This document shows positions 1 through 64,000 of a stretch of 64,000 nucleotides of DNA, in pieces. Numbering within the stretch: position 1 is the stretch's first letter; every line of letters begins with the position of its first letter. Position numbers and translations under genes: made by a program. Source of the DNA: Sutcliffiella horikoshii DSM 8719 (GTDB taxonomy: Bacteria; Bacillota; Bacilli; Bacillales; Bacillaceae_I); contig LQXN01000067.1 in the NCBI GenBank assembly GCA_001648575.1, positions 248,001 through 312,000 on the forward strand. Direction: 5' to 3'. Under the pieces are notes generated by a model. That model made no database searches. It was given only the letters and a program-made list of their open reading frames with translations, and was not told where the DNA came from.

Positions 1-77
1 CGAGAATCTGCTACTACAATACGATAGAATGGGGATTTTTTAGAACCCATACGTTTTAAACGAATTTTTACTGCCAT
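1..77 (-). CDS. rpsP: 30S ribosomal protein S16, N-terminal part (cut by window edge)
   Basis: Structural protein of the small ribosomal subunit. The first 25 codons read MAVKIRLKRMGSKKSPFYRI and then VVADS, the typical S16 amino terminus; the rest lies before position 1. A strong ribosome binding site (GGAGGTG, complement of 87-93) stands nine bases before the ATG at 77. It follows ffh with a gap of about 120 bases, so it is probably the last visible member of a ylxM-ffh-rpsP transcript, the order known from B. subtilis. Confidence 0.95.
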   Translation of the reverse strand, partial: MAVKIRLKRMGSKKSPFYRIVVADS

Positions 78-196
78 TTAATATAGCACCTCCGAAAATA
101 TTTCACACAAGATAGTATGATAACAAGTAGTTACTTGTTTGTAAAGTGTTTTTTCTTGTCACTTGATTTATTAAGAGAAAAAATGGTGTTGATGCC

Positions 197-1543
197 TTAC
201 ATGAACGGGAATTTGAAGCCGCCTTTTTTGCCTTTCCCTTTTTGCATGCTTGTCATCTGCTTCATCATTTTTTTCATCTCTTCAAATTGTTTGAGCAAGC
301 GGTTTACTTCCTGAATTGGTCGTCCGCTTCCTTTTGCTATCCGCTTTTTGCGGCTGGCATTAAGCAAATCCGGGTTTTCTTTCTCCGCTTTGGTCATCGA
401 TTGAATGATCGCCTCGACATGACCGATCTGCTTTTCATCCACCTGGACATTTTTTAAGCCTTTCATCTTGTTGGCTCCAGGTATCATTCCCAGAATTTCA
501 TCGAGCGGGCCCATGTTTCTCACTTGCCCAAGCTGCTCCAGGAAATCATCAAACGTAAAGTTCATCGTACGCAGCTTCTGTTCGAGCTCTTTGGCTTTCT
601 CTTCGTCCACGTTCGATTGCGCTTTCTCAATAAGAGTCAGCACATCTCCCATACCTAATATACGGGAAGCCATACGTTCAGGATGGAATGGTTCGATGGC
701 ATCCAACTTTTCTCCCATACCAATGTACTTGATGGGAGTATTCGTTACCGCCTTGACGGATAATGCCGCCCCCCCACGGGTGTCTCCATCCAGTTTCGTT
801 AATACGACACCGGTCAAGCCCAGCTGTTCATTGAAGCTTTGGGCCACATTTACAGCATCTTGTCCTGTCATCGCATCCACTACAAGAAAGATTTCATCCG
901 GGTTGGATAGCTCTTTTACCTGCTTCAGCTCGTCCATCAATGTCTCATCCACATGCAAGCGTCCCGCGGTATCGATCAACACATAATCATGATGCTCATC
1001 TTTTGCTTTTTGGATGGCCTGCTTGGCGATTTCGACTGGACTTACCTGATCTCCCAAAGAGAAAACAGGCATGCTAAGTTGTTTCCCAAGTGTTTCAAGC
1101 TGTTTGATAGCTGCCGGTCGGTAAATATCCGCCGCAACCAGAAGGGGCTTTCTATTGTGCTTTTTGCGCAATAGGTTTGCAAGCTTTCCTGTTGTCGTCG
1201 TTTTACCTGCACCTTGAAGACCTACCATCATGATGACGGTCGGTGGTCGGCTGCTTACAGCGATTTTACTTTGCTCCCCGCCCATGAGTGCGGTGAGTTC
1301 TTCTTTAACTACTTTGATAACTTGCTGACCGGGTGTAAGACTTTTCATGACTTCTTGTCCAACTGCACGCTCATTTACGCGTTTCACAAAGTCTTTCACT
1401 ACTTTGAAGTTTACATCCGCTTCAAGTAAAGCCAGTCGAACTTCACGCATCATTTCTTTAACGTCCTGCTCGCTTACCTTCCCTTTTCCGCGAATCTTCT
1501 GTATCGTATTTTGCAAACGGTCGGCTAAACCTTCAAATGCCAT
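197..1543 (-). CDS. ffh: Signal recognition particle GTPase Ffh
   Basis: SRP54-type GTPase that binds signal sequences on ribosome-bound nascent chains with the 4.5S-type RNA and hands them to FtsY at the membrane. The 448 residues match the family length (B. subtilis 446). The N-domain helical bundle occupies residues 1-90. The G-domain shows the P-loop GLQGAGKTT (108-116), DTAGR (191-195) and TKLDGD (249-254). From about 300 follows the M domain, rich in methionine and basic residues at its end. It starts 12 bases after the ylxM stop and is probably cotranscribed with it. Confidence 0.98.
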   Translation of the reverse strand: MAFEGLADRLQNTIQKIRGKGKVSEQDVKEMMREVRLALLEADVNFKVVKDFVKRVNERAVGQEVMKSLTPGQQVIKVVKEELTALMGGEQSKIAVSSRPPTVIMMVGLQGAGKTTTTGKLANLLRKKHNRKPLLVAADIYRPAAIKQLETLGKQLSMPVFSLGDQVSPVEIAKQAIQKAKDEHHDYVLIDTAGRLHVDETLMDELKQVKELSNPDEIFLVVDAMTGQDAVNVAQSFNEQLGLTGVVLTKLDGDTRGGAALSVKAVTNTPIKYIGMGEKLDAIEPFHPERMASRILGMGDVLTLIEKAQSNVDEEKAKELEQKLRTMNFTFDDFLEQLGQVRNMGPLDEILGMIPGANKMKGLKNVQVDEKQIGHVEAIIQSMTKAEKENPDLLNASRKKRIAKGSGRPIQEVNRLLKQFEEMKKMMKQMTSMQKGKGKKGGFKFPFM

Positions 1544-1555
1544 GTATGCCGCCCC

Positions 1556-1894
1556 CTAATCTAATTTCTCAAGCGAATCGATCAGCACCAAAAGGGATTT
1601 TGCGTTTGAGGTGTCATCCACCTTTTCAGCTTCATCCTTCAACTGCTGCAGTAACGACTGCCGCTCTTGAAACTTTTGAAATAACAAAAGCTTTTCTTCA
1701 TATTGCTCAAGCATCTGTTCTGTACGTTTTATGTTATCATACACTGCTTGGCGACTTATGTTATATTCCTCTGCTATCTCACCAAGGGAGTGATCATCTA
1801 AGTAATACAAAGACATATAGCTTCGTTGCTTTGGTGTTAACAACGACTGATAAAAATCAAAAAGATAGTTCATTCTCGTTGTTTTTTCAAGCAT
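1556..1894 (-). CDS. ylxM: YlxM-family helix-turn-helix protein (SRP-associated)
   Basis: Small DNA-binding-like protein (UPF0122, YlxM/p13) of 112 residues. A sigma-region-4-like helix-turn-helix at about residues 32-57 ([20 protein letters not shown]) is followed by a coiled-coil-like charged tail. Family members sit beside ffh and have been linked to SRP function; the exact role is unsettled. I chose the ATG at 1894, which begins [11 protein letters not shown], because AGGGAG lies ten bases upstream. A GTG at 1903 would add three codons but has no room for a binding site. A clear sigma-A promoter lies directly upstream. Confidence 0.9.
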
Positions 1895-1939
1895 CCTCTT
1901 CACTCTCCCTTGTTAAGTGAAATGCCTTTACAATAGCTT

Positions 1940-1968
1940 AGTTTACAGGGTGGGATTGGGATTGTCAA
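1940..1968 (-). promoter_or_regulatory. Sigma-A promoter for ylxM-ffh-rpsP
   Basis: On the minus strand TTGACA (complement of 1963-1968) and TAAACT (complement of 1940-1945) are separated by exactly 17 bases. It lies between the ftsY terminator and ylxM, about 45 bases before the ylxM start, so the SRP genes have their own transcription start. Confidence 0.8.
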
Positions 1969-1984
1969 GTTTTTTTCTTGACCT

Positions 1985-2017
1985 GAAAAAAGCCGCCCAT
2001 AAACTTCAGGACGACCT
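1985..2017 (-). terminator. Intrinsic terminator after ftsY
   Basis: On the minus strand an imperfect GC-rich stem (GTCGTCC pairing with GGGCGGC, including G-U pairs) is followed by TTTTTT, starting some 20 bases after the ftsY stop. It ends the rnc-smc-ftsY transcript before the ylxM promoter. Confidence 0.75.
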
Positions 2018-2034
2018 TTATAAAGCTATTGATA

Positions 2035-3033
2035 TTAATTATCCGGGATCTCTTCTGTTTCCATCATATCTGCAAATAAACCATATACATATTGCTCTGC
2101 ATTGAACTCCTGCAGATCGTCGGCTTTTTCACCCAAGCCTACGAACTTGACCGGAATTTTCATCTCGTTACGGATAGCGAGAACTATTCCGCCTTTTGCA
2201 GTACCGTCAAGCTTAGTCAGTACGATACCTGTGACATTCGTTGCTTCAGAAAAGATCTTTGCCTGACTTAATGCATTTTGACCAGTGGTTGCATCCAGTA
2301 CAAGCAGGACTTCATGAGGTGCCCCGGGGACTTCACGCTCGATGACGCGCTTAACCTTTTCAAGCTCCTTCATCAGGTTAACTTTGTTCTGCAAACGACC
2401 TGCAGTATCACATAAAAGGACATCGACTTTACGTGCCTTTGCTGACTGCAAAGCATCATACATGACCGCAGCAGGGTCTGAGCCTGCTGATTGCTTGATG
2501 ACATCGACACCGACACGCTCTCCCCAAACTTCAAGCTGTTCAATGGCTCCGGCACGGAAAGTATCTCCTGCTGCAAGTAAGACACTTTTTCCTTCCTGCT
2601 TGAGCTTTTTGGCAATTTTACCGATGGAAGTGGTTTTACCCACCCCGTTGACACCTACAACAAGTACAACTGTCAGTCCGTCCTGTTGAAAATTGATGGT
2701 CGGGGATACCTCTTCACCGGACTGATAAATTTCCACTAGCTTCTCAGAAATGACACTTTGAACCTCTCGCGGGTCCTGGATGTTGCGGCGTTTTACTTCC
2801 ATACGGAGTTCGTCAATCAATTCCATCACTGTATTGACCCCAACATCCGCACCGATGAGGATTTCTTCTAATTCCTCAAAGAAGTCCTCATCCACTTTTC
2901 GGTAGCGTGCAACAAGATCATTTACTTTACCCGAAAAGGAATCACGGGTTTTAGTTAATCCTTCTCTGAATTTTTCCGAGACAGATTCAGTTTGTGTGGT
3001 CAGTTTTTCTTTCAACTTTTTAAAGAAACTCAT
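2035..3033 (-). CDS. ftsY: SRP receptor GTPase FtsY
   Basis: Membrane-associated receptor for the Ffh-ribosome complex; its GTPase pairs with that of Ffh to deliver nascent membrane and secreted proteins to SecYEG. The protein has 332 residues. A short charged amino terminus, as usual in Gram-positives, and the N domain (about 30-110) precede the G domain with GVNGVGKTT (127-135), DTAGR (209-213) and TKLDG (273-277). It begins 18 bases after the smc stop with a modest AGGAAGAG site, is in the rnc-smc-ftsY operon, and is followed by an intrinsic terminator. Confidence 0.97.
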   Translation of the reverse strand: MSFFKKLKEKLTTQTESVSEKFREGLTKTRDSFSGKVNDLVARYRKVDEDFFEELEEILIGADVGVNTVMELIDELRMEVKRRNIQDPREVQSVISEKLVEIYQSGEEVSPTINFQQDGLTVVLVVGVNGVGKTTSIGKIAKKLKQEGKSVLLAAGDTFRAGAIEQLEVWGERVGVDVIKQSAGSDPAAVMYDALQSAKARKVDVLLCDTAGRLQNKVNLMKELEKVKRVIEREVPGAPHEVLLVLDATTGQNALSQAKIFSEATNVTGIVLTKLDGTAKGGIVLAIRNEMKIPVKFVGLGEKADDLQEFNAEQYVYGLFADMMETEEIPDN

Positions 3034-3051
3034 TATCTATTCTCTTCCTCT

Positions 3052-6000
3052 CTATTGAACAAGTTCTTTTGATTCTTCCAATCGGACTGAAACTAGCTTG
3101 GATACTCCTGATTCTTGCATGGTCACTCCGTATAGGACATCGCTGAACTCCATCGTCCCCTTGCGGTGGGTGATGACGATGAACTGGGTTTCTTCACTGA
3201 ACTGCTTCAGGTACTGGGCAAAACGGTGGACGTTCGCTTCATCGAGCGCCGCTTCCACTTCATCCAATATGCAGAATGGGACAGGGCGCACCTTCAGGAT
3301 GGAGAATAGCAGCGCAATGGCTGTCAAGGCCCGCTCTCCTCCTGATAAAAGGCCGAGATTTTGGAGTTTTTTACCAGGTGGCTGTGCCACGATATCGACA
3401 CCAGTATTCAGCATATCCGACGGGTCGGTAAGCACTAAGTCCGCCCGGCCACCGCCAAATAAGGAGCGGAAAACATCATGGAAATGTGCCCGGATGTTGG
3501 TGAAAGTTGTTTCAAAGCGTTTTTTCATTTCCTCATCCATTTCTCCGATGACTTGGAACAGAGTATCTTTTGCTTCTTGAAGATCGTCTTTTTGTTCCTT
3601 AAGGAAAATGTACCGCTCGCTGACTCTGTCATACTCTTCAATTGCGGCTATGTTGACTGTGCCGAGCTCCTCGATCGCAAGCTTTATCAGCCTTACTTTT
3701 TTACGTGCCTCGTCGATGTCCATCTCGAGAGGATAATCTTCTTTTGCCGCTTCAAAGGACAGCATATACTCTTCCCTTAAATGGTGAAGTCTATTATCAA
3801 GCTCGACATCCAGTCGATTGAGTTTTACCTCTTCTGCCTTCAGCACTTCCATCAGCTGCTTGTATTGACGCTTCAACTCTTTCAATTCAAGCTCCTCTTG
3901 TTCTACTTTCTCGTAAAATGCCAAACGTTCTGCACGGCGTTCCGCAATCAATCGCATGGTAGTGTTCTTATCCTGAAGTTTTTCCTCTGCTGCCACTTCC
4001 AGCTTTTGTTCACCAGAAGAGTTATCATTCATTTCACTTTGTAAAAGTTCGAGATCCTCCTGTATGTCTGCCAATTTTTCCTGTGCTTGACTGAGGTCTG
4101 TTTCCATCGTCTCCACTTTTTCCGATTGATTCAGAAGTTTTTCTTTCTTGCCTGCATACTCCACTTTGAGCTGAGTCAGTTCATTCTGGACGGTTTCTTT
4201 TGTGGCATGCTGCTCCACTTTCAAGGAGTTCAGGGCTGCGATTTCCTTATCGAGTTCGACAATCTGGATACCGACGTTTTTCAATTCAGTCTCAAGTTTC
4301 CCTTTTCTGTCACCGGCATCCTTGATGGAACTGGTGAGTTGCTGTTTCTCATAATCATATAAGCTTAAATGCTCATTGATGTTCTTCTCTTCAAGCTCCA
4401 CTTCCCTCAATAGGCTCGCAATCTGCTGTTCCTTGTAACGCAGTTCTTCTCCTGAACCTTTAAGCTCCATGACTTGTGTTTCTTTTTCTTCTATTTTCTG
4501 CTTTAATGTCTTTACCTGATCTTCCAGGAGTGCAGTCTTATTTTCCATTTCTTCTAGTTTTGCTGAAATGGAGTCAAGTTCCCGTCCCCTGCTTAAGAGG
4601 GAGTTGGATTTTTGCTTAACTGCTCCACCTGTCATGGAACCTCCAGGATTTACAACATCTCCATCAAGCGTCACGATTCGGTAACGATGCTGCAGGATGC
4701 CGGCTAGTGTATTGGCCCCTTTTAAATCTTTGGCTATTACAATGGTTCCCAAAAGGTTATAGACTATATTTTCATATGCCGGATCAAAGTCAACAAGAGT
4801 AGCCGCTATTCCCACAAATGATTCTTGCCGGGTGAGCTGATTGATCTGGTAGTCTGATAATGTACGAGGCTTCATGACTGTCATTGGAAGGAAAGTTGCC
4901 CGTCCGTACCCGTTCTTCTTTAAATATTGAATAGACGTTCTTGCGTTTTGCTCATTATCTACCACAATGTGCTGTGTTGCACTGCCAAGAGCAATTTCGA
5001 TTGCCGTTTCAACATCCTGTTTCACTTGGATTAGCTCGGCCACAGCCCCTTTTATCCCTGTGAGTCTGTTTTCATCTCTGCCCTTCAGGATTTCCTTTAC
5101 TCCTTGGAAGAAACCAGTGAAATCTCCTTGCATCGTTTCAAGCATTTCTTTTCTTGCTCGTGTCTGTTGAAGGAACTGATATGCCTGGTAGAGGGTGGTC
5201 TCTTTTTTCTGATAGGACTGCTTGAATTGCTCTAGTGAACCATGTTCCGAACGATAAAGGTCGACGGTAGATATAAGATCTTCTTGGATTTGTTTCTGGT
5301 CACTCAGCACTTTTTCTTTTTTCACTTGTATGGACGATCGCATATCCAGATACTTTTGGTTGCCCTCATCAAGGCGGGATACTTTCATCCCTTCTTGTTT
5401 TTCCTGCTGTTCCAGATAGGATAACTCATTGCGGATTGTAGCTTGTTTATTTAATAGTTCAATATAGTCACTCTTCAAAGCATCAATTTTCTCTTCGATG
5501 TTCTGGTCGAACTGTTCATTGATGACCTGTTTTTCTTTTAAATGCTGTTCGGTTAACACAAGTTCCTTGCGAAGGGCATCCAACAACTTGCTATCCGTCG
5601 TGAGTTTTTCTTTTTGAACCCTTACGAATTCTGCAAGCTCAACAGAGGATTTTTCCAACTGGGCCCTGTTTGTCGAGGCATTCTTTTTACGTTCTTTGAG
5701 CACTTCTTTTCTACCTTCAAGCTTTTCAAGTTCAGAACTTGCCACAAGAAGGGCCTGTTGCAAGGAATCGACGGATTCATCAAGTGCAGCCACCCTATCC
5801 TTGTATTTTTCTAGGATCGCTTCCTTTTGTGACAGTTCAGATGATAGTTGCAGCTCTTTTTCCGTACTGTTTTTCACTTCTTGAGAATTTTGTTCCCACT
5901 TTTGATGCAACTCTTCTATTTCGTAAACAGTCACACCTACTTCTATCTGTTCAAGCTCTTCTTTTTTCTCCAAAAAATCCTTGGCAATGGATGCCTGGAT

Positions 6001-6618
6001 CTTCAGAGGTTCGACTTGACCTTCCAGTTCATGTAAAATGTCGGATACACGATTCAGGTTTTCCTGAGTATCCCATAATTTACTTTCAGCCTTCTTCTTT
6101 CGGGACTTGTATTTAAGGACACCTGCCGCTTCTTCAAAAATACTGCGGCGTTCCTCTGATTTACTGCTCAGAATTTCTTCCACTTTTCCTTGACTGATAA
6201 TAGAAAAAGCTTCCTTACCGAGGCCTGAGTCCATGAAAAGATCAACTATATCTTTCAGGCGGCAAGTTTGTTTGTTTATTAAAAACTCACTATCCCCTGA
6301 ACGAAGCGCCCTTCTTGTCACACTCACTTCCATATAATCAATCGGAAGGATACGGTTACTGTTGTCAAGTGTCAATGTCACCTCTGCCATATTCAACGGC
6401 TTTCTGCTGTCACTCCCGGCAAAGATGATATCTTCCATTTTAGTGCCGCGCAGGGATTTGGCAGATTGTTCCCCAAGAACCCACCTTATGGCATCAATAA
6501 TATTACTTTTTCCGCTTCCATTGGGTCCGACCACAGCAGTGACGCCTGGTACAAAGTCCACGGATATTTTTTCAGCAAACGACTTAAATCCTACTACTTC
6601 TAATCGTTTGAGGTACAT
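3052..6618 (-). CDS. smc: Chromosome condensation ATPase SMC
   Basis: Structural maintenance of chromosomes protein, which acts with ScpA and ScpB to compact and segregate the chromosome. The 1188 residues match the family (B. subtilis 1186). The Walker A motif GPNGSGKSN is at residues 31-39. Two long coiled coils flank a hinge domain at about 510-670. Near the carboxyl end stand the signature LLSGGERALTA and Walker B ILDEVEAALDEAN. I chose the ATG at 6618 (MYLKRLEV) over a GTG at 6627 because GAGGTGAGGAG precedes the former. It lies between rnc and ftsY, the conserved Bacillus order. Confidence 0.97.
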   Translation of the reverse strand: MYLKRLEVVGFKSFAEKISVDFVPGVTAVVGPNGSGKSNIIDAIRWVLGEQSAKSLRGTKMEDIIFAGSDSRKPLNMAEVTLTLDNSNRILPIDYMEVSVTRRALRSGDSEFLINKQTCRLKDIVDLFMDSGLGKEAFSIISQGKVEEILSSKSEERRSIFEEAAGVLKYKSRKKKAESKLWDTQENLNRVSDILHELEGQVEPLKIQASIAKDFLEKKEELEQIEVGVTVYEIEELHQKWEQNSQEVKNSTEKELQLSSELSQKEAILEKYKDRVAALDESVDSLQQALLVASSELEKLEGRKEVLKERKKNASTNRAQLEKSSVELAEFVRVQKEKLTTDSKLLDALRKELVLTEQHLKEKQVINEQFDQNIEEKIDALKSDYIELLNKQATIRNELSYLEQQEKQEGMKVSRLDEGNQKYLDMRSSIQVKKEKVLSDQKQIQEDLISTVDLYRSEHGSLEQFKQSYQKKETTLYQAYQFLQQTRARKEMLETMQGDFTGFFQGVKEILKGRDENRLTGIKGAVAELIQVKQDVETAIEIALGSATQHIVVDNEQNARTSIQYLKKNGYGRATFLPMTVMKPRTLSDYQINQLTRQESFVGIAATLVDFDPAYENIVYNLLGTIVIAKDLKGANTLAGILQHRYRIVTLDGDVVNPGGSMTGGAVKQKSNSLLSRGRELDSISAKLEEMENKTALLEDQVKTLKQKIEEKETQVMELKGSGEELRYKEQQIASLLREVELEEKNINEHLSLYDYEKQQLTSSIKDAGDRKGKLETELKNVGIQIVELDKEIAALNSLKVEQHATKETVQNELTQLKVEYAGKKEKLLNQSEKVETMETDLSQAQEKLADIQEDLELLQSEMNDNSSGEQKLEVAAEEKLQDKNTTMRLIAERRAERLAFYEKVEQEELELKELKRQYKQLMEVLKAEEVKLNRLDVELDNRLHHLREEYMLSFEAAKEDYPLEMDIDEARKKVRLIKLAIEELGTVNIAAIEEYDRVSERYIFLKEQKDDLQEAKDTLFQVIGEMDEEMKKRFETTFTNIRAHFHDVFRSLFGGGRADLVLTDPSDMLNTGVDIVAQPPGKKLQNLGLLSGGERALTAIALLFSILKVRPVPFCILDEVEAALDEANVHRFAQYLKQFSEETQFIVITHRKGTMEFSDVLYGVTMQESGVSKLVSVRLEESKELVQ

Positions 6619-6722
6619 ACTCCTCACCTCATCTATACTCTTGAAATTTCTTTATCCCCTTTATGTAAGTGGAAAGAAAGCGACCGTTTGGGCACACATG
6701 TGCACCATCAGATCGCCTTTTT

Positions 6723-7466
6723 TCATTTTTTTGCCGGTTTCAGCTTTTGAAGGGCATACTGGGCCGCGTGTTGTTCTGCTTCTTTTTTAGAACGCCCCAC
6801 ACCTATTCCCATCTCTTCTTTATTCAGTGATACCCTTGAGACAAACTCCCTGTTGTGAGCGGGTCCCTTTTCTTCAAGCACTTCGTAGTCGATGACACCA
6901 AGCGCATTACGCTGGATCATCTCTTGCAACTGACTTTTGAAATCCATCACATGAGAAAAAGCACCTTCATTTATTTTAGGGTACACATACTTTTCAAGGA
7001 ATTGGAAAACGGTATCAAGTCCAAGATCCAGGTAAAGTGCTCCGATGAATGCTTCAAATACATCGGCAAGCAAAGCAGGCCTTGCTCGTCCACCTGTGAT
7101 TTCCTCTCCCTTTCCAAGCAATACATACTTTCCGAACGAAAGATCATTTGCAAAGGAAACCAGGGAAGGTTCGCAAACAATGGATGCTCTCAGCTTTGTC
7201 AATTGTCCTTCACTCATCATTGGATATTTCTTATACAGAAACTGAGAAATGGTCAACTCGAGGACAGCATCCCCTAAAAATTCCAATCGTTCATTGTCTT
7301 CGTACGGTTTTCTCCGATGCTCATTCACATATGATGAATGGGTGAAAGCTTGATATAACAGTTTCTCGTTAAGAAACTGAACTCCTAAATTTTCTTGAAG
7401 CATTGAAAAGTTCTTCTTTATTGCTTCATTTTTCATTTCGTTTATTCTGCTTCTATTTCTAGTCAT
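6723..7466 (-). CDS. rnc: Ribonuclease III
   Basis: Double-strand-specific endoribonuclease that processes rRNA precursors, scRNA and structured mRNAs. The catalytic domain carries the signature [10 protein letters not shown] (59-68), with metal ligands E62 and D66 and the second acidic pair D135 and E138. A double-stranded RNA-binding domain fills residues about 170-245. Length 247, B. subtilis 249. GGAGG lies nine bases before the ATG. It is the first gene of rnc-smc-ftsY and is separated from acpP by a terminator, so it should have its own promoter in 7490-7700. I could not single out a convincing one there. Confidence 0.96.
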
Positions 7467-7701
7467 ATAAAGGAGCCTCCAACATACAATCTTCTTTCAC
7501 TAAGATGCCAACATTCTTCTTTGGAAGATGAAAGTTGTATAACATTACTATTTTAACAAATTATCTATAAGATACAAATAGCAACTTTCACGATTTGGCC
7601 AGATTCCTTAACTTTAAGTGATAATTGTACCGGATTTGACGCTATTCACCTTTGTTTGTCGCCAAAAATATAAAAGGCAATCTTTGAGAATAGAGCCAAA
7701 C

Positions 7702-7724
7702 AAAAAGTCCCACCTAAGTGGGAC
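7702..7724 (-). terminator. Intrinsic terminator after acpP
   Basis: A perfect stem GTCCCAC / GTGGGAC with a four-base loop is followed by TTTTT on the minus strand, 15 bases after the acpP stop. It closes the fapR-plsX-fabD-fabG-acpP operon. Confidence 0.9.
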
Positions 7725-7738
7725 AATCAAGAAAACTA

Positions 7739-7972
7739 TTAAGCGTTCGCTTTTATGTAGTTCACCGCATCGGCAACCGTTGTAATGTTTTCTGCTTCGT
7801 CGTCTGAGATTTCCATGTCAAACTCATCTTCAAGCTCCATTACTAGTTCTACTACATCAAGAGAGTCAGCACCTAAATCGTCTTTGAATTTAGAATCTAG
7901 CTTTACCTCGGACTCGTCAACACCTAAACGATCAACAATGATCTTTGTTACACGCTCTAGTACATCTGCCAT
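7739..7972 (-). CDS. acpP: Acyl carrier protein
   Basis: Carrier of growing acyl chains in type II fatty acid synthesis, and acyl donor to PlsX. It has 77 very acidic residues; the motif GADSLDVVE contains Ser37, the site of 4'-phosphopantetheine attachment. The ATG at 7972 (MADVLERV) is preceded by GGAGGTGA at ideal distance; an upstream in-frame GTG at 7981 overlaps that binding site. A TATAAT hexamer at 7994-7999 (minus strand) just upstream, without a good -35, suggests an extra internal promoter, which would help supply this abundant protein in excess over the other operon products. Confidence 0.97.
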
Positions 7973-8036
7973 AACTTTCACCTCCCCTCAAGTATTATAG
8001 TGAATTTGACTTTAAAAAACTAGTGTTAGTTGGACT

Positions 8037-8169
8037 CCCTGATAACTTCCGTTCCAGGTGTTCGCTTATCCTAAGGACGGTGCTTGAGCCTCCTCACTCC
8101 GCTTCAGGGGTCTCAACCAACCTTTTCTCCCCCGCTGGAGTCTCACACCTTGCACTCCAGACATCAGGG
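8037..8169. repeat. Dispersed structured repeat, copy 1 (fabG-acpP gap)
   Basis: A 133-base element filling most of the fabG-acpP gap. It shares with 58578-58709 the ordered blocks TTCGCTTATCC, CTTGAGCCTCCTC, GGGGTCTCAA, CCCCCGC and GGAGTCT. Its ends form an inverted repeat, CCCTGAT / ATCAGGG, that differs in sequence from the terminal arms of the other copy. An inner hairpin pairs TTGAG (8084-8088) with CTCAA (8112-8116). I recognise this as a type of intergenic element that recurs in Bacillaceae genomes, but I know no assigned function. No open reading frame of note. Confidence 0.75.
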
Positions 8170-8185
8170 TAAATCATTATTAACT

Positions 8186-8926
8186 TTACATCACCATTCC
8201 GCCGTCGACGTGGATGGTTTGACCTGTGATGTAGGCACTTTTTTCGGATGCAAGGAAAGATACGACAGCGGCAATGTCTTTCGCATCCCCAAATCGCGCA
8301 AGAGGGATCTGCTTCAGCATTTCCGCTTTTATATCTTCTGTCAATTTGTCGGTCATATCTGTTGTAATAAAGCCTGGCGCAATCGCATTGACGGTAATGT
8401 GTCGAGAAGCCAGTTCACGGGCAGTTGATTTTGTGAGACCGATCACTCCCGCTTTTGCCGCTACATAGTTAGCTTGTCCGGCATTCCCCATCACTCCGAC
8501 AATGGAAGCGATGTTGATGATTCTTCCTGAACGTTGCTTCATCATTTGGCGTGTTACGGCCTTTGTCGCGTTGAAGACACCTTTAAGGTTGATATTGATT
8601 ACATCATCCCACTCGTCTTCCTTCATACGCATCAATAGGTTATCACGGGTTATACCGGCATTATTCACTAAAATGTCAATTGTATCGAATTGAGATAGGG
8701 CTTCTTTCATCATTGCCTGAACGTCTTCTGAGTTTCCGACATTCGCACGGACTGCGATGGCTTGGCCACCCATCTCTTTAATCGCTTCCACTACCTCATG
8801 CGCTTTCGCTTCACTTCCTGAGTAGTTCACAACCACATTGGCACCTTGTTCTGCCAGTTCTAGTGCAACCGCACGTCCGATCCCACGGGATGCTCCCGTT
8901 ACAACCGCTGTTTTTCCTTTAAGCAT
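8186..8926 (-). CDS. fabG: 3-oxoacyl-[acyl-carrier-protein] reductase
   Basis: NADPH-dependent reductase of the first reductive step in each fatty acid elongation cycle. Short-chain dehydrogenase of 246 residues, the same as B. subtilis FabG. The cofactor loop GASRGIG is at 11-17, NNAG at 88-91, and the catalytic set S141, Y154 and K158 is intact. The ATG at 8926 (MLKGKTAVV) gives the family length and overlaps the end of fabD by eight bases, implying translational coupling; the open frame extends further upstream but inside fabD. Confidence 0.97.
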
Positions 8927-9878
8927 TGGATGGATCCCCCTCATTAAAGTGTTCAATCGCTTTTTGAAGTGTTTCTTTATCATATACCGGAATGGTCGTT
9001 ACTTTCCGATTCACTTTCTTTATTAGACCGGACAGAACCTTCCCGGGACCTATCTCTATAAAAGTATCCACACCAAGGTCTATCATTTTTTCAACAGATT
9101 GTTCCCATCGTACCGGCGAATAGAGTTGTTCCACCAGTTTAACGGGGATGTCTGCTGCGTTTACCATCTGTTTTGCATCAACATTTGCGATGACAGGAAT
9201 TGCCGCATCATTGATAGCGATGGAGGATAGTGTATCTTCGAGCTTGGATGCCGCCGGTTTCATCAGGCTCGAATGGAAAGGTCCACTCACCACCAGCGGA
9301 ATGATCCGCTTGGCACCTTTAACCTTTGCTTTTTCAGAGGCAGCGGCTACGCCTTCAGCAGTCCCTGAAATGACAATCTGACCCGGGCAGTTCAAGTTCG
9401 CAAGCTGAACCGGTCCAGCTTCTGTTGATGCCTCCTCACATGCTTCTTTCAAAAGCTGTTCATCAAGTCCCAATACGGCAGCCATAGAGCCGATGCCTGC
9501 TGGAACTGCTTCTTCCATAAATTTACCTCGCAAATGAACCGTTTGTACAGCATCCTCAAAATGGATAGCTTCCGCTGCTACCAATGCTGAATATTCCCCT
9601 AGACTGTGCCCTGCAGCATAGTCTGCCTTGATGCCCGCTGACTTTAGGATTTGCAATATCGCTATGCTAGATGTCAAAAGGGCAGGTTGAGCGTTGTATG
9701 TTAGTGTCAGTTCTTCTTGAGGCCCATTGAACATCAAATCTGACAGCTTATAGCCAAGCTTTTCATCCGCTCTGGCTATCACTTGCCGGACTTCACCATT
9801 TTCAGCGGATAATTCTTGAGCCATGCCCACGATCTGGGACCCTTGTCCCGGAAAAACAAATGCGACCTTCCCCATCAT
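8919..9878 (-). CDS. fabD: Malonyl-CoA:ACP transacylase
   Basis: Transfers malonyl from CoA to ACP, supplying the extender unit for fatty acid synthesis. 319 residues with the amino-terminal FPGQGSQ, the nucleophile motif GHSLG (Ser92), Arg117 and the catalytic histidine in GPFHS (His202). The start ATG at 9878 overlaps the plsX stop as ATGA, with GGGGGAG just upstream. It is third in the FapR-controlled operon. Confidence 0.97.
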
Positions 9879-10894
9879 TCTCCCCCGTTCTCTTGTGTTG
9901 TGACAAATTCCATTTTCTCGATGGTTTGTGCGATTGTTCCGACCATATCCGTTTCAACCATTTCCCTTGTTTGCCGAATGGAATTGAACACGGCGTTCGC
10001 ATCGGATGAACCATGAGCTTTTACGACAGGTGCCTTTAAGCCAAATAAAGCTGCACCTCCGTACTCAGAGTAATCCATTTTATTTTTGATCGTTTTTAAT
10101 TTCGGTTTTAACACCGCAGCAGCAAGTTTGCTTTTCAGGTCGCTCGTTAATGCGTCTTTTAACATCGCAAATACAGATAATGCGGTCCCTTCGATAGCTT
10201 TTAATGTAACATTTCCGGTAAAGCCATCTGTAACGACTACATCAGCCACACCGTTCAACAGATCACGTGCTTCCACATTTCCTATGAAATGTACTGCATT
10301 GGATTCTTTGATATACTCAAAAGCCGCCTTTGTCAGCTCATTTCCTTTCTTATCTTCGGTCCCTACATTCAAAAGACCGACCCTCGGCGCTTTCACTCCT
10401 CGCACCTTTTCCGCGTAGATGGAACCCATAAGTGCATATTGAAATAAATGCTCAGGCTTCGCATCTGCATTTGCCCCGACATCAAGCATCACAAACCCTT
10501 TTCCATCTACTGTCGGAAATGTCGGCGAGAGAGCAGGCCTCTCTATTCCTTTTATCCGGCCTACAATCAAAAGCCCAGCTGTCATTAAAGCTCCTGTATT
10601 GCCCGCTGAGATGCAGGCATCCGCTCTTCCCTCTTTCACCTCTTTGGCCATCAGGACCATGGAGGCGTTTTTTTTACGCCGAACGGCTCTTACAGGCTCT
10701 TCATCGCCTGAAATGACTTCTTCTGTATGTAATATAGTTATATTTTTTTCATTCGTTAAAAACGGTCTTATTTTATTTTCATCCCCAACAAGGGTATATG
10801 TAACATCGTTGTATTTTTCGACAGCTTTCATGACGCCTTCCACAATTGACTTAGGAGCATGATCGCCACCCATTGCGTCTATGGCAATTTTCAT
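9875..10894 (-). CDS. plsX: Phosphate acyltransferase PlsX
   Basis: Makes acyl-phosphate from acyl-ACP, the acyl donor for PlsY in the first step of phospholipid synthesis. 339 residues with the family opening [14 protein letters not shown] and the stretches SAGNTGA and [15 protein letters not shown] use the ATG at 10894, with AGGTAGG eight bases upstream; a GTG immediately before it (10897) is less likely. It is second in the operon and overlaps fabD by four bases. Confidence 0.97.
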
Positions 10895-10912
10895 CACTTT
10901 AACCTACCTTTG

Positions 10913-11479
10913 TTAAGAACTTGTAGAACGGAACATCTCGAACTCTCCGTGGAACACCTTTTCGCTTCCGACAGAGCTTTTCACCTCTACAGTAGTTCTT
11001 CCTTTTTCTTTATCTACTTTACTGACGACTGCCTTTGCAACAATTCTCTCACCCAGCTTAACCGGTCTGGTAAAGCGGATGGTAGCTTTTGCAGTTAGCG
11101 CCAACTCATCATTAATGACTGCAACTGCCAATGAATTGGCCTGTGCAAATAAATGATGACCACGTGTAATTTGATTTCTTTTAAAAACATGCTCGCTTTG
11201 CACATCAAAAATGGAAATGGCACTCTCATCCAGCTGTAAATCGATGATTTCACCGATCACTTCATCAAGCGGGAGGGACCTTACCTCTTTTTCGAGTGTA
11301 CGTGCTGCTACATTTTTAATCCGTTCACGTAATTCGGGAATACTTAATTCCAATCGGTCCAATCGCACTGTCTGAATGCTCACCTGGAAGAAATCCGCAA
11401 GTTCTTCGTCTGTAATAAAAGGGTTCTCTTGTATTTTTTCCTTTAAGGATAACTGGCGCTCCTTTTTATTTCTTCTCAT
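10913..11479 (-). CDS. fapR: Fatty acid and phospholipid regulator FapR
   Basis: Repressor of lipid synthesis genes whose DNA binding is released by malonyl-CoA. An amino-terminal DeoR-type helix-turn-helix (about 18-45) is joined to a hot-dog-fold effector domain (from about 75; conserved [17 protein letters not shown]). The ATG at 11479 (MRRNKKERQ) gives 188 residues, exactly the B. subtilis length. The open frame runs 39 codons further upstream but would include the operator and promoter. It is the first gene of fapR-plsX-fabD-fabG-acpP and is autoregulated through the site at 11501-11519. Confidence 0.97.
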
Positions 11480-11500
11480 AGAATCCACACCATCCGAACT

Positions 11501-11551
11501 ATTATGACTAGGTACTAATAGTAGTATATATACTAAAAAAGGAGATTGCAA
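11501..11551 (-). promoter_or_regulatory. fapR operon promoter with FapR operator
   Basis: On the minus strand TTGCAA (11546-11551), a 17-base spacer and TATACT (complement of 11523-11528) form a good sigma-A promoter. Immediately downstream the complement of 11501-11519 reads ATTAGTACCTAGTCATAAT, a close match to the known FapR box (TTAGTACCTA followed by TCTTAA-like). The operator would cover the transcription start, as expected for repression. Confidence 0.88.
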
Positions 11552-11574
11552 GGAAAAAAATCGCTTCCAGAAGT

Positions 11575-11616
11575 AAAAACGACAGGGAACCGCCAATGAA
11601 ATGACGTTCCCCTGCC
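11575..11616 (-). terminator. Intrinsic terminator after recG
   Basis: Minus-strand hairpin GGCAGGGGAAC / GTTCCCTGTC with a loop of about a dozen bases, then TTTTT, five bases after the recG stop. It separates the sda-recG unit from the fapR promoter. Confidence 0.85.
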
Positions 11617-11620
11617 ATGA

Positions 11621-13669
11621 TCAATCTAGTTTTTCCCCATTCATTACCCCTGAATTTTCAACCATTTGCCTTAGTCCCCTGTATTCCTCATCCTCCCAAA
11701 AACTTTGAGAGTATAAAAGCTCATGTGCATCCTGTCTTGCAACTTCCAGGGCTCTATAATCATGCACCATGTCAGCCACTTTGAATTCAGGAACACCGCT
11801 TTGCTTGCGCCCGAAGAAATCCCCGGGCCCCCTAAGTTCCAGGTCCTTTTCAGACAGTACGAAACCATCATTTGTTTCAGTCATGATTTTCATCCGTTCC
11901 TTCCCTACTTCCGACTTCGGATCAGCGAGGAGAATACAGTAGGATTGTTCACTTCCGCGCCCCACCCGTCCACGGAGCTGGTGCAGTTGAGATAGCCCGA
12001 ACCTTTCGGCATCATAAATCACCATCATCGTTGCATTAGGAACGTTCACCCCTACCTCTACGACCGTAGTGGATACAAGAAGTTGTACTTCATTATTGCT
12101 GAAGGCTTCCATCACTTTTTCTTTTTCATCCGAACTCAATCTCCCGTGCATCAAGCCGATCTTCCAATTACCACGGTAATAGTGGGTAAGCATATCGTGA
12201 ACATCAATGGCATTTTGGACATCCAGCTTTTCTGATTCTTCGATAAGCGGACAGATGACATATGCCTGCCTGCCCTTTTGGAGCTCTTTTTCAACAAATC
12301 CCAGCACTCGGTCAATCATTTGGTGCTTTGCCCAATATGTTTCAATGGCTTTTCTGCCAGCAGGCATTTCATCTATGATGGAAACATCCATCTCCCCGAA
12401 TGCTGTGATGGCGAGTGTTCTCGGTATCGGAGTTGCCGTCATGAAAAGGACATCAGGGTTTTCCCCCTTTTCTCTGAGGACTCTCCTTTGCTCCACCCCG
12501 AAACGATGCTGTTCATCTGTGATTACGAGCCCCAGCTTCAAAAAGTTTACTTCTTCTTGAATTAACGCATGCGTTCCCACCAGAATATCGATTTCACCTT
12601 TTTGCAATCTTTCCAAAAGTTCTCTTCTTCGTTTTCCTTTAACAGAGCTTGTCAACAATTCTATCTTTACTGATGTATTCTCAAACAATGCTGTTAACGA
12701 TTGAGAATGCTGCTCTGCCAAGATTTCAGTGGGAACCATCAACGCACCTTGATAGCCAGCTAAATGAGCAGCAAAAAGGCTTATTGCGGCCACCACAGTC
12801 TTCCCGGATCCGACATCCCCCTGCAACAGGCGGTTCATTCGGAAGGGCGATGTCATGTCAGCCATTATTTCTCCCAGTACCCTGCCCTGTGCTCCTGTTA
12901 ATGGGAAAGGCAGAGAATGAATGAACTGATCAAGTGCATCTTCTGAAAAATGATGCACCACCCCTCTGGTCTGTTCGCGCTTATATTTTCGCAAGGCTTG
13001 GATTTTCAGTTGGTAATGCAAAAACTCCTCATACACAAGATACCTTCTCGCATGCTTCAAAATGTCTTGATTTTGTGGATTATGTAGCGCTCTTACGGCT
13101 TCACCCTTCGAAGGAAGCTTATATTTCCGAAGCAGCGATTGCGGAAGAGCATCATCAAGCTGATCACCATGGGAGTTGAGGGCATTTGAGATGAACTTAC
13201 GCATTTGTTTGACTGTGATGTTGCCTTTCACTGAATATACCGGCTCTACTTCACTCTCTTTCATGAAAGGGCCGAAGTGGATTTCCATCACCGTGATGGT
13301 TTGACGGTGTTGGTCCCATTTCCCTGTAATCGTTATCGTATCATTGATGGAGAGTTTATTTTTATAATACGGGCGGTTGAAGCACACCGCCTTGACTAAA
13401 AAGCGGCCAACAAAAAAACGAAAAGTCAACCGTGATTTCTTTTTACCAAAATACATAAGAGAAGGCTCGCCATGAACCTTCCCTTCCACTGTTACTTTCT
13501 CTTCATGTTTAACTTCCGATATATCTCTTAAGCGGTAATCTTCGTATCTGTATGGAAAATGCATGAGGAGATCTTCCACAGAAATAATCCCCATCGCATG
13601 GAGGGAGTTTGCGGTTTCTTCGCCAATGCCTTTTAAGGTTGTTACATATATCTCAGATAATTTAGTCAC
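11621..13669 (-). CDS. recG: ATP-dependent DNA helicase RecG
   Basis: Branched-DNA helicase that remodels stalled forks and Holliday junctions. It has an amino-terminal wedge/OB domain (to about 170), then two helicase domains with Walker A GDVGSGKT, the DEQH box (ITDEQHRFG), TATPIPRT and QLRGRVGR. The start is uncertain. The GTG at 13669 gives 682 residues, equal to B. subtilis RecG, and overlaps the sdaAA stop by eight bases, but its binding site (AAAAAGG) is almost adjacent, so translational coupling is likely. A longer frame from GTG 13711 would lie inside sdaAA and lacks a site. Confidence 0.93.
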   Translation of the reverse strand: MTKLSEIYVTTLKGIGEETANSLHAMGIISVEDLLMHFPYRYEDYRLRDISEVKHEEKVTVEGKVHGEPSLMYFGKKKSRLTFRFFVGRFLVKAVCFNRPYYKNKLSINDTITITGKWDQHRQTITVMEIHFGPFMKESEVEPVYSVKGNITVKQMRKFISNALNSHGDQLDDALPQSLLRKYKLPSKGEAVRALHNPQNQDILKHARRYLVYEEFLHYQLKIQALRKYKREQTRGVVHHFSEDALDQFIHSLPFPLTGAQGRVLGEIMADMTSPFRMNRLLQGDVGSGKTVVAAISLFAAHLAGYQGALMVPTEILAEQHSQSLTALFENTSVKIELLTSSVKGKRRRELLERLQKGEIDILVGTHALIQEEVNFLKLGLVITDEQHRFGVEQRRVLREKGENPDVLFMTATPIPRTLAITAFGEMDVSIIDEMPAGRKAIETYWAKHQMIDRVLGFVEKELQKGRQAYVICPLIEESEKLDVQNAIDVHDMLTHYYRGNWKIGLMHGRLSSDEKEKVMEAFSNNEVQLLVSTTVVEVGVNVPNATMMVIYDAERFGLSQLHQLRGRVGRGSEQSYCILLADPKSEVGKERMKIMTETNDGFVLSEKDLELRGPGDFFGRKQSGVPEFKVADMVHDYRALEVARQDAHELLYSQSFWEDEEYRGLRQMVENSGVMNGEKLD

Positions 13670-14549
13670 CTTTTTGTAAGGGAACACCAAATATTTTCGC
13701 TTCAAGCTCACGTCCAGTTGGTGTTGCCGCCAACCCTCCTTGTGCTGTTTCTTTTAGTGCAGTAGGCATCGTCTGTCCAATCTTGTACATTGCGTCGATT
13801 ACTTCATCACAAGGGATCGTGCTCGTAATTCCGGCAAGCGCCATATCTGCTGCGACCATCGCATTTGCAGCTCCCATTGCATTCCGTTTCACACACGGAA
13901 CTTCCACAAGACCTGCTACCGGGTCACATACTAATCCTAACATGTTTTTGAGGGTGATGGCCATTGCATGTGCAGATTGATCAGGCGTCCCACCTGCCAT
14001 TTCCACGATGGCCGCAGCCGCCATTCCAGAAGCAGAACCTACTTCAGCCTGACATCCTCCTGCTGCACCGGATATAGATGCATTGTTTGCAACGACAAAT
14101 CCAAAAGCTCCTGATGTAAAGAGGAAGTTGATCATCTCTTCCCTTGAAGGATTAAGCACATTTTTCACTGCGAACAATGTACCAGGCACAACTCCTGCTG
14201 AGCCTGCAGTAGGTGTTGCACAAATCGTCCCCATTGCAGCGTTCACTTCATTAGTTGCAACCGCTTTGCTGACTGCATCCAATATATTCTTCCCTGTCAG
14301 GAAGGTACCTTTTTCAATATATCTTTGAAGAAGCACAGCGTCTCCACCGGTCAATCCTGAAACAGACTTTACTCCTTCGAGGCCTCTTTCCACAGCCTGC
14401 TCCATTATTTCAAGGTTCTTATCCATCTGGGTAAAGATTTCTTCCCTGCTCTTCCCGGTAAACTCCATTTCCTGTTCAATCATGATTTCGGAAATTTTCT
14501 TATTACTGCTTTCTGCGATTTCTATAAGTTCTGCAACATTGCGAAACAT
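13662..14549 (-). CDS. sdaAA: L-serine dehydratase, alpha subunit (iron-sulfur)
   Basis: Catalytic subunit of the [4Fe-4S] L-serine deaminase, which converts serine to pyruvate and ammonia. 295 residues. Conserved cysteines stand in CATPTAGSAG, GGCQAEVGSASG and the CDPVAGLVEVPC segment, the probable cluster ligands and active site. It follows sdaAB by 57 bases, the usual two-gene arrangement in Bacillaceae. Confidence 0.95.
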   Translation of the reverse strand: MFRNVAELIEIAESSNKKISEIMIEQEMEFTGKSREEIFTQMDKNLEIMEQAVERGLEGVKSVSGLTGGDAVLLQRYIEKGTFLTGKNILDAVSKAVATNEVNAAMGTICATPTAGSAGVVPGTLFAVKNVLNPSREEMINFLFTSGAFGFVVANNASISGAAGGCQAEVGSASGMAAAAIVEMAGGTPDQSAHAMAITLKNMLGLVCDPVAGLVEVPCVKRNAMGAANAMVAADMALAGITSTIPCDEVIDAMYKIGQTMPTALKETAQGGLAATPTGRELEAKIFGVPLQKGD

Positions 14550-14606
14550 TATTTTTCCCCCTAATAGCTAGACTGATTGAAAGCGCTATCATTATTATTC
14601 TAAAAG

Positions 14607-15269
14607 CTAGTCCACAATTTTGGTTACTTGAGTGATGTTGGGCAGTGCTGAAAGTTCTTGAATAACCGTGTCATCTATATTCTGGTCCACTTCTATCGTC
14701 ATCAATGCTTTTTGGCCTTTTTCCTTACGGGAAACTTCCATATGTCCTATATTAATCGCGAATTTCGCCAATACGTTTGCCACTCCGGCAATCGCACCAT
14801 AGCGATCATCATGAACCACCAATATAGCCGGATGATTTCCGGAAAGCTTCAAGACAAAACCATTCAGTTCTGTAATTTCTATTTTCCCTCCACCAATCGA
14901 AATCCCTACAAGTTCCAGTTCTCCTCCTTCATCGCCAATTACCACTTTTGCTGTATTAGGATGATCAGTAATAGCATCTTCTTCATGGAAGGAAACCTTG
15001 ACTCCGGATTCTTCGGCAATTTTTAAAGAGGTCTTGATTCTTTCATCAAACGTATCAAAATCGAGAATCCCACCAACTATCGCTACATCTGTACCATGAC
15101 CTTTATATGTTTTAGCGAATGATCCATAAAACGATATGTTCGCCCACTTAGGCTGTCTGCCGAAAAGGCTTCTCGCTACACGCCCGATCCTCGCAGCACC
15201 TGCCGTGTGGGAACTTGATGGGCCTATCATTATTGGGCCGATTATATCAAATACACTTTTATATTTCAT
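14607..15269 (-). CDS. sdaAB: L-serine dehydratase, beta subunit
   Basis: Partner subunit of the two-component L-serine deaminase, 220 residues. The amino-terminal half carries the family signature IIGPIMIGPSSSHTAGAARI; the carboxyl third (from about 145) is an ACT-type regulatory domain (AILVVHDDRYGAIAGVANVLA). The ATG at 15269 (MKYKSVFDIIG) has GGAG eight bases upstream. A sigma-A promoter stands directly upstream at 15296-15325. Confidence 0.95.
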   Translation of the reverse strand: MKYKSVFDIIGPIMIGPSSSHTAGAARIGRVARSLFGRQPKWANISFYGSFAKTYKGHGTDVAIVGGILDFDTFDERIKTSLKIAEESGVKVSFHEEDAITDHPNTAKVVIGDEGGELELVGISIGGGKIEITELNGFVLKLSGNHPAILVVHDDRYGAIAGVANVLAKFAINIGHMEVSRKEKGQKALMTIEVDQNIDDTVIQELSALPNITQVTKIVD

Positions 15270-15295
15270 ACTTCCCACTCCCCTTGGCTGTCTTT

Positions 15296-15325
15296 ATTCT
15301 AACAGATCAATTTCATCACATACAA
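15296..15325 (-). promoter_or_regulatory. Probable sigma-A promoter for sdaAB-sdaAA-recG
   Basis: TTGTAT (complement of 15320-15325), an 18-base spacer and TAGAAT (complement of 15296-15301) on the minus strand, 27 bases before the sdaAB start. The -35 overlaps the tail of the fakA terminator. Confidence 0.55.
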
Positions 15326-15348
15326 AAGAAGGGTGTTACCCCTTCTTT
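15323..15348 (-). terminator. Probable terminator after fakA
   Basis: Minus-strand stem AAGAAGGGG / CCCTTCTT with a short loop, then TTTTG. The U-run is short, so some read-through into sdaAB is likely. Confidence 0.6.
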
Positions 15349-15369
15349 GTTTTCATGTATTATATTATC

Positions 15370-17046
15370 TTACTCAATAGAAAAGATAAAGGAATATAGT
15401 GGCTGTTTGCCGTTATGAACTTCCACTTCGGCATCTGGATAAGCTTCTTCCAATTCTCCCACTAGTTCTTCTACATCATCCTCGGTCACATCTTCACCGT
15501 AAATGACCGTCAGGATTTCCGCATCTTCATCCATCATGGTATTAAGGAGTTCTTTTGCAGCAGCTTTCTTGTCTTTATTGGTTAAAACAATTTTTCCGTC
15601 TGCAATTCCCATGAAATCATCTTTTTGGATTTCCACGCCGTCGATGTTTGTATCTCTGACAGCAAACGTGATTTGACCAGTCTTAACTGACTTTAAAGCA
15701 TCCTTCATCGTCGCTTCATTGTCAGCAAGCTCTCCTGTCGGGTTGAAAGCGAGAATCGCTGCCATTCCTTGAGGAACTGTTTTACTTTCTACCACTGCCA
15801 CATTCTGCTCCGCAACTTCTGCAGCTTGTTTTGCCGCCATGATGATGTTGCTGTTATTTGGCAGGATGATCACGTTATCAGCATTCACTTCATCGATTGC
15901 TTTTAGGATATCCTCTGTGCTCGGGTTCATCGTCTGGCCGCCTTCAATAACTGCCTTAGCTCCGATGCTCTTGAATAGCTCGGCAATCCCTTCACCCATT
16001 GCAACTGTAATGATTCCAAATTTCTCACGCTTTTTGTTTACTTCTGGTTTTGGGGCAGGATAAGCTTCCTCTTCAAAAAGAAGGTTGCTGTGCTGCTCTC
16101 TCATATTCTCAATTTTCAAGTTGATCAGACTTCCGTATTTTTGACCATAAGTCAAAACATCACCGGGCTGTTCTGCATGAATATGCACTTTGACTATTTC
16201 TTCATCGGCAATGACCAACAGGGAATCACCGTATTGAGACAGGTCGTTACGGAAGTTTTCTTCTGTGAAAGGATTGTCTTTCACTTTGTCATCTTCAAAC
16301 TTGACCATGAATTCTGTACAATAGCCGAACTCGATGTCTTCAGTATTGATAGCGGCATGAACACTCTTATGGTGTTCTGCATTAACAAGCTCGTTCATCG
16401 TCGTAGTTGGCACGATATCTTCTATTCTCTGGCCTTTCAGCTCTGCCAAGAAGCCTTCATAGATATAGACAAGACCTTGCCCACCACTATCCACAACTCC
16501 TACTTCTTTCAGGACAGGAAGAAGATCAGGTGTCCGTTTAAGGGATGCATTGGCCTCTTTTAAAGTTTCTTCCATCAACACGATGATATCTTCTTCGTTT
16601 TTGGCAACAGCCACTGCTTTTTTGGCAGCGTCTTTTGCAACAGTTAAGATAGTACCTTCCACTGGTTTCATTACAGCCTTATACGCTGTCTGTACCCCAG
16701 CTTCCAAAGCTTGTGCAAAGTCTTTACTCGTAATGGTTTCTTTTGATTCGATATGCTTTGAGAATCCTCGGAATAATTGAGATAAAATAACCCCTGAATT
16801 ACCTCTTGCACCCATAAGCAGGCCTTTAGCCAGAGCAGAACCAACCTTTCCGATATGCTCAGAAACATTACCTTTTACTTCTTTCGCTCCTGAGGTAATG
16901 GAAAGATTCATATTTGTTCCCGTATCTCCATCCGGAACCGGAAAAACGTTCAACGCATCCACTGTTTTGGCGTTGTTTGATAAATGATTTGCACCTTGGA
17001 TGACCATTTGTGCAAAACGTTTCCCATTTAGAACTTTTACTGACAC
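15370..17046 (-). CDS. fakA: Fatty acid kinase FakA (YloV; DhaL domain)
   Basis: Kinase that phosphorylates FakB-bound fatty acids, letting exogenous fatty acids enter phospholipid synthesis through PlsX products. 558 residues. The amino-terminal DhaL/Dak2 nucleotide domain carries PVPDGDTGTNM with the Mg-binding aspartates at about 39 and 41. A middle domain follows, then a carboxyl EDD/DegV-like domain. It starts at GTG 17046 (VSVKVLNGKRF), which has GGAGG eight bases upstream; an earlier ATG lies inside yloU. It directly follows yloU, the standard pairing. Confidence 0.93.
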   Translation of the reverse strand: MSVKVLNGKRFAQMVIQGANHLSNNAKTVDALNVFPVPDGDTGTNMNLSITSGAKEVKGNVSEHIGKVGSALAKGLLMGARGNSGVILSQLFRGFSKHIESKETITSKDFAQALEAGVQTAYKAVMKPVEGTILTVAKDAAKKAVAVAKNEEDIIVLMEETLKEANASLKRTPDLLPVLKEVGVVDSGGQGLVYIYEGFLAELKGQRIEDIVPTTTMNELVNAEHHKSVHAAINTEDIEFGYCTEFMVKFEDDKVKDNPFTEENFRNDLSQYGDSLLVIADEEIVKVHIHAEQPGDVLTYGQKYGSLINLKIENMREQHSNLLFEEEAYPAPKPEVNKKREKFGIITVAMGEGIAELFKSIGAKAVIEGGQTMNPSTEDILKAIDEVNADNVIILPNNSNIIMAAKQAAEVAEQNVAVVESKTVPQGMAAILAFNPTGELADNEATMKDALKSVKTGQITFAVRDTNIDGVEIQKDDFMGIADGKIVLTNKDKKAAAKELLNTMMDEDAEILTVIYGEDVTEDDVEELVGELEEAYPDAEVEVHNGKQPLYSFIFSIE

Positions 17047-17062
17047 TAAAATTTCCTCCTTA

Positions 17063-17425
17063 TTACGGGTTCGTAACTCGAACTCCCTGTACATAAATAT
17101 TTAAAGAATCAACGGAAAGACCGAGCATTTGATTCAGGGTATATTTCACTTTTGTCTGTACATTATGAGCCACCTCGGAAATCTTTGTTCCATAGCTTAC
17201 GATGATGTACATATCGATATGTAGCTGATCTTCTTCTTGGCGCACGAGGACACCTTTCGTGAAGTTCTCTTTTCTAAGTATCTCTGATAACCCATCTTTC
17301 AGTTGGCTTTTTGATGCCATGCCTACTATTCCATAACAATCAATTGCAGCTCCCCCGGCGATGGTAGCAACTACATCATTAGAAATATCTATTTGACCAT
17401 AGGATGTTTTTAGTTCGATGGACAT
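17063..17425 (-). CDS. yloU: Asp23/Gls24-family envelope stress protein YloU
   Basis: Small Asp23-family protein, 120 residues as in B. subtilis, usually encoded beside the FakA-type kinase. It is soluble, with no signal peptide. The middle holds the family stretch VVATIAGGAAIDCYGIVGMAS. Family members associate with the membrane and respond to envelope stress; the function in lipid metabolism is not settled. The ATG at 17425 (MSIELKTSYG) follows GGGGGAACC; the ten codons upstream in frame are unlikely. Confidence 0.92.
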   Translation of the reverse strand: MSIELKTSYGQIDISNDVVATIAGGAAIDCYGIVGMASKSQLKDGLSEILRKENFTKGVLVRQEEDQLHIDMYIIVSYGTKISEVAHNVQTKVKYTLNQMLGLSVDSLNIYVQGVRVTNP

Positions 17426-17789
17426 AAAGGTTCCCCCTTCGATTGGATTTTTCACCTTGTCTACACGCTATTTTACTATAAAAACGTTCAATTTAAAAGC
17501 AGGCGGGTACTATTCTAATAATACTATTATTATACTGAATGCTAAAAACATGTATGTCAAGGTTTTTTTCTTGAAAGCTTTCTTTAGAACTATTGCAAAG
17601 TGCGGGGTAGTATGTTAAATTATATAAGTATTTTCAAGAGATTATTTTGGTAAAGAAAAATGGTGCAGAGGGGTACTTCCATGGACGTAGACCTTATGTA
17701 TGGTTTTTCTCGCAATAATAAGAAGGTACTTTCTTATTACTAATGAAAATATTGAATGATGTTTCTTTGTAGTTAGGAGGGAATTGAAC
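17426..17789. other. Divergent yloU / rpmB intergenic region
   Basis: Gene-free 364 bases between two divergent genes. For yloU the minus strand has a perfect TTGACA (complement of 17554-17559) and a perfect TATAAT, but with a 20-base spacer. For rpmB the plus strand offers TTGCAA (17593-17598), 17 bases, TAAATT (17616-17621). At 17681-17743 a 20-codon plus-strand frame (MDVDLMYGFSRNNKKVLSYY) has an AGAGGGG site seven bases upstream and ends 46 bases before rpmB; it may be a leader peptide or chance. Confidence 0.5.
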
Positions 17790-17978
17790 ATGGCACGTAA
17801 ATGTGTAATTACAGGCAAAAAGACTGGTTCTGGAAACGCACGTTCTCACGCAATGAACTCTACTCGTCGTACTTGGGGTGCAAACCTTCAAAAAGTTCGC
17901 ATCTTAGTAGATGGTAAGCCAAAGCGTGTATACGTTTCTGCAAGAGCTTTAAAATCAGGTAAAGTTGAGCGCGTTTAA
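17790..17978 (+). CDS. rpmB: 50S ribosomal protein L28
   Basis: Large-subunit ribosomal protein of 62 residues, opening [16 protein letters not shown] and rich in arginine and lysine. Only one cysteine remains, so this is the form without the zinc ribbon. AGGAGG lies nine bases before the ATG at 17790; a TTG two codons upstream is in frame but worse placed. It is one of few plus-strand genes here, divergent from yloU and convergent with spoVM, and monocistronic with its own terminator, as in B. subtilis. Confidence 0.97.
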
Positions 17979-17996
17979 TAATTGCGCACATAAAGA

Positions 17997-18027
17997 AGAG
18001 ACAGGGATGCTTTCCCTGTCTCTTTTT
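17997..18027 (+). terminator. Intrinsic terminator of rpmB
   Basis: Perfect 11-base-pair stem AGAGACAGGGA / TCCCTGTCTCT with loop TGCTT, followed by TTTT, 19 bases after the rpmB stop. Confidence 0.92.
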
Positions 18028-18287
18028 ACTTTGGGTCGTTTTTGAATACATGTGGGATTGATGTTGATGATGGTTTACATAACTATTTTACCGTATACTA
18101 CAAACAAGAATTCTTATGATAGTGTGAATATTACTCTATATGGGTTTTTTAAGCTTGTAAAATTGGATTCGGTCATTGATCCGAAAACTTCGGTCAACTT
18201 CAACATTCATCGGACATTTACATTTTCCCAACTTACACACCTTGCCGCCCCTCAATCAGCCATACCGTTCAAGCAAAATTATTTATT
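18028..18287. other. Convergent rpmB / spoVM gap, nothing recognised
   Basis: About 260 AT-rich bases between the two facing terminators. An open frame on the plus strand crosses it but has no ribosome binding site and runs antisense into spoVM. No RNA gene, repeat or promoter stood out. Confidence 0.5.
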
Positions 18288-18311
18288 AAAAAAGCACCCT
18301 TTCGAGGTGCC
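18288..18311 (-). terminator. Intrinsic terminator of spoVM
   Basis: Minus-strand stem GCACCT / GGGTGC (one G-U pair) with loop CGAAA, followed by TTTTTT, starting directly after the spoVM stop codon. Confidence 0.85.
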
Positions 18312-18392
18312 TTACTCCTTCTTAAACGACCCAAGCATAGCCCGGATTATTCCCCCCAAGAACCTAGGTAGTTTGATTGTATAAAATTTCAT
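18312..18392 (-). CDS. spoVM: Stage V sporulation protein M (26 aa)
   Basis: Amphipathic peptide that recognises the convex forespore membrane and anchors SpoIVA to start spore-coat assembly. The product begins MKFYTIKLPRFLGGIIRAML and ends GSFKKE, which differs only slightly from the 26-residue B. subtilis SpoVM (Pro9 and Gly13-Gly14 preserved, basic end). GGAGGAGGG stands a few bases before the ATG at 18392, and a terminator follows at once. It lies between thiN and rpmB as in B. subtilis. In that species it is made under sigma-E; I did not see a clear sigma-E promoter here. Confidence 0.96.
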   Translation of the reverse strand: MKFYTIKLPRFLGGIIRAMLGSFKKE

Positions 18393-18463
18393 TACATTCC
18401 CTCCTCCGAACTTTTACCGTTTTATTTAAATAAGGTTACAGATTAGCGGATAGTGGGACCGTT

Positions 18464-19120
18464 TTAAGATAATGGATGATAATCACGGCTCCTTATCATC
18501 ATTAATATGCCTTCATCAAATGAAAAAGTACCACTTTCCACTTCAAGTTCATTACTAATACATAGTGTGTCTCCGAAGCGAATATGCTTTTTTTCTAAAG
18601 GATATTTGAATCCGTTTAACGTGATGCCTTTCACATGGGGGGTGATTGGCATGAAAGAGACGAATGGAAAAGTTTCATTTTTGGTGATAGTGTAAGAACC
18701 TTCCCTTATGGCATATAGTTGGTTTTGAATATCATGTAATTCTATCTGTATATTTCTCTCAAGCCCTTTTAGCAAAAGTTGAATGTTCCCCAGAAAATGA
18801 TCTAATCTGCCACCAGTTCCTCCATAAATCCGGATAAGTTCCGGGTTTTGTTCAATGGCCCAATTGACAGCAATCTCTGTATCAGTTTCGTCTTTTTCAC
18901 TTGGAAAGATTTCGGCGTATGGAAGTTGTGCTTTTATGTCATGTAGTTCTTGGCTAGTAATCGAATCAAAGTCTCCGAAAGCTTTGGCTGGCTTTATATT
19001 TTGCTTTAATAGGTAGGAAACCCCTCGATCGACCCCAACCCATATCACGTTATCAGTTTGTGAATGTTCCAGCTTTGGAATCCGCTCTGTAGGTCCACCT
19101 GCGACAATATGTATAATCAA
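18464..19120 (-). CDS. thiN: Thiamine pyrophosphokinase
   Basis: Transfers pyrophosphate from ATP to thiamine, making the cofactor TPP. 218 residues with the catalytic-domain motifs GVDRG, FGDFDS and the acidic DETDTE, then GGTGGRLDH; the carboxyl third is the thiamine-binding beta domain. It starts at TTG 19120 with GGAG eight bases upstream. It lies between a small unknown gene with a terminator and spoVM, so it probably relies on read-through or a weak promoter of its own. Confidence 0.95.
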   Translation of the reverse strand: MIIHIVAGGPTERIPKLEHSQTDNVIWVGVDRGVSYLLKQNIKPAKAFGDFDSITSQELHDIKAQLPYAEIFPSEKDETDTEIAVNWAIEQNPELIRIYGGTGGRLDHFLGNIQLLLKGLERNIQIELHDIQNQLYAIREGSYTITKNETFPFVSFMPITPHVKGITLNGFKYPLEKKHIRFGDTLCISNELEVESGTFSFDEGILMMIRSRDYHPLS

Positions 19121-19166
19121 CTTCTTCTCTCCTTTTTCTTCTTTGGCTTTCTATAACAGCTTAACG

Positions 19167-19193
19167 TAAAAAAGCCTTCTTAAGGAAGACTTT
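19167..19193 (-). terminator. Intrinsic terminator after the 59-aa gene
   Basis: Minus-strand stem AGTCTTC / GAAGGCT (one T-G pair) with a five-base loop, followed by TTTTTT, beginning two bases after the stop at 19194. Confidence 0.8.
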
Positions 19194-19373
19194 TCACGTG
19201 CTGGAGGAGTCGTCATAATCATAGCGGAATCCGTCCAGGTTTTTATTTTCCACTGCTGAAAATTTTTTTAGCAGCTTTTCATACATATCAATTTCATTAT
19301 AATCGGTGCTATTGGACAATGCGGCATGCAACGCCTGTTCAAGAATCGCCTGGTCATCCTTCGAAATATTCAT
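19194..19373 (-). CDS. Hypothetical 59-aa acidic protein
   Basis: I do not recognise this protein. Starting at ATG 19373 (MNISKDDQAILEQALHAALS) it has 59 residues. It is soluble, acidic and predicted helical, with a tail rich in aspartate, tyrosine and serine (YDYDDSSST). GGAGG stands ten bases upstream and a terminator follows the stop directly, both signs of a real gene. It sits between rpe and thiN, where B. subtilis has no gene that I recall. It is probably the last gene of the rsgA-rpe transcript. No cysteines, no membrane segment. Confidence 0.7.
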   Translation of the reverse strand: MNISKDDQAILEQALHAALSNSTDYNEIDMYEKLLKKFSAVENKNLDGFRYDYDDSSST

Positions 19374-19427
19374 ATAACAAAGTCCTCCCGTCACATTTAC
19401 CACTAGCTTTCCGCATCATGAATGAAA

Positions 19428-20081
19428 TTATGACAAGTTGCTTCTGATGGAGGAGATTGCCTGCTTGCGATCTTCCTTATTGTATATGGCAGATCCTGCA
19501 ACCAGTACATTTGCACCTGCTTCTACACATAGCTTGGCAGTTTCAGGATTGACGCCTCCATCCACCTCGATGTCGATGGACAACCCTCTTTCCTGTACCA
19601 AGGAAGCCACTTGCTTAATTTTCGGCAGTACATCATGGATAAACGCTTGACCCCCAAATCCCGGGTTTACTGTCATCAACAAAACCAAGTCCACATCATT
19701 TAAAATAGGAATGATGTTTTCCACAGGTGTAGCCGGATTAATGACAACGCCAGCTTTTACGCCTTGTGACTTGATATGTTGGATGGTTCGGTGCAGATGG
19801 CGGCATGCCTCTACGTGCACCGATATGATGTCGGCTCCAGCTTTGGCAAAATCCTCGATGTATGCATCAGGATTTTCAATCATCAAATGGACGTCCAGTG
19901 GTAGTTTGGTGATAGGGCGTATTGCATCCACTATTAATGGCCCGATGGTGATATTAGGCACAAAATGTCCATCCATCACATCAATATGAATATAGTCTGC
20001 TCCTCCTTGTTCCACATCTAGAATGTCTTTACCTAAATTGGCAAAATCTGCACTTAGGATGGAAGGGGCGATTTTAATCAT
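19428..20081 (-). CDS. rpe: Ribulose-phosphate 3-epimerase
   Basis: Interconverts ribulose 5-phosphate and xylulose 5-phosphate in the pentose phosphate pathway. 217-residue TIM barrel opening [14 protein letters not shown], with [12 protein letters not shown] (metal-binding His and Asp), [14 protein letters not shown] and DGGVN at the barrel ends. GAGG lies nine bases before the ATG, three bases after the rsgA stop. Confidence 0.97.
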
Positions 20082-20084
20082 ATT

Positions 20085-20963
20085 CTAGTACCTCGGCTTT
20101 CTATCTTTTATTTCTTCTACAAAGGAAACATAGTGCTTGTATCGGTATGATGCGATTTCTTCATTTTCGACAGCTTCCTTTATCGCACATTTAGGTTCTT
20201 TCAGGTGAGTGCAACCCCGGAACTTGCAGTCGTGGCTTTTCTCCACGAATTCTGGAAAACAATCCTTCACATCCTCCGCTTCCATTTCCAAAAACTCCAA
20301 AGAACTGAAGCCCGGAGTGTCTGCAACAAAACCATGGTTGATTTCCATCAATTCAACATGCCTTGTCGTATGCTTTCCACGTCCCAAATGGGAGGAGATG
20401 TTGTCTGTTTTCAGTTCAAGTTCCGGACGTAGCACGTTAAGCAAGGAAGATTTCCCCACACCGGATTGTCCGGCAATCACGGATGTCTTATCTTTCAGAT
20501 ACGGTAATATCTCCTTCAGTTGTTCTGGTTCCTTAGTGGAAGTCAGCAAAACCTCATACCCTACCGAACGATAATAATCGGCAAACCGGATCAGGTTAAC
20601 ATCTTCTTCAAGAAGATCCATCTTGGAGATGCAAATCAAAGGACTGACACCTTTGGATTCAATCAGCACAAGGAATCTATCCAACAGAACTGTACTGAAC
20701 TCAGGCTCTAATGCAGAAAAAACAAGGATCGCCTGGTCAATATTTGCTATCGGTGGTCTAACAAGCTCATTTTTGCGAGGCAATACGTCCATAATGTAGC
20801 CTTCTTGGTCGTTTTCCGCTTGAAATACAACGGAGTCCCCAACAAGAGGGGTTATCTTGTTTTTCCGGAAAACCCCTCTTCCTCTACATTGGGTTATATC
20901 GCCATCTGCAGTCAAAACATAATAAAAACCGCTCAATGCTTTGACAATCTTGCCTTCTGGCAT
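20085..20963 (-). CDS. rsgA: Ribosome small subunit biogenesis GTPase RsgA
   Basis: Circularly permuted GTPase that checks late 30S subunit maturation. It has an amino-terminal OB fold (1-70) and G motifs in the order SKMD (113-116), then GQSGVGKSS (165-173), then DTPGF. A carboxyl zinc knuckle uses C246, C251, H253 and C259. Length 292 (B. subtilis 298). It sits behind prkC-prpC, the conserved pairing; in B. subtilis this protein is phosphorylated by PrkC. Confidence 0.96.
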   Translation of the reverse strand: MPEGKIVKALSGFYYVLTADGDITQCRGRGVFRKNKITPLVGDSVVFQAENDQEGYIMDVLPRKNELVRPPIANIDQAILVFSALEPEFSTVLLDRFLVLIESKGVSPLICISKMDLLEEDVNLIRFADYYRSVGYEVLLTSTKEPEQLKEILPYLKDKTSVIAGQSGVGKSSLLNVLRPELELKTDNISSHLGRGKHTTRHVELMEINHGFVADTPGFSSLEFLEMEAEDVKDCFPEFVEKSHDCKFRGCTHLKEPKCAIKEAVENEEIASYRYKHYVSFVEEIKDRKPRY

Positions 20964-20982
20964 ACACTCACTCCTTAGATCA

Positions 20983-22956
20983 TTACTCTATATCATCATA
21001 ATCGACAGTCACATTCTCGATTTCTTCCCCATCCACGACAACCCTGTATTTCGCCTGCTGCTTATAGGCTACCGTGATCGTAAAACTAGTGATCAAATCA
21101 TCTGTAATGATGTAAGTTTCCGGTTCTTGGTCCATTGTGTTATTCAGATCCTCTATATATAGCTCGACGATCTGTTCAGCGCCTTCTTCTTCTGGGTCAT
21201 AGTTAACCTCTAGTGGGATATCCACCGATTTATCCGCAGGCTCTGGCCCATCCGAAACAATCAGTTTTATTGTATCCCCTTTTTTGACTTGGGAATCCGG
21301 AGCAGGTTCTTGTTTGATGATGTTCCCTTGTGACACGGAATCATTGTATTCATTTGTTATTTCAGGAACCAAGCCTAGTCTGGCAAGATGCCCTTGGGCA
21401 AAGTCGATGGAAGATCCCTGATAGTTGTCCAACTGGATGGGGCTTGACCCCTTGGAAACAACCAGGTTCACTTCTGTCTCCTCTGGGATGACCATCGTAC
21501 CCACTGAAGGTTCCTGGCGGATGACCCTTCCCTCCGGCACGTCATCAGAGTGAACTTCTTCTACGATAACTCTCTTGAACTTCTTATCATTCAGCCTTTG
21601 GCTAGCATCATCCACAGAAAGGTCTGTGTAGTCATCCATCTCCACTTCTTCTTTTCCAAGACTCCTGAATATGGTTATCGCTTTGCCTTCCTTCACCACA
21701 TCCCCTGCTTTTGGGAACGTCCTTATGACTTTACCTTTTTCGATGTCATCACTTGGTTCATCTTTTGGTTCGTCAAGAACAAAACCTAAGTCGATTAGCT
21801 CCCTGACAGCATCGTCGTATTCATAATCGGTAACGTCCGGTATAGTGACATCTTTAGGTAAAAGCATGGATGGAAGGATAGTAAATGCAGCAACTGCTCC
21901 TCCAATCAATAGAAAAAGGATAACTAAAAGGGCGATCACCCATTTTTTCTTCTTCTTTTTCTTTTGTTTCGAAGGTGGTGTGTCTTTCTCCTCTTTCACC
22001 TGTTTTTCCTCAGGTGGCCTGATTCTGGTTTCCTCATCATTCGTAATGTTTCCAAGACTGCCTTTTATTATCGGAATTGCCTTGGTAGCCTCATCATCAT
22101 CATCTGGGATGTTGAATTTAGGTTCATTCATGCGACCCGGCTCAAGTGCAGTCATCAAGTCCGACTGCATTTCATCAACAGATGCGAACCGATGAAACGG
22201 ATCCTTCGCCATTGCCTTCAATACCACATTCTCCATACTTTGCGGTAATGTAGGGTTCCAGCGTTTCGGAGAAGGTGTTTCCGACTGGAGGTGCTTTAAG
22301 GCAATGGATACGGCTGACTCCCCAGAAAACGGCAGTCTTCCTGTCAAAAGTTCGAACATGACGATTCCGAGTGCATATACATCCGATTTTTTCGTAGCCA
22401 AACTTCCCCTTGCCTGTTCAGGTGATAAATAATGAACAGATCCAAGAAGTGAATTTGTTTGGGTTATGGTGGTGGAACTAAGTGCCATGGCAATACCGAA
22501 ATCCGTCACTTTTACTGTCCCATAATCATCAACCAAAATATTCTGCGGCTTAATATCTCTATGGATAATCCCGTTTTCATGGGCATGGGAGATGGCAGAT
22601 GTCAGCTGATTCATGATTTCCACTGCATTATACTGTTCTACTGGAGCATATTGCTGAATGTATTGCTTTAACGTTTTCCCCTTGACGTGCTCCATCACGA
22701 TGTAATAAATATCATCCTCTTCGCCGATATCATATATGCTGACAATATTCGGGTGATCCAAGCTTGTTGCCGATTGTGCTTCCCGTCTGAAGCGGCGAAT
22801 AAATTCTTCATCGTTTGCAAAATCTAATCTTAATACCTTTACCGCGACATCACGGTCCAAAATCATATCATGTGCAAGGTAAACGTTCGCCATTCCCCCG
22901 CCACCGATGACTTCCAAAACCTTATAGCGATCATTTAATCTTTTACCTATTAACAC
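20983..22956 (-). CDS. prkC: PASTA-domain Ser/Thr protein kinase PrkC
   Basis: Membrane kinase that senses muropeptides or lipid II and phosphorylates translation and cell-wall proteins; it is linked to spore germination in B. subtilis. The cytosolic kinase domain has GGGGMANV (18-25), Lys40, HRD with Asp134 and DFG (152-154). A lysine-rich linker leads to one membrane helix (about 341-363). Outside follow about three PASTA repeats (370-575) and a carboxyl Ig-like domain. 657 residues. It begins at GTG 22956, seven bases from the prpC stop, and pairs with that phosphatase. Confidence 0.96.
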   Translation of the reverse strand: MLIGKRLNDRYKVLEVIGGGGMANVYLAHDMILDRDVAVKVLRLDFANDEEFIRRFRREAQSATSLDHPNIVSIYDIGEEDDIYYIVMEHVKGKTLKQYIQQYAPVEQYNAVEIMNQLTSAISHAHENGIIHRDIKPQNILVDDYGTVKVTDFGIAMALSSTTITQTNSLLGSVHYLSPEQARGSLATKKSDVYALGIVMFELLTGRLPFSGESAVSIALKHLQSETPSPKRWNPTLPQSMENVVLKAMAKDPFHRFASVDEMQSDLMTALEPGRMNEPKFNIPDDDDEATKAIPIIKGSLGNITNDEETRIRPPEEKQVKEEKDTPPSKQKKKKKKKWVIALLVILFLLIGGAVAAFTILPSMLLPKDVTIPDVTDYEYDDAVRELIDLGFVLDEPKDEPSDDIEKGKVIRTFPKAGDVVKEGKAITIFRSLGKEEVEMDDYTDLSVDDASQRLNDKKFKRVIVEEVHSDDVPEGRVIRQEPSVGTMVIPEETEVNLVVSKGSSPIQLDNYQGSSIDFAQGHLARLGLVPEITNEYNDSVSQGNIIKQEPAPDSQVKKGDTIKLIVSDGPEPADKSVDIPLEVNYDPEEEGAEQIVELYIEDLNNTMDQEPETYIITDDLITSFTITVAYKQQAKYRVVVDGEEIENVTVDYDDIE

Positions 22957-22962
22957 CTATAT

Positions 22963-23712
22963 TCACCCACTCCCAGCTTCGGAGACAGATAATTCCAAAA
23001 TGGCTACCGTTATATTATCTTCCCCACCGTAATGGTTGGCGCGTCTGATCAATTCCTCCGCCTTGGAAGATATAGCCTGGTTTCCATTGTTCATTACCTC
23101 GACAATCTCCCGGTCATTGACCTTATCAGTCAAACCATCTGAACATAGGAGAATATATCCAGGGTCATCATATGTAATCGTTTTTATATCAATTTTCACT
23201 GTTCCCTCTGTCCCTAAAGCTTGTAGTATAACATTTTTTCTAGGATGATGCTCGGCATCTTCTTTTGATATCTGTCCGGTTTTGACAAGCTCATTAACAA
23301 ATGTGTGATCCTCTGTTAATTGCTTGGCACCTTCTTCTGATATTAAATAGATTCTGCTATCGCCAACATGGGCGAGTGTAACAAAAGAATCCCCGATAAT
23401 TGCAGCAACGATCGTCGTTCCCATTCCCTGACATTCCTCATGGGAATTTGCATACTCAAAGAGAGACTGATTTGCCTGGAGAACAAATGTCTTCAACCAG
23501 ATTTCAGCAGGATCCGGGGAAGAGATTTTAGTAGTCTCCTCCCACATTTCCTTGATGTGGCTCACTGCTTTTTCACTTGCCACTTCACCTGCCTGATGGC
23601 CCCCCATGCCGTCACAAACCACTGCAAGCATAGTGCCGTCTTTATTAACAAAAATTCCCCCATTGTCTTCATTGTGTGAACGAACTCTCCCTCTATCTGT
23701 TAAAAAGACCAT
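22963..23712 (-). CDS. prpC: PP2C-type Ser/Thr phosphatase PrpC
   Basis: Metal-dependent PPM phosphatase that reverses PrkC phosphorylation. 249 residues with the PP2C motifs RSHNEDN, VVCDGMGGHQAGEVAS (metal-binding Asp and Gly), GMGTTIV, HVGDSR, LCSDGLTDKV and GGEDNITV. A GAGGTGA site formed by the end of rlmN serves the ATG at 23712. It lies next to prkC. Confidence 0.96.
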   Translation of the reverse strand: MVFLTDRGRVRSHNEDNGGIFVNKDGTMLAVVCDGMGGHQAGEVASEKAVSHIKEMWEETTKISSPDPAEIWLKTFVLQANQSLFEYANSHEECQGMGTTIVAAIIGDSFVTLAHVGDSRIYLISEEGAKQLTEDHTFVNELVKTGQISKEDAEHHPRKNVILQALGTEGTVKIDIKTITYDDPGYILLCSDGLTDKVNDREIVEVMNNGNQAISSKAEELIRRANHYGGEDNITVAILELSVSEAGSG

Positions 23713-23721
23713 TAACCACTG

Positions 23722-24813
23722 TCACCTCGTCTCTTCTTTCCGCTCCTTTGCACGCAGTTGACCGCATGCAGCATCTATGTCGTGGCCTTGCTCACGACGG
23801 ACTGTTACGTTAACCCCTAGATTTTTCAAGGTTTTCTCAAACAAATTGATTTGTTCTTTCGGTGTTCTCACATAATCACGCTCAGGTACATAGTTAACCG
23901 GAATCAAGTTGACATGGCATTTGATCCCTTTCAAGAGTACTGCCAATTCCTCAGCGTGTTCCACCTGGTCATTCACTCCACCAAACAGACCGTATTCAAA
24001 ACTTACTCTTCGTCCAGTCTTTTTGATGTAATAACGGATGGATTCCATTAAATCAGGAAGTTTATAAGCCCTGTTGATAGGCATCAATCTGGAACGTATC
24101 TCCGTATTTGGTGCATGTAGCGAGACCGCAAAGTTGATTTGCATATTTTCATCCGCGAATTTGTATATTTTTGGGATGATTCCACTTGTTGATACTGTAA
24201 TATGACGTGCGCCAATGTTCAGTGCTTTATCATGGTTGATGATCTTCAAGAAATCTAACATCTCATCAAAATTATCAAAAGGTTCCCCGATCCCCATGAT
24301 AACGACATGACTTACACGTTCTTCCATTTCATCCAAGGCCTGCTGAACCTTAACAACTTGTGCGACAATCTCACCTGCTTCAAGGTTGCGTTTCAGACCT
24401 CCAAGCGTAGAGGCACAGAATGTACAACCGATGCGACAGCCGACCTGTGTCGTCACACAGACGGAATTTCCGTATTCATGTTTCATGAGAACTGTTTCAA
24501 TGGAGTACCCATCATGCAGTTCAAAAAGGAATTTCATTGTTCCGTCAGAAGAAGTCTGCTGGATAATTGTTTTCAACGTTGTCAAAGCATAAGTTTCCTC
24601 AAGCTTTTCTCTGAGCCCTTTGGACAGATTCGACATTTCCTCAAACGATGTCACACGCTTTTGATACAGCCATTCAAAGATTTGAGTGGTTCTGAATTTT
24701 TTCTCTCCAATACTAAGTAACCATTCTTCCAATTCGTGCAATTGTAAAGAATAGATGGACGGTTTACGTGTTGCTTCCTCTAGCTTGATTTGTTCTTTTG
24801 TTTTTTGTTCCAT
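23722..24813 (-). CDS. rlmN: 23S rRNA (adenine-2503-C2)/tRNA methyltransferase RlmN
   Basis: Radical-SAM enzyme that methylates A2503 of 23S rRNA and A37 of some tRNAs. It has 363 residues, as in B. subtilis. The cluster motif CRIGCTFC is at 126-133; the conserved catalytic cysteine pair is C119 and a cysteine near the carboxyl end (DAACGQL). It starts four bases after the rsmB stop. Confidence 0.96.
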
Positions 24814-24816
24814 CTT

Positions 24817-26154
24817 TTACACCTGCCTTTTAAGTCTAACAATAAAAAATCCATCCGTACCAAAATAGTGAGGCAATAGTTGTAGCATACCTTCTTTAAT
24901 ATAGCTGTTTAGCTTTTCTGGCAATAAATCTTTTATGTTGATATCTATTTCGAATTCCTTGTTGTCTTTTAGAAATGCTTGAACAACATCAGCATTTTCT
25001 TCTTTATCAATTGTACATGTACTATATACCAAAGTTCCACCTTTTTTTACAAGAGGTGCCACTTCTTTTAGTATAGCCAATTGTATGGAAGCTAATTGCT
25101 TGATGTCCTGCATGGATTTTGTATATTTAAGATCAGGCTTGCGGCGGATAACCCCGAAACCTGAACATGGTGCATCCACAAGCACCTTATCGAATTGTTC
25201 TTCTTTAAATATTTCTTTTGCTTTCCGGCTGTCAAGCGCCTGAGCTTCTATGTTGTTCAGCTGAAGGCGATCTGCCTGCTCTTTAATAAGTTTCACTTTG
25301 TGATCATGGAGATCTGTGGAAATAACCGTTCCCGTTCCTTTTAACAGTTCGGCAATATGGGTCGTTTTCCCCCCGGGGGCGGCACAGCTGTCATAGACCA
25401 TGTCGTTCTCTTCAATGCCGAGTGCTTTTGCGACAAGCATGGAACTTTCATCCTGTATGGTCATATACCCATTCTTATACGCATTGGAGTATGCCATATT
25501 TCCTTTTAGAGAAATGATGCTCTCTTCTGCCAACTCCCCTTTTTCCACACTAAAGCCTTGGTCGGTCAGCATTTTCAATACTTCTTCCACTTCCGCTTTT
25601 GCCGTATTGGCCCTTGCTGATTGATGCGGGGGAACAAGGTTCATTTCACACATTCTTTCCGTATCATGCACACCGTATTGTTCGACCCATTTTTCCACCA
25701 GCCATTTAGGGTGACTTGTCGCAATGGAAATGCGGTCAATATCGTCCTCCATATGTTCCAGATCTGGCACGCCATTACGTTGAATGGACCGTAGCACTCC
25801 GTTAACAACAGAAGCAACACCTTTGTGCCCCCTCTTCTTAGCAATCTCCACAGCTTCATAAATCGCCGCACGGGCAGGAACTTTGTCCAAATAGAGCATC
25901 TGATACAAGGTCAACTTCAATAAGACCTTCACCCAGTCTTGCAATTTCTTCTGTTTCTCTATATATGGTGTCAAATAATGATCGATAGTGATGGTCCTTT
26001 GAATGGTACCATATACGATTTCAGTGAAAAGCCCTGCATCTTTTTTGGACAGTTTACCGGAATCGAGGTAGTTATTTAACAGAAGATTACTGTAGGCTTG
26101 CTTTTTTTCCACATTCAGTAATGCTTCCAAGGCAAGTTCTCTTACATTTTTCAT
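24817..26154 (-). CDS. rsmB: 16S rRNA (cytosine-967-C5) methyltransferase RsmB
   Basis: SAM-dependent methyltransferase for C967 of 16S rRNA. The amino-terminal NusB-like RNA-binding domain (about 1-140) is followed by the Rossmann catalytic domain with CAAPGGKTTH, the DAPCSG motif and the second catalytic cysteine in YSTCT. 445 residues. It is tightly packed after fmt (one base gap). Confidence 0.96.
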   Translation of the reverse strand: MKNVRELALEALLNVEKKQAYSNLLLNNYLDSGKLSKKDAGLFTEIVYGTIQRTITIDHYLTPYIEKQKKLQDWVKVLLKLTLYQMLYLDKVPARAAIYEAVEIAKKRGHKGVASVVNGVLRSIQRNGVPDLEHMEDDIDRISIATSHPKWLVEKWVEQYGVHDTERMCEMNLVPPHQSARANTAKAEVEEVLKMLTDQGFSVEKGELAEESIISLKGNMAYSNAYKNGYMTIQDESSMLVAKALGIEENDMVYDSCAAPGGKTTHIAELLKGTGTVISTDLHDHKVKLIKEQADRLQLNNIEAQALDSRKAKEIFKEEQFDKVLVDAPCSGFGVIRRKPDLKYTKSMQDIKQLASIQLAILKEVAPLVKKGGTLVYSTCTIDKEENADVVQAFLKDNKEFEIDINIKDLLPEKLNSYIKEGMLQLLPHYFGTDGFFIVRLKRQV

Positions 26155-26155
26155 T

Positions 26156-27100
26156 TTAGTCTCCTAGCTTTGTGCCTGTTGATAAAGAGGCTCCTGCACC
26201 ATTTAAGTATTGTGTGCCAGTCATTCTCTTTTTACCAGCAAGCTGCAAATCTGTAATTTTAATACCTGTATTATTGCCTGTTTTTACAATGAATCCATCT
26301 TCTTCTATACCAATGATGGTTCCGGGCACCTCTTCCTTGGCTGCTTCTACTTTGACTCCCCACCAAACCTTCATCACTTGACCCTCCATCGTTGTATAGG
26401 CTACCGGCCAAGGGTGGAGGCCGCGAATATGATTATAGATCTCTTCGCCAGACTTATTCCAAACAATCTTTTCCTGCTCGCGCTTGATATTGGAAGCAAA
26501 GGTTGCTTCTTCATGATTCTGTCCGACAGCTACTATGCTTTTATCAAATAATTGCGGGAGAGTCGCGGAAAGCAGGTGGGACCCCGCAGCACTCAATTTA
26601 TCGTGCAAGGTTCCTACATGGTCATTTTCTTCTATCTTAACTTCCACATGTGTCAGCATATCTCCGGCATCAAGTTTTTCCACCATATACATGATCGTTA
26701 CACCAGTTTTTTCATGGCCCTGAATGATGGAATAATGGATTGGAGCTCCCCCTCTAAGTTTAGGGAGCAGGGAAGCATGTACATTAATGCAACCATATTC
26801 TGGAGCATCAAGTAACGGTTTAGGTAAAATCTGCCCAAATGCCGCCGTTACAATCAAATCTGGTTTCAAAGCAGTGATTTTTCCATATTCTGCTGTTTCT
26901 TTAATTTTTTCAGGCTGATACACAGGAATCTGATGTTTTTCCGCTTCCACTTTTACTGGCGGGGGCGTCAACACCTTTTTTCTCCCTTTTGGACGGTCAG
27001 GCTGGGTCACCACCGCAATCACATCATATCCATCTTTAATAATTTGTTGCAGGACCGGTACCGCAAAATCAGGTGTACCCATAAATACGATCTTCTTCAT
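26156..27100 (-). CDS. fmt: Methionyl-tRNA formyltransferase
   Basis: Formylates initiator Met-tRNA with 10-formyl-THF. 314 residues. The catalytic set is Asn106, His108 (in [15 protein letters not shown]) and Asp145; the opening [13 protein letters not shown] is typical, and a carboxyl OB-like tRNA-binding domain ends the protein. It follows def by five bases, so the enzymes that add and remove the formyl group are coupled. Confidence 0.97.
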
Positions 27101-27105
27101 CTATA

Positions 27106-27585
27106 TCACCCTTCTACTTCCAACTCGTCTTCTTGAAAATATCTCAATACTTTAGATGTAAACAGGACCCCGTTTAAATGGTCGATTTCATGCTGGATGG
27201 CACGGGCGAGGAATCCCTTCGCCTCTAATTCAAACCATTTTCCTTTTCGATTTTGTGCACGCACTTTCACGAAATTGGACCGTTTTACTTCCCCATATAA
27301 ATCCGGGAAACTCAAACAGCCCTCAGGACCGACCTGTTCTCCCTCTTCTTCGATGATTTCAGGATTGATCAACTCGATCTTGCCATGGTTGTCATCGATA
27401 TCAACGATGGCGATCCTCTTGGCTATTCCGACTTGTGGCGCCGCTAGTCCGACCCCATCCGCTTCAAGCATCGTATCATACATATTGGTTAACAGTCGAA
27501 CTAACCTCTTATCGAAGACGGTAACCGCCTCACAGTTCTGCTCCAATACAGAAGCAGGATATTTAACAATATTTAAAATGGTCAA
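27106..27585 (-). CDS. def: Peptide deformylase
   Basis: Removes the formyl group from nascent proteins. 159 residues with the three family motifs GVGLAAPQVG, EGCLSFP (Cys90) and QHEIDHLNG (His132, Glu133, His136), which hold the catalytic metal. It lies between priA and fmt. Confidence 0.97.
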   Translation of the reverse strand: MTILNIVKYPASVLEQNCEAVTVFDKRLVRLLTNMYDTMLEADGVGLAAPQVGIAKRIAIVDIDDNHGKIELINPEIIEEEGEQVGPEGCLSFPDLYGEVKRSNFVKVRAQNRKGKWFELEAKGFLARAIQHEIDHLNGVLFTSKVLRYFQEDELEVEG

Positions 27586-27604
27586 TCTGATATACCTCCA
27601 TTTA

Positions 27605-30016
27605 TTACATAAGCATATAAGGATTTAAATCGATATGAATGGCAAGCTTTTCCTGATCCATTTGAGGTTGGTACTTTTCCACCACTTTTTTTAATGCATC
27701 ATGTAAGTTTGGTTCTTTCTTATATTTAACGATACACTGATACCTGTATCGATCTTTGATTCTCGCTATAGGAGAAGCAACCGGTCCAAGTATAACAGCC
27801 TCTTTCGATAATTGCATGTTTAAGAATTGTGTGATTTTTTCTGTAACCGTCACGACCTTTGTCAATTCCTGATGAGTCACGGTTACAAGTGCCAAGTAGT
27901 AAAAAGGTGGATATTGGTGAAGTTTCCTCACCTGCATTTCTTTGTGATAGAAATCCAAGTAGTTATGTGTCCCTGCAAGCTCAACACTATAATGTTCCGG
28001 ACTGTACGTCTGGACTACGACCTCGCCTGCCAGTTCATGTCTGCCTGCACGGCCGCTTACTTGGGTGAGCAGTTGGAAAGTTTTTTCGGACGAACGGAAA
28101 TCAGGTATATTTAGCATTGTGTCCGCCGTCAACACACCGACAAGTGTCACGTATGGAAAATCCAACCCTTTTGCGATCATCTGTGTACCGAGGAGTATAT
28201 CTGCCTTACGATCTCCAAATTGCTGCAAAAGCCTTTCATGAGACCCCTTTTTACTTGTTGTATCAACATCCATCCGAATTACCTTGGCTTGTGGGAGAAG
28301 TTTCGTCAACTCTTCCTCCACTTTTTGTGTCCCGGTGCCAAAAAACCGGAAATGTTCACTCTCACAGGATGGGCAGGTAGATCTGACAGGTTCTTCATAC
28401 CCGCAATAATGACATTTCAACTGATTATTGCTGCGGTGATAGGTCAACGAGATGTCACAATGTGGGCATTCCACTACATATCCACAGTCTCGACACATTA
28501 CGAAAGAAGAATAACCTCTTTTATTCAAAAATAAGACAGATTGTTCGCCACGTTCAAGCCTTATCTGAAGGTTCTCGAGCAGGCTCCTTGAAAACATGGA
28601 TCGGTTGCCATCCCTCAACTCTTCCCTCATATCGATGATTTCGACAGACGGCATGCCTTGCTCACTCATCCTTTTATCCATCGTCAGAAGCTTGTACACC
28701 CCTTTGGATGCACGTGCGAAGGTTTCCAATGTGGGGGTGGCGCTGCCAAGGACAACAGGGCACTTATGATACTTCCCTCTTTCAAGCGCAATGTCTCGTG
28801 CATGATAACGCGGGGTGTCCTCTTGTTTATAGCTTGTTTCATGTTCCTCATCAATAATGATGATGCCTACATTCTCAAAAGGTGCAAAAATGGCGGAACG
28901 GGCACCTACTACCACTTTTACTTCTTTACGATGAATCTTTCGCCATTCGTCGTATTTCTCACCCATTCCAAGTCCACTGTGCATTACAGCAACATCAGAT
29001 CCAAATCTTGCCTTGAACCTGTTAACCATCTGAGGGGTAAGCGCAATCTCAGGAACAAGTACGATTGCTTCCTTTCCTTCCTGCAAAACCGCATCTACAG
29101 CTTGCATATAGATTTCTGTCTTCCCGCTTCCTGTAACACCGAACATTACAAATGCTTCATGCCTATTCTGTTCAATTGAACCGAGGATAGGTGTGATGGC
29201 TTCTTGCTGCTGTTGTGTTAAAGGGAGGGGTTGAGACTGCTCAAAATGCCTTTTTTCATAGGGATCCCTATATATCTCTTCCTCGATTTCATCAAGTATT
29301 CCCAGCTTGATCAGTGCATGAATGGCACTCGTCCCTATTTTCAACTCTTCCAATAATACCTTTTTGTCCGTTTTTTCATTCTTTGTTTCAATAAAATAAT
29401 CAAGTAGCTTATGCTGGGCCACAGCCCTTGCCGGTATCTTTCCTTTTGCTTCTATTAAAGCTGTTTCTGCAGCTCGTAATCGGATCACTCTTTTCGTTTT
29501 AGTGGATACCTTATCCTTCACTTCATAATAGACTTCGAGGACATCTTCTTCGATAAGATGCTTGATTGTCTTAAAATGAGTCGAACCGGACAATTCTTCA
29601 AACTTGATACGATCGGTGGACGAAAAAAATAATTGCAGCTCTGGTGGTACTTGTTCCATCTCCCTTACAATGAGCCATTTTTCATATTTAGCTTTTAAAG
29701 CAGCTGGGAGCATCGCTTGATAGGCCGAGATGGTAAAGCACAATGTATGATCCCTGAGCCAATCAGCCAAAAGCATAAGTTCTTTTGTAAGTATAGGCTG
29801 AATATCGATCAATGATGTGATGGGGCGTGTTTTCTGAACAGTAGTATTGTCCTTGACTTCCACCACAAACCCTTGAATCTGCCGGGGACCAAAGGGCACA
29901 TTGACTCTCATACCGGGTTGTATGAAACCGCTCCACTTTGCAGGAATCTCATAGTCAAATACTCTATCAGTCTGTTTGGCAGGAACATCAACAATCACAC
30001 TCGCATAACGGGTCAT
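27605..30016 (-). CDS. priA: Primosomal replication-restart helicase PriA
   Basis: 3'-5' DNA helicase that recognises abandoned forks and starts primosome assembly. 803 residues. It shows an amino-terminal DNA-binding domain, Walker A GVTGSGKTE, the DEEH box (IDEEHETSYKQ), and two zinc-binding clusters formed by eight cysteines in the stretch beginning CRDCGY and ending CPSCES. QVSGRAGR marks the last helicase motif. Its ATG overlaps the coaBC stop as ATGA. Confidence 0.96.
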   Translation of the reverse strand: MTRYASVIVDVPAKQTDRVFDYEIPAKWSGFIQPGMRVNVPFGPRQIQGFVVEVKDNTTVQKTRPITSLIDIQPILTKELMLLADWLRDHTLCFTISAYQAMLPAALKAKYEKWLIVREMEQVPPELQLFFSSTDRIKFEELSGSTHFKTIKHLIEEDVLEVYYEVKDKVSTKTKRVIRLRAAETALIEAKGKIPARAVAQHKLLDYFIETKNEKTDKKVLLEELKIGTSAIHALIKLGILDEIEEEIYRDPYEKRHFEQSQPLPLTQQQQEAITPILGSIEQNRHEAFVMFGVTGSGKTEIYMQAVDAVLQEGKEAIVLVPEIALTPQMVNRFKARFGSDVAVMHSGLGMGEKYDEWRKIHRKEVKVVVGARSAIFAPFENVGIIIIDEEHETSYKQEDTPRYHARDIALERGKYHKCPVVLGSATPTLETFARASKGVYKLLTMDKRMSEQGMPSVEIIDMREELRDGNRSMFSRSLLENLQIRLERGEQSVLFLNKRGYSSFVMCRDCGYVVECPHCDISLTYHRSNNQLKCHYCGYEEPVRSTCPSCESEHFRFFGTGTQKVEEELTKLLPQAKVIRMDVDTTSKKGSHERLLQQFGDRKADILLGTQMIAKGLDFPYVTLVGVLTADTMLNIPDFRSSEKTFQLLTQVSGRAGRHELAGEVVVQTYSPEHYSVELAGTHNYLDFYHKEMQVRKLHQYPPFYYLALVTVTHQELTKVVTVTEKITQFLNMQLSKEAVILGPVASPIARIKDRYRYQCIVKYKKEPNLHDALKKVVEKYQPQMDQEKLAIHIDLNPYMLM

Positions 30017-31221
30017 AGATTTTCCTCGAGATTGGTTGCTACTTCCTTAAGCAGTGCAAATGCCACATCACGTTTGGTCATCATCGGCAAAGAGATGCTT
30101 GTCCCGTCCTTTTTAAAAATGGTCACCAGATTGGTATCCGTCCCAAACCCTGCACCAGGAACCGTCACATTGTTTGCAACCACATAATCAAGATTCTTCT
30201 TTCTAAGCTTGCCCATTGCATACTCTTCTACATTATTCGTTTCGGCAGCAAAACCTACCAGGAGTTGATGTTTTTTTCGTTCACCAAGGCTTTTAAGGAT
30301 ATCATGAGTCCGCTCAAGTTCCAGTACACTATCACCATCTTGTTTTTTCATCTTGATATCAGACACATATTTAGGGCGATAATCAGCTACAGCCGCTGAT
30401 TTGATAACAACATCCGTTTCTTCATATAAACCCAGGACTGCTTCAAACATCTCCTGGGCCGACTCCACCCTGAGAGTACTTACATTTAACGGATCAGGCA
30501 GTTGGGTCGGTCCTGACACCAGTGTAACTTCTGCTCCGAGACTCGCAGCCACTTCTGCGATAGCATAACCCATCTTTCCAGATGAACGATTTGTAAAGAA
30601 ACGTACAGGGTCCACTTTTTCAACAGTCGGTCCAGCCGTTACAAGAACACGTTTCCCTGTCAGTGGCTTCTGCTCACCTTCCTTAAAAAAACGCAAGAGT
30701 CCCTCCACAATCGTTTCCGGTTCCTCCAACCTACCTTTTCCTACATAGCCACATGCCAAAAAGCCCTCACCTGGTTCAATAAATCGATACCCAAACGAAG
30801 CAAGTCTGTTCATGTTAGCCTTTACGGCTGGATGGTCATACATGTGCACATTCATGGCTGGTGCGATCCATACAGGAGCAGTACTTGCCAAAAGAGTTGT
30901 TGTGATCATATCATCCGCTAACCCATTTGCAAGCTTGCCAATGACATTTGCGGTGGCGGGTGCAACAAGGACAACATCTGCCCAATCGGCTAGATCGATA
31001 TGGGAGATGACCGCAGGATTCTTTTCTTCAAATGTATCAGTAAACACTTCGTTTCTAGATAATGCCTGAAAAGACAATGGTGTTACAAATTTGCAGGCGG
31101 ACTGGCTCATGATTACCTTAACCTCAGCACCTTGCTGGACAAGCTTGCTTGTTAGCGACACCGCTTTATAAACCGCAATCCCCCCGGTAACACACAATAA
31201 AATTTTCTTGTTTTTCAGCAT
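30013..31221 (-). CDS. coaBC: Bifunctional phosphopantothenoylcysteine decarboxylase/synthetase CoaBC
   Basis: Two consecutive steps of coenzyme A synthesis: CTP-dependent joining of cysteine to phosphopantothenate (carboxyl CoaB half, from about 185), then FMN-dependent decarboxylation (amino CoaC half). The CoaC half has VTGGIAVYK, APAMN and the ACGYVGKGR loop with the active cysteine; the CoaB half has VTAGPT and RFFTNRSSGKMG. ATG 31221 (MLKNKKILLCVTGG) with GGGGG eight bases upstream gives 402 residues. A strong terminator lies just upstream, so expression needs read-through or a weak promoter in 31222-31277. Confidence 0.95.
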   Translation of the reverse strand: MLKNKKILLCVTGGIAVYKAVSLTSKLVQQGAEVKVIMSQSACKFVTPLSFQALSRNEVFTDTFEEKNPAVISHIDLADWADVVLVAPATANVIGKLANGLADDMITTTLLASTAPVWIAPAMNVHMYDHPAVKANMNRLASFGYRFIEPGEGFLACGYVGKGRLEEPETIVEGLLRFFKEGEQKPLTGKRVLVTAGPTVEKVDPVRFFTNRSSGKMGYAIAEVAASLGAEVTLVSGPTQLPDPLNVSTLRVESAQEMFEAVLGLYEETDVVIKSAAVADYRPKYVSDIKMKKQDGDSVLELERTHDILKSLGERKKHQLLVGFAAETNNVEEYAMGKLRKKNLDYVVANNVTVPGAGFGTDTNLVTIFKKDGTSISLPMMTKRDVAFALLKEVATNLEENL

Positions 31222-31277
31222 ATCACTGACCCCCGTCCGGTTTGTATTTGCTTCAAATATCAATAAGCCTTTTCACT

Positions 31278-31309
31278 AAAAAAATAACAACCTATTTCTA
31301 GGTTGTTAT
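31278..31309 (-). terminator. Strong terminator after rpoZ
   Basis: Perfect 11-base-pair stem ATAACAACCTA / TAGGTTGTTAT with loop GAAA, followed by seven T on the minus strand, starting two bases after the rpoZ stop. Confidence 0.93.
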
Positions 31310-31311
31310 CT

Positions 31312-31545
31312 TTACTTGTGATTAAGAATGCCTTCGCTTCTTTCTGCTGTTTTAATGGTCTTGGCAGATAGTAGGCCTGCGTCAATCTCTTCCAGGGCTT
31401 TCCCTACAAACTTATGGGAAACGGTTTTTTCAATCATTTGGTCGTTCACTTGTTGAAGTTCACGAGCACGGCGTGCAGAAACGGTCACAAGTGTATATTT
31501 TGAATCCAACTTTTGCATCAATGAATCAATGGATGGGTATAGCAT
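31312..31545 (-). CDS. rpoZ: RNA polymerase omega subunit
   Basis: Small subunit that aids assembly of RNA polymerase. From ATG 31545 ([13 protein letters not shown]) it has 77 residues, with the omega motif SARRARELQ and a helical carboxyl part. GGAGG is nine bases upstream; the longer open frame runs into gmk and is not credible. It follows gmk with one base between and is closed by a terminator. Confidence 0.95.
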
Positions 31546-31546
31546 A

Positions 31547-32176
<630 letters not shown>

Positions 32177-32440
32177 CTACCCTTCATCAGACATATCATC
32201 TTTATTTACCAGACGTTGTGCAACAGTTTCAGGCTGCACCGCCGATAAGATAACATGATCACTATCCATTATTAGTACTGCTCTTGTTCGTCTTCCATAG
32301 GTTGCATCTATTAGCATTCCCTGATCTCTTGCATCTTGGATGATCCGTTTGATCGGCGCAGATTCAGGACTAACAATAGAAATGATTCGGTTTGCTGATA
32401 CGATGTTTCCAAAGCCAATATTTATCAACTTTATACTCAT
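32177..32440 (-). CDS. remA: Extracellular matrix regulator RemA
   Basis: DNA-binding regulator of biofilm matrix and osmoprotection genes, 87 residues. The family core [25 protein letters not shown] and the arginine-rich [11 protein letters not shown] are intact. GAGGTGG lies a few bases before the ATG. It lies between yloC and gmk. Confidence 0.95.
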
Positions 32441-32499
32441 GCTTCCACCTCTAGTTACAAACTCTATTCTATCCGTGTTTTTTGCTTGGTAATCAAAGA

Positions 32500-33375
32500 T
32501 TACTCAATGTTTTGCACCTGTTCTTTAATTTTTTCCAGGCAAGCTTTCATTTCGAGGACCAAATTTGCAATCTTTGCGTCATTAGCCTTGGAACCGATGG
32601 TATTCACTTCCCTGTTCAATTCCTGCACAAGGAAATCGAGCTTCCGCCCAACCGGTTCTCTCGAATGAAGAGATTGTGTGAATTGACCAAGATGGCTATG
32701 AGTCCTCTTCAGCTCTTCATTGATGTCTGCTCTATCTGCAAAAATGGCTGCCTCTGCCATGATCCGTTGTTCATCGATCTGGGAATCAAGAAAATCCTTC
32801 ATCTTTTTCTCGAGTCGTTTACGGTAAGCTTCCACCACCGTAGGAGCAAATAGCTGAAGCTCCCGGGCCATACTTTCGATATATGTAAGATGAATGAAAA
32901 TATCCTCTTTCAACTGTTCCCCTTCAAGGGTCCGCATGGAAACCAATTGTTCTGTCGCCAATCGCACCTGTTCAAGCAGAACCTTTTCAATCTCTTCCAA
33001 ACCTGTTTGAGCTTCTCTTATGGTGAAAACATTCTCTAATTTAAGTATATCATTAATATCAATGGAACCGGAAATCTGGTGTTTATCTTTGACTTTATGT
33101 AATACATCTATGTATGCAGAAAGCAATTGCCAATCTACATCCAATGAATGTTCATGGATGTTTTGCCCTTCCACTGTAATGAACATTTCGACCCTTCCTC
33201 TTTGCAAATAAGAGCCAACTGCTTTTTTTATCTTTTCTTCCAATACCAGAAATTGCTTAGGCATTCTTATATTGAACTCACAAAAGCGGTGGTTGACAGA
33301 TTTCATTTCGACAAGAATCTTATATGCCCCCTGGTTAGCTTCCGCCCGTCCAAAGCCTGTCATACTTTTGACCAT
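32500..33375 (-). CDS. yloC: YicC/YloC-family endoribonuclease
   Basis: YicC-type protein, 291 residues, reported as a single-strand endoribonuclease in related species. It shows the family opening [12 protein letters not shown], the helical YicC_N domain to about 155, and the carboxyl DUF1732 part ending [16 protein letters not shown] with acidic residues. The ATG at 33375 follows GGAAGTGAG; the earlier open frame lacks a site. It is the first gene of the yloC-remA-gmk-rpoZ unit. Confidence 0.92.
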
Positions 33376-33395
33376 TATACTCACTTCCGTTCTGA

Positions 33396-33414
33396 AGTAT
33401 AGCAGAACTGTTCT
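33396..33414 (-). promoter_or_regulatory. Possible extended -10 promoter of yloC with palindrome
   Basis: On the minus strand TGCTATACT (complement of 33396-33404) is an extended -10 box 20 bases before the yloC start; no good -35 accompanies it. A palindrome AGAAC-A-GTTCT (33404-33414) abuts it and could be an operator. Confidence 0.4.
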
Positions 33415-33532
33415 CTGAAAATTGTGCTGATACCGGCAATTATTGATGCTAAGCAACAACTATATTAGCATTGTTCACCCTAATTTAAAAGCTATTTTTA
33501 CACATATATTTAACCTGTGTTAGCGAATGAAG

Positions 33533-33568
33533 AAAAGGCAATAGAGAAAACCTCTCTACTACCTTTCA
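33533..33568 (-). terminator. Probable terminator after the Ca2+ ATPase gene
   Basis: Minus-strand hairpin of about 14 pairs (GAAAGGTAGTAGAGA against TCTCTATTGCCTTTT, two wobble pairs) just after the stop; the U-run TTTTC is weak. Confidence 0.6.
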
Positions 33569-33572
33569 TAAA

Positions 33573-36260
33573 TTATACCATATTCTTTTTCGTTTTTCCT
33601 GTAAAAAGGGTGCCAACCAATAAAAATGTCGGAAGGGAAGCCATACCGAGAATCAACAGCCATTCTTTAGGATCAAGTGCCACAGTATGGAAAATCCCTT
33701 GGAGAGGTGGGTAGTAGATGACGATCAGCATCAAAATGATACTGGAGATTACCGCCCCCACTAGATACATGTTCTGAAACGGATTGCGATGGAATATGGA
33801 TCTCTCACTCCTGCAATCAAAGACATGGATGAGCTGCGCCATGACTAGCGTAGCAAAAGCAACTGTCTGTGCGTATACCAAGTTGTCAGGATGCTGCTTA
33901 TAAACAATGATGAAGGCAATCAAAGTGGCAAGTCCTATTAAAAAACCACGTGACACGATCTTCCACCACAGCCCTCTGGCAAAAACCCCTTCCCGCGGAT
34001 GTCTTGGCTTTCGCTTCATCACATCCCCTTCAGCCTGATCAAGTCCAAGCGCCATCGCAGGAAGTCCATCTGTAACTAAATTCACCCATAATATCTGAAT
34101 CGGTACAAGCGGCAGCGGCAATGCCAAAAGCATCGCAAATAGCATCACTAAAATCTCCCCGACATTTGAAGCCAACAGGTAACGGATGAACTTCCTGATA
34201 TTTTCATAGATGTTACGCCCTTCCTTGATGGCTGACTTGATGGTGGCGAAATTATCGTCAAGCAGGACTAAAGAAGAAGCTTCTTTAGCCACATCCGTCC
34301 CTGTAATACCCATTGCAATTCCAATATCTGATGCTTTGATGGCCGGAGCATCGTTCACCCCGTCTCCCGTCATCGCCACAATATGACCTTTCTTCTGGAG
34401 AGCCTTTACGATGGACAATTTATGCTGAGGTGATACTCTTGCGAACACGTAGACATCGTCCACCATATCCTCGAGCTGTTCCTGTGTCATCGTTTGAAGT
34501 GTTTTTCCTTCCAATACCTTACCACCCATCGGAAGGATACCGATTTCGGATGCAATCGCTTTTGCCGTCACAATGTGATCTCCTGTGATCATGACCGTCC
34601 TGATTCCAGCTTCTTTACACTCCCTTACAGCCTGCTTCACTTCTGGGCGGGGCGGATCGATCATCCCTTGGATCCCGATTAAAACCAAGTCTTTCTCCAC
34701 TTCTTTTTCAAGCATGCTTTCATGGAAATTGGAAATCGGCTTAAAAGCCACCGCTATATTTCGTAAAGCTTGGGAAGCCAATGCATGAACCGTATCTTTG
34801 ACGATGTTTTCATACTTACTAGAGAAAAGCTCTTTCTTGCCGTCCCATAAAAGGGAATCACTCACATTCGTTATAACATCAGGTGCACCTTTTGTAATAA
34901 CAAACATTTTCCCCTGCTTATCTCTCACTACAATGCTCATCATCTTCCGTTCAGAATCAAAAGGATATTCTTTAACTATCTGAAATTCACTCAAAAGACT
35001 TCCCCTAGTGTACCCTGCCTTCATTGCGGCTACTGCAAGCGCACCTTCTGTAGGATCTCCATCCAGGATAAACTGTTTATTCTTTTGGATAATGTCGGCA
35101 TGATTGCATAACAGGCCAAATGTTAAAAGCTGGTGAAGGGATTTGTTCTTGGTCGCACTCTCAGCCCCTTCAATATGAAACTCGCCTTTCGGTTCATACC
35201 CGTTGCCTGTCACATTCCACGTTGTGCCCCCAGACCAAACATGGGTCACCGTCATTTTATTCTGGGTGAGAGTTCCTGTTTTATCAGAGCAAATGACAGA
35301 TGCGCAGCCAAGGGTCTCCACTGCCGGAAGCTTGCGGACAATGGATTTTTGTTTGATCATCCGCTGGACACCAAGGGACAATGCCACCGTCACTATCGCA
35401 GGCAAACCTTCCGGGATGGCAGCAACCGCCAAAGAAACACCAGCAAGGAACATGTCATATAAACTATGGCCTTGAAGAACACCTACTACCACCACTAAAA
35501 GAGTCAGGATCAAGGCTACCGTGATTAGTATCTTTCCAAGCTGCTCCAACTTCCTCTGCAAAGGGGTGATGGTCGCTTCAGCAGATTGCAATAGATCGGC
35601 AATCTGCCCCATGGCGGTGTTCATGCCCGTGGCAACCACTACACCCACACCGGTTCCACGCGTGACAAGTGTCCCCATAAAGGCCATATTTTCCTGATCG
35701 CCGATTGCCACATCCGACCCATGTACAGGCTTATCGCTTTTTACAGAAGGAACTGATTCCCCTGTTAAAGCGGACTCTTCAATTTCAAGGGAACTGGCCT
35801 GTACAATTCTAAGATCTGCACCGATCCTGTCACCACTTCCAAACTTGATGATGTCACCGACCACCACTTCCCTTGAAGCAACTTTCCGCCATTCCCTTTC
35901 CCTCAATACCGTCACTTGAGGAGCCGACAACTCCTTGAGTGCCTGCAACGACTTTTCGGCTTTCCTCTCTTGAAAAAATCCAAGAAATGCATTGATCACA
36001 ACAATGGCAATAATTGCAACAGCATCGATATATTCACCAAGGAGCCCAGAAATCAACGTTGCCGCAAGCAATACAACCACCATGAAATCCTTGAACTGCT
36101 CTAAAAACAATAAAAAGGCGTTTGGCCTTTCCGCCTCTTGAAGTTCGTTTGTCCCAAATTGCAACAGACGATTTTCCGCTTCTTTTTCACTAAGCCCTGC
36201 TTCCAAATCGGAGTTGATCTGTTCTTCCACTTCTTCTGCTCTCATTTCATGCCATTTCAT
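33573..36260 (-). CDS. yloB: P-type Ca2+-transporting ATPase (YloB)
   Basis: Membrane pump of the SERCA-like P2A class; in B. subtilis YloB is a calcium pump expressed in sporulation. 895 residues from ATG 36260 (MKWHEMRAEEVEEQ), with GAGGTGG upstream. Domains: cation-ATPase N domain, ten probable membrane helices, actuator motif TGES, PEGLP in helix 4, phosphorylation site DKTGTLT, hinge TGDGVNDAPA. It is divergent from rqcH with about 160 bases between. Confidence 0.95.
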   Translation of the reverse strand: MKWHEMRAEEVEEQINSDLEAGLSEKEAENRLLQFGTNELQEAERPNAFLLFLEQFKDFMVVVLLAATLISGLLGEYIDAVAIIAIVVINAFLGFFQERKAEKSLQALKELSAPQVTVLREREWRKVASREVVVGDIIKFGSGDRIGADLRIVQASSLEIEESALTGESVPSVKSDKPVHGSDVAIGDQENMAFMGTLVTRGTGVGVVVATGMNTAMGQIADLLQSAEATITPLQRKLEQLGKILITVALILTLLVVVVGVLQGHSLYDMFLAGVSLAVAAIPEGLPAIVTVALSLGVQRMIKQKSIVRKLPAVETLGCASVICSDKTGTLTQNKMTVTHVWSGGTTWNVTGNGYEPKGEFHIEGAESATKNKSLHQLLTFGLLCNHADIIQKNKQFILDGDPTEGALAVAAMKAGYTRGSLLSEFQIVKEYPFDSERKMMSIVVRDKQGKMFVITKGAPDVITNVSDSLLWDGKKELFSSKYENIVKDTVHALASQALRNIAVAFKPISNFHESMLEKEVEKDLVLIGIQGMIDPPRPEVKQAVRECKEAGIRTVMITGDHIVTAKAIASEIGILPMGGKVLEGKTLQTMTQEQLEDMVDDVYVFARVSPQHKLSIVKALQKKGHIVAMTGDGVNDAPAIKASDIGIAMGITGTDVAKEASSLVLLDDNFATIKSAIKEGRNIYENIRKFIRYLLASNVGEILVMLFAMLLALPLPLVPIQILWVNLVTDGLPAMALGLDQAEGDVMKRKPRHPREGVFARGLWWKIVSRGFLIGLATLIAFIIVYKQHPDNLVYAQTVAFATLVMAQLIHVFDCRSERSIFHRNPFQNMYLVGAVISSIILMLIVIYYPPLQGIFHTVALDPKEWLLILGMASLPTFLLVGTLFTGKTKKNMV

Positions 36261-36419
36261 CTGTTCCACCTCACAACCTTTGCACAAAATCTATCTACCA
36301 AAGCATATTCGGACTCGTCCAAAAAAATGATATACTTTTTGGGCGTTCTCTAGATTGTTGAGATATAATGAGGAAAAGAGACCCTATGAGTTTTTTGACA
36401 AGAAAGGAAGTTTACATAT

Positions 36420-38123
36420 ATGAGTTTTGATGGAATCTTTACATATGCCATGACAAAAGAGCTGAAGGAAAAGCTGGAAAGCGGAAGAATCACAAAAATC
36501 TACCAGCCTTATAAAAATGAGCTGGTGCTCACCATACGCTCCGGACGGACAAATCACAAGCTGCTCATCAGTGCCCATCCAAGCTATGCAAGAATGCACA
36601 TGACAGAGGAATCCTATGAGAACCCGTCTGAGCCCCCGATGTTCTGCATGCTCCTGAGAAAGCATTTGGAAGGCAGTATCATCACTGATATCCACCAAAT
36701 CGGCATGGACCGCATCATCGTGTTCGATGTAAAAGCCCGAAACGAAATCGGGGATGTTTCCTATAAACAGCTAATTGTGGAAATCATGGGGCGCCACTCC
36801 AATATCATTTTCATCGATAAAGATAAGCAGATGATCTTAGACAGCATCAAGCATGTCCCGATGGCTCAGAACAGACATCGAAGCCTGACACCAGGACAAA
36901 CTTATGTCCTTCCACCTGCCCAGGATAAAATCAATCCACTGGAAGCAACAGAAGAAACCGTTCAGAGAAAACTGGACTATATCGGCGGAAAACTCGATAA
37001 GCAGCTTGTGAACACTTTTGCAGGCGTCTCCCCATTATTCGCCAAGGAAGCTGTCCATAAGGCTGGACTTGCTAATAGGGACACCCTCCCCAAAAGCTTC
37101 ATTGAATTGGTTGATAAAATTCGAGCGGGCGATCTCTCACCGCAAATCATAACAACAAACAACAAAGAGGTATTCTACTTACTTGACCTTGAACACCTTA
37201 AAGGGGCCAGTAAAAAGTATGCTACACTCAGCGAAACTATTGACCGGTTCTACTTCGGAAAAGCATCAAGGGATCGCGTAAAGCAGCAAGCGAACGACCT
37301 TGAACGTTTTATCACAAACGAAATACAGAAAAATGAAAAGAAAATCGTAAAGCTCGAACAAACATTAGTGGATGCAAGGGACGCCGAGAAATTTCAATTA
37401 TACGGAGAGCTTCTAACCGCCAACCTTTATCAAATCTCACGTGGGGATACCGAGGTCACCGTAATAAATTATTATGATGAGGAAAGCGGCACCATCACCA
37501 TTGCGCTTGATCCGCAGCGATCACCTTCAAGCAACGCCCAGCGTTACTTCAACAAATACCAAAAAGCCAAGAACTCGTTGGCGATCGTGGAAGAACAGAT
37601 TGAAAAAGCGAAAGCGGAAATCGAATACTTTGAAATGCTGAACCAACAGGTGGAAACTGCTTCTCCAAAGGATATCCAGGAAATCCGCGAAGAATTGATG
37701 GAAGAAGGCTACCTGCGCATGAAGCAAAAGCGCAAAAAGGTCAAGCCGCAAAAACCTGTCCTCGAGACTTATGTCGCTAGTGATGGTACAGAGATTTTAG
37801 TAGGCAAGAACAATAAACAAAACGACCACCTTACCAACAAGGTTGCCCGTCGAGACGAGGTATGGCTTCACACAAAAGACATACCAGGATCCCATGTGGT
37901 CATCAGAAATCCCGAACCGACAGAGGATACAATTAAAGAGGCTGCCACCATCGCCGCCTACTTCAGCAAAGCCCGGCACTCAAGCTCTGTCCCGGTCGAT
38001 TTCACCAAAGTAAGACATGTCAAAAAACCTACCGGATCCAAGCCCGGATTTGTAATCTATGAACAGCAACAGACCGTCTATGTGACTCCAGACGAAGAGT
38101 TGATTATTGGACTTAAGAAGTGA
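36420..38123 (+). CDS. rqcH: Ribosome quality control protein RqcH (NFACT/FbpA family, YloA)
   Basis: Binds obstructed 50S subunits with tRNA-Ala and adds C-terminal alanine tails that mark stalled chains for proteolysis; an older annotation is fibronectin-binding protein. 567 residues: NFACT-N domain with the key Asp97-Arg98 pair (GMDRII), helix-hairpin-helix, a long coiled coil (about 290-440) and the NFACT-R domain ([14 protein letters not shown]). Plus-strand gene divergent from yloB. TATAAT at 36364-36369 with TTGGGC 19 bases before it may be the promoter. A terminator follows. Confidence 0.95.
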
Positions 38124-38129
38124 TGAGGG

Positions 38130-38166
38130 AAGCACCTGCTTTTTTTGAGAAAAGCAGGTGCTTTTT
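38130..38166 (+). terminator. Intrinsic terminator of rqcH
   Basis: Stem AAGCACCTGCTTTT / AAAAGCAGGTGCTT with a six-base loop, followed by TTT(G), just after rqcH. The convergent gene ends at 38170, so the hairpin may serve both, but only the plus strand has a T-run. Confidence 0.9.
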
Positions 38167-38169
38167 GAA

Positions 38170-38796
38170 CTACCTTAAATTATTTTGAAAACTTTCAAGA
38201 ATCACAGTTGCCCCTTGTTCCAATTCGTGATCTACAGCAGGAACGTTAATCCTCAAATACGCAAAAGGCTCCCCGTCCTCACTGTTCATAATAAAATGCT
38301 GAGTCTGAAAGATATTCATTGATTTTACATGTTCCCTGTATAATGTTGTGGGGTAGTTTAAACCTTTCAGAGTCCGTTCTTCCATTACTTTTAATGGGTC
38401 GAATTCTTTATCACACTGTCCTTCACAAAATGCCAGTTTTCCAACCACAACTCCGCCTTCATTCAAGATTAACCATGAGTTAATTTGATCCTGACTTAGC
38501 CTTAACTCCATCTCACTTAAAACAGGGATTCTAGGAGTTGCATATGCTCCACCAGAAGTAAATTGATCTTCTTTTATATGAATCATATAATACCCTCCGA
38601 CACCAAGAGTGAATAAAAATAAAACCATTGATAGTATTGGAGCTAGATGGAAATTGAATTTTGCAAAGTTTTTCTTTTTAGACATATTTGCCTGCAACAA
38701 GCCCAGCACTTCCTGTCTTTCGTTCATATCCAAACAGACTTTCTGAAAGCTTTTAGACAAAAGTTTCCATTCTTTATCATCATTAGACATTCTCAT
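38170..38796 (-). CDS. Membrane-anchored probable anti-sigma factor
   Basis: Not a family I recognise. 208 residues: a cytosolic amino part (1-48), one membrane helix (about 49-72), and an outer domain of about 135 residues with two close cysteines (CEGQC, 124-128). It overlaps the end of the ECF sigma gene upstream by 14 bases, the usual place for a cognate anti-sigma; there is no zinc-binding HxxxCxxC motif. I chose ATG 38796, which has GGAGG nine bases upstream; ATGs at 38802 and 38790 are alternatives. The role as anti-sigma is inferred from topology and context only. Confidence 0.6.
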   Translation of the reverse strand: MRMSNDDKEWKLLSKSFQKVCLDMNERQEVLGLLQANMSKKKNFAKFNFHLAPILSMVLFLFTLGVGGYYMIHIKEDQFTSGGAYATPRIPVLSEMELRLSQDQINSWLILNEGGVVVGKLAFCEGQCDKEFDPLKVMEERTLKGLNYPTTLYREHVKSMNIFQTQHFIMNSEDGEPFAYLRINVPAVDHELEQGATVILESFQNNLR

Positions 38797-39313
38797 GTAC
38801 ATACCCCTCCTTTTCCAACTGTTTTTTTAATGCCAGTTGAGCACGAAAAAGGGTCGTTTTTACTTTTGCCTCAGACCAACCGAGTACTTGTGCTGTTTCC
38901 TGAATAGACATTTCTTTTAACTTCCGTAACACAATTACTTCTTTATAGGAATGCTTTAACTTTCTAAGCGCAGTATATAAATGCACTTCCATTTCCCCCA
39001 GTTCCACTATCTTCTGCGGACAATTTCCACTTTCTACAGATAAGACATTCCACTCTCTTAAGAAAAAAGCAACTGGCCTAGCCCTCCTCTGATGATCAAC
39101 CGTTATACTCCTTGCTATCCGGTACAACCAATTTTTCACACTTAACTTCCCTTGATACTGCTGCAAACTAAAATAAGATTTCAAAAAAGTATCATGCATT
39201 AAATCTTTCGCTATTTCCTGATCTCCTGTAAGCATAACTATAAAACGGTAAATTTCATCACTATGTAAATCGTACCACTCTTGAATTTTACGTTTGGCAA
39301 ATTCCTCGTCCAT
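38783..39313 (-). CDS. ECF-type RNA polymerase sigma factor
   Basis: Extracytoplasmic-function sigma-70 of 176 residues. Region 2 (about 10-85) has AKDLMHDTFLKSYFSLQQY and WLYRIARSITVDHQRR. Region 4 (about 115-168) has the helix-turn-helix MSIQETAQVLGWSEAKVKTTLFRA. The overall pattern resembles SigX-like factors of Bacillus, but I cannot assign an ortholog. GGAGGGG stands seven bases before the ATG. It is cotranslated with the membrane protein downstream. An ECF-type promoter directly upstream (39342-39367) points to autoregulation. Confidence 0.88.
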   Translation of the reverse strand: MDEEFAKRKIQEWYDLHSDEIYRFIVMLTGDQEIAKDLMHDTFLKSYFSLQQYQGKLSVKNWLYRIARSITVDHQRRARPVAFFLREWNVLSVESGNCPQKIVELGEMEVHLYTALRKLKHSYKEVIVLRKLKEMSIQETAQVLGWSEAKVKTTLFRAQLALKKQLEKEGYVHENV

Positions 39314-39341
39314 CCCTTCCCCTCCTTTTTCATGTTTTAAA

Positions 39342-39367
39342 GACGAATAAGATGAAAATTAGTTACA
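39342..39367 (-). promoter_or_regulatory. ECF-type autoregulatory promoter
   Basis: On the minus strand TGTAAC (complement of 39362-39367), 16 bases, CGTC (complement of 39342-39345), ending about 28 bases before the sigma gene. TGTAAC with CGTC/CGAC at 16-17 bases is the pattern known for the SigX/SigW group of ECF promoters. Confidence 0.7.
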
Positions 39368-39417
39368 CCAAAGGTTCATCTTTTTAGGTTTATTTTAACA
39401 AAAAAAAGGGTAATCAT

Positions 39418-39446
39418 TTGCTTCCTCATAAAAAGCATGTTTAAAT
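39418..39446 (+). promoter_or_regulatory. Possible sigma-A promoter of the SurA-like lipoprotein
   Basis: TTGCTT, 17 bases, TTAAAT on the plus strand, 44 bases before the lipoprotein start. Moderate match. Confidence 0.4.
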
Positions 39447-39489
39447 GGAAAAATAGTTTTAAATGTTTTTTTAAAATGGAGGTTACAAC

Positions 39490-40248
39490 ATGAAAAAGAA
39501 ATTGACGATTTTTCTAGTATCGATGTTAACAGCTGTCCTCTTAGCTGCATGCGGTTCAAATGGAAACAACGCTGCTAATGAAGGAAACGGGAACAAAGAA
39601 GCTGAACAAGGTCAAGAACAACAAACCCCTGAAGTAGAAGAAGTTGATCCTGAAAAAGTTGTCGCTAAAGTCAATGGCCAGGAAATCAAAGGGCAAGAAT
39701 ATAACAACATGCTTCAACAAACACAAATGATGATGATGCAATTCGGTCAAGGCGGAGACGCTGAGGCAATGAAGGACCAAACTTTAAATACATTGATCGA
39801 TCAAGAGATTCTTTCTCAAGAAGTTTCCGATAAAGGTTACGAAGCTAGCGAAAAAGAAATCGAAGACTACATCAACGAAATTAAAGAAGGCTATGAGTCC
39901 GAAGAAAAATTCGAAGAGGCTCTAGAAGCTAGCCCACTTACAATGGATACATTGAAAGCACAAATCTCCGAAGAGCTAGCACTGCAGAAGTATATGGAAA
40001 AAGAATTCCCTGAAACAAAAGTGTCAGACGAGCAAGTAAAAGAATACTACGACCAAGCGAAACAACAAAGTGAAGCACAACAAGCAGAGGCTCCTGAAGG
40101 AGAAGAAGCACCACAAAACGAATTCCCTGAATTCGCTGAAGTCGAAGACCAAATCCGTGGTCAACTAGAGCAAGAAGAAGTACAACAAAAGCTTCAAGCA
40201 CTTGTAGAAGACCTTAAAAAAGACAGTGAAATCGAAAAATTAATCTAA
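39490..40248 (+). CDS. SurA/PrsA-like chaperone lipoprotein without PPIase domain
   Basis: Exported lipoprotein of 252 residues. A signal peptide ends in the lipobox LLAAC (Cys21). Behind a Gln/Glu/Asn-rich linker lies a SurA_N-type helical chaperone domain (about 55-220: VVAKVNGQEIKGQEYNNML, then LIDQEILSQEV). No parvulin domain follows, unlike full PrsA, so a folding or holdase role outside the membrane is likely but not proven. The protein is strongly acidic. GGAGG precedes the ATG. It is divergent from the ECF sigma gene, whose regulon often concerns the envelope; a functional link is only suggested. Confidence 0.82.
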   Translation: MKKKLTIFLVSMLTAVLLAACGSNGNNAANEGNGNKEAEQGQEQQTPEVEEVDPEKVVAKVNGQEIKGQEYNNMLQQTQMMMMQFGQGGDAEAMKDQTLNTLIDQEILSQEVSDKGYEASEKEIEDYINEIKEGYESEEKFEEALEASPLTMDTLKAQISEELALQKYMEKEFPETKVSDEQVKEYYDQAKQQSEAQQAEAPEGEEAPQNEFPEFAEVEDQIRGQLEQEEVQQKLQALVEDLKKDSEIEKLI

Positions 40249-40252
40249 GATT

Positions 40253-41272
40253 TCATGGTAAAACTCGCACCCCACTTTCAATCTGGGGTGCGTTTTGCTG
40301 TTTCCAAAGACTTTTCAGACAGTATTTTGCGTTGACAGTGGAACCCGTCTTTTCAAGAAATAAAGACTTCATAATTTGCCTTGCAATATGCATACTTGGA
40401 ATATGTAAAAACCTGCACACCTCTTTGGTCGTAATAGATGAACTAATCAAAAGTGAATAATCCATTAACGTTTGGATATGAGCCTCCATTGAGACATGGT
40501 TACAATGGACGCACCTCCACCTTCTAGGCAACCTTTCCATAGCTAACTCATTGCATTTGGGACAAGTGACACCTGTTATTAATTCCATAGGATTGATATC
40601 AAATTCTTTTAGGATATTTTCATTTCTTGGTACGTGATGTTCACAAATTAGAGAGAAAATTTCATGAGCAGAATGACTGCTGGTGTGAGATGGCTGGGTA
40701 TTTGCTATAAGATGCTCCAATTTAAATGTTAAAGCGGGATTCCTTACAACATACTCCTGTACTATTGCAGGATTGGAGAGCGCTTTCACTATTGCGTTTT
40801 GATTGGTGATGACAACAAAGCAAAAACCGGAATAACCATCTACTTGATGGTGTGAAAGCCAACGTTTGAATTGATTATATTGCATTTTCACTTGCAATAT
40901 GGGATCTTGCCTGGAAATCTCATCGTCTTTCTTAATTTGAATTAGCTGCTGAAAATCGGGATCAAAAAAAAGTGTACCTGTTAAGTGCTTTGTTTCAAGG
41001 AGAATGAAAAATGAAGGATAAAGAAGAAGCGTATCCATTTGGAAGTGATACTGATTGAGTTGTAGCCTTGCACCTCTTATTATTGGGTATGGTATTCCTC
41101 CGTTAATCTGTGATAAATAATAATCGATAGAGGCTTCCCCATAATCACCAGAACGCTTCTTACCCAAATCAACCTCTACTTGAGCATACTTTTCATGCAT
41201 GGGGGAAAGCCTTGTATGTAAAGCATGCAACTTATACTGCAATAATGATCGATATTGATTTCGTTTTTCCAA
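40253..41272 (-). CDS. NERD-domain protein with zinc ribbon
   Basis: Nuclease-related (NERD) domain protein, 339 residues from TTG 41272, which has GGAGG ten bases upstream; an earlier TTG at 41305 lacks a site. The NERD core (about 42-150) keeps the possible catalytic residues Asp80 (FQMD) and Glu93-x-Lys95 (LLETKHLTG). A four-cysteine ribbon C237, C240, C254, C257 follows, then a helical tail. Proteins of this build are common in Bacillus; substrate and role are unknown. Its last codons include the terminator of the convergent lipoprotein gene. Confidence 0.85.
   Translation of the reverse strand: MEKRNQYRSLLQYKLHALHTRLSPMHEKYAQVEVDLGKKRSGDYGEASIDYYLSQINGGIPYPIIRGARLQLNQYHFQMDTLLLYPSFFILLETKHLTGTLFFDPDFQQLIQIKKDDEISRQDPILQVKMQYNQFKRWLSHHQVDGYSGFCFVVITNQNAIVKALSNPAIVQEYVVRNPALTFKLEHLIANTQPSHTSSHSAHEIFSLICEHHVPRNENILKEFDINPMELITGVTCPKCNELAMERLPRRWRCVHCNHVSMEAHIQTLMDYSLLISSSITTKEVCRFLHIPSMHIARQIMKSLFLEKTGSTVNAKYCLKSLWKQQNAPQIESGVRVLP
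40260..40296 (+). terminator. Terminator of the SurA-like lipoprotein gene
   Basis: Stem CGCACCCCA / TGGGGTGCG (nine pairs), flanked by AAAA and TTTT, 12 bases after the stop. It lies inside the 3' end of the convergent NERD gene. Confidence 0.88.
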
Positions 41273-41423
41273 TCTATCACGCCCTCCTTTTTTTTCCTTA
41301 TGCAAGTTTCGACATTTATCTTTATAATACCTTTTAAATTTATAAAATAGGATTTTGGTAATCTGATGTGGTGAAAAAGATAGATAATTGTTGTGATGCA
41401 GGATGGTGGTGGGTGGTGGTTCT

Positions 41424-42058
41424 TAGTTTCAACTTACAGCTTCTTGCTTTAGGCGGGGCGCTTCTTTATTTCCCGGAATCACTTCTCAATTTCCCGATCT
41501 TACTTCTAACTTTCAACGTCGATGTTCTACACTTTCGCCGTACAGTTACCTTTTTAAAAGTTTGGTAACTAGGAAGTCAATACCTCTCCTCCCTCCACTC
41601 GAAATAGGCCAACGAGGGTACCTCTCGACTAGCTGCTCCCCCTTAATAGGGATCACCTCACCCACCTACCCATCAATCCCCATTCTAGCTTTCATCCTCC
41701 ATCTTCTACGCTTTAGCCGCCCGCTTCTTTATTTCCCGAATCCACTTCTCAATTTCCCGAGCTCCCTTCTAACTTTCAGCGCAAATGTTCTACACTTTCG
41801 CCATACAGCTCCCTTTTTAAAAGTTTGGTAACTGGGAAGTCAACACCCTTCCTCCCTCCACTCACATTAAGCGAACGAGGATACCTCACTCCTTGCTACT
41901 CCCCCTTAATAGGATCTCACCCATCTCCCCATCTTTTAGCTTTCATCCTCCATCTTCTAAGCTCTAACCGCCCGCTTCTTTATTTCCCGAATCCACTTCT
42001 CAATTTCCCGAACCCTCTTCTATCGCTAAGGGCAAATCTTCTACACTTTCACCATCCC
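41424..42058. repeat. 21-nt repeat array in three higher-order copies
   Basis: The 858-base gap between the NERD gene and pyrE contains no supported gene. On the minus strand it is built of consecutive 21-base units that begin AGAAG and carry GAAA near the end (for example AGAAGTGGATTCGGGAAATA plus A). Clusters lie at 41424-41550, 41687-41812 and 41938-42058, five or six units each, with the same unit order. The clusters repeat with periods of 263 and 251 bases, and the spacers between them are also alike (CTTTTTAAAAGTTTGGTAACT; CTCCCCCTTAATAGG). Plus-strand frames across it read heptads such as LLYFPNP-LLNFPSS without ribosome binding sites. Function unknown. Confidence 0.85.
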
Positions 42059-42081
42059 TCCAACAAACTAACCAAGCAAAC

Positions 42082-42117
42082 AAAAAATCCCCCCAGACCA
42101 CCCGGCCCAGGGGGAAA
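42082..42117 (-). terminator. Terminator of the pyr operon
   Basis: GC-rich minus-strand hairpin (TCCCCC-TGGGCC against GGTCT-GGGGGGA) followed by TTTTTT, 13 bases after the pyrE stop. Confidence 0.9.
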
Positions 42118-42130
42118 ACATTACAGAAAC

Positions 42131-42771
42131 TTAATACTCCATCCAAGTCTCGCTTGTTGGATTTTCCACCCATTTTGAAAGTTTCTTGCGATCCCCTTCC
42201 AAAATGTAGTCCTTCTCAATTGCCACATCCATCAGTGTTTGATAATCACATAGTGCATGTGCTTCTATTTCATAATTCTTCAAGTTGTCATTGGCCACTT
42301 CGAGCCCGTATGTAAAAATGGCTACTACACCAAGTACTTCACAGCCGGCTTCTCTCAGTGCCTGCACTGCTGCGATGGCGCTGCCGCCTGTAGAGATCAG
42401 ATCTTCCACCACAACTACCTTTTGTCCTGCTTCTACTCTACCTTCGATCTGGTTGCCTTTTCCGTGAGCTTTAGCTTTGCTTCGTACATAGCACATGGGC
42501 AGGTTCAATTCATTGCTGACAAGTGCAGCGTGAGGTATTCCGGCTGTTGCAGTACCAGCTACCACCTGCACTTCAGGAAACTTTGAAACAATCAATCGAG
42601 ACAAGGATTCTGAGATATTCTTCCTGACACGAGGGTAAGAAATGGTTAAGCGGTTGTCACAATAAATGGGTGATTTGATTCCGGATGACCATGTAAAAGG
42701 GTCATTCGGTTGAAAGAATACTGCTTTGATATCCAATAGGTCTTCCGCCACTGTTCTGTTCATCAATTCGT

Positions 42772-42775
<4 letters not shown>
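42131..42775 (-). CDS. pyrE: Orotate phosphoribosyltransferase
   Basis: Joins orotate to PRPP, making OMP. 214 residues with the PRPP loop [14 protein letters not shown] and the orotate-binding lysine-rich [11 protein letters not shown]. The ATG at 42775 overlaps the pyrF stop as ATGA, with GGAG just before. It is the last gene of the pyr operon. Confidence 0.97.
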
Positions 42776-45170
<2,395 letters not shown>

Positions 45171-45171
<1 letters not shown>

Positions 45172-48100
45172 CAGCTGAACACCGCCTCTTGTTCTTTGCT
45201 TTCCAAGGTTTCAATCGATTCGATGGAGAATGTCATCGATTCTAGTACTCTTAATATTGCTTTTGCTGTATCAAGTGAAGTCAGGCAAGGGATCCCATTT
45301 TCCACTGATTCTCGTCGGATTCTGAATCCGTCACGTGCAGGCTGCTTGCCTTTAGTCAGCGTGTTGATAACAAATTGCGCCTGCCCTTTTCTGATGACAT
45401 CTATCAGGTTCGGTGATTCACCACCAATTTTATTAACAACCGTCACCGGGATGTCCGACTCGCCGAAGAATTCGGCAGTTCCTGCTGTTGCCAGTAGTTT
45501 ATACCCGATACGGTGGAATCTTTTCGCTAGTTGAAGGGCTTCTTCTTTATCCTTGTCGGCAATGGTGAACAACACAGACCCGTAAGTTTTTATGGAAATT
45601 CCAGAAGCAACCAGTCCTTTATAAAGTGCTTTTTCAAGGGTGATGTCTTTCCCCATCACTTCTCCGGTAGACTTCATCTCTGGGCCAAGCGTGATATCGA
45701 CATTCCGTAGTTTTGCAAAAGAGAAGACAGGCACTTTCACGAAAACACCTTTTGTTTCTGGTTGAAGTCCTGAACCGTACCCCTGTGCTTCAAGACTATC
45801 CCCCAAGATGATTTTTGTTGCCACTTTGGCCATCGGCACATGGGTTATTTTGCTCAAGAATGGTACCGTACGACTTGATCTCGGGTTTACTTCGATTACA
45901 TATACTTCCTCTTTGTAGATGACAAATTGAATATTCAGCAGTCCAATAATGTTCAAGCCTTGCGCCAATCTGGTTGTGTAATCAATGATTTGCTCTTTGA
46001 TCGCCGCACTCAATGTTTGCGGCGGATAAACCGCGATCGAGTCACCTGAGTGAACACCTGCGCGTTCAATATGCTCCATGATGCCCGGAATGAATACATC
46101 TTTTCCATCTGAGATTGCATCTACTTCGATTTCTTTACCTGTCATGTATTTATCAATCAATACAGGATGTTCAGGGTTGATCTTCACTGCATTTCTCATG
46201 TAGTGTAAAAGTTCTTCAGACTTATAGACGATTTCCATTGCACGGCCGCCCAGGACATATGAAGGACGGACAAGCACCGGATAGCCAATTCCTTCGGCAA
46301 TTTCGATTGCCTCAGTGATAGAGATGGCTGTTTTCCCTTTAGGCTGTGGAATACCTAGGGTGTTCAATGTCTGTTCGAATTTATCGCGGTTTTCTGCACG
46401 ATCTAAGTCCTCTAATGTTGTTCCTAGAATTTTGACTCCTCTTGATTCTAGTTCCGCAGCCAAGTTGATTGCTGTTTGGCCGCCAAATTGGACCACTACC
46501 CCTTTAGGTTTTTCAAGGTTGATGATATTCATGACGTCCTCGATTGTCAGTGGTTCAAAATATAGTTTATCGGAAATACTGAAGTCCGTTGAAACCGTTT
46601 CTGGATTGTTGTTGATGATGATAGCTTCATAACCCGCTTCCTTGATTGCCCAGACAGAATGGACGGTTGCATAGTCGAACTCGACGCCTTGGCCGATTCT
46701 GATTGGACCAGAACCCAATACGACGATGCTTTCCTTTTCAGTAACTTCTGATTCGTTCTCATCCTCATATGTCCCATAGTAATAAGGGGTGGAGGACTCA
46801 AACTCGGCTGCGCATGTGTCGACCATTTTATATACTGGTGCGATGTTTTCTTGTAGGCGCAACTCATAGATGTCCCGCTCTTTCGTGGACCACAATTTCG
46901 CGATCGTCTCGTCGCTGAAGCCCATTTCTTTAGCTTCATGCAATGTAGATAGACAACCTTTTTTGCTTGTAATGAACTCTTCCATCGCCAGGATTTTATG
47001 AAGTTTTTGGAGGTAAAACAAGTCGATCTCGCACCAGTCATGGATCGTCTGGATGGTGACGCCTCTTCTCATCGCTTCAGCGATATAGAACAACCTCTCA
47101 TCTCCAGCTTTTCTGATCCGTTTTTCCACTAATTCATCTGAAAATCCTTCGCTGCCTTCAAGCTCAAGGTAGGAAATGTTGGATTCAAGGGAACGGACCG
47201 CTTTAAGAAGTGATTCTTCAAACGTTCTTCCGATTGCCATTACTTCCCCGGTTGCTTTCATTTGTGTGCCAAGTCTGCGGTTGGCTGATTCGAATTTATC
47301 AAAAGGGAACCTCGGGATTTTTGTTACGATATAATCAAGTGCCGGTTCAAAGCATGCATATGTTTTACCTGTAACAGGATTCATCATTTCATCTAGCGTC
47401 AAGCCCACCGCAATTTTTGCTGCAAGCTTCGCAATCGGATAACCCGTTGCCTTAGAAGCAAGTGCAGATGAACGGCTTACCCTCGGGTTTACTTCAATGA
47501 TGAAGTAATGGAAACTGTGTGGATCAAGCGCAAGCTGTACGTTACATCCACCCTCGATTTCCAGGGCACGGATGATTTTCAGGGATACATTACGCAACAA
47601 TTGGTATTCCCTGTCGCTGAGCGTTTGACTTGGTGCAACAACGATGGAATCACCTGTATGTACTCCCACCGGGTCGATGTTTTCCATATTGCAGACCACA
47701 ATTGCATTGTCATTGCTGTCACGCATCACTTCGTATTCAATTTCCTTGAATCCGGCGATGCTTTTTTCTAACAGACATTGTGTTACCGGGCTGTTTTTCA
47801 ATCCGCTAGTAACAATTTCGATCAGCTCTTCTTCGTCAGAACAAATTCCTCCGCCTGTACCGCCAAGCGTATAAGCAGGTCTAACGATGACAGGATATCC
47901 TACTTCACTTACAAACTCATAAGCTTCCTCAAGGTTTGTGATGATTTCACTTTGCGGAACAGGCTCTCCAAGCTCATTCATCAAGGTACGGAACAGGTCG
48001 CGGTCCTCTGCTTTTTGTATTGCAGAAAGCTTTGTTCCAAGGATCTGTACATTACACTCGTTTAGGACACCCGCTTCCGCCAATTCTACAGCAAGGTTCA

Positions 48101-48386
48101 GGCCTGTTTGACCACCGAGGGTAGGAAGGATGGCATCAGGTCGTTCCTTGCGGATGATTCTGCTAACAAATTCGACCGTCAATGGCTCCATGTATACTTT
48201 GTCCGCCATCTCTTGATCTGTCATGATGGTCGCGGGATTGGAATTCACTAGAATTACTCGGTATCCTTCTTCACGAAGGGCAATACACGCTTGCGTACCT
48301 GCATAATCGAATTCTGCTGCCTGGCCGATCACGATTGGACCGGACCCGATTACTAAGATGGATTGGATGTCTAGACGTTTTGGCAT
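45171..48386 (-). CDS. carB: Carbamoyl-phosphate synthase large chain
   Basis: Makes carbamoyl phosphate from bicarbonate, two ATP and the ammonia passed on by CarA. 1071 residues built of two homologous ATP-grasp halves (each with a GSGPI motif: [19 protein letters not shown] near residue 12, [18 protein letters not shown] near 560), followed by an MGS-like regulatory domain (from about 930). Pyrimidine-specific copy (pyrAB of B. subtilis), inside the pyr operon and overlapping carA by 16 bases. Confidence 0.98.
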
Positions 48387-49468
48387 ACAAGTTCCTCCTT
48401 TTTCGCTTCCTTGATAAGTTCCATGAATTGATCGAATAAATAGTTCGCATCTTCTGGTCCTGGACTTGCTTCCGGGTGGTATTGAACCGTGAACACGGGA
48501 TAGTCTTTATGTTTGACACCCTCTACTGTACCGTCGTTCAATGCAATGTGTGTTATTTCTAGTCTTGTATTCGCTAACGATTCTTCCGTTACGGTGTACC
48601 CATGGTTCTGGGATGTGAGTGCCACTTTTCCAGTTTTCAAATCTTTTACTGGGTGATTGGAACCTCTATGGCCGAATTTCATTTTTTCCGTGTCCGCTCC
48701 ACATGCAAGGGCAAAAAGCTGGTGTCCAAGGCAGATGCCGAAAACTGGAACTTTTCCAAGCAGGCCTTGAATCATCGTGATGGCTTCCTGAACGTCCTTT
48801 GGATCTCCAGGTCCATTGGACAGCATCACACCGTCCGGACTAAGCTGCATGATTTCTTCAGCAGTAATGTTGTAAGGAACCACAACCACGTCACATCCGC
48901 GTTTGTTCAATTCGCGCAAAATGCCGTGCTTCATCCCAAAATCCACAAGCACCACTCGGTAACCGCGACCCGGGCTAGGATATGCCGTCTTGGTGGAAAC
49001 TTGATGTACCTGGTTGGTTGCAAGCGTCGTCGTTTTCAATTGTTGAATCACTTCTTCACGATCTACATCAAGCCCACATAAAGCACCTTTAAGCGTTCCA
49101 TGCTGACGAATGATTCTTGTCAATTTTCTCGTGTCGATACCTGCAATTCCCGGAATGTCTTTCGCTTTGAAAAACTCATCCAGTGTCCATTGATTACGGA
49201 AGTTGGAAGGATAATCACTTACTTCTTTTACGATAAAACCGTGGATTGCAGGATGAATGGATTCAAAGTCATCCCTGTTCACCCCGTAATTCCCAACTAA
49301 CGGGTATGTGAGGGTAACAAGCTGACCGCAGTAGGACGGGTCAGATAAAATTTCTTGATATCCTGTCATCCCAGTATTGAAAACCACTTCACCTATAGAG
49401 TCCTTTAAGCTGCCAAACGCCTTTCCTACAAAGAAAGTGCCGTCTTCTAAAATTAGTTGTCGATTCAT
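48371..49468 (-). CDS. carA: Carbamoyl-phosphate synthase small chain
   Basis: Glutamine amidotransferase subunit (pyrAA). 365 residues: amino CPSase domain, then class I GATase with the nucleophile in GICLGHQL and the His-Glu pair in [13 protein letters not shown] overlap with pyrC. Confidence 0.97.
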
Positions 49469-50754
49469 ACTTGAACACTACCTTTCTGCCAAACTAGTTT
49501 TCCTTCTGCTATTGTCATTACCGGCCAGCCTTTGCATTCCCAACCTGTGAAAGGTGTGTTTTTCCCTTTGGAAAGGAATGTTTCCGGATTAACAGTTGAT
49601 AATCTATTCAAATCGATGATGGTAAGGTCTGCAGTAGCCCCTTCTTCCAGTTTTCCACTTTGCAGTTTGAATACTTCCGCAGGTTTAACAGTCAGCCAAT
49701 CCACTAATTGCTTTAATGTAAATTTCTTAGTTTCCACAAAGTTCGTATATAGTAATGGAAAGGCAGTTTCCAGGCCTACGATTCCAAATGGCGCCTTTTC
49801 CATCCCTTCCGCTTTTTCTTCGGCAGTATGCGGAGCATGATCGGTCGCGATGAAGTCAATGGTTCCGTCAAGCAAGCCCTCTATTAATGCTTCTTGGTCC
49901 GCTTTTCCTCTTAATGGCGGGTTCATTTTGAAATTAGAATCAAGTCCCGGGATATCATCTTCACACAAGAGCAGATGATGCGGGCTGACTTCGGCAGTCA
50001 CCTTGACTCCAGCACGCTTTGCGTCCCTCACCATTCTGACGGATTCTTTTGTACTGATATGGCACACATGGTAGTGACAGCCTGCAGCCTCCGCCAGCAA
50101 AATGTCTCGTGCGATATGAACGGATTCACATACTGAAGGAATTCCATTTAAACCGTGTTCCTTGGAAAACTTCCCTTCATGGACAGATCCTTTATTAATC
50201 AGTGTATTTTCTTCACAATGAGCAACGATTGCCATATCAAGCGCTGCCGCTTGTTTCATTGCTTCGAGCATTTTAGAGGCATCCTGCACGCCGACCCCAT
50301 CGTCAGTAAAAGCGAATGCACCAGCTTCTTTCAACTCGACAAAATTGGTAAGTTCCTGTCCAAGCTGTCTTGTAGTGATGCAAGCATATGGTAAGACGCG
50401 AACACTTGCGGTTTCCTCAATTCTATTAGTCAGCCAATCTAGCTGTTCTTTTGTATCAGGTGTAGGCCTTGTATTAGGCATCGCGCAGATGGTGGTGAAC
50501 CCACCTTTGGCAGCTGCCAAGGTTCCTGTTTCGATCGTTTCTTTCTTTTCCCCTCCAGGCTCCCTTAAGTGTACATGGACATCGATGAACCCTGCGGAAA
50601 TTAAATTCCCCTCAAGATCGATAACTTCTTCCTTGCCGTTAACATCAATGTTGGAGGCGATGCTTTTAATGGTTTTATCCTCGATCAGGATATCTACCTT
50701 TTCCATTTCACCTTCAGAATTAAGCCATTTCCCATTCTTTAATAATGTTGTCAT
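49465..50754 (-). CDS. pyrC: Dihydroorotase
   Basis: Zinc hydrolase that closes carbamoyl-aspartate to dihydroorotate. 429 residues with the metal motif [10 protein letters not shown], the zinc histidines in VCHISTK and VSPHH, and the catalytic Asp in ATDHAPH. ATG 50754 ([11 protein letters not shown]) with GGAGG eight bases upstream; it overlaps the pyrB end by 35 bases. Confidence 0.97.
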
Positions 50755-51646
50755 GCTCTTTTCCTCCTTCATTTTTTGTCAGTGCATTTTTCAGTACAGC
50801 CATTCTCATATATAAGCCGTTTTCCATCTGCTTGAAAATTCTTGAGCGATCGCATTCCACAAGTTCTGAAGCAATTTCCACCCCGCGGTTGATCGGTGCC
50901 GGGTGCATGATGATGCTGTTGGGCTTCATTTCTTCTTCTCGTTTAATTGTCATACCGTATTGCTTGTGGAAATCATCCAATCCTGCTTTTCCGCTGTGGT
51001 GCCTTTCATGTTGGATTCTCAAAAGCATCACCACATCACTTGTATTGATCGCCTCATCCATTGTGATATAGGAATCTGTTGGGTAACTATCATCTTTCCA
51101 TTCCTCAGGTGCGACAAATTTCACTTCCGCACCTAACCGATGTAAGACATCCGAGTTCGAACGTGCCACCCTGCTATGGCGTATGTCACCAACAATGGTT
51201 ATTTTCAAGCCCTCAAAACGCTTGAATTCCTGGTAGATCGTCATCATGTCCAATAAAGATTGGGTTGGATGATTTCCACAACCATCTCCACCATTGATGA
51301 TCGCTGCCTGGATATTATGTAATTGATTGAAGTATTCCTCTTCGGGGTGACGGATGACAAGTGCACTTACCCCTAGGGACTGTAGGGTCTTTGCGGTGTC
51401 ATACAAGGTTTCGCCTTTGTTGACACTTGATGTACTTACTTCAAATGGCAGCACTTGAAGACCTAATCGTCGTTCCGCAACTTCAAAGCTGCACTTTGTT
51501 CTTGTACTTGCTTCATAAAAAAGGTTGGCAACAAAGGTCGGTGTTTCAGGTGCCCAATGTTTTCCCTGTTGAAACTCCATCGCTTCTTCAATAAGTGCCA
51601 TAATTTCTTTATTTGACAAGTCATTCATTGTCCGTAAGTGCCTCAT
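50720..51646 (-). CDS. pyrB: Aspartate carbamoyltransferase, catalytic subunit
   Basis: Transfers carbamoyl to aspartate, the committed step. 308 residues with the carbamoyl-phosphate motif [11 protein letters not shown], then HPTQSLLD and [14 protein letters not shown] 51646 has GGGAGG seven bases upstream; the ATG two codons earlier sits on that site. No regulatory subunit gene is near, as in Bacillus. It is preceded by a PyrR attenuator. Confidence 0.97.
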
Positions 51647-51666
51647 TTCCATCCCTCCCAGTAATC

Positions 51667-51800
51667 AAAAAACACCCTGTCCATTTGCTGGAAGGGTGTT
51701 TTGCTCATACTCAGATAAACAAGAGGATCCATCGCAGAATCTTTCTTGTTCCCTAAGTTTTCGCTTTGCACCCTTCTCAGCCTCTCTGGACTTCTATTAA
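51667..51800 (-). promoter_or_regulatory. PyrR-dependent attenuator before pyrB
   Basis: The leader RNA carries the PyrR-binding loop AGTCCAGAGAGGCTGAGAAG (complement of 51773-51792) and, further on, the terminator AACACCCTT...AGGGTGTTTTTT (complement of 51667-51702). UMP-bound PyrR would favour the terminator. Confidence 0.9.
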
Positions 51801-51804
51801 AAGG

Positions 51805-53124
51805 TTAAGCTATATTATTTTGTTCGTCTTCCATTACATCATGTTCTGAAGCTGCAGATTCTCTACCGGGTAAGAAAAGATTAAGGAAAATTCCGATGAT
51901 CGTTGCCAATGCCATTCCTGCTATCTGCATGTCAAACACTTTTATGAATGCTCCCCCAACCCCTATCACCATGATGACGGAGGCGATGATAAGATTTCGT
52001 TTCATACTGAAATCCACTTTATTGTCAATTAACGTTCTAAGGCCACTTGAAGCAATTATCCCAAATAAGAGGATGGATACCCCGCCCATCACGGCACTTG
52101 GTATCGTGCTGATCAAAGCTGATATCTTACCGATAAATCCAAACATGATTGCGAGGACTGCCGCCCCTCCGACAACAAAGACACTGAATACCCTCGTTAT
52201 TGCCAAGACTCCGATATTTTCCCCATAAGTTGTGTTAGGTGGACCGCCAATCAAGGAAGCGATCATCGTTGCCACACCATCACCAAGGATGGAGCGGTGC
52301 AGACCCGGTTTTTTAATAAAATTCTTTCCGACAATTTTACTGATGACCATTTGATCTCCAATATGTTCAGCGATGGTCACAACTGCTATCGGCACCATGA
52401 TTCCGATAATGGACAATGTAACCATCGGGGAATAATCAACAAACGGTACGATGAAGTCCGGTGCTTGAATCCACTTTGCTACACTCACTGGTGCCAGGTC
52501 AATCAACCCTGCAAAATAAGCTGTGATATATCCACCGACGATACCAATCAGTATCGGGATGATACCGAAGATGCCTCTAAGGAAAATCGCACTAACGATG
52601 GTAATGGCAAGAGTTGTCAATGCTACTGTAAGATGTTTCACACTATAGATCAGTTCAGCTTCTGGCGCGCCTGGATTTTCATACATAGCCATATCCACTG
52701 CCACTCCAGCCAAACCAAGACCTATAACTATAATGACGGGTCCTACTACTACTGGAGGCAAAATGGTTAGAAGCCACTGATGACCAAGTTGCTTTATCAG
52801 TAAAGCCACAATCCCATATACCACCCCTGCCATAAATCCACCTACCATCGCGCCGCCTGGACCTGCTAATTCTGATGCAGCAATAATCGGTACGATGAAG
52901 GCAAAGGATGAGCCAAGGTATGCTGGTATTTGCCCTTTTGTGATGAAAATATATGCAAGTGTACCCAAGCCACTGGATATCAAGGCAACCGCTGGGCTCA
53001 AGCCGACTAGTGCAGGTACTAAAATCGTTGCGCCGAACATGGCGAATAAATGCTGTATGCTGAAAATAAGCCATTTTGATTTACTTGGTACTTCATTTAC
53101 TTCTAAAACTGGTTTCTCTCTCAT
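51805..53124 (-). CDS. pyrP: Uracil permease
   Basis: Nucleobase-cation symporter 2 (NAT/UraA) importer of uracil, 439 residues from ATG 53124 (MREKPVLEVNE) with GGGAGG eight bases upstream. About 14 membrane segments; conserved QHLFAMFGATILVP and the substrate motif in PNTTYGENIG. It lies between two attenuators. Confidence 0.96.
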   Translation of the reverse strand: MREKPVLEVNEVPSKSKWLIFSIQHLFAMFGATILVPALVGLSPAVALISSGLGTLAYIFITKGQIPAYLGSSFAFIVPIIAASELAGPGGAMVGGFMAGVVYGIVALLIKQLGHQWLLTILPPVVVGPVIIVIGLGLAGVAVDMAMYENPGAPEAELIYSVKHLTVALTTLAITIVSAIFLRGIFGIIPILIGIVGGYITAYFAGLIDLAPVSVAKWIQAPDFIVPFVDYSPMVTLSIIGIMVPIAVVTIAEHIGDQMVISKIVGKNFIKKPGLHRSILGDGVATMIASLIGGPPNTTYGENIGVLAITRVFSVFVVGGAAVLAIMFGFIGKISALISTIPSAVMGGVSILLFGIIASSGLRTLIDNKVDFSMKRNLIIASVIMVIGVGGAFIKVFDMQIAGMALATIIGIFLNLFLPGRESAASEHDVMEDEQNNIA

Positions 53125-53150
53125 AAGGTTTACCTCCCGTTTTTCCCCAT

Positions 53151-53275
53151 AAAAAAACTCTTTGCGCGAGTCCCATGGCACAAAGAGGTAGAGAGGTTCC
53201 AAGAAAGTCCGCATGCAGCGGATTCTAAAACCATTTTACCCCTTTGCAAGCCTCACGGGACTGCATTTTAAAAGG
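53151..53275 (-). promoter_or_regulatory. PyrR-dependent attenuator before pyrP
   Basis: PyrR-binding loop CAGTCCCGTGAGGCTTGCAA (complement of 53244-53263), followed by the terminator CTCTTTGTG...CGCAAAGAGT and seven T (complement of 53151-53187). Confidence 0.9.
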
Positions 53276-53281
53276 GTCTAT

Positions 53282-54034
<753 letters not shown>

Positions 54035-54038
<4 letters not shown>

Positions 54039-54949
54039 TGATTTTTTAAATGTTTTAAAACACGCTCGAATTCTGGGGGATTAGGTGCCTCGAATTCCAT
54101 GTATTCTTCTGTACGCGGGTGGATAAAGCCAAGAATTCCAGCGTGAAGAGCCTGTCCCTCAATATCCAGTGATTTTTTCGGACCATATTTCGGATCACCC
54201 GCCAAAGGGTATCCAATATACTTCATGTGAACACGGATTTGGTGTGTGCGTCCTGTTTCAAGCTGACACTCAATGTGTGTAAAATCTTTAAAGCGTTCAA
54301 TAACACGGAAATGAGTGACCGCGTTTCGGCTGTTGTCATCTGTCACCGTCATTGCCTGGCGGTCTTTTTTGTCTCGTCCGATTGGTGCATCGACAGTCCC
54401 TACATCATGCGAAATAACCCCATGTACAATCGCTTGATATTTGCGTGTTACAGTCTTTTGAACGAGCTGGTTGACAAGTTTTTCATGTGCATGATCATTT
54501 TTGGCTATCATTAATAACCCTGAAGTGTCTTTGTCAATTCTGTGGACAATTCCCGGTCTTAAGACACCATTTATACCTGAAAGGTCTTTACAATGCGCCA
54601 TTAAACCATTTACAAGTGTACCCGATGCATGTCCTGCTGCAGGATGGACCACCATGCCTCGCGGTTTATTTACAACAATTACATCCGCATCTTCATAATA
54701 TATATCAAGGTCCATCTCTTCAGGTACAACATCCAAAGCTTCCGGTTCTGGGATGGTAACGGTTATGTCGTCGCCTGCACTACACTTATAGTTAGGTTTT
54801 ATTTTTTCACCGTTGACAAGCACTTGCCCCTCTTTGATCCACTGTTGGACCTGAGAGCGCGACCACTCCTCATTCTGTGTGGATAGCACTTTATCGATGC
54901 GGTCATTTTTTTGTGATTCATCAACCTGAATCGTAATTGTTTCTGTCAT
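54035..54949 (-). CDS. rluD: RluD-type 23S/tRNA pseudouridine synthase (YlyB)
   Basis: Pseudouridine synthase of the RluA/RluD group. 304 residues: an S4 RNA-binding domain at 13-75 and the catalytic domain with the active aspartate in [11 protein letters not shown]. subtilis calls it YlyB; the exact RNA target here is inferred from the family. The start overlaps lspA as ATGA. Confidence 0.93.
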
Positions 54950-55413
54950 TTTTTTGATAACTCCTTCTCTTTCTTGCCCTCGAGTAACGTTAATACTAAT
55001 ATTATCCCCACGCCTATCACTAATGCAGAATCCGCAACATTGAAAATAGGAAAATCATAGGTGAAAATAAATGTGTTGATGAAGTCAATCACTTCTTGGT
55101 GCAGGACACGATCAATAAAGTTACCGATCGCTCCACCTAGCATCAAACTCAATGCAAGCTTCATCCATGGCTGTTCTTTTGGAAGCTTTTGCAAGTACAC
55201 AATAAGTCCGATGACAACACCCACTGTTATAATGTAAAAAAAGTACATCTGGCCTTCTAATATCCCCCAGGCAGCTCCACGATTGCGATGGGAAGATAAG
55301 TACAAAAAGTTATGTATGATCGGAATGCTTTCCCCAAGTTCCATATATCTTACAACCAACCACTTTGTTAGTTGGTCGACAATGATTATTCCAAGCGCTA
55401 TTAGATAATACAT
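54946..55413 (-). CDS. lspA: Lipoprotein signal peptidase
   Basis: Aspartic membrane peptidase that cleaves prolipoprotein signal peptides after lipidation. 155 residues, four membrane helices, catalytic aspartates Asp101 (GNFIDR) and Asp128 (FNVADSA). It would process lipoproteins such as the SurA-like one in this window. Confidence 0.97.
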
Positions 55414-55500
55414 CTTGACAAGTACCCCCAGCTTTTTATATGTACTTTTGAATTATAGCAAATAGAGGGTGGTAAATAAAGCTGAAGTGGTGAAGATTAT

Positions 55501-55616
55501 GCTCTATGGCGACTGAACTTCTGCTTTTCTGGATTCTGGTCGTTACACACGCGCTCTATGGCGACTGAACTTCTGCTTTTTTTGGTTCTGGTTGTTCCAT
55601 ACGCGCTCTATGGCAG
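55501..55616. repeat. 52-bp tandem repeat between ileS and lspA
   Basis: GCTCTATGGC recurs at 55501, 55553 and 55605, exactly 52 bases apart: two full units (GCTCTATGGCGACTGAACTT, then CTGCTTTT and a variable part ending ACGC) and the start of a third. The 328-base gap 55414-55741 otherwise holds only the ileS terminator. B. subtilis has ylyA at this place; I see no remnant of it. Confidence 0.85.
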
Positions 55617-55707
55617 AAAACGAATAAAAAGAGCACGACAGTAAGGAAAAATACGGTTAGATGGTTCATTCAAAAAAGCAACAAAGTTTACGATAACAGC
55701 CTTCTAC

Positions 55708-55741
55708 AAAAAAACCGCCGACAAAAGTCAGCGGTTTTTTC
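55708..55741 (-). terminator. Terminator of ileS
   Basis: Stem CCGCTGAC / GTCGGCGG with loop TTTT and seven T on the minus strand; A-runs and T-runs on both sides make it potentially bidirectional. Confidence 0.92.
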
Positions 55742-58510
55742 TTATGCAGTATAATTTTCTTTTACAACAGATGCACATCGTACACATAGTGTCGGATGAT
55801 CTGCATCTTTACCCACTGTTGGTGTTACAACCCAGCAACGGTCACATGTTTCGCCATCGGCTGGAGTGACGGTAATTGCGACACCTTCAAATACTTGAGC
55901 ATTCTCAGGAGCCTCTTCCTTCACGCCAACTACTTCCAAACCGGAAACGATGAACAACTGTTGAACATTTTCCTCGATGGAATCAAGCAATGACTTTGTT
56001 TTGGCATCAGGGTACAACGAAATTTTGGCAGCAAGCGATTTACCGATAACCTTTTCGTTACGGGCAACCTCTAGAGCCTTGAGAACGTCATCGCGCAATG
56101 ACATGAATTTATCCCATTTCTCTTCGATTGCATCTGCATTTTCAACAGGCAATACATCCGGCATATCCACAAGCTGTACGCTTTCCTCTTTCACAAACTC
56201 GATGTGGGACCACACTTCATCAGCCGTATGAGGAAGGATCGGTGTCACAAGCTTTGTAAGGGCAAGTAAAGTCTCGTATAGAACTGTTTGGATAGCACGG
56301 CGGTCATGCTGATCTTTTGCTTCGATGTAAAGGATATCCTTTGCAAAATCAAGATAGAAAGAACTTAGTTCAATCGTACAGAAGTTATGAACCGCATGAT
56401 AGATGCCTGCAAATTCATACTCTTCATAGGATTTCTTCACTTTTGTGATCAGGTTGTTAAGCTTCACCATCATATAACGGTCCACTTCACGAAGATCTTT
56501 CATCTCAACGGCATGTACAGTCGGATCGAAATCAGCAAGGTTTCCAAGAAGGAAACGGAATGTGTTACGGATTTTACGGTACACTTCAGCTACCTGTTTC
56601 AGGATGTTATCGGAAACTCTGACATCTGATTGATAGTCAACAGATGCCACCCATAGACGAAGGATGTCTGCCCCAAGCTGGTTCATTACCTTAGAAGGAA
56701 GAACTACGTTACCAAGGGACTTACTCATTTTTCGTCCATCACCATCCAGTGCGAATCCGTGACTTAGAATCCCTTTGTAAGGTGCTTTTCCAGTCACTGC
56801 TACACTTGTTGTCAAGGATGAGTTAAACCAACCGCGATATTGGTCTGAGCCTTCAAGATAAAGATCTGCCGGACGCTGCAGGTCATCTCTCTCTTCCAGT
56901 ACGGATTGATGGGACGAACCGGAGTCGAACCAAACATCCATGATGTCCATTTCTTTAAAAAATGTACCATTCGGACTTGATTCATGTGTAAAGCCTTCAG
57001 GTAAAAGGTCTTTAGCTTCTTTTTCAAACCAGATATTTGAGCCGTGCTCCCTGAATAATGCAGATACATGATCGATGGTCTCATCCGTGATGATTTCCTG
57101 CCCGTTTTCCGCATAGAAAACCGGGATTGGAACACCCCATGCTCGCTGACGGGAGATACACCAGTCACCACGGTCACGGACCATGTTATAGAGGCGGGTT
57201 TCGCCCCATGCCGGTACCCATTTTGTTTCTGCCACTGCTTCAAGCAGTTGATCTCTGATTTTATCGATAGATGCAAACCATTGTGCAGTAGCACGGAAGA
57301 TGGTCGGTTTTTTCGTACGCCAGTCATGCGGATAGGAGTGAGTGATAAAGTTCAATTTCAGGAGGGCTCCAGCATCTTGAAGCTTTTCTGTGATCGGCTT
57401 ATTTGCCTCGTCATAGAAAAGACCTTCAAAGCCAGGTGCTTCCTCTGTCATGTTTCCTTTGGCATCTACAGGACACAGTACATCAAGTCCGTATTTCTTC
57501 CCGATGACAAAGTCGTCTTCCCCGTGACCTGGTGCCGTGTGTACGCAGCCAGTTCCCGCGTCTGTTGTTACATGTTCACCAAGCATTACTAAAGATGCAC
57601 GATCGTATAGTGGGTGCTTTGCGACAACGTACTCAAGCTCTGCACCTTTGAGTGTTCTTACTACTTTGGCATCTTCCCACTCAAGTGTGCCAGATACCGT
57701 TTCAAAAAGCTCTGATGCGATAATGAACTTTTCGCCGTTCACTTCCACCACACTGTAATCAAGATCCGCATTAACGGCAATACCAAGGTTAGCCGGGATC
57801 GTCCATGGAGTTGTCGTCCAGATGATGAATCGTTCTGAACCATCGAGAACTCCTTTTCCGTCCTCTACATTAAAGGCAACATAGATGGAAGGAGAACGCT
57901 TATCCTGGTATTCGATTTCAGCTTCCGCAAGGGCAGACTCACTGGAAGGGGACCAATAAACAGGCTTCAAGCCTTTATAGATCAGACCATTTTTAGCCAT
58001 TTCACCGAACACCTTGATTTGCTGTGCTTCATACTCCGGCTTTAATGTGATATAAGGATTGAACCAATCGCCACGCACCCCGAGTCGCATGAATTGCTCA
58101 CGCTGGCGGTCCACTTGGTCATAGGCATATTCTTCACACAATTTACGGAAATCTGCAACAGACATTTCCTTGCGTTTGACTTTTTTGTTTTTTGTTAAGG
58201 CTGTTTCAATCGGCAAACCATGTGTATCCCAACCAGGGACATATGGAGCATGGTATCCGCTCATGGACTTATAGCGTACGATAAAGTCTTTTAAGACTTT
58301 GTTCAGCGCGTGACCCATATGGATATCGCCATTTGCATATGGAGGTCCATCGTGCAACACGTACATCGGACGGTCCTTTGTGCGCTCCTGCACCTTTTTA
58401 TAGATGTCCATTTCATCCCATTTTTGTTGCAGTTGAGGCTCTCGGTTAGGCAGGTTTCCACGCATCGGGAAATCGGTTTTAGGCATTAATAACGTATCTT
58501 TGTATTCCAT
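55742..58510 (-). CDS. ileS: Isoleucyl-tRNA synthetase
   Basis: Charges tRNA-Ile with isoleucine. 922 residues (B. subtilis 921): HMGH signature (64-67) in the HIGH position, KMSKS loop near 590, editing domain between them, and a carboxyl zinc cluster (CDRCW then CVRC). ATG 58510 ([10 protein letters not shown]) with GGAGG nearby; the open frame extends 28 codons upstream without a site. Expression is controlled by the T-box leader upstream. Confidence 0.97.
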
Positions 58511-58577
58511 GGTATTTCCTCCAACTATCTTAGTTTTTGTTTGTTTTTTCATAAAAATAAAGGATCTGATAAACACC

Positions 58578-58709
58578 GCTGTTGATTTCCGCAAACGGCT
58601 TCGCTTATCCAGAGGGCGACCTTGAGCCTCCTCGGGCTACGCCCTGCGGGGTCTCAAGAATGTCGCTATACCCCCGCAGGAGTCTTCGCCCTGTGCTCCA
58701 ATCAACAGC
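58578..58709. repeat. Dispersed structured repeat, copy 2 (ileS leader)
   Basis: 132-base element with perfect ten-base terminal inverted repeats GCTGTTGATT / AATCAACAGC and an inner hairpin CTTGAG (58621-58626) / CTCAAG (58653-58658). It shares block order with 8037-8169 but has different arms. It lies inside the transcribed leader, after the T-box terminator and before the ileS start. Confidence 0.8.
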
Positions 58710-58737
58710 TAGAAAATCTTTAAAACTAAAACAAATT

Positions 58738-59053
58738 AAAAAAATCCCCTCATCCCAAAAAAGGGACGAGAGGATCTCCCGTGGTACCACCCTAAATTGA
58801 CCAGACTGCTTGATGCAGTAACCGGCCCACTTTAGCATTCGTAACGTGAATGTGACGACTGAACTTACAAGCTATCAAGCCTTCAGTCCGGTGCTCTAGG
58901 GTGATATTCATTCCTCTTCTTATACCGGGCTTCCACCGTCCCCGACTCGCTTCAAAAAGTTATAAGAGAAACTACTGTCCCTATCAACGCTTTCTATTCT
59001 TTATAATGTAAATAAGTTCATTTAAACCATCATATGAAAAAACTTTGATTTGT
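58738..59053 (-). promoter_or_regulatory. T-box riboswitch (Ile) of ileS
   Basis: The conserved T-box AGGGTGGTACCACGGGAG is the complement of 58776-58793. The terminator AGATCCTCTCGTCCC / GGGATGAGGGGAT with seven T lies at 58738-58776. In the specifier region GAATATCACCC gives the isoleucine codon ATC (complement of 58903-58905). Uncharged tRNA-Ile would stabilise the antiterminator and allow ileS expression. Confidence 0.93.
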
Positions 59054-59059
59054 TCCGTT

Positions 59060-59089
59060 ATTATACTGAATATAACCTTATATCGTCAA
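59060..59089 (-). promoter_or_regulatory. Sigma-A promoter of ileS
   Basis: TTGACG (complement of 59084-59089), 18 bases, TATAAT (complement of 59060-59065). The -35 lies two bases after the divIVA stop codon. Confidence 0.85.
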
Positions 59090-59091
59090 GG

Positions 59092-59592
59092 TTATACTCC
59101 ACTTTCTTCTAATTCTTTATCTTTATCCTCGTATTCCATCAAGTGTTCCCAATCATCATTATCAATCAATTCCAATTGTGCTTCAACCAGCATCTTGAAA
59201 CGGTTTCGGAAAATTTTTGATTGTTTTTTCAGTTCATCGATTTCCACTTGCAGCTTTCTTGACTTTAAGAGGGATTCGTTGATGATGCGGTCTGCATTCT
59301 TTTCCGCTTCCTTTATGATCAGCTTTGCTTCCTTCTGAGCATTCCTTCTGACATCTTCTGCGGACTCCTGTGCCACAAGGATGGATTTATTTAATGTTTC
59401 CTCAATGGTAGTGAAATGAGATAGGCGGTCATTTAATTCTTTCACCTTTTCCTCATGTTCTTTCTTCTCACGTAAAATCATTTCATAGTCCTTGATTACC
59501 TGATCCAGAAACTCATTCACTTCATCTTCATCGTAACCACGGAAAGCCTTATTGAACTCTTTATTGTGAATATCAAGCGGTGTTAAGGGCAT
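59092..59592 (-). CDS. divIVA: Cell division/polarity protein DivIVA
   Basis: Coiled-coil scaffold that binds negatively curved membrane at septa and poles and positions MinJ/MinCD and sporulation factors. 166 residues: amino lipid-binding motif with FRGYDEDEVNEFLDQV, then long coiled coil. ATG 59592 (MPLTPLDIHNKEF) with GGAGG eight bases upstream; the ATG upstream would weaken the conserved start. Confidence 0.96.
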   Translation of the reverse strand: MPLTPLDIHNKEFNKAFRGYDEDEVNEFLDQVIKDYEMILREKKEHEEKVKELNDRLSHFTTIEETLNKSILVAQESAEDVRRNAQKEAKLIIKEAEKNADRIINESLLKSRKLQVEIDELKKQSKIFRNRFKMLVEAQLELIDNDDWEHLMEYEDKDKELEESGV

Positions 59593-59671
59593 TGATGCCA
59601 CCTCCATTAAAATCTCTACTAGTACTTAACATTATTCGACAGGCAGCCTCGTTTTCCTGCCTACCTGGGAA

Positions 59672-60445
59672 TTATTTTTGTTTTCCTACAATAATTCTCC
59701 ATTTATCTTTTTTGGTTTTCCCATCAAGTGTAATGAGCTTACTTCGTCCATATCCTCGTACAGATAGGATGTCCCCTTCACGGCATTCAAAAGCTGTCTG
59801 TTCCACCAAGCGCCAGTTGACTTTGACTTTCTTACCGTCAATCAGCAATTGGGCTTTTTGCCTGGACAGATTATAAACGGACGCTATCATCACATCCAGT
59901 CTTAGGGAGGCTGCTGTAGTTGATTTCTCTTCCCAGCTAACTACTGCCGCATATAATTCCTCAAGCGGCAACTCAGAAAGAGATACCTTCACTCTACCCA
60001 CTTCCTGCAATTGAAGTTCGACAAATCCACTTACTTCCGCCCCAAGAACCAACTGTACATCCTTATCATGAAAATATATATCTCCAAACTTGCTTCTCTT
60101 TAATCCTATCCCCATCAATGACCCCAGTACCTGCCTGTGTTCAATCTGCAGGAATTTGTCTGGATAGGAAAGCTGATACGATTTTAATTGAAAATCCCCG
60201 ATAGTCGGTTCGAGGTAAGGCGGATGCAGCAATGCACGCTTTCTTTCGGCTCCACTCGCTCCACCGTGAAAAGCAAGCTTGACATCGTCATTGTTACCAA
60301 TGACACTACTCACAATTTCTTGTTCACGCGGATCTAGAAAGTCAGTGAGCCTAGGGGCATATTGCTCCACGACAGTATCTTTCCATTCCAAAACCTGATC
60401 AATGAAATCGTGTTCTTCTTGACGGAAATGTTGATAAATACTCAT
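59672..60445 (-). CDS. ylmH: S4-domain RNA-binding protein YlmH
   Basis: RNA-binding protein of the division cluster, 257 residues as in B. subtilis. An amino-terminal alpha/beta region is followed by an S4 domain (about 180-245: LRLDVMIASVYNLSRQKAQLLI). In B. subtilis and other Firmicutes YlmH/RqcP2-type proteins act on stalled 50S subunits in the RqcH pathway, and rqcH is also in this window. Confidence 0.93.
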   Translation of the reverse strand: MSIYQHFRQEEHDFIDQVLEWKDTVVEQYAPRLTDFLDPREQEIVSSVIGNNDDVKLAFHGGASGAERKRALLHPPYLEPTIGDFQLKSYQLSYPDKFLQIEHRQVLGSLMGIGLKRSKFGDIYFHDKDVQLVLGAEVSGFVELQLQEVGRVKVSLSELPLEELYAAVVSWEEKSTTAASLRLDVMIASVYNLSRQKAQLLIDGKKVKVNWRLVEQTAFECREGDILSVRGYGRSKLITLDGKTKKDKWRIIVGKQK

Positions 60446-60511
60446 ATTATCACTCTACTCATACAAAAGTTAAAGAGGGAATCAGCTTCATGCGATTCCC
60501 TGCTCTTATGG

Positions 60512-60781
60512 TTAGTATAGACCTAGCATTTGAAATAGTGCCCGGAGCCCATGTACAGCATAGCGCAAAACAAAAATCGCTACGATTGGGGAAATATCGA
60601 TCATCCCAAGCGGCGGGATGATCCTACGGAACATGTCCAGGTAAGGTTCGCAAATACGCCCTAAAAATCTACCAAAGGAAGATTCCCTAGCACCAGGGAA
60701 CCATGACATGAAAATATAAATGATTAAAGCTATTGTATACAGAAAAACTGCTTGGTTAAGAATGCCAAAAAACATATCCAT
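60512..60781 (-). CDS. ylmG: YggT-family membrane protein YlmG
   Basis: 89 residues with two membrane helices (about 5-27 and 63-85) joined by a loop with WFPGARESSFGRFLGRICEPYLDMFRR split around the family motif. Family proteins affect division or membrane organisation; the biochemical role is unknown. Six bases after the sepF stop. Confidence 0.92.
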   Translation of the reverse strand: MDMFFGILNQAVFLYTIALIIYIFMSWFPGARESSFGRFLGRICEPYLDMFRRIIPPLGMIDISPIVAIFVLRYAVHGLRALFQMLGLY

Positions 60782-60787
60782 GAATGT

Positions 60788-61249
60788 CTACCACCTCTTA
60801 TCAGTAAAGTTTTCTTCCTCTTGCTGCATTATCTCGGATATGGATCCGGATACATCCACATTATCAGGAGTACACAGGAAAATATTCTGCCCGATCCGCT
60901 GAATGTCCCCGCCTATGGCATATACCGTACCACTTAGGAAATCCACTATGCGTTTTGCCTGGTCCATGTCGATCCTTTGAAGATTGACGATGATTGCCCT
61001 CCGGTTTTTCAAGTGATCTGCGACATCCTGTGCTTCTGAGTAAGACCTTGGTTCATATAGCACCACTTTGGATGTTTTCTGCACACTTTGCAGGCTTACT
61101 ACATTTTGCTTTGACGGTTGGCTTGTCCCAGACCTTGTCCTTCTTGTCTCTTCAACCATCTCTTCTTCTTCATATGCATCTGTTTCCTTGTATTCGTACT
61201 CCTCATCATCTAAAGCAAAGAAGCTCTTAAATTTTGATTTTATTGTCAT
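60788..61249 (-). CDS. sepF: Cell division protein SepF
   Basis: FtsZ-binding and membrane-binding division protein, 153 residues. The amino amphipathic helix ([13 protein letters not shown]) binds membrane, an acidic linker follows, and the carboxyl DUF552 domain (from about 60) polymerises into rings and bundles FtsZ. Confidence 0.96.
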
Positions 61250-61265
61250 GTGTTACACCTCCACT

Positions 61266-61955
61266 TTATTGTTCGTTTCCAACAAGAGCACTTCCGATTC
61301 GGATGAATGTGGCACCCTCTTCAATTGCTATTCTATAATCGTTGGACATTCCCATTGACAATTCTTTACATGGTGCATATGGAAGATTCAAATGTTGAAT
61401 TTGGACTTGAAGTGATTTTAGTTCACGAAAGCATTGTCTAATTACTGTTTCATCCTCAGTATGGGGAGCCATTGTCATTAATCCAACAACCTGAATCCTA
61501 GAATGATTCTCAAGCATGTAAACGAATCCCATGACTTTTTCCTTTGATAGACCGTGCTTTGAATCTTCTCCAGATATATTCACTTGGATGAAGCATTTTA
61601 CGGGTTTATCTGAACGTTTATGTATCTCTTCTGCTAATGATTCCCGGTCTAAGGAATGGATATAATCCACTTTATCAATAATTTTCTTCACTTTCTTAGT
61701 TTGCAGGGTTCCGATGAAATGCCAGATCGCTTTATCGGAAAGCAGTTCCCATTTCTTTAACAATCCATCGTCCCTGTTTTCACCCAGGTGTTTTACGCCG
61801 CTCAGCACAGCTTCTTCCGCTCGATCATTAGACACATATTTAGTCACAGCAATGATTTTTATTTCTGCAGGAGAACGATCGATATTTTCACAGACTTCAC
61901 GGATGTTTTTTTGAAGCTCTTCCAGGTTGGTTTCAACAGAATGCAGCATGCTCAT
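61266..61955 (-). CDS. ylmE: PLP homeostasis protein YggS/YlmE
   Basis: PLP-binding TIM-barrel protein (PLPBP/YggS) of 229 residues with the PLP lysine in IAVTKYVS, HFIGTLQTKKVKKI and ELSMGMSNDYRIAIEEG. It influences vitamin B6 and amino acid balance; no enzyme activity is known. ATGA-type overlap with pgeF. Confidence 0.95.
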   Translation of the reverse strand: MSMLHSVETNLEELQKNIREVCENIDRSPAEIKIIAVTKYVSNDRAEEAVLSGVKHLGENRDDGLLKKWELLSDKAIWHFIGTLQTKKVKKIIDKVDYIHSLDRESLAEEIHKRSDKPVKCFIQVNISGEDSKHGLSKEKVMGFVYMLENHSRIQVVGLMTMAPHTEDETVIRQCFRELKSLQVQIQHLNLPYAPCKELSMGMSNDYRIAIEEGATFIRIGSALVGNEQ

Positions 61956-62785
61956 GATTCCTTCTCCTCTTTCAAACCGATGTAGCTCATCATTCTCCCT
62001 GTTTTCCCTTCATCACGACGATGGGAAAAGAACAGGGAACCTTCCTCACTTGTACAAAGAGAACTGCATAGGATGTTCTCCTCTTTGACTCCTGCTTGAA
62101 GAAGAAGTTCATAATTCACTCTCTTAAGATCAAGTTCATATTCTCCCTCAGAAACTTCTTTCATAAACAAGTTTTCATTAACAAAGGGGAGCGCTTCCCT
62201 CACTTTATTCACAACATGATCATCTACCACATACGCTTTTGCGGAAATGGAAGGACCTACTGCCGCAAGTATAGAAGCAACATCGATTCCTTGCGATTTC
62301 CACTCGTTAATCATCTTGCCGGCGATATTTTTCACTGTCCCTTTCCAGCCGGCGTGTGCAATACCAACGAAGGATTCATCAGGAGCATAAAAATACAATG
62401 GTACACAGTCTGCAAAGCAGAGAGTCAGCAATATATCTGATTTATCTGTGTAAATACCATCCGTTGCTGACAAAGCTGAATTGTAAGAATAAACTCCTTT
62501 TCCGATATGGGACTTGTCTACTTTTACGATGTTATCTTCATGAGTTTGGTCGCAGCCCACCCACTTTTCGGTGGGCATGCCCAATTGTTCGGCCACGATT
62601 TCTTTATTTTTACAAACGGCTTCTAATTTATCATGGACATGGAGGCCCATATTCAATGTATTAAAATGTCCTTCACTGACTCCTCCATTTTTGGTGGTGA
62701 AGCCGACAACCATATTTGGTGCATGCTTCTTCCAGTTTTGGAGGGACAATGTTTGTTCTTTTTCCAGAACAAATGGCTCGGTCAT
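61952..62785 (-). CDS. pgeF: Purine nucleoside phosphorylase PgeF (YfiH/YlmD family)
   Basis: Laccase-domain multicopper-like family that contains purine nucleoside phosphorylase/adenosine deaminase activity and in E. coli edits peptidoglycan precursors. 277 residues with the metal ligands in DQTHEDNI, CFADCVPLYF and IAHAGWKGTVKNI. ATG 62785 has AGGTG upstream; a GTG three codons earlier is less likely. Confidence 0.92.
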   Translation of the reverse strand: MTEPFVLEKEQTLSLQNWKKHAPNMVVGFTTKNGGVSEGHFNTLNMGLHVHDKLEAVCKNKEIVAEQLGMPTEKWVGCDQTHEDNIVKVDKSHIGKGVYSYNSALSATDGIYTDKSDILLTLCFADCVPLYFYAPDESFVGIAHAGWKGTVKNIAGKMINEWKSQGIDVASILAAVGPSISAKAYVVDDHVVNKVREALPFVNENLFMKEVSEGEYELDLKRVNYELLLQAGVKEENILCSSLCTSEEGSLFFSHRRDEGKTGRMMSYIGLKEEKES

Positions 62786-62890
62786 AGTTGACACCTACTT
62801 TATTGATTACGGTGATATTCCCTCATATTGTACCACATTTTACTACTAACATTGAATTATATTGTATGATTCGACAGCTTTTTTCGCGTA

Positions 62891-63151
62891 TTACTCCTCA
62901 TAGGCAGTTTCCACCTTCGTTTGATAACGAACAAGTATCACATCTGCACCAATTTTAACGATATTACGCCATGGGATGACTACTTCCTCGTCCTTTCCAA
63001 AAAAGCCGAGCATCTTTCCTCCTCCTGTGATGATGATGGCTTCGATTTTTCCATTGGTTAAGTTAATGTCGATATCACCGATATTCCCTAGTTTTTTTCC
63101 ATCTGACACACTTACAACATCTTTCATTTGGAAGTCCGATATTTTCACCAT
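62891..63151 (-). CDS. ylmC: PRC-barrel protein YlmC/YmxH
   Basis: 86-residue PRC-barrel domain protein (MVKISDFQMKDVVSVSDGKK, then IGDIDINLTNGKIEAIII and VIPWRNIVKIGADVILV). Members occur with sporulation sigma genes in Bacillus; the function is unknown. ATG 63151 has GGGGG seven bases upstream. B. subtilis has ylmA between sigG and ylmC; it is absent here. Confidence 0.92.
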   Translation of the reverse strand: MVKISDFQMKDVVSVSDGKKLGNIGDIDINLTNGKIEAIIITGGGKMLGFFGKDEEVVIPWRNIVKIGADVILVRYQTKVETAYEE

Positions 63152-63217
63152 TGCCATTCCCCCATTTTTTACATCATATTAATCTATATGATGGTTGACT
63201 GACTTTTAATGAGGGGA

Positions 63218-63246
63218 AAGTGAATTTTAAAGAGGAAAATTCACTT
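63218..63246. repeat. Perfect 11-bp inverted repeat upstream of ylmC
   Basis: AAGTGAATTTT / AAAATTCACTT with a seven-base spacer, 67 bases before the ylmC start. It has no T-run and sits in the 346-base gap 63152-63497, which otherwise holds the sigG terminator. It may be an operator or hairpin. Confidence 0.6.
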
Positions 63247-63377
63247 ATTGATCGGGTTCAGTGATGCTGTGCGGACAGTCCGGAAGCCTTCTTTACTAGC
63301 TTGCAGGTTCCAATATAATTGTAAATCTTCCACTCCAATAAATTTGAGTATCATTTGGAAGATTTTAAGCTTGTCCC

Positions 63378-63420
63378 AAAAAAAGAACCAGTGTCCTTTT
63401 TAGTAGGACGCTGATTCTTT
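63378..63420 (-). terminator. Intrinsic terminator after sigG
   Basis: Minus-strand stem AAGAATCAGCGTCCT / AGGACACTGGTTCTT (15 positions, two wobble pairs) followed by TTTTTTT, about 80 bases after the sigG stop. Confidence 0.88.
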
Positions 63421-63497
63421 TCTTATGTATTGGCTGTTTTCGTATACTATTCTGCTTTTTTGTATTTTCCAATCAACCCGTTTTATATTATACTGGT

Positions 63498-64000
63498 TCA
63501 GCTTTGGATGTTTTTATTCATTTGCTTGATTGCTGCCTTTTCGAGGCGGGAAACTTGAGCTTGCGAAATACCGATTTCATCAGCAACTTCCATTTGTGTT
63601 TTACCTTGGAAAAACCTTTTTCGTAAAATGAGTTTTTCCCTGTCATTCAATCTTCTCATGCCTTCTTTTAGGGCAATTTCTTCTATCCATTGGATGTCCT
63701 TATTCTTTTCATCACTTATTTGATCCAACACATAGATGGGATCTCCACCGTCATTATAGATCGGTTCGAAAAGAGAGACAGGATCTTGAATGGCGTCAAG
63801 CGCGAAAACAATCTCTTCATGAGGTACTTCCAATACCTTTGAAATTTCCTCGGCTGTCGGCTCCCGTGATGTTTCACTCATCAATCTTTCTCTCACTTGC
63901 AGCGCTTTGTAGGCAATATCACGTAACGATCTCGACACTCGGATCGGGTTATTGTCGCGTAAATATCGTCTGATTTCCCCGATGATCATCGGCACTGCAT
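63498..64000 (-). CDS. sigG: Sporulation sigma factor SigG, C-terminal part (cut by window edge)
   Basis: Late forespore-specific sigma-70 factor. At least 165 residues are visible, from inside region 2 (MPMIIGEIRRYLRDNNPIRV, SRSLRDIAYKAL) through region 3 to the region 4 helix-turn-helix (TQMEVADEIGISQAQVSRLE). The internal methionine at 63995 is not the true start; the gene continues beyond 64000. Identity rests on this sequence and on the position next to ylmC. Confidence 0.93.
   Translation of the reverse strand, partial: AVPMIIGEIRRYLRDNNPIRVSRSLRDIAYKALQVRERLMSETSREPTAEEISKVLEVPHEEIVFALDAIQDPVSLFEPIYNDGGDPIYVLDQISDEKNKDIQWIEEIALKEGMRRLNDREKLILRKRFFQGKTQMEVADEIGISQAQVSRLEKAAIKQMNKNIQS

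Follow-up and report, generated by a model that had tools for sequence, protein, structure and literature searches.

RAYT genes are flanked by cognate REP/BIME repeats; these are strain-specific and scattered through intergenic DNA, frequently at 3' ends. Plasmid iterons and centromere repeats (RepA/RepB, ParR) are direct repeats about two helical turns apart. The locus described here lies in the window, a 64,000-nucleotide stretch of DNA from Sutcliffiella horikoshii DSM 8719. As in the REP/BIME systems, a gene is flanked by its own dispersed repeats; however, the units are direct 21-bp repeats rather than palindromes, the consensus has no fold, and the protein, considering the adjacent gene only, is a PF08378 NERD-domain protein with a zinc ribbon rather than a Y1 tyrosine transposase. 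In manner, RAYT-REP is the closest system, the protein and the form of the repeat being unrelated. The array shares two-turn direct repeats with iterons, but is chromosomal and present at many sites. An origin from a plasmid or phage was rejected, since neither 72,556 plasmid records nor 50,697 phage records contained a match to the window array.

Constant-length 20-21 nt tandem repeats were described in Bacillus by Subirana and Messeguer (2021; PMC8161180) as non-coding, several per genome, and of species-specific sequence around a short conserved core. They propose a protein requiring a constant repeat size, or small RNAs; the main text names no protein and has no occurrence of 'NERD'. The window element, with six 21-nt units, falls within the length class (20-21 nt, at least four units) and shares with the class, as described there, its non-coding place and a species-specific sequence around a core conserved within species. 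Beyond that description are a fixed six-unit order, conserved gene-end sites and cores, and the pairing with NERD genes. The repeat class was already catalogued, and the NERD pairing is the addition made here.

STAR elements of staphylococci (PMC3532100) resemble the window array, by description only, as interspersed intergenic direct repeats. SmdA of Staphylococcus aureus is a cell-division membrane protein whose NERD domain is missing several of the conserved residues; its authors knew in 2022 of no prior study of the role of the NERD domain in bacteria, and the passages of that paper on SmdA do not mention repeats (PMC9040797). A literature search, with most subscription journals outside its range, found no published link between NERD and repeats. 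We consider it probable that the NERD-domain protein encoded directly downstream uses the array as a multi-site DNA platform.

The window array and the adjacent NERD-domain gene

The array sits between pyrE and the NERD-domain gene, the three following one another on one strand. Coordinates are those of the window, and R1 is a sequence-only search model.

40253..41305, minus strand: NERD-domain protein, candidate cognate of the array (Pfam PF08378, 1.9e-11, 44.9 bits, cut-off 22.1)
41410..41535, minus strand: element copy 3, NERD-gene-proximal, six 21-nt units (R1 match C5:289417-289534)
41536..41672, no strand: spacer between copies 2 and 3, within the tandem block (TRF period 263; sequence)
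41673..41798, minus strand: element copy 2, the top-scoring copy, six 21-nt units (R1 76.7 bits, E 5.1e-21)
41799..41923, no strand: spacer between copies 1 and 2 (TRF period 263; sequence)
41924..42049, minus strand: element copy 1, pyrE-proximal, six 21-nt units (same-genome R1 match C5:289931-290048)
42077..42117, ends approximate, minus strand: probable intrinsic terminator of the pyr operon in the gap between pyrE and the array (by eye, a G+C hairpin followed by a T-run)
42131..42796, minus strand: pyrE (orotate phosphoribosyltransferase), upstream neighbour of the array and the gene used to locate the orthologous site in 16 genomes; we take it to be pyrE from its sequence and its position in the pyr cluster

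A minus-strand array of 21-nt repeats in three copies had been proposed in a preliminary description at 41424-42058, and it is real at nearly those positions. TRF reports a period of 263 with 2.3 copies and 84% match at 41459-42055, as well as two 21-nt rows. The paired-unit pattern GAAAN3AGAAGN9GAAAN3AGAAG, with one mismatch allowed, matches the window six times, always inside the array; the mean over 100 dinucleotide-preserving shuffles of the window is 0.00. A 126-nt element occurs three times in the array, and each occurrence consists of six 21-nt units with a short GTAGAAG-like core that here often reads GAGAAG. The copies had been described as about 255 bp long with five to six units; their number stands, while their starts are 263 and 251 nt apart and the units are always six. 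The reported position just after the pyr operon terminator also held, as did the observation that the units differ from one another and recur in the same order, an order kept between the copies and in other genomes. Plus-strand open reading frames of 66-117 aa cross the array in frames that shift from copy to copy, and the array is non-coding in the sense used for the Bacillus 20-21 nt repeats. A CRISPR-like array was rejected, as the units have unit-specific sequences and are dispersed over many sites.

The NERD-domain gene had no part in the earlier reading of the locus. Its product scores above the PF08378 gathering threshold and carries the conserved GE, D and ExK residues, in a GE...QxD...ExK motif that is read as the PD-(D/E)XK type; residues G53, G56, E57, Q89, D91, E104 and K106 are invariant in an alignment of 26 rows, in which the query occurs twice. 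The protein is predicted to be nuclease-like. It also carries a C4 zinc ribbon and, at its C terminus, a stretch resembling a helix-turn-helix, which was read by eye because the predicted structure was unreliable (mean pLDDT of 35.6). The best hit in a search of solved structures had an E value of 0.15, and no viral relatives were found. The true start is likely the TTG at 41272, which stands behind AAGGAGG. NERD homologues form a multi-copy family present in 113 of 150 genomes; being so widespread, their presence does not predict this motif, and it was rejected as a simple predictor of GTAGAAG-type repeats.

A six-unit element with conserved phase, cores and chromosomal sites

The array is not confined to one assembly. 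Scanning named genomes with the two-unit word recovered 39 stretches. Of these, 32 come from strains of S. horikoshii (including one filed under Bacillus horikoshii) and from Bacillus sp. RO1, RO2 and CHD6a, and six from Jeotgalibacillus sp. S-D1; the remaining one, Altiarchaeota L072, was dropped as an unrelated low-complexity purine run. With R1, for which only the best matches were listed and weak copies are missed, the E 0.001 threshold yields 14-23 listed matches per genome in 11 of the 16 genomes of the genus (taken as Sutcliffiella) and none in the remaining five. Jeotgalibacillus S-D1 (G123) has 26 matches at E 0.01 and its two congeners have zero; among the 150 relatives it is the only genome outside the genus with more than two pattern matches. 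A weak R1 match in G005 (E 0.004) lies inside a called coding region and was dropped. The exact two-unit pattern is absent from IMG/VR, where a looser GTAGAAG pattern occurs in 86 viral stretches. At 78 of 100 pattern places, in 80 of these stretches, the frame is open over 350 bases, and the other 22 places were rejected by eye as unlike this element.

The pyrE site is occupied in all 11 array genomes, with one to at least four tandem copies depending on the species. Grouping by neighbouring genes gives 18 site families, of which ten are common to 7-11 genomes and eight are confined to 1-4; family 0, built on a single shared flank, is probably a mixture of sites. Neighbours include rlmD, ndk, spoIIP, spoVID, hemL, parC, valS, folC and recX. 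The earlier idea of an old 21-nt amplification later duplicated as a block was supported for the duplication, seen in the tandem copies at pyrE, with the qualification that the block itself is a dispersed element.

Open reading frames at element sites were called roughly, with home-made scorers. In the first batch of 85 loci, the element (E) and its neighbours are arranged as >E> in 28, <E< in 24, >E< in 20 and <E> in 2, the other 11 being only partly called. The elements lie in both orientations and nearly always at gene ends, mainly 3'. None is covered by a long called gene; three loci have a called ORF of 52-61 aa inside, and two elements slightly overlap a called gene. Site families 10 and 13 appear divergent, on gene calls that are uncertain. 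Of the 21 Jeotgalibacillus arrays, 4 are in divergent positions, so the avoidance of such places is not absolute.

The consensus was derived from 35 ungapped Sutcliffiella elements, with variable bases between the unit motifs. It is specific to each unit: AAATTGTAGAACATT in unit 1, AAAGGTAGAAG in units 2 and 5, GGGAAATGTAGAAG in units 3 and 4, and AAAGGTAGAA in unit 6. Counting a core as present at five or more of its six letters, occupancy over units 1-6 is 83, 94, 98, 97, 83 and 76% in 127 elements from nine genomes (G000 and G002 excluded), and at the places just before and just after the six units it is 11% and 9%. Among Jeotgalibacillus arrays with at least four units, 17 of 21 have six units and four have five; in most of these arrays the GGG pair is formed by the first two units instead of the two central ones, and in some it is missing. 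Uniqueness to one strain assembly, or loss of phase and unit order in relatives, had been named as what would count against the array; it occurs in many genomes, and phase and order are both kept.

Across 61 orthologous pairs at single-copy sites, identity is 91.6% in the cores, 76.9% in the spacers and 77.7% in the 100-bp flanks. Cores have also changed in parallel. GTAG occurs in units 3 and 4 in 199 of 248 cases in nine relatives, 4 of 20 in G002 and 0 of 22 in the window genome. Among the 11 scored elements of the window genome, unit 3 reads TTGAGAA in seven (five sites, with three of the copies at pyrE) and unit 4 reads AAAG in six (four sites). The spacers differ between elements that share these changes, which points to a trans-acting factor rather than to copying of tracts. 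A neutral slippage repeat that was later duplicated could account for the varying number of tandem copies at pyrE, but is extremely improbable given the conservation of orthologous cores, the fixed order and number of units and the parallel change of cores at several sites.

At the recX site the array begins about 20 nt past a stop codon, and the opposite strand of the array is C/T-rich and unstructured. Rho sites are C/T-rich and unstructured as well, and a function at the RNA level would take the form of a C-rich Rho-loading stretch on that strand, or of a small RNA. We regard this as very doubtful: the element consensus folds with only -0.36 kcal/mol and zero compensatory changes, no Rfam family matches the array, and elements occur in both orientations relative to genes. 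A structured RNA family was rejected on the lack of both fold and family. We know of no need for an exact 21-nt phase in Rho loading.

Polar chromosome sites of the KOPS/SRS type orient towards the terminus. No such polarity was found in G001, and a polar replication signal was rejected: 7 of 12 listed sites in that genome point with the leading strand, in a hand count that excludes the parC site and takes the terminus to be at parC. SpoIIIE- and Spo0A-like words were also considered among the rejected readings. As separate observations, the dif word matches in five array genomes (G000, G003, G007, G008 and G015), and in each of them this dif-like site is 1.1-1.7 kb away from the element downstream of parC (for example G015:C1:2324635-2325861). 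The sites listed for G013, a listing that lacks weak matches and is uncorrected for gene density, all fall at 0.99-3.12 Mb; as the 4.28-Mb contig begins within dnaA, this places them in the terminus half. Several pyrE-site elements (L109, L111, L113 and L115) are immediately preceded by a short hairpin, ATTACCTA...TAGGTAGCT, which was seen by eye and is repeated along with them.

NERD genes are paired with arrays of their own motif

In Jeotgalibacillus S-D1, six arrays are clustered within 6.4 kb that also contain a gene for a 331-aa NERD protein, directly downstream of two of the arrays on the same strand and with 25% identity to the window protein across 314 positions. Since the NERD relatives form a multi-copy family, other NERD loci were examined for arrays. 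Eighty loci were picked by rank of similarity to the window protein among the matches listed, and an array was called at a self-similarity of at least 50/84 at lag 20-22, 40-43 or 60-64. By this measure, 60 of the 80 loci have an array of 20-21-bp period within 800 bp, a count that omits nine further loci from the horikoshii pyrE site. Arrays occur on 67 of 160 flanks at NERD loci compared with 5 of 337 control flanks, which were mostly from the genus and had known elements removed; one of the five (L119) adjoins a NERD gene. At any lag, 18 of the 337 control flanks reach the score, mainly at lag 52.

The pairing extends beyond the genus, with arrays at 25 of 26 NERD loci inside it and 35 of 54 outside, the latter in 15 of 20 families. 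The 20 loci with no array at the threshold include 19 from outside the genus. By 600-bp segment, arrays occur directly upstream of the NERD gene in 49 of 80 loci and directly downstream in 16, in the segments farther out in 5 and 2, and within the gene in none. The array words vary with the locus (AAAAGTTCGATAGA, TCACAAT, GTGAGAAC, TTGGACAGTAA, AATCAGTCG, CGCATA and others), and so does the number of units, which ranges from 3 to 45 by a rough count with 4 to 6 commonest; six units are therefore not universal near NERD genes. Some arrays are greatly expanded, that of L406 reaching up to 45 units by the same rough count.

Three words were followed across genomes, and all three tests matched the prediction that each would be dispersed. 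The first came from the array adjoining a NERD gene in G004, a member of the genus that has no window-type element. Searched in six genomes, it gave 31 matches in G004, 1 in G123 and 0 in the other four, with 0 for the controls. The G004 matches fall into six arrays with six or seven units each (in two, the seventh unit is weak), and all six arrays lie 47-129 nt behind a codirectional ORF. The word of the second NERD gene in the window genome gave 51 matches there, 25, 19 and 8 in G002, G012 and G015, and 0 in G003, G004, G009 and G123, as in the controls. The sampled NERD loci of G002, G012 and G015 include the clade of this second gene and those of G003, G004, G009 and G123 do not, a statement about a non-exhaustive sample. 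The third word, from a NERD locus of G124 in another family, gave 91 matches in G124, many of them in expanded arrays; G073 had a single match and four other genomes had none. Its reversed control had no match in G124 and one in each of G066 and G073.

Such motif-matched, scattered repeats would also be left by dispersal of the RAYT-REP kind, in which the NERD nuclease moves or copies the arrays, non-autonomous elements settle at harmless gene ends, and the current positions are old insertions, perhaps co-opted later. Several NERD genes are flanked by their own repeats, with arrays of like motif on both sides at L393, L407, L417, L421, L428, L433 (inverted) and L450. The elements of Sutcliffiella and Jeotgalibacillus stand at different sites (six Jeotgalibacillus loci), which, together with the eight of 18 site families confined to 1-4 genomes, indicates that spreading has occurred. 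Yet the ten widely shared site families have conserved cores, no terminal inverted repeats were seen by eye in the consensus, and the change of copy number at pyrE is tandem. We regard dispersal as unlikely to be the main explanation of the arrays.

The motif classes follow the tree of the NERD proteins. On a tree of 34 proteins of the genus, from which one short row was omitted and in which five unlabelled rows counted as their own group, motif labels require 10 changes, with a minimum possible of 9 and a shuffled mean of 24.5. As array and NERD gene are physically linked, this agreement possibly reflects common descent in part. Two side observations concern individual clades. G015 and G012 (L369 and L372) are sisters on the pyr tree (100/100), yet the NERD protein and array at the pyrE site belong to different groups in the two genomes, a hint that the NERD-array pair was replaced as a unit. 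Clades B (L403-L405 and L415) and E (L409, L410, L413, L418 and L426) are neighbours that are split by species and use unlike words, TTGTGAnGGGATT and TTGnCCGAAG, and they possibly represent one gene with a switched code.

A different protein, of the nucleoid, topology or replication kind, might bind the arrays, with NERD genes carrying them as regulatory sites or tolerating them. Binding by the NERD protein is itself inferred, G011 has arrays including one at its pyrE site with no NERD gene following, and one array adjoins the dif-like site in the genomes noted above. This explanation appears improbable, as every NERD clade goes with a motif of its own and two of the tested motifs coexist in the window genome, so that a single host protein would be insufficient. 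In addition, the GAGAAG variant tracks the NERD tree, where G000 and G002 are sisters (96/89), and not the pyr tree, where the branch that separates them has values of 87/95. Decay of the arrays is worst in G011, at a mean of -2.92 core matches; G006, with a truncated NERD gene, stands at -1.32, no worse than G013 with a full-length gene (-1.27). These values are no more than suggestive of array decay following loss of the NERD gene.

Candidate role of the arrays and minor features of the window

The preliminary description had offered a non-coding RNA, a protein-binding array or a recombination relic. A protein-binding array fits best, given the conservation of cores, a spacing of about 21 nt or two helical turns, and a strand independent of the neighbouring genes. 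A non-coding RNA is disfavoured by the missing fold and Rfam family and by the occurrence of both orientations, and a relic by the constraint and the conservation of sites.

With the array read as a platform for the NERD protein, each element would offer six short cores spaced two helical turns apart, which could allow protein units to align on one face of the helix. We infer the binding itself, as well as same-face assembly and autoregulation, the last of which would act through the arrays ahead of the NERD gene. The dozen or more elements elsewhere, most of them at gene 3' ends, would anchor the protein at set positions on the chromosome. What it might do there is a guess: it may serve to insulate the ends of transcription units or to organise them, or a nuclease-like enzyme may be stationed there, and any cleavage is equally conjectural.

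We lean towards a broader view in which the NERD proteins of Bacillales are a large, unrecognised set of two-part systems, each paralogue reading its own 20-21-bp word. The word would be written in phase beside the gene and across the chromosome, with several codes per cell. If so, constant-length bacterial tandem repeats, catalogued in many bacteria without explanation, would gain cognate proteins, and binding by the NERD protein would amount to a sequence-coded system for marking the chromosome in ordinary environmental bacteria. The NERD domain is common in bacteria, and joining it to the repeats makes both questions directly testable, with a named protein, a site and a predicted code. Natural experiments are provided by paralogues with different motifs in one genome and by a genome without the gene at the site.

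Elsewhere in the window, a PyrR site (53864-53995) and a T-box leader (58759-58996) score above the Rfam thresholds, and both are ordinary. A 52-bp repeat with 2.2 copies at 55501-55614 fits the 52-nt class of Subirana and Messeguer. Arrays of period 52 also top the control flanks at L310, L303, L287, L261, L292 and L281, all within the genus.
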